From Bacillota bacterium (lineage in GTDB: Bacteria > Bacillota_C > Negativicutes > JAEYSJ01), in NCBI GenBank assembly GCA_023434855.1, contig JAEYSJ010000040.1, forward strand, positions 1 through 33,419: a stretch of 33,419 nucleotides of DNA, in the 5' to 3' direction. Below, piece by piece: positions 1-33,419 of the stretch; positions within the stretch are counted from its first letter, which is position 1, and every line of letters starts with the position of its first letter. A program made the translations under genes and the position numbers. The notes below the pieces were generated by a model. That model ran no database searches. It saw only the letters and a list, made by a program, of their open reading frames with translations, and was not told where the DNA came from.

Positions 1-945
1 GGCTATGTCTGCGCCTGTCAATACATCGGGTTTCGCGAGGATTTCCCGGGCATTGGCCTGGCGGGTGAGCAGTTCGGAATCAAGAAGGTCATAAGCGATC
101 AAACGAACTAACTCACCGAGATAGCGGCCGGAACACATTTTCTCCAAGCGTTGGGTGTTGGGTTTTTCCGTGATACTATCAAGGATGTCGTCATATACGG
201 TCAAAGGTAGTTTATCAAAATTGCCTGATTCGATATTAATGATCATGGGGGCATTGGTCCAGGGCGTGGAATGTTCCAGGTAAGCGGTGTTATGTCCGGT
301 GCCGACTATGCAGCCAATATCAGCGCAGGGATCGCTATAAGCTGCCGTTAACAGCGTGCCGACTGTATCGTTAAGAACCACTTGCGGGATAACGTTAAGA
401 ATTCCCTGCCGCTTCAAAGCATCGGCAAGCAATTTATTCACATCCTGGCCTACAACTCCCTGAGTGCCAATTTCTTTGGACCAGTCCAGGGCAATGGCGT
501 CATTGGCATTGGTTTGACGGCTGGGAAAAGAAAAAGTATGTCCCAAAGGATAGAAGACATCAGGTGTAATCACTTCAGCGATCTGTTGGGCGATAAAATC
601 AAATAAGTCAGTTGCTGTCGATTCTCCGGAAATATAGTTGTATTGCCCGAGGGGGTCTTTGAGCGGCTTGGAATGATGGGCATGGATGGTAAAGCGGCCT
701 TCACCAAGTAATTCCGCTAATAAAACCCGCACGTTTGTGCCACCAAAATCAAGGGCAAGAAACTTGCCTGTTTCTTCGCCGGAAGGTGTGGCTAAATAGG
801 AGGGCAGCATTTTAAGGGATCTTGGCCGTCCGCCAAGCCCATCAGTCATTTCTTGCTTAAAGGTTTGAGCAATAGTCAAAATTTGCGGCAGTGGGACGGT
901 CAATTGTTGTTTAACCTTATTAAGGGCATTAGGCAGTTTTGTCAT
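1..945 (-). CDS. Hexokinase, eukaryote-type family (3' end beyond window)
   Basis: ATP-dependent phosphorylation of glucose or other hexoses in the cytoplasm, the entry step to glycolysis. The 315 codons visible are the N-terminal part; the frame is open to base 1. Family motifs are visible: the phosphate-binding LDFGGTNVR near residues 65-73, a sugar-binding stretch beginning FSFPSRQ, the catalytic Asp in LNDTVGTLL (about residue 191), and the adenosine-side GCIVGTGHNTAYLE. This resembles the two-lobed hexokinase family of eukaryotes rather than bacterial ROK glucokinases. The start is the ATG at 945-943 preceded by a GGAGAG ribosome site; a TATAAT-like -10 lies at 975-980 on this strand. 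The exact sugar cannot be read from the sequence. Confidence 0.9.
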   Translation of the reverse strand, partial: MTKLPNALNKVKQQLTVPLPQILTIAQTFKQEMTDGLGGRPRSLKMLPSYLATPSGEETGKFLALDFGGTNVRVLLAELLGEGRFTIHAHHSKPLKDPLGQYNYISGESTATDLFDFIAQQIAEVITPDVFYPLGHTFSFPSRQTNANDAIALDWSKEIGTQGVVGQDVNKLLADALKRQGILNVIPQVVLNDTVGTLLTAAYSDPCADIGCIVGTGHNTAYLEHSTPWTNAPMIINIESGNFDKLPLTVYDDILDSITEKPNTQRLEKMCSGRYLGELVRLIAYDLLDSELLTRQANAREILAKPDVLTGADIA

Positions 946-1302
946 GAGAATCTCTCCGTTCAGGTATTGTCAACATTATAACACAACTTACCCGGTCATA
1001 TCCGTAGTGTGCAAGCTAGTATTATTAAAAATTCATACTTTTGGCAATTGCATTGATGATGTGCTTTTCGGCAATTCGCTCAGCGATAAATAAATAGGTA
1101 GTGCTGTCGATTTCCCGGAAATAATTGCCTAAAAACTTATGTGGCTAATATTGCTGATATTACAAAGGAGCAGTCATTCCGGGACAAGGCAGTAGCATCT
1201 TAGGTAAGGTTATTTTTGTTTCAGAGACACAAGATCTACGGATCAGAGGCTGGAATGAAATGATGATTATCCGGTAATTATATTTTAAGGAGGTGATCAC
1301 AA
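946..1302. other. Intergenic stretch, no confident gene
   Basis: Divergent region between hexokinase (minus) and the SASP gene (plus). It holds the hexokinase -10. On the minus strand, 1144-1025 is an open frame of about 39 codons (reading ...FREIDSTTYLFIAERIAEK...) that ends in TAA but has no start codon, following directly on a TAG. It has amino-acid composition like a real protein C-terminus and may be a gene remnant. I do not recognise it. Confidence 0.35.
975..980 (-). promoter_or_regulatory. Probable -10 element of the hexokinase gene
   Basis: Perfect TATAAT on the minus strand, about 30 bases upstream of the hexokinase ATG. No convincing -35 hexamer is seen at the usual spacing, so only the -10 is called. 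Confidence 0.4.
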
Positions 1303-1521
1303 ATGGACAAACAATATCACTCAATGCAAGAGCTGGATGCTTCGCTGCCGGATAAGCATGAGGTTGCCGCAGAGCTTGGGATACCGCTGGATCAGGGACA
1401 TAATGAAGATTTGACGACCAGGGAAGTCGGAAAAATTGGCGGCAAGATTGGTGGGGAAAAGGTAAAAAAGATGATTGAGATGGCTGAGGCCCAGATGGCT
1501 AACTCGGATAGTCAAACCTAA
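1303..1521 (+). CDS. Small acid-soluble spore protein, alpha/beta type
   Basis: 72-residue protein with the alpha/beta SASP signature: K-HEVAAELGIPL-(x)n-N-DLT-REVGKIGG followed by GGEKVKKMIEMAE. In this family the protein coats forespore DNA, protects it from UV and heat, and is degraded at germination by GPR protease; the GPR site in the family is near the E-(I/V/F)-A stretch, here H-E-V-A at about residues 19-22. The glycine linker region is duplicated (GKIGGKIGGE), a little longer than usual. The start is set by a strong AAGGAGGTGA site 5-10 bases upstream. Expression is expected in the forespore (sigma G), but I could not pick out a clear sigma-G promoter. This is one of the two firm indications of a spore former. 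Confidence 0.88.
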   Translation: MDKQYHSMQELDASLPDKHEVAAELGIPLDQGHNEDLTTREVGKIGGKIGGEKVKKMIEMAEAQMANSDSQT

Positions 1522-1543
1522 TTACATTATACAAGGGGTAATA

Positions 1544-2923
1544 ATGAATATATTCCGCAGGAAAGATCTTACTGCACTGCTAGCCACCGGCAAACGTCAA
1601 ACCCTGCCCAAAACTCTTGGTGCTTTTGATTTGGTGATACTAGGGATCGGCTGTATTATCGGGACCGGCATCTTTGTATTAACAGGGGTCGCGGCAGCAA
1701 ACTTCGCCGGTCCGGCAATAACGCTGTCCTTTATTTTATCAGGTTCAGCCTGCGGTTTCGCCGCATTAGCTTATGCCGAACTTGCGGCAATGATACCGAT
1801 TGCCGGCAGCGCCTATACGTTTAGCTATGTCGCGCTGGGTGAAATAGTCGCATTCGCCGTGGGGTGGGCGATTATTTGCGAGTATACCATAGGGGCAGCC
1901 GCAGTGGCAGCAGGCTGGTCCGGCTATATGATCGGCCTTTTGAAATCTATTGGCATTAGGATACCAAAAGCAATTACCGCCGTTCCAGCGGACGGCGGAA
2001 TCATTAATCTTCCGGCAATAATTATTGTTTGCTTACTAACATATTTCTTGATCCTGGGAACAAGAGAAAGCGCTAAACTCAATAAAATACTTGTCCTAAT
2101 AAAGCTCAGTGTTGTAACGTTGTTCCTCATATTAGCGACTCCTCACGTCAACCCGCTAAACTGGAATCCTTTTTTACCTTTTGGCTTTAAGGGGATTGCA
2201 GCAGGTGCAGCAATTGTTTTCTTTGCTTATATCGGGTTTGACGCGGTTGCCACTGCTGCCGAGGAGTGCAAAAATCCCAACAAGGACTTGCCAACAGGAA
2301 TCATCGGATCCTTAATAATCTGCACCGTACTTTATATTGCAGTTGCCGCAGTTCTCACCGGTGTTGTACCTTATTCCCAGTTGTCGACAAGTGAACCGGT
2401 AGCTTTTGCTTTAAGATACATAGGATTAAATTTCGGCAGTGCTATCGTTGGTATAGGAGCAATTTGCGGTATTACAACAGTGCTGCTTGGTTTCATATTT
2501 GGGCAGACAAGAGTATTTCTGGCCATGGCCCGTGATGGACTGTTGCCGGAAAAAGCGGCTAGGCTTCATCCACAGTATAAAACCCCATATCTTGTGACTT
2601 TGACTACCGGATTAGGGGTTGCGTTTCTTAGCGGATTGCTGCCAATAAAGGTAATTGCCGAACTAACTAATGCCGGGACACTGTTTGCCTTTATTACTGT
2701 GTCGGTGGGTGTGCTTGTTTTACGTAAAACTCACCCGGCATCCAAACGGCCGTTTCGCTGCCCGGCTGTCACGGTTATTGCCCCGCTTGCCGTTATTTTA
2801 TGCGGCTATCTTATGGTTAATTTGCCGCGGGAAACCTGGGTGTTTTTTGGCTGCTGGTCACTATTAGGAATGATAGTATATTGCCTGTATGGACGCCGCC
2901 ATAGCCTGCTGGGCAAGAGTTAG
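1544..2923 (+). CDS. APC-superfamily amino acid permease (cationic amino acid transporter-like)
   Basis: 459-residue inner-membrane transporter with about 12 hydrophobic segments. The APC signature GCIIGTGIF lies at residues 36-44 in helix 1, and a conserved loop reads FAYIGFDAVATAAEECKNP, typical of the CAT/YfnA group. It likely imports or exchanges amino acids by a proton-coupled mechanism; the substrate is not identifiable. The open frame extends further upstream to 1475, but that overlaps the SASP gene in another frame and lacks a ribosome site. The ATG at 1544 has AAGGGG about 6 bases upstream and begins with the expected short cytoplasmic N-terminus. It follows the SASP gene by 22 bases, so co-transcription is possible. 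Confidence 0.9.
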   Translation: MNIFRRKDLTALLATGKRQTLPKTLGAFDLVILGIGCIIGTGIFVLTGVAAANFAGPAITLSFILSGSACGFAALAYAELAAMIPIAGSAYTFSYVALGEIVAFAVGWAIICEYTIGAAAVAAGWSGYMIGLLKSIGIRIPKAITAVPADGGIINLPAIIIVCLLTYFLILGTRESAKLNKILVLIKLSVVTLFLILATPHVNPLNWNPFLPFGFKGIAAGAAIVFFAYIGFDAVATAAEECKNPNKDLPTGIIGSLIICTVLYIAVAAVLTGVVPYSQLSTSEPVAFALRYIGLNFGSAIVGIGAICGITTVLLGFIFGQTRVFLAMARDGLLPEKAARLHPQYKTPYLVTLTTGLGVAFLSGLLPIKVIAELTNAGTLFAFITVSVGVLVLRKTHPASKRPFRCPAVTVIAPLAVILCGYLMVNLPRETWVFFGCWSLLGMIVYCLYGRRHSLLGKS

Positions 2924-2986
2924 CCCGGTGTTTATTTATCCGGACGTGTAACAATACAATACTAGTACTGCCAGGAGAACATTAAT

Positions 2987-3715
2987 ATGCAATCAGAGCT
3001 GCTTAATATTATACTCAGGACGTTTATCGCCCTTGGTATTTTACTTTTTCTCACCCGCATTATGGGCAGAAGGTCAGTGGCGCAATTAACATTATATGAT
3101 TATGTTTTGGGTTTGGTATTTGGCAATATCGGAGCCACTTTCGCCGTTGACAGATCAATCGAGATAATTGACGGAGTTGTGAGCCTGCTGTCATGCACGG
3201 TCTGGATATTTGCGATAAATTTCGTTACATTAAGAAGTATGCCGGCACGAAAATTTATCGAGAACGAGCCGGTTATGGTTATTTATAATGGGTGTATTTT
3301 AGAAGATAATCTGCGCAACAACTATTATACTGTTGACAGTTTGCTGGAATTACTGCGGGAACAGGAGATATTTGATCCCAGCTTAATCCAGGTCGGCATT
3401 ATCGAGTCTGACGGTCAGTTGAGCATAATAAAAAAACAGGAAGACAATGCTGAACGAGACAATTCCTACGAAATAATTCCGGAGGACGGGGTAGATGAGT
3501 TGTCAGTCCACTTGGCCGGGCGCGAAATAATTGTTGACGGCGAGATAGTCAAGCAGGCGCTGCATCATGCCGGCATTAATCAAGATTGGGTATTGGATAA
3601 TTTAAAAATGAGGAACTTAGACCTGAAAGATATTACCGTCGCTTTAATTACGCCAGATGGAAGACTGTACATTGATAAAAGAACAGATGACGTGCCATTT
3701 GCCCCCAGGTCCTGA
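2987..3715 (+). CDS. DUF421 membrane protein, YetF/YcaP-like
   Basis: 242 residues. Three N-terminal membrane helices cover roughly residues 8-80 and contain the family motif GRRSVAQLTLYDYVLGLVFGN. A soluble domain follows (ARKFIENEPVMVIYNG..., LLELLREQEIFDPS), as in the YetF/YcaP family. Biochemical function is unknown. Some Bacillus relatives (YetF, YdfS) have been linked to spore germination behaviour, which would suit the neighbouring spore genes, but that is inference. The C-terminus carries an additional ~90-residue segment. Start ATG at 2987 with AGGAGA upstream. Next gene begins 30 bases downstream. Confidence 0.85.
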   Translation: MQSELLNIILRTFIALGILLFLTRIMGRRSVAQLTLYDYVLGLVFGNIGATFAVDRSIEIIDGVVSLLSCTVWIFAINFVTLRSMPARKFIENEPVMVIYNGCILEDNLRNNYYTVDSLLELLREQEIFDPSLIQVGIIESDGQLSIIKKQEDNAERDNSYEIIPEDGVDELSVHLAGREIIVDGEIVKQALHHAGINQDWVLDNLKMRNLDLKDITVALITPDGRLYIDKRTDDVPFAPRS

Positions 3716-3745
3716 CGTAAACTTTGCATCAGAAGGGATTAGACC

Positions 3746-4801
3746 ATGGCTAGAATCTTTGAAACTTTAACCCGCTTCGGATTAACGGTACAAGTATTCA
3801 AAACTGCTCTGGCGGCTGCAATATCCTGGGTAGTTTCAACAACAATACTGCCAAGCCCATACCCATACTTTTCGCCTCTTGCTGCCTTGCTATCTGTTCA
3901 AGTTACGATAGCGGATTCACTGAAAGCAGCTGCACAGCGCATATCCGGTATAATTGGCGGTGTGATTATCAGTATACTTGTGGGGCATTGGCTCAGTATT
4001 GGAACCAGTTCTATCTTTCTAATGACCTTAATTGGAATGGCAATTGCGTCAGCATTAAATTTGAGTTCGCAAATTACTGCACAAATAGGGATGAGTTCCC
4101 TGCTTGTGCTCGCTATTGGTCAAGGTCATGGACTTGGCTACGCTGTTGGCCGGATTACGGAAACAATAGCCGGTTCGGTGGTCGCGATCATTGTTAACGC
4201 AGTCGTTGTACCACCAAATGCGGTCCCGCCTGCTGAGAGGCGGATTCTTGCACTCAGTTGCCGGGCTGCGCAAGCGTTAGCAGGCTTAGGTCATTTATTG
4301 GAAGCAAGGGAAATCAAGCAACATTCCGGGCTGGAAGAAGTAACAGAATTAGTGAAGGAAACCGAAAAAGGTATTAAGTCAATTAGACTTGCCGAACAAA
4401 GTCTAAAATACAGTCCCTTTCCTGTTAGGACAAGAGAAAGATTAGCTCAGCTTGCTGCCGGCATGGAACGTCTGGAACATATCACCATTCAAATCCGGGG
4501 AATTCGCAAAGGCTTGGTCGATCTCCGTATGGCGGCAGGCATTGAGTTTAGCGGAAAAGAACTAAAAGCGGCGATCGAATATACAGCAAAGTGTATTTCA
4601 GGCTTCGGATCAAATATTATCCATCCTTCTGAGGAGAATTGGCGACACCTTGTAAATAGTGTAGAGGATGCCCGCTTTAGACAGTCGTTTTGCCTTGCGG
4701 ATGTTAGCAACTTTGATAGATTCACAATACTGCACCTGGGGGGAATCCTTTCTGACCTGCATCGAATAGCAAATGGTGTCGCTGAAGAGAAGAGGTTTTA
4801 A
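3746..4801 (+). CDS. Aromatic acid exporter-like (FUSC/ArAE family) membrane protein
   Basis: 351 residues. The N-terminal half (about 20-165) has six closely spaced hydrophobic segments with the family pattern ALAAAISW...YPYFSPLAALLSVQ...D..K....R..G...G. A predominantly helical cytoplasmic half follows. Related proteins (aromatic acid exporter, DUF939/ArAE_1) are thought to efflux aromatic acids or other organic anions; the substrate here is unknown. Start ATG at 3746 with a weak AGAAGGGATTAGACC ribosome site. It ends 127 bases before the tail of the convergent SpoVAF-like gene. It may form a transcription unit with the two preceding membrane-protein genes. Confidence 0.8.
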   Translation: MARIFETLTRFGLTVQVFKTALAAAISWVVSTTILPSPYPYFSPLAALLSVQVTIADSLKAAAQRISGIIGGVIISILVGHWLSIGTSSIFLMTLIGMAIASALNLSSQITAQIGMSSLLVLAIGQGHGLGYAVGRITETIAGSVVAIIVNAVVVPPNAVPPAERRILALSCRAAQALAGLGHLLEAREIKQHSGLEEVTELVKETEKGIKSIRLAEQSLKYSPFPVRTRERLAQLAAGMERLEHITIQIRGIRKGLVDLRMAAGIEFSGKELKAAIEYTAKCISGFGSNIIHPSEENWRHLVNSVEDARFRQSFCLADVSNFDRFTILHLGGILSDLHRIANGVAEEKRF

Positions 4802-4859
4802 GATAAAGTAAAATACATTGAGTTCGCAACTTCGCAAGGAATATAAGTAATAATAAAAT

Positions 4860-4887
4860 CCCTCTGCGTCCTCTGTGTCCTCTGCGG
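4860..4887. repeat. Short 9-bp tandem repeat between convergent genes
   Basis: Three consecutive 9-base units, CCTCTGCGT, CCTCTGTGT and CCTCTGCGG, lie between the convergent FUSC-like and SpoVAF-like genes. Similar CTCTGTGTCCTCTG-type strings occur between genes in many unrelated bacterial genomes; I recall them as dispersed intergenic repeats without known function. Confidence 0.6.
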
Positions 4888-4928
4888 TTAGTCGTGCCCC
4901 AAGGGTCGCGTTAGCAGCTTTTTCTAAG

Positions 4929-6404
4929 TCAGTCGTCCTGGCGGTCCTTGTCCTGGGGTTTAAGAACGGCCGGACGAAGGACTTTTTTTGGTATCGGCAG
5001 CCGGAAGATGACATCCTTCATAGCCTGGTAATTAAAGGGAATCAGCGGCCAAAGATATGGAAAATCCAAAGATTTTGTCAATAACATTAATACAAAGACC
5101 CCTATTAATCCAACAAGCAGTCCCGGTATTTTGAAAAACATTACGAGAACGAGCAATCCTATCCGGAAAAAGCGCATTGCCATCGAAAGCTCGATACTGG
5201 GTGTAGCAAATGCCCCAACTGCGGCAATTGCCGTATAAAAAATTACTTCATTGCCGAACAGGCCGACTTTAGTCGCGAATTCACCCAGCATAAATGATCC
5301 GATAAAGCCTAAAGCAGTTGATTGCGCCGATGGCACATGGATTGTTGCCATGCGAATCAGTTCCACGCCGATATCAGCGAGAATAAACTGCAGCCCCAAA
5401 GGAATAATCCCCGGATCACGCGGACCCAAAAAAGCCAGAGAGGCCGGCAGAAGATGCCGATGCAATATCAGGGCAAGCCAGGCCGGGGGCAAAAGTAAAG
5501 ACATTAATACCCCGAATAAACGCACCAGACGCAAATAGGAGCCTATCAGCGGATTTTGGTGATATTCTTCAACGTGCTGTACATGATGCCAGAAGGTAGT
5601 TGGCAATATCATGACATTAGGCGTTGTATCGACAACCAGACAAGCGTGGCCCTCCAAAAGATGCACCGCTACGACATCAGGGCGTTCTGTATAGCGTACC
5701 CGCGGCAGAGGATTCCATTTACTGCCACGGAGGACGAATTCTTCAATTGCTTTTTCCGCCATGGGAACGCCGTCAATTTCGATGCTGTTGAGACGTCCCT
5801 TGATAATTTCGATTAAATCCGGATTGACAATATCTTTAATATAGGCGATGGCAACGTCAGTCTGGGATCTGGCGCCCACTTTTACGATTTCAAACCGCAG
5901 ATTTGGATCACGCAGCCGCCGCCGGATTAAGGTTGTATTAAAAGGCAGTGTCTCAACAAAGGAATCCCGTGAACCTCTTGTTACCTTTTCGATATTTGAT
6001 TCTTCCGGCGAACGGACAGGATATGCCCTGGCGTCAAAGACAATTACCTGTTCCTCATGGTCAACAAAGAATATTAGTTCACCTGACAGCATGCTGATAA
6101 GAGCATCATGCATATTGTCGACAAGTTTAACCTGTGAATGGGTGGCATGGGAATAAAATAGCTTGTGTAGTGTGTTAATTGATAAATTATCCTGATTAAG
6201 CAGCATCATATCCTGAAAGATATGGGAAAGCAGGATATCATTGGTCATGCCGTTGATCGAAAAAGACGCTGCCCGTCTGCAGCCAACCTTATACTCGCGA
6301 AAGATAATGTCAAAAGTCTCGCCAACCCCGAGAAGTTCCTTTAAATAGTTAATGTTTGTATCAATGTCTTTATCAATTTTCATATCCATATACTCTTTGT
6401 TCAA
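4929..6404 (-). CDS. spoVAF: GerA-family spore germination protein, SpoVAF-like
   Basis: 491 residues. A soluble N-terminal domain (about 1-285) precedes a C-terminal membrane domain of about five to six helices (about 290-455), the layout of GerA A-subunits. Several stretches match SpoVAF better than nutrient-receptor GerAA proteins: GSRDSFVETLPFNTTLIRRRLRD, RYTERPDVVAVHLLEGHA, and PTTFWHHVQHVEEYHQ. SpoVAF resides in the spore inner membrane with the SpoVA dipicolinic-acid channel and is thought to enhance germination. No SpoVA, GerB or GerC gene is adjacent, so this copy is solitary. The start is a TTG at 6404 with GGAG 9 bases upstream; the in-frame ATG at 6389 has no comparable site. GerA family is sure; the SpoVAF subgroup is likely. 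Confidence 0.82.
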   Translation of the reverse strand: MNKEYMDMKIDKDIDTNINYLKELLGVGETFDIIFREYKVGCRRAASFSINGMTNDILLSHIFQDMMLLNQDNLSINTLHKLFYSHATHSQVKLVDNMHDALISMLSGELIFFVDHEEQVIVFDARAYPVRSPEESNIEKVTRGSRDSFVETLPFNTTLIRRRLRDPNLRFEIVKVGARSQTDVAIAYIKDIVNPDLIEIIKGRLNSIEIDGVPMAEKAIEEFVLRGSKWNPLPRVRYTERPDVVAVHLLEGHACLVVDTTPNVMILPTTFWHHVQHVEEYHQNPLIGSYLRLVRLFGVLMSLLLPPAWLALILHRHLLPASLAFLGPRDPGIIPLGLQFILADIGVELIRMATIHVPSAQSTALGFIGSFMLGEFATKVGLFGNEVIFYTAIAAVGAFATPSIELSMAMRFFRIGLLVLVMFFKIPGLLVGLIGVFVLMLLTKSLDFPYLWPLIPFNYQAMKDVIFRLPIPKKVLRPAVLKPQDKDRQDD

Positions 6405-6441
6405 ATTCGCCCACTCCGTATCGATATTTTATTAATTTGTG

Positions 6442-6912
6442 CTAATGTGCCGGCGCTAAAACAGATCTTACCGCCTGTTTTATTTCATCGTAACTGGTAC
6501 AACGGCAGATATTTGCTTGCAGCCATTCTTCAATAACATAATCATCCGCATCCGGGTGAATGTTGGCCAAGGCGTGACAGACCATTATAAAACCCGATGT
6601 GCAATAGCCGCACTGAAAGGCCCAGTTATCAACAAAAGCGGTTTGTACCGGGGAATGTTTAAGACCTTCTATTGTGGTAATCTCATGTCCGATTGCTTCC
6701 ACTGCCAGCATCAGGCAGGATTTTACAGGCCAGCCGTCAACAAGTATCGTACATGTTCCGCAGTCGCCGTTTTCACAGCCCGGTTTAGCTCCGGTAAGGC
6801 CAAGCTGTTCCCGCAATGCATACAATAGGGTGTCGGCAGGTCTGACGGTGACACTGCTGATAATTCCATTCACATTGAGTTCAATCACGCTTTTTCCTTC
6901 GACCTTAATCAT
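6442..6912 (-). CDS. Molybdenum hydroxylase 2Fe-2S subunit (xanthine dehydrogenase family)
   Basis: 156-residue electron-transfer subunit with both canonical clusters. The plant-ferredoxin-type N-terminal cluster uses Cys46, Cys51, Cys54 and Cys66 (GCENGDCGTC...C). The helical C-terminal cluster uses Cys101, Cys104, Cys136 and Cys138 (CGYC...CRC). Electrons pass from the molybdenum centre through these clusters to FAD. The ATG at 6912 overlaps the end of the FAD-subunit gene by 8 bases, giving translational coupling. A longer open frame to 7002 is only read-through of the upstream gene in another frame. This is the last gene of the operon; the SpoVAF-like gene follows 37 bases on. Confidence 0.93.
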   Translation of the reverse strand: MIKVEGKSVIELNVNGIISSVTVRPADTLLYALREQLGLTGAKPGCENGDCGTCTILVDGWPVKSCLMLAVEAIGHEITTIEGLKHSPVQTAFVDNWAFQCGYCTSGFIMVCHALANIHPDADDYVIEEWLQANICRCTSYDEIKQAVRSVLAPAH

Positions 6913-7750
6913 TGGGGTTCTCCTTGGGCGGTTTTTCCAAAATATTGAGCAAGGTTTGGCGCAATATAAATTCACGATATTTGGCCGAACCTGAAATATC
7001 ATTCATGAACGGCGCAGGCAAACACTCTAAAGCAAAATTTATTCTGTCGCAATAGGGAAGTTCGTCATTATTCAAACCGCTTTCAACCTCATGCGATCTG
7101 AAAGGAAAGGCGCATACACCGCTGAAGGCGATCCTGATTTGATCTTCATATGTTAGTGCGGTAACTGAGACTAAAGGATAGTCGATCTTTTCACTTCTTG
7201 TTCTTTTCACATGTATAAAGGGAGCCGTGGTGTAGCGCTTGTCAATGATAATCCGGACCAGAAATTCACTTTTTGCCAGTCGCAGTCTTTCTTGAAAAAC
7301 TTCAGCAAAGGGCACAGTTCTTTGACCGTTTTCTCCGGCGATAAGTACTTTGCTGTCAGATAACAATAGCGGCAGCACGGCTTCGCGGTAAAGGATTGTA
7401 CCGGCGATATTTCCCCCTAAAGTAATTTTGCCCTGGGTAGTGTGGTCAGCTATTCTGCCAACCGCCTTGCCAAGCAGCGGAAAGAGTTTCGATTCGGCTA
7501 TCCGGGTCAGTGTCACCCCGGCGCCAATTACCAGATAATCATTTTGGAATTCAAGGGTGTTGCATTCAGGTATTCCCTTAAGATCAATCACCGCCTGGGT
7601 ATAGATAGTATTCATTCTGGCCATGGTGATAATCTCGGTGCCGCCGCCATAATATAATGGGTCTTTGTCGTTATTGTCCAACTCTTTATACAGCCGGACG
7701 GCTTCTTCGATAGTTGTGGGTTTATAGTAATCAAAATCAAACGGAATCAC
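6905..7750 (-). CDS. Molybdenum hydroxylase FAD-binding subunit (xanthine dehydrogenase family)
   Basis: 281 residues, the usual length for the medium subunit (CoxM/XdhB type). FAD-contact motifs are visible: YYGGGTEI near residues 33-40 and TLGGNIAGTIL near 110-120, followed by the C-terminal CO-dehydrogenase flavoprotein domain. It passes electrons from the 2Fe-2S subunit to NAD or another acceptor. The start is GTG at 7750, whose GTGA overlaps the TGA of the Mo-subunit gene; the GGAGGG ribosome site sits inside the end of that gene. The four-base overlap indicates stoichiometric translation of the subunits. Confidence 0.92.
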   Translation of the reverse strand: MIPFDFDYYKPTTIEEAVRLYKELDNNDKDPLYYGGGTEIITMARMNTIYTQAVIDLKGIPECNTLEFQNDYLVIGAGVTLTRIAESKLFPLLGKAVGRIADHTTQGKITLGGNIAGTILYREAVLPLLLSDSKVLIAGENGQRTVPFAEVFQERLRLAKSEFLVRIIIDKRYTTAPFIHVKRTRSEKIDYPLVSVTALTYEDQIRIAFSGVCAFPFRSHEVESGLNNDELPYCDRINFALECLPAPFMNDISGSAKYREFILRQTLLNILEKPPKENPND

Positions 7751-10080
7751 ATTTTCCCTCCTGTCTTTGTCAGCCAGATTGACTCCGGTGTCAACGGCAG
7801 ATAGTCAAGTTCCGTCTGGACTGCTAAAGACAGGGCGTTAGCAAGGGCGGCAGAAATGCTGATAATACCGTGTTCAGCAAATCCACGGGCACCGTAAGGT
7901 GCTTCTAATTGAGGGGTTTCAACAAAATCAACCAGATATTCAGGGGTCTGTCCATAATGCATCACTTTGTATGTCCGCAGGCTGGTATCCCCCAGCATAC
8001 CTTTTTCATTAAAATTAAACGATTCCCGTGTGCCTAAGCCCAGCCCCATGCACATTCCGCCCATTACTAGCCCCTTGGCCGTCATGGGATTGATAACTTT
8101 TCCGGCGTCAATTACGGTAGCGGCTTTGATTAAGCGGTAAGTAAAGTCTTGGGGATCAAATTCTATTTCCACTGCCTGAGCACCCACAGTCCAATACGGT
8201 CCGGCTTTGCCTTTTCCTGTTAACGGGTCAAGTAGGGTAAGATCAGGCATAATAAAGCTGCCTCTGCCGATGATCTGTCCCCCCATAGAATTACCGTCAG
8301 GTAATTTATAGCCATGAATGATGTTTTTGCAAGCAATACGGCTATCAGGATTATTGCGCTGATAGACCCACTCGTCGGCAACTTCCAGCTCATCAGGCGA
8401 ACAGTTAAGAAGCGGTGCTGTGGCATTGCGAATCTGGTTTATGAGATCGTCAGCCGCTGCCAGTACGGCATTGCCAATCATAAAGGTAGTCATGCTGGCA
8501 ACTGTTTTCCAATGTTTAGGGCTGACACTTGTGTCGACCTCCATTACCACATTGATGCGGCTCATGTCTATTTTTGATTTTTCGGCAAGAATTTGGGCGG
8601 CGGTTGTTTTCGTTGCCGGCCCTATTTCCACGGCCCCGCAATTTAGGTTGATACTGCCGTCGGAGCTAAAATGCAGAATAACGCCGGAAGAAGCATTGGT
8701 GGGAGAGTCGGAGGTTTTCCATAAACAGCTTAAACCTTTGGCTCTTATTTTATTGTTGTTTAGAACTGCTTTTGGTCCTTCATCCCATTTAATTAGTTCT
8801 TTCAGCTTTATTAGGCACTGTGACAGATCACCGGTGTTGCTGGCGGTTATTCCAACTTGGGTAGGGGATGTATGCCCGGGCGCTATCGCATTTTTTATCC
8901 TAAGCTCGAAAGGGTCCATACCAAGCGCCTGAGCCAGTTTATCAATGGACCGTTCGATGCAAAATGTATAAGATGCATGGCCGAAACCGCGAAAAGACGT
9001 CGCATAGGGATGGTTGGTATATACGCTTAGAGCGTCACACCAGACGTTTTCAATATTGTACGGACCGGTGCAGTCGACGGCCATTGCTTTTGCCATACGC
9101 GGCCCGGTGTCGGAATAGGCGCCGGTGTCAACCAGGTAAGTCATTTCCACTGCCTTAAAAATACCATCCTTGGAAGCTCCCAGCTTCACTGTAGCCTCGA
9201 GGCCCAGCTTACAGGGTGAAGTTGTAAAATCATCCTCCCTGGCATTGGCAATTTTTACTTTTTTTCCATGGACGGCCCGTGAAGCCATATATGCAAGAAC
9301 TTCAAGCTGCACCGCCGCCTTTCCGCCGAAAGCGCCGCCAACAAAAGAGGTTTTTACCGTGATATTCGCTTCGTTAATACGGAAATTTTTGCTGATATAT
9401 TTTACGACAGAAAATGGCGCCTGGGTTGAAGAACTAATAATGACTTGTCCATTCGGCAAAATTTCCGCCCGGGCATTTCTGGTTTCCATAGCAACATGAT
9501 CAGATTGGGGAAGTGAAAAAGTTGCCGTGATTTTAACGTCACTTTCTTTCCACCCCTTCGTGATATCACCTTTCCGTATTCGGACCCGGTTGCAAATGTT
9601 CGAATTTACTTCAGGATAAACATCTTGTACCACGTGTTTATACTGGTGCAGATTTTCGTGAATAAGCGGAGCATTGGCTGTTAATGCATCCCTTAATGAA
9701 TTTACGACAGGCAACGGCTGATAATCAATTGTAACCAACTTGGCGGAGTTCATTGCTGCTTGCTCAGTTGTTGCAACTACGACAGCGACCGGCTCGCCAT
9801 AATACCTGACTTTGTCTTTGGCAATCGGCGGGCGGTCTTCCAGGACTGTTCCGCACAATATGGTAAAATCGCTTCCGGTCAGTACGGCTTGTACGCCAGG
9901 GGCATCCAGTGCCGCACTAATGTCTATAGCCTGTATCTTGGCATGAGCATAAATACTTGTTACGATTTTTGCATGCAGCATCCTGGGGTCGATATAGTCA
10001 TCCGTATATTTGGCGGCCCCTGTTACCTTGTCCCACGCTTCCTTACGCTGTACGCTAAGGCCGATTGCTCTAGACATCAT
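7747..10080 (-). CDS. Molybdenum hydroxylase large (Mo-cofactor) subunit, xanthine dehydrogenase family
   Basis: 777 residues, the usual length for the isolated large subunit. It binds molybdopterin cytosine or guanine dinucleotide and hydroxylates an N-heterocycle or aldehyde. Seen motifs: GGAFGGK at 248-254, SFRGFGHASYTFCIE in the middle, and GARGFAEHG near 730-738, whose Glu (about 736) corresponds to the catalytic base of the family. The substrate cannot be set: purines, nicotinate and related heterocycles are all possible. The open frame continues upstream to 10137, but the ATG at 10080 has GGAAAGGAAG just upstream and starts with the expected SRAIGLSVQRKEAWDKVTG. It is the first gene of a three-gene operon (Mo, FAD, FeS) and is divergent from a cupin-AraC regulator, which may control it. 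No Moco-insertion chaperone (XdhC) is in view. Confidence 0.92.
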   Translation of the reverse strand: MMSRAIGLSVQRKEAWDKVTGAAKYTDDYIDPRMLHAKIVTSIYAHAKIQAIDISAALDAPGVQAVLTGSDFTILCGTVLEDRPPIAKDKVRYYGEPVAVVVATTEQAAMNSAKLVTIDYQPLPVVNSLRDALTANAPLIHENLHQYKHVVQDVYPEVNSNICNRVRIRKGDITKGWKESDVKITATFSLPQSDHVAMETRNARAEILPNGQVIISSSTQAPFSVVKYISKNFRINEANITVKTSFVGGAFGGKAAVQLEVLAYMASRAVHGKKVKIANAREDDFTTSPCKLGLEATVKLGASKDGIFKAVEMTYLVDTGAYSDTGPRMAKAMAVDCTGPYNIENVWCDALSVYTNHPYATSFRGFGHASYTFCIERSIDKLAQALGMDPFELRIKNAIAPGHTSPTQVGITASNTGDLSQCLIKLKELIKWDEGPKAVLNNNKIRAKGLSCLWKTSDSPTNASSGVILHFSSDGSINLNCGAVEIGPATKTTAAQILAEKSKIDMSRINVVMEVDTSVSPKHWKTVASMTTFMIGNAVLAAADDLINQIRNATAPLLNCSPDELEVADEWVYQRNNPDSRIACKNIIHGYKLPDGNSMGGQIIGRGSFIMPDLTLLDPLTGKGKAGPYWTVGAQAVEIEFDPQDFTYRLIKAATVIDAGKVINPMTAKGLVMGGMCMGLGLGTRESFNFNEKGMLGDTSLRTYKVMHYGQTPEYLVDFVETPQLEAPYGARGFAEHGIISISAALANALSLAVQTELDYLPLTPESIWLTKTGGKM

Positions 10081-10251
10081 TTTACTTCCTTTCCTGGTGT
10101 AGTAAATCATGGGAATAATTTTTCCATTAAATAGCATTAATATACAATCTAAATTAATCTTTACATTCCTGACATCAGTATTTTCTATTCACAACCAATC
10201 TGATATTATAGAATAATTAGAGACGAACTGCTGCGAGGGGAGTGAGCGGTA

Positions 10252-10953
10252 TTGGGTACAATTTTATGCGAACGCCGGACATATGCAGATAAGCCTTTTA
10301 CTCATGCTCATTCTTATAGCCAGTTGGTCATTCCTGTTTATGGAAGCTTAACTGTTTCCGTAGGTCAGACAACCACCGAAGAAGGGCAAAACGTAATATT
10401 TATCCCTCCTCAATCCGCTCATTCCTTTTATGCAAAAGCTTCGAATCAGTTTTTTGTATTTGATGTTCCTATGTTTTACTTGCCCAAGGGAACTGGGGAG
10501 GCTGCTCAGTTTTATCAGCTCAAAGGGCGCTGGCTGGCCGTTAGGTCTCTCCTGTTTGAAGAAGTGGGAAGTGAACCCGCTTCAGGCCAGCGCTTGGCAG
10601 ATTTGTTTCGCTACATTTCAGGATTGCTAAATGATGACAAATGCTTTCCTTCTTTTGACTATATAAAAAATAACTTCGAGAAGCCGATAACTATTCATCA
10701 ACTCGCTGAAATTGAGCACTTTAACCCTACTTATTATGTGGAATGGTTCAAGCTGCGGTTCGGTACTTCACCGATTTCCTATATTCGTGAATTGCGTCTC
10801 AATAAAGCACAAGAACTACTCATCAATTCCAGCTATACCCTTATGCAGATTGCCCAACAGGTTGGCTATGAAAATCAGGCGACATTGACCCGGTTATTTC
10901 AGAAAGAGATAGGCATGACACCGGGAGCCTATCGCAAAAAGTGCCGAATTTAA
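10252..10953 (+). CDS. AraC-family regulator with N-terminal cupin sensor
   Basis: 233 residues. The N-terminal cupin-like domain (about 1-90) carries HAHSYSQLVIPVYG and IPPQSAHSF; a C-terminal double helix-turn-helix (about 135-233) includes ITIHQLAEIEHFNPTYYVEWF and LMQIAQQVGYENQATLTRLFQ. Such proteins bind a small ligand in the cupin and activate or repress nearby promoters. It is transcribed away from the molybdenum hydroxylase operon across a 171-base intergenic region, so control of that operon or of the downstream exporter is plausible. The start is a TTG at 10252 behind GAGGGGAGTG. Confidence 0.9.
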   Translation: MGTILCERRTYADKPFTHAHSYSQLVIPVYGSLTVSVGQTTTEEGQNVIFIPPQSAHSFYAKASNQFFVFDVPMFYLPKGTGEAAQFYQLKGRWLAVRSLLFEEVGSEPASGQRLADLFRYISGLLNDDKCFPSFDYIKNNFEKPITIHQLAEIEHFNPTYYVEWFKLRFGTSPISYIRELRLNKAQELLINSSYTLMQIAQQVGYENQATLTRLFQKEIGMTPGAYRKKCRI

Positions 10954-11039
10954 GTTAAATGAAAGCAGAATATAGATCAAAATGAATCGTAAATCTCCTG
11001 CTATAATGGAATTCGATAATTTATGCAGGAGGTCTTTTT

Positions 11040-11930
11040 ATGCAGATAAGTTATAGTGGCGCAATCTATTTATCAATTGCGGCAAGTATTTGGGGAGGAA
11101 TGTATGTTGCGAGCAAATATGCCCTGGATGTGATTCCTCCCTTTACCCTGTTATTTATCCGGTATGCTTTAGCCTCAGCTGTTTTAGTGTGGTGGTGTAA
11201 ACTGAGCCGGGTTACAATCGTACCAAAGCTGGATAAATGGCATATGTTCCAAATAGGTTTTTTGGGGTATTTTTTGTCTGTTGCAACACAATTTATCGGC
11301 ACAAAGCTATCCAGCGCTCATATGGGTTCAGTAATTACTACTTTATCACCGGTATTTCAATCAATATTCGCTATCGTACTTCTTAACGAAGCTGCTACGA
11401 GACGCCAGATTTTATCCATTATTATAGCTTTCATTGGAGTTTTAGTAGTAACTAATGGTATAAATATCATTCAATACAGGTCTTTTAATATAGGAAACCT
11501 GTTTTTCGTGCTAGCAGCAGCATTCTGGGGCTACTACTCGGTTTTGTCAAAAAAGGTGGCAGATAATCACCCGACGCTGCGTATTACTACATGGGGTATT
11601 CTGCTAGCGACTTTATTCGCTTTTCCTTTGGCTGTGTCTGAATTTGGATCATGGAATGTTGCTGTACTGAGCAATGGACTTGTTCTTTTTAGTATTTTTT
11701 ATCTCGCAGTAGTATCGACAACTGTTGCTTATTACTGTTGGAATAAAGGACTGTCTTTATTAAACCCGCATCAGTCGGGATTATTTATGTTCTTGCAGTC
11801 AATTGTGGGAAGTGTTTTGGGATATTTGCTGTTAGGTGAGGAATTGTCTTATTCCTTCTTTGCCGGGACAATGCTTATTCTGTTTGCAGTTTATTTAAGC
11901 ATTTATGCAAAAACAGGACTTTCGTCCTAA
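11040..11930 (+). CDS. EamA/DMT-family transporter
   Basis: 296 residues with about ten hydrophobic segments arranged as two EamA repeats (first about 5-140, second about 155-290). The N-terminus has the family pattern AASIWGGMYVASKYAL and the second repeat AAAFWGYYSVLSKKV. It probably exports amino acids or other metabolites. The start ATG at 11040 has a strong CAGGAGGT site. An extended -10 (TGCTATAAT) is seen about 40 bases upstream, so it can be transcribed on its own as well as after the AraC regulator, 86 bases upstream. Confidence 0.88.
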   Translation: MQISYSGAIYLSIAASIWGGMYVASKYALDVIPPFTLLFIRYALASAVLVWWCKLSRVTIVPKLDKWHMFQIGFLGYFLSVATQFIGTKLSSAHMGSVITTLSPVFQSIFAIVLLNEAATRRQILSIIIAFIGVLVVTNGINIIQYRSFNIGNLFFVLAAAFWGYYSVLSKKVADNHPTLRITTWGILLATLFAFPLAVSEFGSWNVAVLSNGLVLFSIFYLAVVSTTVAYYCWNKGLSLLNPHQSGLFMFLQSIVGSVLGYLLLGEELSYSFFAGTMLILFAVYLSIYAKTGLSS

Positions 11931-12008
11931 ATTATTACGCGTTTTTGTCAAATTTTTGTCATATTTATAAAGGATAATAAAATTAATAAAATAAGGAGAT
12001 GATTGTGG

Positions 12009-12476
12009 ATGAAAAAATTAACAGTAATGCTTGTTTTTGCTTTTTTGGTACTGACTGTTTGCAGTACCGCATTTGCCTGGGCGCCACGAATTGATGGTAA
12101 ACCTGATGCTTTTGATCCCGGAGCTGTACGGGGCTATTTTATTTGGCATGATGACAATGGGCTGCATATCTGGACAACAACCAAAGGAATGCAGCATCAA
12201 TTCAGTGGTGTAATTCGTACTGACGGACGTTTTGTCGATGCTCATGGCAGACGGCTTGAAACAGATGATTGGTTCAAAATGGGGCCCGAACGGCATGAAA
12301 TGAAATTTGATTTCGTGACTGCCGGTGGGGAAGATGGCGTCAACTTTAAAATCGAAGGCGGCGAACATGTGAATTTTGATCTTTTCATTGATGGACATAG
12401 AATCAATCCGGAAGAAATCTATATCGGTGCTCATAATTGGCATCCGGAGCGGAGTGATTTCACTCTACGCCGTTAA
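12009..12476 (+). CDS. Secreted protein of unknown function
   Basis: 155 residues with a clear signal peptide: KK, a hydrophobic core to about residue 20, then an AFA cleavage site before WAPRIDGKP. The mature part is about 130 residues, rich in Gly, Asp, His and aromatic residues (GYFIWHDDNGLHIWTTTKG, GVIRTDGRF, VNFDLFIDGHRI). Alternating hydrophobic positions suggest a beta-sandwich, but I recognise no named family and no enzyme motif. The ATG at 12009 is chosen because AAGGAG lies 10 bases before it; the in-frame TTG at 12003 is only four bases from that site. It follows an AT-rich, probably promoter-bearing stretch after the EamA gene. Confidence 0.8.
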   Translation: MKKLTVMLVFAFLVLTVCSTAFAWAPRIDGKPDAFDPGAVRGYFIWHDDNGLHIWTTTKGMQHQFSGVIRTDGRFVDAHGRRLETDDWFKMGPERHEMKFDFVTAGGEDGVNFKIEGGEHVNFDLFIDGHRINPEEIYIGAHNWHPERSDFTLRR

Positions 12477-12489
12477 TTGTTGAGTGTTT

Positions 12490-12729
12490 ATGAAAGAAGA
12501 GATTATACCTGTTCAACCTGTTAGACGAATAAAAGAAGTTCGGCCGGTCAGGCCTGTTAAGTTATACCGGCGTTTACGCTATCGTTCAAAATTAAAGGAA
12601 AACCTACCCCGGTTTCTTCGTAAGACTGTCGTAAAATCGCAAGCCCCTGTTGAACCGGCAGATAATTCACAAAACAAGGCTCACCAGAATCCCGAACATA
12701 TCGGAGAGCATATCGATTTTAAAACTTAA
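12490..12729 (+). CDS. Small basic proline-rich protein, unknown
   Basis: 79 residues starting 13 bases after the secreted-protein gene. It is strongly basic in the first half, with Pro-Val-Arg repeats (PVQPVRR, VRPVRPVKLYRRLRYRSK), then a polar tail. It has no signal peptide and no membrane segment. I do not recognise a family. The ribosome site is weak (GAGTG), so translation probably depends on coupling to the upstream gene. An in-frame GTG at 12484 is an alternative start. A strong terminator follows immediately, which supports the frame as the last gene of a two-gene unit. Confidence 0.55.
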   Translation: MKEEIIPVQPVRRIKEVRPVRPVKLYRRLRYRSKLKENLPRFLRKTVVKSQAPVEPADNSQNKAHQNPEHIGEHIDFKT

Positions 12730-12754
12730 GGCGCGAACTATCGCGCCTTTTCCA
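12728..12754 (+). terminator. Rho-independent terminator
   Basis: Perfect 9-bp stem AAGGCGCGA/TCGCGCCTT with loop ACTA, followed by TTTTCC. It overlaps the stop codon of the small basic protein gene. Confidence 0.85.
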
Positions 12755-12782
12755 TTCGTCCCATTAACCATCTTGAAACAAG

Positions 12783-12811
12783 TGAGACGTGGGGACGGTT
12801 CCGTCGTCTCA
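12783..12811. repeat. REP-like hairpin, copy 1 (GGGGACGGTTC core)
   Basis: Stem TGAGACG/CGTCTCA encloses GGGGACGGTTC with an inner ACGG/CCGT pair. The same layout recurs at 18165-18193 and 21698-21728. Confidence 0.7.
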
Positions 12812-12981
12812 TAAAATAAATTGCACCATAAATTAGAATTGGTTTTGCAGGATTTTTCATGAATTAAGGGTAAATAAATATCAATAGTTTTCTATTCCTA
12901 GCAAAAATACGAATTAAGCAGTTACAGCAAGATGAGTGGGCTAATAATTTTGAGTAAACGGTACTGCTTGGGTTTGTATGG

Positions 12982-12987
12982 TATAAT
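12982..12987 (+). promoter_or_regulatory. Extended -10 upstream of the TVP38-like gene
   Basis: TATAAT preceded by TGG (extended -10 TGnTATAAT), 38 bases before the ATG at 13026. No good -35 is visible. Confidence 0.45.
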
Positions 12988-13025
12988 TTATTTTGAAAAA
13001 TAACGTTTAGAGGGTTATCATTGAC

Positions 13026-13712
13026 ATGAAACAAAATCAAGTGATAAAGAGAGTCTTACTATTGGCGGTATTTATTGCGTGTATTCTAATGATTTTTTTG
13101 ATAAATCCGGAACCGCTGCATAGAATTATCCAATTGCTTTATTCAGGCAATTTGGCAGACAGCATTGAGTATATTCGTTCATTTGGTCCTTATGCCTTGC
13201 TTGTGAGTTTTGGCATCGTTGTATTTATTAATAGTGTTGCTGTTTTACCGAATATTTTCATTTTAGCGGCGAACGGCATTATCTTTGGTATAATTGAAGG
13301 AACGCTGATATCATGGGCGGCAGAGTCTGTTGGCGTAATCATCAGTTTTGGCTTTATGCGCTTTTTTTTCCGGGATTATGCTCATAATGTTATCGTACGC
13401 AGCAACGCGTTGCAGAAGCTTGATGATTTTAGTGGCAAAAATGGCTTTCAGATTATGTTGATTGCCCGCAGTATTCCTTTTATCCCTTCCGGGCTTATTA
13501 CAGCATTGGGCGCGCTCAGCGGTATTGGCTGGCGAGACTATATTTTGGCAACCCTTATAGGCAAATTGCCGTCCGCTTGGATTGAAGTCACTTTAGGGCA
13601 TGACATAGTATCGTACCGGGAACATACATTACGATTGTCCATATTGATATTCTTTTCCGTTACCGCGTACATGGTCTATTTATGGTATAAAAAGAAACAG
13701 GACTCAGGCTAA
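13026..13712 (+). CDS. TVP38/TMEM64 (VTT/DedA-like) membrane protein
   Basis: 228 residues with about five to six hydrophobic segments. The VTT-domain signature is present: a short re-entrant stretch around FILAANGIIFGIIEGTLISWAAESVG, an aromatic-basic segment MRFFFRDYAHN, and MLIARSIPFIPSGLITALGALSGI. Family members sit in the cytoplasmic membrane and have been linked to lipid handling or metal/ion homeostasis; the exact role here is unknown. The ATG at 13026 has AGAGGG about 10 bases upstream. It is a single-gene unit with a strong terminator following. Confidence 0.85.
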   Translation: MKQNQVIKRVLLLAVFIACILMIFLINPEPLHRIIQLLYSGNLADSIEYIRSFGPYALLVSFGIVVFINSVAVLPNIFILAANGIIFGIIEGTLISWAAESVGVIISFGFMRFFFRDYAHNVIVRSNALQKLDDFSGKNGFQIMLIARSIPFIPSGLITALGALSGIGWRDYILATLIGKLPSAWIEVTLGHDIVSYREHTLRLSILIFFSVTAYMVYLWYKKKQDSG

Positions 13713-13769
13713 AACATCCCTTATACGATCTTACAATTACTTAGTTCAGGTACAACTTAGCTAAGATAC

Positions 13770-13807
13770 CGGCTGCCACCAATGTGGTTACTAGCCGTTT
13801 TTTTTTT
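13770..13807 (+). terminator. Rho-independent terminator
   Basis: CGGCT/AGCCG outer stem with an inner CCAC/GTGG pair around CAAT, followed by a run of ten T's. It lies between the TVP38-like and MarR genes. Confidence 0.8.
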
Positions 13808-13812
13808 ATCTG

Positions 13813-13842
13813 TTTACAATAGAGAAAACTGCATGCTATAAT
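13813..13842 (+). promoter_or_regulatory. Sigma-A promoter of the marR operon
   Basis: TTTACA at 13813-13818 and TATAAT at 13837-13842 with an 18-base spacer, immediately upstream of a palindromic operator. Confidence 0.75.
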
Positions 13843-13844
13843 TA

Positions 13845-13860
13845 AGTTGAAATTTCAACT
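13845..13860. promoter_or_regulatory. Probable MarR autoregulatory operator
   Basis: Perfect 16-base palindrome AGTTGAAATTTCAACT, beginning two bases after the -10 and covering the expected transcription start. This position and symmetry are typical of MarR-family operators and would block transcription when bound. Confidence 0.7.
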
Positions 13861-13872
13861 AAAATAAAGGGG

Positions 13873-14331
13873 TTGATAACAATTCAAAATTTAGATAGCT
13901 ATATTCTTAGAGAAGTCGGGATGTTAGCCCGGGCCATTCAATCGATAAGTGATATAAAATTCAAAGAGATTAACCTGCAAAGAGGACAGTTTGTATTTCT
14001 TACTCGTGTATGCGAGAATCCTGGCATCAATCAAATTGATCTGTCAAATTTGTTAAAGGTGGATAAGGCAACAACAACTAAGGCTATACAAAAATTGATT
14101 GATGTAGGATATATCACCAAAGTACGAGATGAGGAAGATAAACGAATGTGGAGATTATATCCCGCGGAAAAGGCTAAAAGTGTCTACTCTATTATTATTG
14201 AAGCGGAAAATAGAAATATTGCCGTCTGTTTCGCAACTTTTGCTGAATCGGAGAAGCTGAGCGTTTATAATCTTGTAAAAAGAATGCGCCAAAATATTGA
14301 AGAAGAATGGAAAAAACTAAAAAACTTCTGA
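13873..14331 (+). CDS. MarR-family transcriptional regulator
   Basis: 152 residues with a central winged helix: GINQIDLSNLLKVDKATTTKAIQKLIDVGYITKVRDEEDKR, about residues 53-95, flanked by dimerisation helices. It probably represses its own promoter through the adjacent palindrome and releases it on binding a small ligand. The start is unusual: the only canonical in-frame start is the TTG at 13873, which directly abuts the AAAGGGG ribosome site, while a suitably spaced codon (13882) would be ATT. The acetyltransferase gene begins 11 bases after the stop, so the two are probably one operon. Confidence 0.85.
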   Translation: MITIQNLDSYILREVGMLARAIQSISDIKFKEINLQRGQFVFLTRVCENPGINQIDLSNLLKVDKATTTKAIQKLIDVGYITKVRDEEDKRMWRLYPAEKAKSVYSIIIEAENRNIAVCFATFAESEKLSVYNLVKRMRQNIEEEWKKLKNF

Positions 14332-14342
14332 GGTGGTCATTA

Positions 14343-14840
14343 ATGATTAGAAAAGCTACCGTAAATGATTTGGACAGTATTATGGAAATACTATCCAAAA
14401 TTATTCTTGAGATGCACTCATATAACAATTACCAATGGGATGAGAATTATCCCCGGGCCGATGACTTTTCAACTGATATTAGCAAAGGTGACTTATTCGT
14501 TTCAGTAATCGAAGATGAAGTTGTTGGTTTTGTATGTATTAATAGAGATGAGCCTAAAGAATATGAAGGACTAAAATGGTCATCAAATAATGATGCTTTG
14601 GTAATCCATAGGATGGGAGTCAGTCCGGACTACCGGCAACTAGGTATAGGGGCAGAACTTGTAGGGCTCGCCGACGAGTTAGCAAAAAGTATTGGTATGA
14701 AATACTTGAAAACAGATACGTATTCTTTGAATACGAAAGCCCAGGGATTGTTTGAAAAATGTGGTTATCTATATATAGGAAAAATGAACATTTTAGGAAG
14801 AGAAAAGGCCTTTTATTGCTATGACAAAATACTAAACTGA
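14343..14840 (+). CDS. GNAT-family N-acetyltransferase
   Basis: 165 residues with the acetyl-CoA fold: an N-terminal IRKATVNDLDSIMEIL, the strand VSVIEDEVVGFVCINRDE, and the CoA-binding motif A, VIHRMGVSPDYRQLGIGAELV (R/Q-x-x-G-x-G/A), followed by LKTDTYSLNTKAQGLFEKCGY. Substrate unknown; small amines or antibiotics are common for this group. The ATG at 14343 has GAGGTGG upstream; a longer frame from 14307 overlaps the marR gene and is not favoured. Co-transcribed with the MarR regulator, which may sense its substrate. Confidence 0.88.
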   Translation: MIRKATVNDLDSIMEILSKIILEMHSYNNYQWDENYPRADDFSTDISKGDLFVSVIEDEVVGFVCINRDEPKEYEGLKWSSNNDALVIHRMGVSPDYRQLGIGAELVGLADELAKSIGMKYLKTDTYSLNTKAQGLFEKCGYLYIGKMNILGREKAFYCYDKILN

Positions 14841-14912
14841 TGAACTTTCTGCGAATGTGTGGTAATATATAATGATTATAACTTGTTACCAAAGATTGGC
14901 AGGCGAACATAA

Positions 14913-15779
14913 ATGGAACTTAGTCAATTTATGAAGATTGCGATTATGGAAGCTAAAATCAGCTTGCGCGAAGGCAATAAAGGATTTGGCGCAGCCATTA
15001 TTAAAGATGGACAGCTAATTTCTTCTGCCCACGATAGGGAAGAGACAGAAGGCGATTCAACATCCCATGCGGAAATTAATGTAATTAAAGATGCATCACA
15101 AAAATTGGGAAAAAATCTTACAGGATGTATGTTAATATCAACCCACGAACCTTGCCCTATGTGCTCTACAGCGGTAGTTTGGTCAGGAATATCCGAAATC
15201 GCTTTTGGATACTCAATCAATGAAGCAATGGCCCAGGGGAGAAAGCGGATAAAATTAAATTGTCAGGAAATATTCAAGAAGGCGGTTGCTAACATAAGAA
15301 TTCATGAAAATGTATTGAATCATGAATGCGCAATTTTATATCGAAATGATGTGAGAGCAGAAATAGAAAAATTACGCAATGCAAATGAGGCGATACTGGC
15401 TGAATTGAATATAGACTCAATAAGAAGACGATTGAAATGGTTTGAAGAAAATCATGGAAGGTTTGAATTTATTAATGATGATATATTGAATTCGGGGTAT
15501 CGACTACTATTAACAAGATTTGGGATTGAAGAAGATGAGGCGCCGATTATCGAAAAATCCGATAAGAGAATTGTATTTCATTCAAAGAACCTTTGCCCAA
15601 CGTTAGAGGCTTGCAAAATCCTAGGAATTGACACAAGACAAATATGTAAACAGCTGAATGAAAACTCGACAGATTTGTTGATCAAGCAAATTAACCCGCA
15701 ACTTACTTTTTCAAGAAACTATGAGAAGCTCAGACCATATGCCGATTATTGCGAAGAGATGATTAGTATTGAAAAGTAG
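14913..15779 (+). CDS. Two-domain protein: cytidine/deoxycytidylate-type deaminase plus uncharacterised C-terminal domain
   Basis: 288 residues. Residues 1-135 form a nucleoside/nucleobase deaminase domain. The zinc site is visible as HAE at 52-54 (Glu54 proton shuttle) and PCPMC at 80-84 (Cys81 and Cys84), in the arrangement of guanine/tRNA-adenosine deaminases. A helical linker leads to a domain of about 100 residues (about 190-288) with NLCPTLEACKILGIDTR and SRNYEKLRPYADYCEEMI, containing several Cys and conserved-looking polar residues. I do not recognise that domain. The likely role is deamination of a purine or modified base, with the C-terminal domain giving specificity. Start ATG at 14913; the ribosome site is weak (TTGGCAGG). 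Confidence 0.8.
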   Translation: MELSQFMKIAIMEAKISLREGNKGFGAAIIKDGQLISSAHDREETEGDSTSHAEINVIKDASQKLGKNLTGCMLISTHEPCPMCSTAVVWSGISEIAFGYSINEAMAQGRKRIKLNCQEIFKKAVANIRIHENVLNHECAILYRNDVRAEIEKLRNANEAILAELNIDSIRRRLKWFEENHGRFEFINDDILNSGYRLLLTRFGIEEDEAPIIEKSDKRIVFHSKNLCPTLEACKILGIDTRQICKQLNENSTDLLIKQINPQLTFSRNYEKLRPYADYCEEMISIEK

Positions 15780-15853
15780 AATCCCTTACCTGGAATGCAA
15801 TTTTTCTAGCTATAAAAATTCAAGAGGAAAGGACAAGAAAAAAGAAGAAGTTT

Positions 15854-16441
15854 TCACCAAGGAATAATTGATAGAGAAGGCCAGGACTTAATCCATTTGA
15901 GCGCCTTCTTTTCGTAACTTTCCTGTGTGATTTGTGATTTGTTAGGACGGACAATCTGAGAAAACAAATCGTTCAACCCATAAGGAGCGTAAACCAACAA
16001 TTTGGTATTGATAAGCCTTACACCTATTGCTGTGGCTGTTGTCGGCCATGTATTGATACCAGACTCAATTGAGTCGTAAGGAGAGATGCCATAACCAAAA
16101 TGATCTTTATACCAGATATGAACCCGCGCTTGATTCTTAATGTCAATTTTGAGCGGACAGCCAGAAAATTTTCTTTGAATGATTTGAATCATGGTGTTTT
16201 CTGATTCCAACGACAAATCGCGATCGAAATAGACAAAATCGATATCATTTATCCCCATTAGCGGCGGATTGCCATTTTGATAGTTCCAAACAGTTTGAGC
16301 AATACATCCCGCACCAATATAGTAGTAAGGCAGGTTTAAGCTTTCACTTTCTTCAATGATGTGGTAAAGGGGCTTGTTATACCGCAACACCTTGTGCAAT
16401 GCCTCGATTTGTTGTGATAATTGATTATTCTTGCCTATCAT
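15854..16441 (-). CDS. Nucleotidyltransferase-like protein, NTP_transf_6 (DUF925) family
   Basis: 195 residues. Motifs of this minimal nucleotidyltransferase-fold family are visible: YYYIGAGCIAQTVWNYQNG at about 39-57, INDIDFVYFDRDLS at about 64-77 (metal-binding Asp66/Asp68 pair), and a later KIDIKNQARVHIWYKDHFG stretch. The transferred nucleotide and the acceptor are unknown. The start ATG is at 16441. The gene is convergent with the deaminase (74-base gap) and divergent from the MFS leader region. Confidence 0.82.
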   Translation of the reverse strand: MIGKNNQLSQQIEALHKVLRYNKPLYHIIEESESLNLPYYYIGAGCIAQTVWNYQNGNPPLMGINDIDFVYFDRDLSLESENTMIQIIQRKFSGCPLKIDIKNQARVHIWYKDHFGYGISPYDSIESGINTWPTTATAIGVRLINTKLLVYAPYGLNDLFSQIVRPNKSQITQESYEKKALKWIKSWPSLSIIPW

Positions 16442-16676
16442 TGTTTCACTTCCGCTTTTTTTATGTTGTTCTTCAGGGGCGGCGGTTCATACGGCCCATT
16501 CTCGCTAAGGATGATGAATATGATAATACACATTTTCCGCGCAAACCGCGCCAACGGCGATCAGATAGTGCTTTGGAAAACAAGCTACGAAGCTACGCTT
16601 CAAGGAGGAAGTACTGCACCCTCTGTCTGTTACACTCATTATCCCATTTCCAACACAGGATAACAAGTTTTTCATG

Positions 16677-16699
16677 CGGTGTCCTTGTCAAAAACACCG
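16677..16699 (+). other. Hairpin upstream of the leader peptide
   Basis: Perfect 6-bp stem CGGTGT/ACACCG with an 11-base loop, ending 12 bases before the TAGGAGGT site of the leader ORF. It may belong to the attenuator system or be incidental. Confidence 0.4.
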
Positions 16700-16724
16700 T
16701 AAATACATTATAGGAGGTTTTTGT

Positions 16725-16835
16725 ATGTCTAAATACTATAAATCAAAGTTTAATGTTTTAGCAGTCTGTATGATAAAAAGGCTTCCACCACCGCCACCTG
16801 TCAGCGACGTTAATTCTGGGTACAATCCCTTTTAG
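16725..16835 (+). CDS. Short leader-peptide ORF with five consecutive prolines
   Basis: A 36-residue ORF with a near-ideal ribosome site (TAGGAGGT, 6 bases from ATG). The peptide begins MSKYYKSKFNVLAVC, has a basic middle (MIKR), then LPPPPPV at residues 20-26 (proline codons 16785-16799), and ends SGYNPF. Poly-proline is a known ribosome-stalling sequence that depends on EF-P. The ORF sits 78 bases before an MFS efflux gene whose SD is buried in a hairpin, the arrangement of translational attenuators on antibiotic-resistance genes. An alternative is that it is a small secreted or modified peptide exported by the MFS protein; no modification enzyme is nearby, so the leader role is favoured. 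Confidence 0.6.
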   Translation: MSKYYKSKFNVLAVCMIKRLPPPPPVSDVNSGYNPF

Positions 16836-16872
16836 CCGGGAAAAGATTGCCCTGCTTACAATGTCATTGGCG

Positions 16873-16905
16873 TCCTCCTTGGCCGAAAGGGGCAAATAAG
16901 GAGGA
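16873..16905 (+). promoter_or_regulatory. SD-sequestering hairpin in front of the MFS gene
   Basis: TCCTCCTT (16873-16880) pairs perfectly, over 8 bp, with AAGGAGGA (16898-16905), which is the ribosome site of the MFS gene (ATG at 16914). The loop contains GCC/GGC around GAAAGG, extending the structure. A competing pairing, TTGCCC (about 16848-16853) with GGGCAA (about 16890-16895), would cross the hairpin and could open it. CCTCCT is equally complementary to the leader ORF's own AGGAGG. Confidence 0.65.
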
Positions 16906-16913
16906 GTTTACGA

Positions 16914-18089
16914 ATGTCAACTATGTTTTGGGACAAAACTCTTTGGGGCTTACTATTGGCGGTACTGTTAATGATGATTGGAGTAGGCATGATAGTTGCG
17001 GTATTGCCGCAACAAATCGTGTATTTGGATGGAAGCGGACATTCGGTAGGGTATCTGGCTTCGACCTTCGCCTTTGCCTATATTCTACTCCAGGTTCCTG
17101 TAGGCAGATTATCAGATAAATTAGGCTGCAAGCCATTTCTCATCATTGGATATGTACTGTGTTTTTTCGCCGGATTGGAGTATTTCTTTGCAACAAGCTC
17201 TGGCGTAATATTTTTCGCCCGGCTTTTGCAAGGAGCAGGCGAAGTACCGGTTTGGGCGCTAGCCCCAGCGTTGCTGTCAGTAAAGTTTCCAATGCATAAA
17301 GGTAAAGTTATGGGGATATATAATGCCGCTATGCATTTGGGTCTTACTTTAGGACCTATTTTAGGAATAGTATTGGCCCAAATGCTGAACAGGAATGAGG
17401 TATTTCTTGTTTACTCATTTTGCTGTTTAGCTGGCGCGGGTGTGATCACTCTTTTGGTGGAGTCTCCCAGAAAAAAAGAAATAAAGACTACGAGTTCGTT
17501 GGATTTTCAGAACATATTTAAATTGATAGGACAACGGCACACGTTTATTTCTTTGATAGGGATCACTCTATACGGAGCTGGTTACGGAATTTTCCTCACT
17601 ATAATACCTACGTTTTTATTGCAGGAAAAGGCTTTAAGCGCAGTTGGCATCGGCGTTTTCTTCTCATTGTTCTATGTGGCGATAAGCTTTTCGCAGATTA
17701 TTACCGGCCCTTTATCGGACAGATTTGGCCGGAGAATATTTATGATTATCGGACTGTTAATTGCTGCCGGCGGGATAACTATTACCCCGGTCTTAAGCAT
17801 GCCGTTCATCTTATTGGCCCTAACGGTCACAAGTTTGGGGCTGGGTGTTTTTTATCTCGCATCAATGGGTTTTTTGAATGAAATCGTGCCTGCTCATTTA
17901 AAAGGTACGATTTCCGGAGCATATTATTTCTTTTGGGGCATCGGCATGTTTTTCGGTCCCCCGGTAATGACTCAAATTGCAACAAGCATCAGTTTTCAGG
18001 CATCTATGGCTAGCTATGCATTCCTTATTTTGCTTGTAGCAGTTGGGATGATGAATAGACTTAGAAGTAAAGCGGTCATCGATAAATAA
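16914..18089 (+). CDS. MFS efflux transporter (DHA1-like)
   Basis: 391 residues with 12 predicted helices. Motif A reads GRLSDKLGCKPF at about 64-75 and is repeated in the second half as GPLSDRFGRRIF. The antiporter-specific motif C is visible as YNAAMHLGLTLGPILG around 136-151, which points to proton-driven drug or metabolite export rather than uptake. Substrate unknown. The SD (GGAGGAG, 7 bases before ATG) lies inside a stable hairpin and behind a poly-proline leader ORF, so expression is probably controlled at translation by an inhibitor of protein synthesis or by translation stress. A strong terminator closes the unit. Confidence 0.9.
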   Translation: MSTMFWDKTLWGLLLAVLLMMIGVGMIVAVLPQQIVYLDGSGHSVGYLASTFAFAYILLQVPVGRLSDKLGCKPFLIIGYVLCFFAGLEYFFATSSGVIFFARLLQGAGEVPVWALAPALLSVKFPMHKGKVMGIYNAAMHLGLTLGPILGIVLAQMLNRNEVFLVYSFCCLAGAGVITLLVESPRKKEIKTTSSLDFQNIFKLIGQRHTFISLIGITLYGAGYGIFLTIIPTFLLQEKALSAVGIGVFFSLFYVAISFSQIITGPLSDRFGRRIFMIIGLLIAAGGITITPVLSMPFILLALTVTSLGLGVFYLASMGFLNEIVPAHLKGTISGAYYFFWGIGMFFGPPVMTQIATSISFQASMASYAFLILLVAVGMMNRLRSKAVIDK

Positions 18090-18107
18090 TACTAAATTGA
18101 ACCATTT

Positions 18108-18147
18108 GGCGGTTATTTCTTAAGGAAATAACCGCCTTATTTTCTTT
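18108..18147 (+). terminator. Rho-independent terminator after the MFS gene
   Basis: Perfect 12-bp stem GGCGGTTATTTC/GAAATAACCGCC with loop TTAAG, followed by the T-rich TTATTTTCTTT. Confidence 0.88.
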
Positions 18148-18164
18148 GACCTGACCAAGGAATA

Positions 18165-18193
18165 CAGACAAGGGGACGGTTCTACAGTCTCAT
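18165..18193. repeat. REP-like hairpin, copy 2
   Basis: AGAC/GTCT stem around AAGGGGACGGTTCTACA. It has the same core and the same following CAT-ATAAAAT context as copy 1 at 12783-12811, but with a weaker stem. Confidence 0.65.
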
Positions 18194-18279
18194 ATAAAAT
18201 TTAGAATTGTACTCTCGATATATAAGTAGTTTCAAAAAATAATTGTTGATATTGGCTCTTGGTTCTATACGGTGCAAGT

Positions 18280-18308
18280 TTGACAGATTTTCAAATAGAA
18301 TGTATCAT
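18280..18308 (+). promoter_or_regulatory. Sigma-A promoter of the yitT-like gene
   Basis: TTGACA at 18280-18285 and TATCAT at 18303-18308 with a 17-base spacer. The start of transcription is expected near 18315, giving an ~80-base leader. Confidence 0.75.
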
Positions 18309-18345
18309 TATGATCAACAACACTAATAGGAACATGCTTATGGTG

Positions 18346-18369
18346 GAGGCTGGCAAACAGCCTCTTTTT
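18346..18369 (+). terminator. Intrinsic terminator inside the yitT-like leader (attenuator)
   Basis: Perfect 7-bp stem GAGGCTG/CAGCCTC with loop GCAAA, followed by TTTTT, located between the promoter and the ATG at 18394. Because the MFS gene already has its own terminator, this hairpin most likely acts on transcripts of the yitT-like gene. Confidence 0.65.
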
Positions 18370-18393
18370 CATTATTGGTAGAAGGGGTAATCT

Positions 18394-19254
18394 ATGATGA
18401 CAAAAGGAAATCAAGTAGTTAGGATTGCTAAGAAATATAGTATGCTCTTTATTGGGTCTGTAATAGCTGCAGCAGGACTTGAATTTTTCTTAATACCTAA
18501 TCGGATTATTGATGGAGGAATAGTGGGTATTTCGATATTGTTGAGCTACATAACTCAAGTTTCTATAAGCTTATTCCTTATACTTTTAAATCTACCCTTC
18601 CTTTATCTTGGATACACACAAATTGGCAAAACATTTTGCTTTTCAACGCTTTTCTCCGTCATATCTCTTTCATACTGGGTATCCGTCTTTCACCCCATTC
18701 CGGAATTAACTCACGACTTGTTTTTGGCAGCAGTATTTGGCGGGGTCACGGTTGGTGTCGGGGTAGGGTTGATTATCAGGTATGGAGGTTCACTGGATGG
18801 AACGGAGATTGTGGCCATCATTCTTGATAAGAAAAGCGGCTTTTCTGTAGGAGAAATAGTAATGTTTTTTAATCTGTTTATTCTCGGTAGTGCCGGCTTG
18901 GTTTTTGGTTGGGACAAAGCCATGTATTCCCTGGTAGCTTACTTTGTTGCCTTCAAGGTAATTGATATTACCATTGAAGGGCTTGACGAATCCAAAGGGA
19001 TTATGATTGTCTCGGATAATGCCGATGACATCGCGGAAACACTTCTTGCCCGTTTGGGAAGGGGCGTTACAATATTACATGGAGAGGGCGGGTACAGCCA
19101 AGAACCCAGGAAGGTATTATATTCCATAGTCACAAGGCTTGAAATTGCAAAACTGAAAGCAATCATAGACGATAAGGACCCAAATGCGTTTGTAACAATT
19201 CATGATGTTCATGAAGTGATTGGTGGCAGAGTCAAGAAGAGATCTATCCATTAA
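18394..19254 (+). CDS. YitT-family membrane protein (DUF161/DUF2179)
   Basis: 286 residues. Five to six hydrophobic segments (about 15-175) include the family motif PNRIIDGGIVGISILLSY and RYGGSLDGTEIVAIIL. A soluble DUF2179 domain follows (about 195-280) with GRGVTILHGEGGYSQEPRKVLYSIVTRLEIAKLK and DPNAFVTIHDVHEV. Function is not established; family members are often numerous in spore formers. The ATG at 18394 has AAGGGG upstream. Its short leader contains a promoter and an intrinsic terminator, so expression may need antitermination. Confidence 0.88.
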   Translation: MMTKGNQVVRIAKKYSMLFIGSVIAAAGLEFFLIPNRIIDGGIVGISILLSYITQVSISLFLILLNLPFLYLGYTQIGKTFCFSTLFSVISLSYWVSVFHPIPELTHDLFLAAVFGGVTVGVGVGLIIRYGGSLDGTEIVAIILDKKSGFSVGEIVMFFNLFILGSAGLVFGWDKAMYSLVAYFVAFKVIDITIEGLDESKGIMIVSDNADDIAETLLARLGRGVTILHGEGGYSQEPRKVLYSIVTRLEIAKLKAIIDDKDPNAFVTIHDVHEVIGGRVKKRSIH

Positions 19255-19439
19255 AGTAGTGCAATTGGAGGCGAAATAACGACGTTATTGGCAGTATTGA
19301 GTGCTTGTATTCTATTGCTCTGTTTTAAAAGCCATGGCTCTATATATCGTTTGATTCTTCAATACGAATCTAAACTCGCCCATAGTTTTTTCTGCTGTTT
19401 AACAAATAATTAATATTTAAATAAAGGAAGTATCTTTTA

Positions 19440-19454
19440 TTAGATAGAATCTAA
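19440..19454. promoter_or_regulatory. Short inverted repeat upstream of the soluble chemoreceptor
   Basis: TTAGAT-AGA-ATCTAA, a perfect 6-bp inverted repeat 28 bases before the ATG at 19483. It could be an operator or an mRNA hairpin; no regulator can be assigned. Confidence 0.35.
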
Positions 19455-19482
19455 CAATAAACGACAATTGTGGAGGTAGCAT

Positions 19483-20298
19483 ATGAACAAACTAGAACAA
19501 CTACAATATTGCGCACACGAGATTCAGAAATTGAGCCCGCTTGACTGCTGTGTCATGATTTGTAACATGGATGGCATCATTACCAGATTTGTTCCAGCTT
19601 TGTCTTTTGACATGGGTGTTAAAGAAGGTGACAAAATTGCTACAGGTGGTTCTATGGACGCATGTTTAAAGGAACGTAAAGAGATTCATAAAATTCTTTC
19701 CAAAGAATTATATGGGGTTGTAATTAAAGCTATTAGCACCCCAGTTGAAGAGAACGGGGAAATGATCGGTGCTATTGCTACGGGAGTAAGCTTCTCAAAC
19801 CAACAGACATTACATGAAGCAGCTCAGACAATAGCAGCCACATCGGAACAAATGACTGCCACCGCCGAAGAGTTAGCCGCTACGGCGTCCCAACTGGCCC
19901 AGGACCTGGATGACATGCGAAGTCGAGGCAATTTAGTTATCGGCGAAATTAAGAAGACTGATGATATATTGAAGTTTGTTAGCGATGTTGCCGCTAATTC
20001 CAATCTGCTTGGACTAAATGCTGCAATCGAAGCGGCACGTGCAGGTGAACATGGCAGGGGGTTTGCAGTAGTTGCAGATGAGATTAGAAAAATGGCAGAC
20101 AATAGCACGCATGCCGTAAAAGATATTAAAGCCATCCTTTTAAGTATCCAGAACGAAACCGGCGAAATGATAAAGACACTGGAAATGTCTGCTCAACTTG
20201 GCGAACGACAAGCCGCGGCTACGGAAGAAATATCGGCATCTATGCAACAACTAGCAGCTTCCGCATCTGATGTTGAACGCATATCTGAAATTGTTTAA
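19483..20298 (+). CDS. Soluble methyl-accepting chemotaxis-type signalling protein
   Basis: 271 residues with no membrane segment. The N-terminal sensor-like part (about 1-105: [40 protein letters not shown]) resembles small PAS/GAF-like sensor modules. A short MCP signalling coiled coil follows, with the conserved hairpin tip [18 protein letters not shown] at about 172-189 and [16 protein letters not shown]. It would control CheA/CheW in the cytoplasm, similar in layout to other short cytosolic receptors. The signalling domain is shorter than in membrane receptors. The ATG at 19483 has GTGGAGGT upstream. No CheA/CheW genes are in view. Confidence 0.88.
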
Positions 20299-20383
20299 TT
20301 TCTTTAAAATAGCAATAATCTACAATACGTTACCCCTGAAGTTATAGATAATAATAATTAACAATAGAAAGGGGTAATGAATT

Positions 20384-20773
20384 GTGACTATTGATATTCT
20401 AAATGTGATTCAAGATGGTTTGGGTTTCTGTACTTATGATGAAATCAATGTGAAGGATTTGCCATGGCATGAACATCCAACCTTTTCAGGAGTTGCATTA
20501 AAACATCTCATAACAGCACAAAATACTGACGGAAAATTTAGCAGCCATCTAGTACGAGTGACTTGTGGATGTGAAATTGGTAGACATATTCATGAGGGCA
20601 AATGGGAATTGCACGAAGTAATTAAAGGGCATGGAAAATGTATTATTGAAAGCAAAGAGGTTAATTACTATGGCGGCGTTACGGCAGTAATTCCTTCTGA
20701 CATTCCTCATATTGTAAAAGCCGGAGGGGAAGATCTTTATATATTAGCAAAGTTTGTTCCAGCATTAGTATAA
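20384..20773 (+). CDS. Cupin-domain protein
   Basis: 129 residues forming a single conserved beta-barrel cupin. Cupin motif 1 is seen as GCEIGRHIHEGKWELHEVIKGHG (metal-type His/His/Glu/His arrangement) and motif 2 as IPSDIPHIVKAG. Such proteins bind or isomerise small ligands or act as sensors; no substrate can be given. The start is GTG at 20384 with AAAGGGG about 9 bases upstream. It lies between a chemoreceptor and a cupin-AraC regulator; a strong hairpin terminator separates it from the latter. Confidence 0.82.
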   Translation: MTIDILNVIQDGLGFCTYDEINVKDLPWHEHPTFSGVALKHLITAQNTDGKFSSHLVRVTCGCEIGRHIHEGKWELHEVIKGHGKCIIESKEVNYYGGVTAVIPSDIPHIVKAGGEDLYILAKFVPALV

Positions 20774-20814
20774 TGATTATTTGATGTAGTAGGATTTAAT
20801 TTAAAAGATAGAGA

Positions 20815-20850
20815 ATAAATAAGTCGACCGATGCTGGTCGACTTATTTAT
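20815..20850. terminator. Strong hairpin terminator after the cupin gene
   Basis: Perfect 15-bp stem: AAATAAGTCGACC and its complement GGTCGACTTATTT, extended by two further pairs, with loop GATGCT. It is AT-rich at the base, so termination in both directions is possible. Confidence 0.75.
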
Positions 20851-20867
20851 CGAGTCAAGGTGAAGAA

Positions 20868-21689
20868 ATGATTATAAAACAATCGCATGAAAAAATTGAG
20901 TTCTATGATTTTACGAAAACTCTTGGGCTGGAAGTAATTTATGGAAAACATGTCAAACATAATTTTTCTCGTCATACGCATAGAATTTTGTGCATTGGGA
21001 TAGTTGAGCAAGGAACTCGCATTATTTTATGTCGCGGAGAAAGGTATGAAGTAATGTCTGGTCAGTTGTTTATAATACCGCCAGAGGAGGCGCATTCCTG
21101 CGGATCAGATGAAAAACCACATACTTACCGGCTGTTGCTAATTTCGTCAGCTATATTGAACATGATATTACCAAAAACAGAGATGGATAGCTATCAGTTT
21201 AAGAACTTGGTCCTCGACGACAGGGGACGGTTTGATAAAATGTTGAACCTGCATGCTGTATTAATGAGTAGTGAGACGAGCTTCGTCAAACAGTCCGCAC
21301 TAATTTCTACGATAGGTGATATAATTGAATGTTGTGCGGATACCGGCCAAGATTTAAGGATAAGTAATAAACAGTACGATAGCGTTAAACGTGTTCAAAT
21401 GTTCATTGATAATCATTATGAAGAGTGCCTCTCGCTATATGATATTGCAAGACATGCTTATCTTAGTCCCTATTATCTAATTCGCGTTTTTAGCCAAATA
21501 AAAGGGATTCCCCCTCATACATATCAGCAGCAAGTTCGTATTCGATATGCCAAGGAAATGTTGGCTCATGGTATTCCGATAGCCGAAGTAGCAATTAGGA
21601 CTGGTTTTACGGATCAGAGTTATTTTTCAAATATATTTAAAAAAATGGTGGGTATAACGCCAGGAAAATATATAAAATCGATTCTGTAA
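20868..21689 (+). CDS. AraC-family regulator with N-terminal cupin sensor
   Basis: 273 residues. The N-terminal AraC-type cupin (about 20-100) has HNFSRHTHRILCIGIVEQG and IIPPEEAHSCG. A C-terminal AraC DNA-binding domain (about 175-273) contains CLSLYDIARHAYLSPYYLIRVF and PIAEVAIRTGFTDQSYFSNIFKKMVGITPGKY. A cytoplasmic transcription factor answering to a small ligand; target genes are unknown, but the neighbouring cupin and chemoreceptor genes are the obvious candidates. ATG at 20868 with AAGGTGAAG upstream. Confidence 0.9.
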   Translation: MIIKQSHEKIEFYDFTKTLGLEVIYGKHVKHNFSRHTHRILCIGIVEQGTRIILCRGERYEVMSGQLFIIPPEEAHSCGSDEKPHTYRLLLISSAILNMILPKTEMDSYQFKNLVLDDRGRFDKMLNLHAVLMSSETSFVKQSALISTIGDIIECCADTGQDLRISNKQYDSVKRVQMFIDNHYEECLSLYDIARHAYLSPYYLIRVFSQIKGIPPHTYQQQVRIRYAKEMLAHGIPIAEVAIRTGFTDQSYFSNIFKKMVGITPGKYIKSIL

Positions 21690-21697
21690 AGTGAAGT

Positions 21698-21728
21698 ACG
21701 AGACTGGGGGACGGTTCTTGCGTCTCGT
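21698..21728. repeat. REP-like hairpin, copy 3
   Basis: Perfect stem ACGAGAC/GTCTCGT enclosing TGGGGGACGGTTCTTGC, 9 bases after the stop codon of the AraC gene. Same core as copies 1 and 2. Confidence 0.7.
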
Positions 21729-22010
21729 GGAGGAAATAGTAGAAATCTGTTATTGAGTAAGATAATGGTGGATTATATCTTATAGTGCTGGAAGCACATT
21801 TTGGTGGTGATACCCTAAACTAAAGTGCATGTTTTTCAACCCGCTCTGTATTAAACAAATAATGTCAAAAGATAATGATTTCCAAAAATTATAGTAGCAT
21901 AATGCCTGGGATTGTACCGCAGGAGCCAACCCCGTTACTTAAGAGAAAAGATGGTGACATTCGATTTTTGTTAAGAAAACGTTAATAAAAATAATTTTTT
22001 GAAGAGGTTA
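21729..22010. other. Intergenic stretch, no gene seen
   Basis: AT-rich region with no ORF supported by a ribosome site. It contains small hairpins (for example GTGCT/AGCAC at about 21785-21797) and a GC-richer patch at 21904-21937 (GCCTGGGATTG, GCAGGAGCCAACCCC) of unknown meaning. Confidence 0.4.
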
Positions 22011-22039
22011 TTGACAAGCCGAAAAGTGAAATCTATACT
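22011..22039 (+). promoter_or_regulatory. Sigma-A promoter of the membrane chemoreceptor leader
   Basis: TTGACA at 22011-22016 and TATACT at 22034-22039, spacer 17. Transcription should start near 22046, leaving a 5' leader of about 470 bases before the chemoreceptor ATG at 22517. Confidence 0.8.
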
Positions 22040-22182
22040 AGGATTAAGTATAATAATACCTTATTCGACAATTTTCCTATATTCCTAAGATCAGAAACAA
22101 AAGACTAGAAAAGTTTATAGCAAAATCTGATATTTATTATTTTACATAATTGTCAAAAGGTAGTAATGCAAACTATTGGTAT

Positions 22183-22272
22183 CTAAGGCATAGGAGCCTG
22201 TGATTGCCTAATTGCCTAATCTAGTTTTAATTTTTCTAGATAGGTAGTAAAGGCATAGGGGTCCTATTTTTT
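22183..22272 (+). promoter_or_regulatory. Structured leader ending in an intrinsic terminator (possible attenuator/riboswitch)
   Basis: A direct repeat AAGGCATAGG occurs at about 22187-22196 and 22250-22259. Between them, ATCTAG/CTAGAT forms a hairpin whose base can extend through GCCT/AGGC. The second repeat leads into a short terminator, ATAGG (22255-22259), loop GGT, CCTAT (22263-22267), then TTTTTT. Pairing of the upstream GCCTA copies with AGGC would compete with the terminator region. I could not match this to a known riboswitch class. Confidence 0.5.
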
Positions 22273-22275
22273 ATT

Positions 22276-22299
22276 CATAAACATTAACTAATGTTTATG
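22276..22299. promoter_or_regulatory. Near-perfect 24-bp palindrome in the chemoreceptor leader
   Basis: Arms CATAAACATTA and TAATGTTTATG, separated by only two bases (AC). The tiny loop makes a DNA operator more likely than an RNA hairpin. It sits between the leader terminator and a GGGGAGG ribosome-site-like sequence. Confidence 0.55.
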
Positions 22300-22314
22300 T
22301 AGGGGAGGCGATAA

Positions 22315-22449
22315 TTGGCTGGTTGCAATTTAAAATTTGACCATAATTACCTGACGTATTTTGGCACTAGTATCTTATACAAAAACGGTGTTGGGCTTCA
22401 AGCCAGCAGTGTTGCTAGTCAGAAGAGACATGGAGCCTGTACGAGATAA
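22315..22449 (+). CDS. Possible 44-residue leader ORF
   Basis: TTG start at 22315, with AGGGGAGGCG ending 5 bases upstream, opens a 44-codon frame (starts MAGCNLKFDHNYLTYF, ends KRHGACTR). No family is recognised. The good ribosome site within the chemoreceptor leader is the only support; it may be a regulatory ORF or chance. Confidence 0.25.
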   Translation: MAGCNLKFDHNYLTYFGTSILYKNGVGLQASSVASQKRHGACTR

Positions 22450-22516
22450 TCTAATGCTGAACGACCGAAATGAATATAGACAATGAGCTAGGAAGCAAAT
22501 TAGAGGAGGAAGAAGA

Positions 22517-24496
22517 ATGCGGTTAAAAGGTAGACTTACACTAACATTTTCATTGCTGACTGCGGCTATTTTATTGGTCCTATCATGTATTGCCTATTCT
22601 TATACAAAAGATCTGGTGACTAAAGGTATTGAAGAGGAAATGAAGGCAAGTGTCGGTTCACATGTGAATAAATTAGACGGCTGGCTTACAAGCAAGTCAA
22701 AAATGCTTGCAATTACTGCTGGCACTATACAAGGCATTGCAGGTGGCTCCGAAATCACTGTCCCCATGGTAGCAGGGTACAAATCAGTCGACCAAGAATT
22801 GTCCGATTTTTATTTTGGCTCTTCAGATGGGAAAATGGTGGACGGCAGTGGATGGACACCTCCGGCGGATTATGATCCGCGTTCCAGATCGTGGTATAAA
22901 GCAGCAACAGAACAGGCAAAACTTGTTTTTACCGACCCTTATTTAGATATGGTAACGAAACAAATGGCAGTATCAGTGGCGATGCCATTGAAAAATGCGT
23001 CAGGACAAGTTCGTGGAGTTGTTGCTGAGGACATATTACTGAAAACCCTTGTCGATAATGTCCAAAGTATCAAGATGTTTGACGAAGGATATGCTTTTCT
23101 ATTAGATACGAAAGGCTTTGTGTTGGCCCATCCGGATGCAGACTTAATTTCAAAGAATATCTTTGAGGTAGAAAATGAGAAGGATTTGTCTGCCATATTA
23201 AAAGGTACGCTTGGAAACGACTATGGGTTTGGGAAATATCGCTATAACGGAAAAGACATGTTGATAGTATCGCAAAAGGTTCCTTCGACCGGATGGACTT
23301 TAGCCGTTAGTGTGCCGGAAGAAGTTGCCTACAAACCCCTTGCATTTCTAAAATGGTTCTTTGGCTTAGGTACATTCTTGGCCGTTCTTATCGTGGTAGC
23401 AGTTACTTTTGTTATTGCCAAGCGTATAACGAGGCCCGTGGAACTCTTGGCAGAACAAGTAAGCATGGTTGCCAGCGGCAATCTTATTGTGCAAGCCAAA
23501 GTAGATGGCCAAGATGAAATCGCCATACTAGCAGCCGATTTCAATAAAATGGTGAATAATCTACGCGAGTTGATAAGGCAAGTGCAGTCGCACGCTGAAC
23601 AGGTGGCGGCATCCAGTGAGGAACTCACCGCCAGCGCGGAGCAATCTTCCCAGGCGGCCAACCAGGTAGCTTCGTCCATCACCAACGTAGCTGCCGGGGC
23701 TAATGAGCAACTGGCTACAGCCAACGAAACCTCTACTGTGGTAGAGCAAATGTCTGCTAGCATCCAGCAGGTTGCCGCCAATACAAATCAAGTCGCAACC
23801 GAGTCGGCCCAGGCCGTCGACAAAGCCAAAGATGGTGGGAATGCCGTGGAGAAGGCTGTAACCCAAATGGGTCATGTCGAGAACACTGTAAATATATCGG
23901 CTAAGGTAGTAGAAAAACTGGGTGAGAGATCCAAAGAAATTGGGCAGATCGTAGAGACTATCTCAGGTATCGCAGGGCAGACCAATCTCTTGGCGCTGAA
24001 TGCTGCCATCGAAGCGGCGCGAGCGGGAGAACAGGGGCGAGGATTTGCTGTTGTAGCCGAAGAAGTACGAAAACTCGCCGAGCAGTCCCAGGAAGCGGCC
24101 AAGAAGATCGCCGAACTGATTGGGGAAATACAAGGGGATACCGATAAGGCTGTCGTAGCCATGAGTGATGGCACACGGGAAGTCAAGACAGGGGCAGAAG
24201 TTGTCAACGTGGCTGGGGCTGCCTTTAAGGAAATCGCTGAACTGGTTACCCATGTGTCCGGTCAGGTAAAAGAAATTTCGGCTGCTATTCAACAGATTGC
24301 CACCGGCAGTCAGCAGATTGTGGGTTCGGTTCACAGGATCGATGAACTCAGTAAAACATCAGCAAGTGAGTCCCAAAGCGTTTCTGCTGCGACCGAGGAA
24401 CAACTGGCTTCTATGGAAGAGATCGCCAGTTCCAGTGAAGCGTTATCAAAACTAACTTACGATCTACAGACGGCTGTAGCCAAATTCCGTGTCTAG
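22517..24496 (+). CDS. Methyl-accepting chemotaxis protein with extracellular Cache domain
   Basis: 659 residues. TM1 is at about 8-28. A periplasmic/extracellular dCache-type ligand domain covers about 35-275, with the typical YDPRSRSWYKAATEQ and VFTDPYLDMVTKQMAVSVAMPL. TM2 is at about 277-300, then a HAMP domain (KRITRPVELLAEQVSMVASGNL) and a long cytoplasmic coiled coil. The signalling tip [18 protein letters not shown] lies near 487-504. Cache receptors of this type often detect amino acids or organic acids. The ATG at 22517 has AGAGGAGGAAG upstream. Expression appears to depend on a promoter about 480 bases upstream and a structured leader with a terminator. Confidence 0.95.
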   Translation: MRLKGRLTLTFSLLTAAILLVLSCIAYSYTKDLVTKGIEEEMKASVGSHVNKLDGWLTSKSKMLAITAGTIQGIAGGSEITVPMVAGYKSVDQELSDFYFGSSDGKMVDGSGWTPPADYDPRSRSWYKAATEQAKLVFTDPYLDMVTKQMAVSVAMPLKNASGQVRGVVAEDILLKTLVDNVQSIKMFDEGYAFLLDTKGFVLAHPDADLISKNIFEVENEKDLSAILKGTLGNDYGFGKYRYNGKDMLIVSQKVPSTGWTLAVSVPEEVAYKPLAFLKWFFGLGTFLAVLIVVAVTFVIAKRITRPVELLAEQVSMVASGNLIVQAKVDGQDEIAILAADFNKMVNNLRELIRQVQSHAEQVAASSEELTASAEQSSQAANQVASSITNVAAGANEQLATANETSTVVEQMSASIQQVAANTNQVATESAQAVDKAKDGGNAVEKAVTQMGHVENTVNISAKVVEKLGERSKEIGQIVETISGIAGQTNLLALNAAIEAARAGEQGRGFAVVAEEVRKLAEQSQEAAKKIAELIGEIQGDTDKAVVAMSDGTREVKTGAEVVNVAGAAFKEIAELVTHVSGQVKEISAAIQQIATGSQQIVGSVHRIDELSKTSASESQSVSAATEEQLASMEEIASSSEALSKLTYDLQTAVAKFRV

Positions 24497-24535
24497 CATG
24501 AAGAAGGTGGATAATAACTGAAAAAGATCAGATAA

Positions 24536-24573
24536 AAAGAAGGTTCTGCCACAGCGGCGGACCTTCTTTATTA
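24536..24573 (+). terminator. Rho-independent terminator after the chemoreceptor
   Basis: AAAGAAGG/CCTTCTTT stem continued inward by GCC/GGC pairing, followed by a short T/A-rich tail (ATTAT). Confidence 0.7.
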
Positions 24574-24652
24574 TGGTGGGATATTTAAATTCTCCTAGTA
24601 GTTAGGAAATATAAACATTTAAACAATTTCTCAGAATACTTTCATATTATCA

Positions 24653-24681
24653 TTGACAATTCCATCCACATAAAATATAGT
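24653..24681 (+). promoter_or_regulatory. Sigma-A promoter of the TrmB-type regulator
   Basis: TTGACA at 24653-24658, TATAGT at 24676-24681, spacer 17; transcription would start near 24688, about 25 bases before the ATG. Confidence 0.75.
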
Positions 24682-24713
24682 AGTTATAACAATAACACCT
24701 AATGGAGAGCATA

Positions 24714-25523
24714 ATGGAAAAAATACTGACGGAAATACAGAAGCTTGGTTTTTCTCAATATGAATCAAAGGCTTATCTGTCGCTGTTGCAACATTCTCCT
24801 GTTACGGGGTACGAACTTAGTAAACGCTCAGGAGTTCCACGCTCGATGATTTATGAGGTAATTAATAAACTAATTGATCGGGGAGCAGTAAATACAATAC
24901 CTTCTGATCCACTTAAATATAGTCCTGTTGCGGCAAAAGAGTTCCTTAAACGGGTGCGTAGAAATATAGACGCTACATTTGATTTTCTGGATCAGTCATT
25001 GAGCTCGCTAGAGCAGGGCGGGGATATAAATGTCATTTCGCACATTCACGGCTATGAACACGTAATGGATGAACTGTTAGAAATTATTGACGGAGCAAAG
25101 CGGGAATTGTGGCTTTCGGTCTGGGACTCACAAGCATTGTTATTGAAGACGAATGTGCAAGAGGCTGAAAAACGTGACGTAAAAGTATTATCAATTGTTT
25201 TTGGCAGTGAAGATTCTCAATTAGGCATTACTTTTCATCATGATTATATGCCACCTGATGTTGTAAAACATCGTATAGGCGGAAAATTAACGGTAGTTAC
25301 TCGCGATAAAGAGGAAGTCGTTATTGCAAATTTTCTTGATAAGGGGGCTTCGTGGGCCGTAAAGACTCATGATCCTGCTCTAGTCTTAGTAGCTACTGAA
25401 TTTATTAGACATGATATTATGATAGAGTCAATTACCCGCCACTTTGGCCCGGAGCAATTGGATAAACTTTGGCGGAATCATCCCGACTTAAGGTATGTTG
25501 TTGAGGGAGAGCGATCCGAATGA
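24714..25523 (+). CDS. TrmB-family transcriptional regulator
   Basis: 269 residues. The N-terminal TrmB winged helix (about 1-85) reads LGFSQYESKAYLSLLQHSPVTGYELSKRSGVPRSMIYEVINKL. The C-terminal half (about 110-240) has the phospholipase-D-like fold region seen in bacterial TrmB regulators (ELLEIIDGAKRELWLSVWDSQA). An effector-binding repressor or activator. The ATG at 24714 is preferred over 24702 because GGAG lies 6 bases upstream of the former and nothing precedes the latter. It is followed 85 bases later by azlC and azlD, the probable targets. A 9-bp stem (25510-25534) straddles its stop codon. Confidence 0.85.
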   Translation: MEKILTEIQKLGFSQYESKAYLSLLQHSPVTGYELSKRSGVPRSMIYEVINKLIDRGAVNTIPSDPLKYSPVAAKEFLKRVRRNIDATFDFLDQSLSSLEQGGDINVISHIHGYEHVMDELLEIIDGAKRELWLSVWDSQALLLKTNVQEAEKRDVKVLSIVFGSEDSQLGITFHHDYMPPDVVKHRIGGKLTVVTRDKEEVVIANFLDKGASWAVKTHDPALVLVATEFIRHDIMIESITRHFGPEQLDKLWRNHPDLRYVVEGERSE

Positions 25524-25534
25524 GACGGATCGCT
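25510..25534 (+). other. Stem-loop across the stop codon of the TrmB gene
   Basis: Perfect 9-bp stem AGCGATCCG/CGGATCGCT with a 7-base loop holding the TGA stop. No T-run follows, so it may stabilise mRNA or partially terminate before azlCD. Confidence 0.45.
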
Positions 25535-25608
25535 TCAATTAGCACTTGTCTTGAGTAGTTATAAAACTAACTTCTAAGTGTGGGAGGATATAGAATGGGG
25601 GAGAAAAT

Positions 25609-26325
25609 ATGAATGTGGATTCGAACGGAATAAAATTCTTTAAAGGAGTTAAAGCAGGGATGCCTATTGCGATCGGCTACATACCGATTGCGATTGCTTT
25701 TGGACTATTGGCAAAGTCATTAAATATTCCCAATTATATCAGTGTGTTGATGTCTTTGGCAATTTACGCGGGAGCCAGTCAGTTTATAGGAGTCAATTTA
25801 TTAGTTTTGGGAGCCTCCTTTGGCGAAATTGTAATAACCACATTTCTTTTGAATTTGCGGCACTTTCTTATGACAGCCACTTTGTCTCAAAGAATTGAAG
25901 ATGAGATGTCAAAAGAATGGCGGGCGCTATTATCTTTTGGTGTAACCGATGAAACTTTTACAGTTAGTGTACTACAAGAAGATAGACTTTCTAAATATTT
26001 CGTTTTAGGGCTTAATTTGGTTGCATTTGCTTCATGGAATGCTGGTACTTGGCTGGGAGTGTTTTTTGCAAACGGCTTACCAGAGATAATAAGAACAAGT
26101 ATGGGAATTGCTTTATATGCCATGTTTATCGGATTGTTAATTCCGCATGTTAAAAAATCCAAACCTGTATTCGTGGTTGCCTTGTTGGCTGTTATGATAA
26201 ATTCCTTAATGTATTGGTTATCGGGCTTTATTGGATTCTCGAATGGCTGTAGTATCATAATAGCAACGGTAATTAGCGCCGCCATAGGTGCAATCTTTTA
26301 TTCTGAGGGGGAGGAGTCCTTATGA
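25609..26325 (+). CDS. azlC: AzlC-family branched-chain amino acid exporter, large subunit
   Basis: 238 residues with about seven hydrophobic segments. AzlC features are clear: FFKGVKAGMPIAIGYIPIAIAFGLLAK, the re-entrant SLAIYAGASQFIGVNLL, and LLNLRHFLMTATLS. With AzlD it forms a membrane complex exporting branched-chain amino acids or their analogues. The ATG at 25609 has GGGGGAGA upstream. The next gene overlaps its stop codon by four bases, the usual azlC-azlD coupling. Probably controlled by the upstream TrmB-type regulator. Confidence 0.93.
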   Translation: MNVDSNGIKFFKGVKAGMPIAIGYIPIAIAFGLLAKSLNIPNYISVLMSLAIYAGASQFIGVNLLVLGASFGEIVITTFLLNLRHFLMTATLSQRIEDEMSKEWRALLSFGVTDETFTVSVLQEDRLSKYFVLGLNLVAFASWNAGTWLGVFFANGLPEIIRTSMGIALYAMFIGLLIPHVKKSKPVFVVALLAVMINSLMYWLSGFIGFSNGCSIIIATVISAAIGAIFYSEGEESL

Positions 26326-26627
26326 ATCTAATATATTTAGTTTTGGCGATGGCTGCCGTTACTTATATACCCCGGATGTTGCCGCTGGTTTTATTGCAAA
26401 ATGTCAGTTTGCCGCGATACATAAATCGTTTCATGAGGTTTATACCCTATGCAGCATTGGGAGCACTTATTTTTCCAGGAGTGCTTAATTCAGTAGGAAC
26501 AGGCCATATGGAAATGGCAATTGCAGGATGTATGGCTGCGATATTGTTGTCTTGGTTTGAAATGAATCTTATTTTTGTGATAGCCGGAGGGATAGCGGTA
26601 GTTTTTATCATGAATGTGCTTTTTTAA
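26322..26627 (+). CDS. azlD: AzlD-family branched-chain amino acid exporter, small subunit
   Basis: 101 residues with three to four hydrophobic segments. The family pattern is AAVTYIPRMLPLVLL...LPRYINRFMRFIPYAALGALIFPG. The ATG overlaps the azlC stop codon (ATGA), so the two are translationally coupled; the SD GGGGGAGGAG is inside azlC. It ends 25 bases before the promoter of the T-box leader. Confidence 0.92.
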   Translation: MNLIYLVLAMAAVTYIPRMLPLVLLQNVSLPRYINRFMRFIPYAALGALIFPGVLNSVGTGHMEMAIAGCMAAILLSWFEMNLIFVIAGGIAVVFIMNVLF

Positions 26628-26652
26628 AATATTTTTCTTATAAAGGAAATAT

Positions 26653-26682
26653 TTGACATTCAACAAAAAGCAGTACTATAAT
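26653..26682 (+). promoter_or_regulatory. Sigma-A promoter of the T-box leader
   Basis: TTGACA at 26653-26658 and TATAAT at 26677-26682 with an 18-base spacer; both hexamers match consensus. Confidence 0.88.
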
Positions 26683-26688
26683 AGACAT

Positions 26689-27028
26689 AAACATCGTGAA
26701 ATTGTTTAAACAGCTCCGATATAGAAAGAGTAACCATGTGACCCTTTAGTACAGCGAGTCGGTGACCGGAAGACGGTGGGTGGGATGATCGGCCTAGAGA
26801 GCATGGTGAATGGTTCTATTAGCTGACCACCGAAAGTTTTTGCTGTTTCAAAAAAGCAGCAAAAACTAAGTAGGCTGGGACGGTTGCCACCGTTATTGGG
26901 CTAGAGTATCGGATAACTGGTGTGATTATCCCGTACTTGAAAAGAGATGGGAAACTATTAGTTTCCTGAATTAGGGTGGTAGCGCGAAATCATTTCGCCC
27001 CTGCATAGGGGGAGGAATGATTTTTTGT
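26689..27028 (+). ncRNA. T-box leader with UGG (Trp) specifier
   Basis: Stem I is well formed. TAGA (26722-26725) pairs with TCTA (26815-26818), and ACCATG (26733-26738) pairs with CATGGT (26802-26807). Between them lies the specifier loop: AAGAGTA on the 5' side (the AGTA/loop-E element) and GAA-TGG-T on the 3' side. The specifier triplet at 26811-26813 is therefore UGG, tryptophan. The T-box AGGGTGGTAGCGCG is at 26974-26987 (consensus AGGGTGGNACCGCG, one mismatch). The terminator stem AAATCATT/AATGATTT (26988-26995 with 27016-27023) ends in T's. Uncharged tRNA would stabilise the antiterminator and switch on the downstream deacylase gene. The base after TGG is T, which prefers an A73 discriminator, whereas tRNA-Trp usually has G73; a G-U pair is needed. 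Confidence 0.9.
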
Positions 27029-27086
27029 TTTTAACTACAAAAAAGATTAAAGAAATGAAGAACGGTAGAAAGAAGGGATAGCGAGT

Positions 27087-27527
27087 ATGAATTTAATAGA
27101 GCTTTTAAAGCCTTATCAAGGGTTTGAAATTATTTCCAATAAAAAGCCTCTTTGCTCAGCTCAGGAAGGGGCAGCGTACTTTCAAATTGAGATAGGACAA
27201 ACTGCGCCTACGCTCATATTAGAGGGAGACGGCAAATACTTTGCGGCGATTGTATCTGGTGGGCGTAAGGGTCTGGATATGGAAGAAATAGCTCAAATAC
27301 TGGGTTGCCAAAAGGTAAAACTGGTAAATCGCACCAAAGTGAAAAATATTACAGGATATGAGGTTGGTACTACGCCCATGGTGGGACTTTCTTTGCCGTA
27401 TATTTTGGATAAACAATTATTCAAATATGAATTTGTTTATGGGGGGATAGGGGAGTCTGATAAGACGTTGAAAATTGCGCCAGCTGTATTAGAAATGGTG
27501 AACCAAGTAATTGCTAAGTTTGATTAG
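27087..27527 (+). CDS. YbaK/ProX-type aminoacyl-tRNA deacylase
   Basis: 146 residues covering the YbaK/aa-tRNA deacylase domain: FQIEIGQTAPTLILEGDGKYFAAIVSGG, a Lys in VKLVNRTKVKNITGYEVGTTPMVGL (lysine and GxxP-type region of the active cleft), and VYGGIGESDKTLKIAP. Relatives hydrolyse mischarged tRNAs in trans (for example Cys-tRNA-Pro or Ala-tRNA-Pro). Here a Trp-type T-box controls it, which suggests a link to tryptophan tRNA charging or to non-protein analogues of tryptophan. ATG at 27087 with AAGGGA upstream. It is followed 57 bases later by a methyltransferase-like gene likely in the same transcript. Confidence 0.88.
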   Translation: MNLIELLKPYQGFEIISNKKPLCSAQEGAAYFQIEIGQTAPTLILEGDGKYFAAIVSGGRKGLDMEEIAQILGCQKVKLVNRTKVKNITGYEVGTTPMVGLSLPYILDKQLFKYEFVYGGIGESDKTLKIAPAVLEMVNQVIAKFD

Positions 27528-27584
27528 GCGATAACTATAATTTATGGGATATAGCGAATCCGATTAAAGCTCAGGAGGTGCAAA

Positions 27585-28271
27585 ATGGCGTTTAAATATG
27601 AATCAGTTGTCCCGTGGGGAAGGTCTTTTGCGGAATATATTGATATGTTTTGCTTAATTGAATCTGATTTAAATAAAAATATTTTGGGTTGCGGTGATGG
27701 TCCGGCTAGTTTCAACAGCATAATGAAACAAAAAGGGAAAAAGGTTATATCAATTGACCCCATTTATCAGTTCACCAAGAATTTTATTGCAAAGCGTATT
27801 GAAGAAACATATCAGAATGTTCTTGATCACACCAGGGAAAATCGGGAGAATTTTGTTTGGTCAAAAATAAAAAATATCGAAGATTTAGGGACAATGAGAA
27901 TGATGGCTATGGCAGAGTTCTTAAAAGATTATGAAACCGGTAAGAAAGAAGGACGATATATATTTGCAGAACTGCCGATATTACCGTTTCCAAATAAACA
28001 ATTTGATTTGTCATTAGCTTCGCATTTTCTTTTTTTATATACAAATATCTTATCGTTAGATTTCCATTTGCAATCAATAAATGAAATGCTGCGTGTTTCT
28101 AAGGAAGTTAGGATATTTCCATTGTTAGATTTAAATGCAGAAAGATCACCATATGTGAATGAAATCATTTGCAAATATAAAAAATTAGGTTACGATGTAG
28201 AAGAAAAGCAAGTAAATTATGAATTTCAAAAAGGCGGAAATACAATGTTGAGAATTTTTGATAAAGAATAA
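27585..28271 (+). CDS. SAM-dependent methyltransferase-like protein
   Basis: 228 residues with a Rossmann-type SAM motif I (NILGCGDGPASFN at about 32-44), an acidic end of strand 2 (VISIDPIYQFT), and motif IV-like region PFPNKQFDLSLASHFLFLY. The acceptor substrate is unknown. The ATG at 27585 has an excellent AGGAGGTG site. It shares the T-box transcript with the deacylase; no terminator is visible between them. Confidence 0.75.
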   Translation: MAFKYESVVPWGRSFAEYIDMFCLIESDLNKNILGCGDGPASFNSIMKQKGKKVISIDPIYQFTKNFIAKRIEETYQNVLDHTRENRENFVWSKIKNIEDLGTMRMMAMAEFLKDYETGKKEGRYIFAELPILPFPNKQFDLSLASHFLFLYTNILSLDFHLQSINEMLRVSKEVRIFPLLDLNAERSPYVNEIICKYKKLGYDVEEKQVNYEFQKGGNTMLRIFDKE

Positions 28272-28342
28272 TCCCGGGAAAAGCATCTTTGAAAAATTGC
28301 ATAAAGGTGTTCATAAAATAATTGGACGATAATAGAAAGCAA

Positions 28343-28462
28343 AGCCAGGGGACTGTGGAACTGCCTTGTAAAAGTGTGCTACTGGTGGTCCACATTAAGG
28401 ATGAGTTAATATATAAAAGTCGCAATAATACTAAAAAGAATACAGTACCACCGTCCCCACCT
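28343..28462. mobile_element. MITE-like inverted-repeat element, copy A
   Basis: About 120 bp, closely matching copy B (30295-30413). It begins AGCCAGGGGACTGTGGAACT and ends ACAGTACCACCGTCCCCACC, the ends being inverted repeats of each other. The centre contains ATTAA-GGATGAG-TTAAT. No ORF inside. It lies just upstream of the ECF sigma gene; the termini carry the same GGGGACGGT core as the REP-like hairpins. Confidence 0.75.
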
Positions 28463-28487
28463 ATGTTAATAAAAACGAGGTGATACC

Positions 28488-29288
28488 ATGTATGATAACT
28501 CTCCCGAACTTTTTGACCAACTATACCGCGATAACTATATCAAGGTATACAGACTGGCCTTCGGGCTCGCCAACAAAGGGTTCTCGGTCACCGACCGTCG
28601 TAATGATGCCGAGGATATTACTCAGGAAGCTTTCTTACGGGCTTTTCGTTCCTTTAACACCTTTCGAGAAGAAAGTTCTTTTTTTACCTGGATATGTCGC
28701 ATCACCATCAATGTTGCCAACGATTATATAAAGCAAAGGACGAAACTGCCTATTTATGAAACTCTCGAAAAGTTAGGTTGTTCTGAAGAGGATTTGATCG
28801 ATCCCAATCCTGCTAACGATCCGGAAAGCAAATTACTGTCCAATGAAGTAATGCGGATCTGCATGATTGGTTTTACGGAATGCCTGCCAGTTCACCAGAA
28901 GAAGGCCTTTTTCCTGGTAATAGGATTAGATTTACCCTATAAACTTGCTGCCGAAATATTGGATTGCACTGTTGGATCGCTCAAAACAACGCTGCACCGG
29001 GCTAAAAAAAGATTAATTGGCTACATGGAAAGCAGGTGTTCTTTAATAAAAAAATCAAATGATTGCCGTTGTGAGCAGTGGGTTAAAGCTGTTCGATCGC
29101 ATGAAAGGATTACAAATGAGTGTATAACCAATCCTACAGCCAAGATTACTATTCCGGACAAGGTGAAAATATACATGCGAGACTTGCGCGATATATACCA
29201 GAATGTTTATTGGGCAAGAAGCGACGAGGTAATGACGGAGGTGCTTAAAGAAGGATTTTGCCAAAAAAAGTGGGCTACTTTTACCTAA
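28488..29288 (+). CDS. ECF-type RNA polymerase sigma factor with C-terminal Cys extension
   Basis: 266 residues. Sigma region 2 is at about 8-82 (LFDQLYRDNYIKVYRLAFGL, DAEDITQEAFLRAFRSF, FFTWICRITINVANDYIK). Region 4 is at about 125-178 (LPVHQKKAFFLVIGLDLPYKLAAEILDCTVGSLKTTLHRAKKRL). An extra ~85-residue C-terminal part starts with Cys184, Cys193 and Cys195 (RCSLIKKSNDCRC), a pattern seen in some ECF groups and possibly a metal or redox site. No anti-sigma gene is adjacent, so activity may be controlled through this tail. The ATG at 28488 has GAGGTG upstream. Its promoter would lie in or next to the MITE-like element. Confidence 0.87.
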   Translation: MYDNSPELFDQLYRDNYIKVYRLAFGLANKGFSVTDRRNDAEDITQEAFLRAFRSFNTFREESSFFTWICRITINVANDYIKQRTKLPIYETLEKLGCSEEDLIDPNPANDPESKLLSNEVMRICMIGFTECLPVHQKKAFFLVIGLDLPYKLAAEILDCTVGSLKTTLHRAKKRLIGYMESRCSLIKKSNDCRCEQWVKAVRSHERITNECITNPTAKITIPDKVKIYMRDLRDIYQNVYWARSDEVMTEVLKEGFCQKKWATFT

Positions 29289-29346
29289 CCTTTTGCTTTT
29301 AGAACAGTCTAACTAAATAGATAACAAAATTAGGAGGACTGATCTT

Positions 29347-30150
29347 ATGAGCGCTATCAATGAAAAAATTATGGATGAGCTAGTCGAGATGAAGGAAAGA
29401 ATCAAGGATTTTGTGCTGGGGCTGGGAGTGGATGATGTCGGTATTGGGGCAGTATCCAACTACAACAGTCCCAGATCGACGAGACTAGAATCAATCTTCC
29501 CGGAAGCTAAATCCATGATCGTGCTCGCCTACAAGGAAACTTCCAACTGCGATAGTCCGAACAGGCAGATCGCCATCAACGGCAGACTGGATTTGATCCA
29601 GTTTTCCCAATCCTGCAATTACAGGCTGGCACGGTTTCTAGAAAAGGAATATGATGCGCGGGCCATGACCGTACCGTATTCCTTTCCTATAGACATGAGT
29701 AAAGGGGGGCTTGCGGAAATATCACTGCGTCATGCGGCGGTTGCTGCGGGGCTGGGGTCTTTTGGCCGGCATAACCTGGTGATTCACCCTAAGCATGGTG
29801 TGCGGGTACTATTTACAGCGGTCCTCTGTGATCTCGATCTGCCATCGGATCCTCCGGTACAAGAGAATTTATGCAACCGGTGCAATGTTTGCGTAGAAAG
29901 CTGTCCTGTAGGGGCTCTCGATGAGGAAGGCAAAACCGATATTCGCAAATGCAGCCCGCATATTCAGCCTCATGGGTTAAGAGGGACCATCTCTTTCTGG
30001 CAAAAGTTGGTGAACAGCCCTTCAAAAGAACGAGATGAATTGTTTATGGATAATTCCTTTTGGGAACTGTGGCAAGCAGGTATTGTGCGATACATGTACG
30101 TTTGTTTCAACTGTCGGAACTCCTGTCCCATTGGGCAATCAAAAAGGTAA
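29347..30150 (+). CDS. QueG-like double [4Fe-4S] protein
   Basis: 267 residues. The N-terminal half resembles the catalytic domain of epoxyqueuosine reductase (DDVGIGAV..., AKSMIVLAYKE, SLRHAAVAAGLGSFGRHNLVIHP). The C-terminal half has ferredoxin-like clusters: Cys176, Cys179, Cys182 and Cys186 (CNRCNVCVESCP), then Cys202, Cys253, Cys256 and Cys260 (CFNCRNSCP). It is about 100 residues shorter than true QueG, lacking the C-terminal HEAT-like part, so the reaction is unlikely to be queuosine synthesis itself; the family also includes uncharacterised corrinoid/Fe-S reductases. ATG at 29347 with TAGGAGGA upstream. It follows the sigma factor gene by 58 bases and may be its target. Confidence 0.85.
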   Translation: MSAINEKIMDELVEMKERIKDFVLGLGVDDVGIGAVSNYNSPRSTRLESIFPEAKSMIVLAYKETSNCDSPNRQIAINGRLDLIQFSQSCNYRLARFLEKEYDARAMTVPYSFPIDMSKGGLAEISLRHAAVAAGLGSFGRHNLVIHPKHGVRVLFTAVLCDLDLPSDPPVQENLCNRCNVCVESCPVGALDEEGKTDIRKCSPHIQPHGLRGTISFWQKLVNSPSKERDELFMDNSFWELWQAGIVRYMYVCFNCRNSCPIGQSKR

Positions 30151-30294
30151 GGATAATTAGAATTTCAATGCTCTATCGAATATTTCATCATTTATAGGCT
30201 TTCCTACATGAAACATAAAGTTCCTGCAATGTTGCTACTATGGATGGAAGCATCTATATCTATACTATATCCGATGGTAACAGGTTATCTAAAA

Positions 30295-30413
30295 AGCCAG
30301 GGGGATGGTGGAACTGTCTTGTTAAAGAGTGCTACAGGTGGTTCATATTAAGGATGAGTTAATATTTAAGAGTCAATAGTGCTAAAGAAGACAGTACCAC
30401 CGTCCCCCTGGCT
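30295..30413. mobile_element. MITE-like inverted-repeat element, copy B
   Basis: 119 bp with terminal inverted repeats of 26 bases matching at 24: the left end begins AGCCAGGGGGATGGTGGAAC and the right end finishes TACCACCGTCCCCCTGGCT. The centre holds a perfect ATATTAA-GGATGAG-TTAATAT hairpin. Same orientation as copy A. No coding capacity, so any movement would need a transposase in trans. Confidence 0.8.
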
Positions 30414-30420
30414 CCACAAA

Positions 30421-30461
30421 ATTCGTCGCACACTCTACGAACCGTAAAGTGTGCGGCGAAT
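30421..30461 (-). terminator. Stem-loop downstream of the methionine aminopeptidase gene
   Basis: 14-bp stem ATTCGTCGCACACT/AGTGTGCGGCGAAT (one G-T pair), loop of 13 bases. On the minus strand it is followed by TTTGTGG, a weak T-tract; it is probably the terminator of the aminopeptidase gene. Confidence 0.6.
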
Positions 30462-30472
30462 TCTCAGTTTCT

Positions 30473-31228
30473 TTAAGATAATTTCTGTTCGGTTAAAATT
30501 AACGGTCCGTCATGTGTAATAGCAATGGTATGCTCATACTGAGCAGACAGTTTGCCATCGACAGTTTTTGCTGTCCATCCATTCCGATCTAATTTGCACT
30601 GCCACGCACCGACGTTAACCATCGGTTCGATGGTGATGACCATACCTTCCTGCAATCTAAGCCCTTTACCAGGTTTGCCGTAATGAAGAACAGCAGGCTT
30701 CTCGTGAATAATTCTTCCTATGCCATGTCCCGTAAAATCTCTAACAATCGAGAAACCTTCAGATTCAACATATGTTTGTATGGCGTAACCAATATCTCCT
30801 AAACGGTTCCCAACATGTGCTTGCTCAATACCTTTATACAGAGATTCCTTAGTGGTTTTCAGTAGGCGTTTTGTCTCATTCGAGATATTACCGACTGAAT
30901 GTGTCCAAGCTGAGTCAGCAAGAGCACCCTTTAGATTTACAACGAAATCAATTGTTACAATATCGCCATCTTTCAGTGGTTTGCTATTAGGGAATCCATG
31001 ACAAATCTCGTTGTTAACTGAGGCACAGGTGGCATATGGATAACCTTTGTATCCTTTTTGCTCAGGCCTAGCGTTCCGCTTAGCTAGATAATCTTCAACA
31101 AATTTATCAATTTCTGATGTGGTTATACCTGGCTTGATAATCTTTCCAATTTCTTTATGGCACGAAGCCAGTATTTGACCTGCCTCATGCATCATTTTAA
31201 TTTCACGCTCGCTTTTTAATTCAATCAT
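30473..31228 (-). CDS. map: Methionine aminopeptidase, type I
   Basis: 251 residues. It removes the initiator methionine from nascent proteins. All catalytic and metal ligands are visible: His77 (CHGFP), Asp94 (VTIDF), Asp105 (LADSAW), His168 (FTGHGIG), Glu201 (ITIEPM) and Glu232 (AQYEHT). The start is placed at the ATG at 31228 because AAGGAG lies 10 bases upstream. The frame stays open to an ATG at 31324, giving a basic 32-residue extension (PYRKFKKISKLRSK) without a good ribosome site. It is not next to ribosomal genes, so it is probably a second, accessory copy. Confidence 0.92.
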   Translation of the reverse strand: MIELKSEREIKMMHEAGQILASCHKEIGKIIKPGITTSEIDKFVEDYLAKRNARPEQKGYKGYPYATCASVNNEICHGFPNSKPLKDGDIVTIDFVVNLKGALADSAWTHSVGNISNETKRLLKTTKESLYKGIEQAHVGNRLGDIGYAIQTYVESEGFSIVRDFTGHGIGRIIHEKPAVLHYGKPGKGLRLQEGMVITIEPMVNVGAWQCKLDRNGWTAKTVDGKLSAQYEHTIAITHDGPLILTEQKLS

Positions 31229-31620
31229 GCTAGGTTTGCTCCTTAACTTGCTTATCTTTTTGAACTTTCTATAAGGTAGAAAAAACTCATCCGGTTTTAG
31301 CAGTTGATAGTAACATTCTACCATCGTAACAATTATATTTCCAATTTAATTTTGCCTGTAAAATCAGGACTAACTTAAATTAAGGCCCGTTTTTTCTGTT
31401 TATGGTAATTGTATAGGGCGTGTGGCTAGTTCTAATTGTTTATATAGAATAAGCATTACATCATGAATTGAAAGACTTGAATTCGTAATAGCGGCAGAAT
31501 ACAAACTTCCAATAAAAAATAAGACAAATATCTAAAGGTTTTTCCAGATAATTGGGCGAAAATATATAGGAATAAACCGGAAAAGCATTTGTTGAAGGTT
31601 ATTTATAACACATTTTTGGG

Positions 31621-32283
31621 ATGGTGATGTTCATGCCTTTTTCTCTGGGTGAAATCTGTTCCTTCATTGGCATCGTGACTTTATTAGTAATGATTCCAGG
31701 ACCCAACACGGTACTTGTTATTGAGTCAACAGGGGTAAACGGCCGTCGAGCGGGATACATTAATGTTCTAGGAATTATGACTGCATTGTACTTTAATGCA
31801 TTATTGTGCGGGCTAGGTCTATCATTGATCATTATGCAGTCGGCAGAAATTTATAATTTATTGAAACTGCTTGGCGGCGGGTATTTAATATATCTGGGTC
31901 TAAAAAGTTTGGTTGATGCTTATAGATTGCACCAAGTTGAGCAAAATTGTGAGTTCGGGTTCAACGCCGGACCATCTCTGTTACACAAAGGTGCTTGCTA
32001 TTTCAAAGGGGTTTTAACCGGTACTCTAAATCCTGGAGTAATTGTCTTCTTTATGTCCTTCTTTCCTCAATTCATGCATGAGGATGGCAATATTCTGGTT
32101 CAATCGCTTATCCTTACTGTTCTTTACTCAGTGTTGTCGGCGATATGGTATGGTTTAATTGTATTCTTCGTTGGGAAGTTGCGCCAATTTTTGATGAGCC
32201 GGGAAATACAAAAATGGCTGAAAGCCACAACCGGGGCAGTTTTAGTTGGTATGGGAGTAAAAATAGCGCTCCAAAGAAAATGA
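31621..32283 (+). CDS. LysE/RhtB-family amino acid exporter
   Basis: 220 residues with about six hydrophobic segments. The family signature near the N-terminus reads MIPGPNTVLVIESTGVNGRRAGYINVLGI. Later motifs are LLKLLGGGYLIYLGLKSL and FKGVLTGTLNPGVIVFFMSFFPQF. It exports amino acids or related metabolites. Three in-frame ATGs (31621, 31627, 31633) compete; 31633 has the GGTGAT region in SD position, while 31621 has only TTTTTGGG. The true start may therefore be 31633. The PhzF-like gene follows 54 bases on. Confidence 0.88.
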   Translation: MVMFMPFSLGEICSFIGIVTLLVMIPGPNTVLVIESTGVNGRRAGYINVLGIMTALYFNALLCGLGLSLIIMQSAEIYNLLKLLGGGYLIYLGLKSLVDAYRLHQVEQNCEFGFNAGPSLLHKGACYFKGVLTGTLNPGVIVFFMSFFPQFMHEDGNILVQSLILTVLYSVLSAIWYGLIVFFVGKLRQFLMSREIQKWLKATTGAVLVGMGVKIALQRK

Positions 32284-32337
32284 GCTTAAATTTTCTTCAT
32301 TTGATAAATGCCAGGAATGCTGGAGGTATATGACGGA

Positions 32338-33246
32338 ATGAAAACATTTAAGGTAAAGCAAGTGGATACATTTACAACGAAACCTTTTAGCGGTAATCCT
32401 GCTGGGGTCGTTGTTAATGCTACAGGACTTACTTCAGTGGAGATGCAAAAAATAGCACAAGAAATGAACTTGCCGGCAACTACATTTGTTTTTACGCCGC
32501 ATAATGAAAGGGCGGATTTTTTCGTCAGATACTTTTTACCTAGAAGTGAAGTGGCGGTAGGTGGCCACCCTACAATAGCCACTATCCATGCTTTGATTGA
32601 GGAAGGCAAAATAGGGTTGGATAAGAATTACCAACAAATTTGGTTGGAAACCGGAGCGGGGATATTACCTGTTGAAATTAATGGTTCTAATGAAGGCAAC
32701 TATACGATCACAATGACGATGGCTACTCCTAAGTTTGATGATGCCGGGATATCTCATGAAGAATTGGCTGCTATACTAGGAACTGATCGTAATAATTTAG
32801 ATGATCAATATGCTATTCGGAAAATGAATACAGGCATACACTGGTTTGTGGTTCGTCTGAAAAAATTGGCGGCAATTCGGAATTTACATCCTGATCTAGC
32901 TGCGATTGCCAATCTTAGTCGTAGAGAAAAGGTGGCCGGAATTCAAGTTTTTACTACTGAGACCGAAGATTTTCAGTGTGATTTCCATGTTCGAACATTT
33001 ATTCCCAATGAAGGTGTTGATGAAGATATCGTTTGTGGTACAGGCAATAGTTGTATAGCTGCCTTTATTGTTGAAAATGAGATAGTAAAAACAAATGGTA
33101 AAATACGGTTCATTTCAGAGCAAGGCATAGAACTCGGACGCCCTAGCAGGGTATACATTGAAGTTGAAGGAAAACCGCACAATATTACGAAGGTTAAAAT
33201 TAGCGGTACAGCAGTTACTGTTCTTACTGGAGAAATACATTTATAA
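32338..33246 (+). CDS. PhzF-family isomerase-like protein (catalytic Glu replaced)
   Basis: 302 residues with the two-lobed PhzF/diaminopimelate-epimerase fold: VDTFTTKPFSGNPAGVV at 9-25, RYFLPRSEVAVGGHPTIA at 64-81 and DEDIVCGTGNSCIAAF near 232-247. The catalytic Glu of PhzF (motif NLSE) is replaced: this protein reads NLPATTF with Ala47 at that position. The His of GGHP and the Asp of DEDIVCGTG are kept. It may have a different reaction or a non-catalytic role. Start ATG at 32338 with GGAGG 11 bases upstream; the earlier in-frame ATG at 32308 has no ribosome site. It lies next to an exporter and a FabZ-like gene. Confidence 0.88.
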   Translation: MKTFKVKQVDTFTTKPFSGNPAGVVVNATGLTSVEMQKIAQEMNLPATTFVFTPHNERADFFVRYFLPRSEVAVGGHPTIATIHALIEEGKIGLDKNYQQIWLETGAGILPVEINGSNEGNYTITMTMATPKFDDAGISHEELAAILGTDRNNLDDQYAIRKMNTGIHWFVVRLKKLAAIRNLHPDLAAIANLSRREKVAGIQVFTTETEDFQCDFHVRTFIPNEGVDEDIVCGTGNSCIAAFIVENEIVKTNGKIRFISEQGIELGRPSRVYIEVEGKPHNITKVKISGTAVTVLTGEIHL

Positions 33247-33266
33247 GAAGCAAGGGGGCCTAGTCT

Positions 33267-33419
33267 GTGAGTGATATAGAAGCATTAATTCCACATCGAG
33301 AACCATTCCGGTTTGTTGATCATATTCTGTCTGCAAATGATAAGGAAATTATTGGCATTAAGACTTATGATGACCCTTTCTTTCTGCAAGGACATTTCCC
33401 CGGACGAAAATTAGTACCG
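33267..33419 (+). CDS. FabZ-like beta-hydroxyacyl-ACP dehydratase (5' end only)
   Basis: The first 51 codons of a gene cut by the window end. GTG start at 33267 with AAGGGGG upstream. Visible motifs are IPHREPFRFVDHI and FLQGHFPGRKLVP; the His of GHFPG (residue 43) is the catalytic His of FabZ/FabA hot-dog dehydratases. It lies 20 bases after the PhzF-like gene, in the same direction, so it may be one operon. Variants of this family also act in polyketide or cell-envelope lipid pathways. Confidence 0.82.
   Translation, partial: MSDIEALIPHREPFRFVDHILSANDKEIIGIKTYDDPFFLQGHFPGRKLVP

Follow-up and report, generated by a model that had tools for sequence, protein, structure and literature searches.

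In attenuators of the cat type, a single hairpin is opened by a ribosome on its left arm, and in transcription attenuators of the bmrCD, vmlR, and mef/mel type, an intrinsic terminator lies between the leader and the gene. For ermC and ermB, the cited passages describe arrest inside the leader ORF (ErmCL and ErmBL, respectively) and refolding of the mRNA, by which the SD of the resistance gene becomes accessible (PMC13410324, PMC10219788, PMC5118997). ermA has the tandem leaders ermAL1 and ermAL2, and in one model given in the cited part of the source, stalling on the first leader activates translation of the second (PMC8274638). For cmlA, the cited part of the source describes an attenuator that controls translation of chloramphenicol export genes (PMC5418344).

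Here, we analyzed a 33,419-nucleotide stretch of DNA from a Bacillota bacterium (contig JAEYSJ010000040.1; from here on, the window), in which a leader ORF precedes a gene for an MFS pump (Table 1). Because the leader ORF is conserved, changes in its motif are mostly synonymous, and two mutually exclusive folds are predicted, we consider it probable that the window system is a translational attenuator that controls the pump, with predicted arrest in the leader. An earlier, sequence-only reading had proposed an erm/cat-type translational attenuator ahead of the pump, and it was right in kind but off on two points, the conserved signal and the switching partner.

Table 1. Coordinates of the leader, the predicted switch elements, and the pump gene in the window
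Feature	Position	Strand	Basis or predicted role
Leader SD AGGAGG	16712..16717	+	7 nt 5' of the leader ATG; read from sequence
Leader peptide ORF, 36 codons	16725..16835	+	ATG at 16725, TAG stop at 16833-16835; peptide MSKYYKSKFNVLAVCMIKRLPPPPPVSDVNSGYNPF; same-frame leader in 9 other loci; codon statistics
Putative arrest motif, codons 21-31, PPPPPVSDVNS	16785..16817	+	Peptide alignment, fold model, codon statistics
OFF arm 1, leader codons 26-29	16802..16811	+	Predicted to pair with 16860-16869 when no ribosome covers 16802-16811
ON hairpin 5' arm: last leader codons, stop, following bases	16826..16851	+	Folds; arm test
OFF arm 2	16860..16869	+	Partner of 16802-16811
ON hairpin 3' arm: anti-SD arm and GAAAGGGG after it	16869..16892	+	Folds; arm test
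Anti-SD arm TCCTCCTT	16873..16880	+	OFF: masks the pump SD
Pump SD AAGGAGGA	16898..16905	+	Predicted to be masked in OFF and free in ON
MFS_1 efflux-type transporter, 391 aa	16914..18089	+	Pfam PF07690, 178 bits
Intrinsic-terminator-like hairpin, 13 pairs, T-rich tail	18108..18136	+	Consensus scan only

Direct reading of the sequence bears out the claim of a 36-codon leader with its own SD and five Pro codons (codons 21-25, at 16785-16799); 78 nt separate the leader stop from the pump ATG (16914). By eye, the leaders of relatives are also preceded by SD-like sites. By total folding energy, 16677-16920 does not stand out from shuffles (z −1.33; 22 of 200 did as well), and the signal in the window is more than chance because the leader frame, motif, and switch are conserved, not because of folding energy. 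No Rfam family matches the window leader at the gathering score; the only Rfam match in the window is a T-box (RF00230) at 26707-27005 (+), with 93.8 bits against a cut-off of 93. A promoter scan of the window identified no convincing promoter ahead of the leader. Among the nine loci scanned, seven, including the window, did not outscore shuffles (equaled by 84 to 127 of 200), and one relative (L010 below) has a perfect sigma-70-type promoter 40 nt 5' of the leader (0 of 200 shuffles as good). A perfect 6-bp inverted repeat (CGGTGT..ACACCG) is located just 5' of the leader SD, at 16677-16699, and might serve as an operator or form a hairpin at the 5' end of the mRNA. As for the pump, the solved structures related to it are distant, NorA and VMAT among them, and none of the 25 NCBIfam families listed for it reaches its own cut-off. 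Based on the terminator-like hairpin that follows the pump gene, the unit looks monocistronic.

A genome scan returned five loci, and in four of them the pump has a clear relative (best-segment identity of 60-74%); L001 is from Desulfosporosinus sp. BG, L002 from a Sporomusaceae MAG, L003 from a Pelosinus MAG, and L004 from Sporomusa ovata. More loci were obtained from overlapping groups of 12, 45, 28, 250, and 82 genomes. Ahead of all counts, we dropped L005 (remote, 27% identity), L006-L009 (repeats of L001-L004), and L012 and L017 (pump fragments), while the inspection for leaders left out the paralogues L032-L034. The leader is present at 10 loci, window included, of which ~8 are independent. 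A same-frame leader with the same motif at the nine other loci, together with the conserved switch, agrees with the proposal that the frame and the hairpin are conserved in relatives. The neighboring frames, as judged by eye, vary between loci.

The leader occurs in three layouts. In type A (window, L001, L014, L004, L015, and L016), the order is leader, hairpin, and pump; L015 and L016 are nearly identical, and L001 and L014 are a close pair. In type B (L003 and L010), leader 1 and the hairpin are followed by leader 2, whose frame differs from that of the pump and runs over the pump start. Type C (L002 and L029) has the overlapping leader only. In L029, the region at ~1290-1373 of the reverse complement, 5' of the overlapping leader, resembles by eye a decayed first leader module (CAGAAAGATTGTCTG...AACAAGGAGG), and this remnant of module 1 suggests that type C is derived from type B. 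The pumps of the window (16914-16925), L001 (3001), and L014 start three codons 5' of a second ATG, which aligns with the start codon of the type B and type C pumps; the pump start seems to have moved when the layout changed. In S. ovata (L004, 2939-3471), the leader and the switch are kept, the pump frame stops after 21 codons, and only the C-terminal part follows.

Pump relatives without a leader are L018 (61%), L030 (64%), L035 (59%), and L031 (54%), and the paralogues L011, L013, and L019 (42-46%) also have none. L031 (genome G486) has a degenerate pump with one TGA and four TAG codons inside the match, and no leader was seen upstream of it. In a midpoint-rooted pump tree with 15 rows, which left out L004 (pump truncated) and L031 (pump degenerate), all nine full-length leader-bearing pumps form one clade with support of 100/99; outside this clade are the leaderless L018, L030, and L035, which are nearest, and three paralogues. 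The best 120 of 514 protein relatives were listed, and leader status refers to those met as loci. When the motif was used as a DNA pattern, 8 of 398 genomes matched in both of two phylum samples, which are almost identical in the genomes they contain, and each list comprised one known leader and the same seven other places; four of these seven were inspected (L020, L021, L024, and L025), and none is a leader by eye. The same pattern in 300 + 82 class genomes matched 20 places, of which 11 are known leaders and 9 are others; none of the six of these nine that we inspected by eye is a leader. Among the inspected pattern matches, the motif is a leader only ahead of this MFS pump family. Plasmids gave no match to the pattern, and a homologue search with the longest in-frame frame (53 aa) found none.

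To define the conserved part of the peptide, we aligned 11 leaders (one each from the window, L001, L014, L004, L015, L016, and L002, and two each from L003 and L010). The conserved signal is P[P/Q][P/S]VSxxNS-like: M1 (GTG starts written as M), P23, V26, S27, and S31 are invariant in all 11 peptides, N30 is retained in 9, and the L029 leader, which is outside this alignment, also has PQPVSNINS. The idea that the Pro run is the conserved signal did not hold up. PPPPP is found in the window only and PPPP in L001, L014, and L004, while L015, L016, and leader 1 of L003 have PPQS, leader 1 of L010 has PPQP, L002 and L029 have PPPQP, and the second leaders of L010 and L003 have SPQP and LPQP, respectively, without adjacent prolines. 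Consecutive prolines (PPP) are, therefore, not conserved across the leaders.

These variants bear on the possibility that the leader is a poly-proline sensor, in which a ribosome pause at PPPPP under limiting or unmodified EF-P opens the pump SD by the same attenuator logic. The window has five Pro codons in a row, and L001, L014, and L004 have four; moreover, the cited part of the source describes that consecutive prolines can stall ribosomes (PMC13410324). Such a trigger is possible for the window, but it does not fit the relatives with PPQS, and the Pro run is replaced by PPQS or an isolated PQP while V26, S27, and S31 are invariant. We, therefore, regard a poly-proline sensor as unlikely and a shortage of EF-P as a less likely trigger.

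In nine pairwise comparisons of codons 21-31, which overlap in the sequences used, dN was lower than dS in eight (dN 0.04-0.30 versus dS 0.43-2.41; e.g., 0.04/0.43 for window-L014, 0.13/0.72 for window-L004, and 0.13/1.34 for L015-L010), and in the ninth, the motif codons are identical. The N-terminal leader codons are less constrained (dN 0.12-0.63), and for the last five leader codons, these statistics are confounded by RNA structure. V26 is encoded by GTC in the window and by GTA in the other seven leaders aligned there, and the Pro codons vary at the third base.

Two mutually exclusive predicted RNA folds share the anti-SD arm. In the OFF fold, the 8-bp mask over the pump SD (TCCTCCTT:AAGGAGGA) that had been read from the sequence is recovered in both the MFE and the centroid structure of 16677-16920, and an SD-mask hairpin is predicted in the six type A pumps and for the two second leaders of type B. 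Without a ribosome, the SD is predicted to be unpaired at 0.02-0.23 in type A and to be fairly open in L010 (0.41) and L003 (0.54). SD occlusion was also tried as a discriminator between leader-bearing and leaderless pumps and failed, with L030 and L031 occluded (0.16-0.26) and L018 and L035 open. GUAAGC:GCUUAC-type pairs were found near the position of OFF arm 2 in L004, L015, L016, L010, and L003. In L001 and L014, a GCUUAC located between the pump SD and AUG pairs with the leader GUAAGC in the full-length OFF fold. An own-versus-cross arm test gave no signal for the SD mask (3960/5040 as good) or for OFF arms 1 and 2 (2388/5040).

An alternative pairing of TTGCCC with GGGCAA, which would cross the SD mask, had also been suggested. 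Both sequences are present in the window (16847-16852 and 16890-16895, respectively), but the pair is not kept beyond close relatives (by eye, roughly kept in L001 and L014 and absent in L015 and L010), and we dropped it as the switching partner. Instead, in the predicted ON hairpin, the anti-SD arm and its loop are paired with a segment that extends from 7 bases before the leader stop to ~18 bases past it. The caveat that a masking hairpin so far from the Pro codons needs an intermediate structure was, thus, well placed: the leader end and stop are predicted to pair with the anti-SD arm. The ON hairpin is the MFE structure of the SD-less segment in all eight sequences (−23.5 to −29.3 kcal/mol). 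When a ribosome is placed at S27, five sequences (L004, L015, L016, L010, and L003) have this hairpin as their MFE structure, and three (the window, L001, and L014) do not. Double changes that keep pairing are found at six or more positions (−5, −4, −1, +2, +4, and +5 from the stop; e.g., +4 is C-G in seven sequences and G-C in L003, and +2 is G-C in seven and A-U in L004), with the pairs taken from each sequence's own fold, which leans this count toward structure. In an alignment-free arm test on seven sequences, with L016 left out as a near-copy and kinship not controlled, the true assignment of 5' to 3' arms was within the best 10 of 5040. RNAalifold on a MAFFT alignment missed the ON hairpin and gave a different, weak structure of 11 pairs (−3.89 kcal/mol); one-base register shifts between groups may be the cause.

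To relate these folds to the position of the ribosome, we modeled SD opening by folding only the RNA downstream of the ribosome; the SD considered was that of the pump or, in type B, that of leader 2. SD opening was greater with the P-site on codons 21-29 than on codons 32-stop in all eight sequences, and this held for 3' footprint edges of +13, +15, +17, and +19. Mean SD opening for these two ranges was 0.10/0.02 in the window, 0.33/0.14 in L001, 0.50/0.14 in L014, 0.56/0.17 in L004, 0.28/0.17 in L015 and L016, 0.44/0.27 in L010, and 0.58/0.32 in L003. As a control, the region running from the motif to the anti-SD arm was dinucleotide-shuffled 100 times; the difference was equaled or exceeded in 5/100 shuffles for the window, 5/100 for L015/L016, and none for the others, and the summed difference over six distinct sequences, i.e., without the near-copies L001 and L016, was reached by 0/100. 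The peak of opening fell within codons 21-29 or equivalent in four sequences (the window, L001, L004, and L003) and just 5' of the motif, at codons 18-19, in the other four (L014, L015, L016, and L010). The fold model alone would also allow stalling at codons 18-20 in some relatives.

Two limits can be set on the predicted stall. Because the ON hairpin starts 7 nt before the stop and the 3' edge of the ribosome is ~16 nt past the first base of the P-site codon, the P-site must be at codon 29 or earlier. Coverage of OFF arm 1, which is within codons 26-29, requires a ribosome at about codon 21 or further along. From the folds and standard ribosome footprints, we infer that the stall interval corresponds to PPPPPVSDV, i.e., the motif would sit where the switch needs the stall. 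In the window, modeled SD opening is 0.03-0.04 on the Pro codons and reaches 0.22-0.23 only at S27-V29 (codons 27-29), which also argues against the poly-proline sensor. Mean predicted opening in the window is small (0.10 versus 0.02), and a ribosome at S27 does not remove the SD mask from the MFE structure, so that the switch there has to rely on co-transcriptional folding.

Next in plausibility, the leader could act by coupling only, with no arrest and with leader ribosomes melting the SD hairpin in passing. The end of the leader is close enough to the pump ATG for coupling effects. However, a ribosome at codons 32-stop is predicted to leave the SD mostly masked (means 0.02-0.32), opening is predicted to be larger at the motif, and coupling does not require a specific peptide motif with dN < dS; we, therefore, consider this explanation improbable. 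A starvation attenuator for proline or another amino acid, of the kind used by biosynthetic operons and here controlling a pump for a related metabolite, would account for a run of Pro codons in a short leader but is very improbable, given that the motif Pro codons vary from 2 to 5 among leaders and that the terminator-like hairpin after the pump and the differing neighboring frames indicate that no biosynthetic gene is linked. That the ORF is incidental and only the RNA is conserved is hardly credible: although the ON hairpin includes the last leader codons and the motif codons of the overlapping leaders are paired, so that some codon conservation is RNA conservation, synonymous change prevails in the motif (V26 as GTC or GTA and the third bases of the Pro codons), and the motif recurs in the second leaders within a different RNA context. 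The likelihoods of these alternatives overlap, because the poly-proline and starvation alternatives share the switch of the main reading; that of the poly-proline sensor also overlaps with the likelihood of the main reading. Transcription attenuation was rejected, as no U-run follows the SD hairpin and there is no terminator-like site on the + strand at 16400-17437.

For the preferred reading of a translational attenuator with leader arrest, we propose the following mechanism. In the uninduced state, ribosomes would run along the leader to the stop and cover the 5' arm of the ON hairpin; the anti-SD arm would then pair with the pump SD, and pump translation would be off. Under inducing conditions, a ribosome would stall with its P-site at about codons 21-29, cover OFF arm 1, and leave the leader end free, and the leader end and stop would pair with the anti-SD arm and loop to expose the pump SD. 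The trigger would most probably be a ribosome-binding drug that is exported by the pump and acts together with the nascent PxPVSxxNS chain. A ribosome-targeting antibiotic exported by the pump is the likeliest trigger by analogy, because known attenuators ahead of exporters work in this way (cmlA).

In the loci with an overlapping leader (L010, L003, L029, and L002), 52-55 nt separate the motif Val codon from the pump ATG further 3'. The leader sequence CC(C/U)GUAAGCA is predicted to pair with UGCUUC(G/A)GG at the pump start, with a probability of 0.77-1.00 for AAGCA:UGCUU, and CCCG/CGGG is changed to CCUG/CAGG in L029. In three of these loci (L010, L003, and L002), the predicted partner of the pump SD is the Asn-Ser codons (AACUCC), and the L029 SD pairs elsewhere. 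Thus, the motif codons of the overlapping leaders are predicted to mask the pump AUG in four loci and the SD in three of the four. With a ribosome on the motif, opening of the SD and start codon is uneven across the four loci. Compared with mononucleotide shuffles, these hairpins have more favorable folds (z −2.6 to −3.7). The cross-arm test on the four sequences did not reach significance, as 6 of the 24 possible assignments, counting the true one, paired equally well. Taking the layouts together, we see an even case for the proposal that PxPVSxxNS represents a new ribosome arrest motif that depends on a ligand, responds to a single class of ribosome-binding compounds, and is wired in three ways ahead of one pump family, i.e., in an erm-like multi-state switch, in a two-leader cascade, and in an overlapping leader, the arrest codons of which mask the pump start codon and, in most, the SD.

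To our knowledge, there is no known match to the V-S-x-x-N-S part of the motif. Among the literature matches listed, which are from open-licence papers only and make this a weak comparison, titles and abstract openings do not describe the leader, and no drug-sensing attenuator for Desulfosporosinus-, Sporomusa-, or Pelosinus-type genera was found among the matches listed. The design seems to be of a known kind and the peptide signal and trigger to be undescribed. In relatives of Desulfosporosinus, Sporomusa, and Pelosinus, the locus, thus, adds an apparently undescribed family of leader peptides for which a definite stall zone is predicted. The arresting compound, if found, would point to the natural substrate of the pump and to a new context rule for ribosome inhibitors, and three wirings within one pump clade open the evolution of attenuators to study.

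Compared with the described systems, the leader peptides of cmlA and cat are short and unrelated in sequence to the window leader, and unlike in the bmrCD, vmlR, and mef/mel systems, there is no intrinsic terminator between the window leader and the pump. The Pro-containing putative arrest motif resembles poly-Pro/EF-P and SecM-like arrest peptides as far as these are described in the cited passages (PMC13410324) and differs from them in that PPP is not conserved and no link to protein secretion was seen. With ermC and ermB, as described in the passages cited above, the window shares the logic of a leader ORF and a rearrangement that exposes an SD, which is predicted here; peptide and RNA sequences differ, and the controlled gene encodes an MFS pump rather than an rRNA methylase. 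The two-leader layout of L003 and L010, with the same motif in both leaders, resembles ermA as portrayed in the cited part of its source; a difference from ermA is that leader 2 and the pump gene overlap in different frames, with predicted pairing between the motif codons of leader 2 and the pump AUG and SD. Finally, the overlapping-leader type in L002 and L029 is similar to the cat attenuator.
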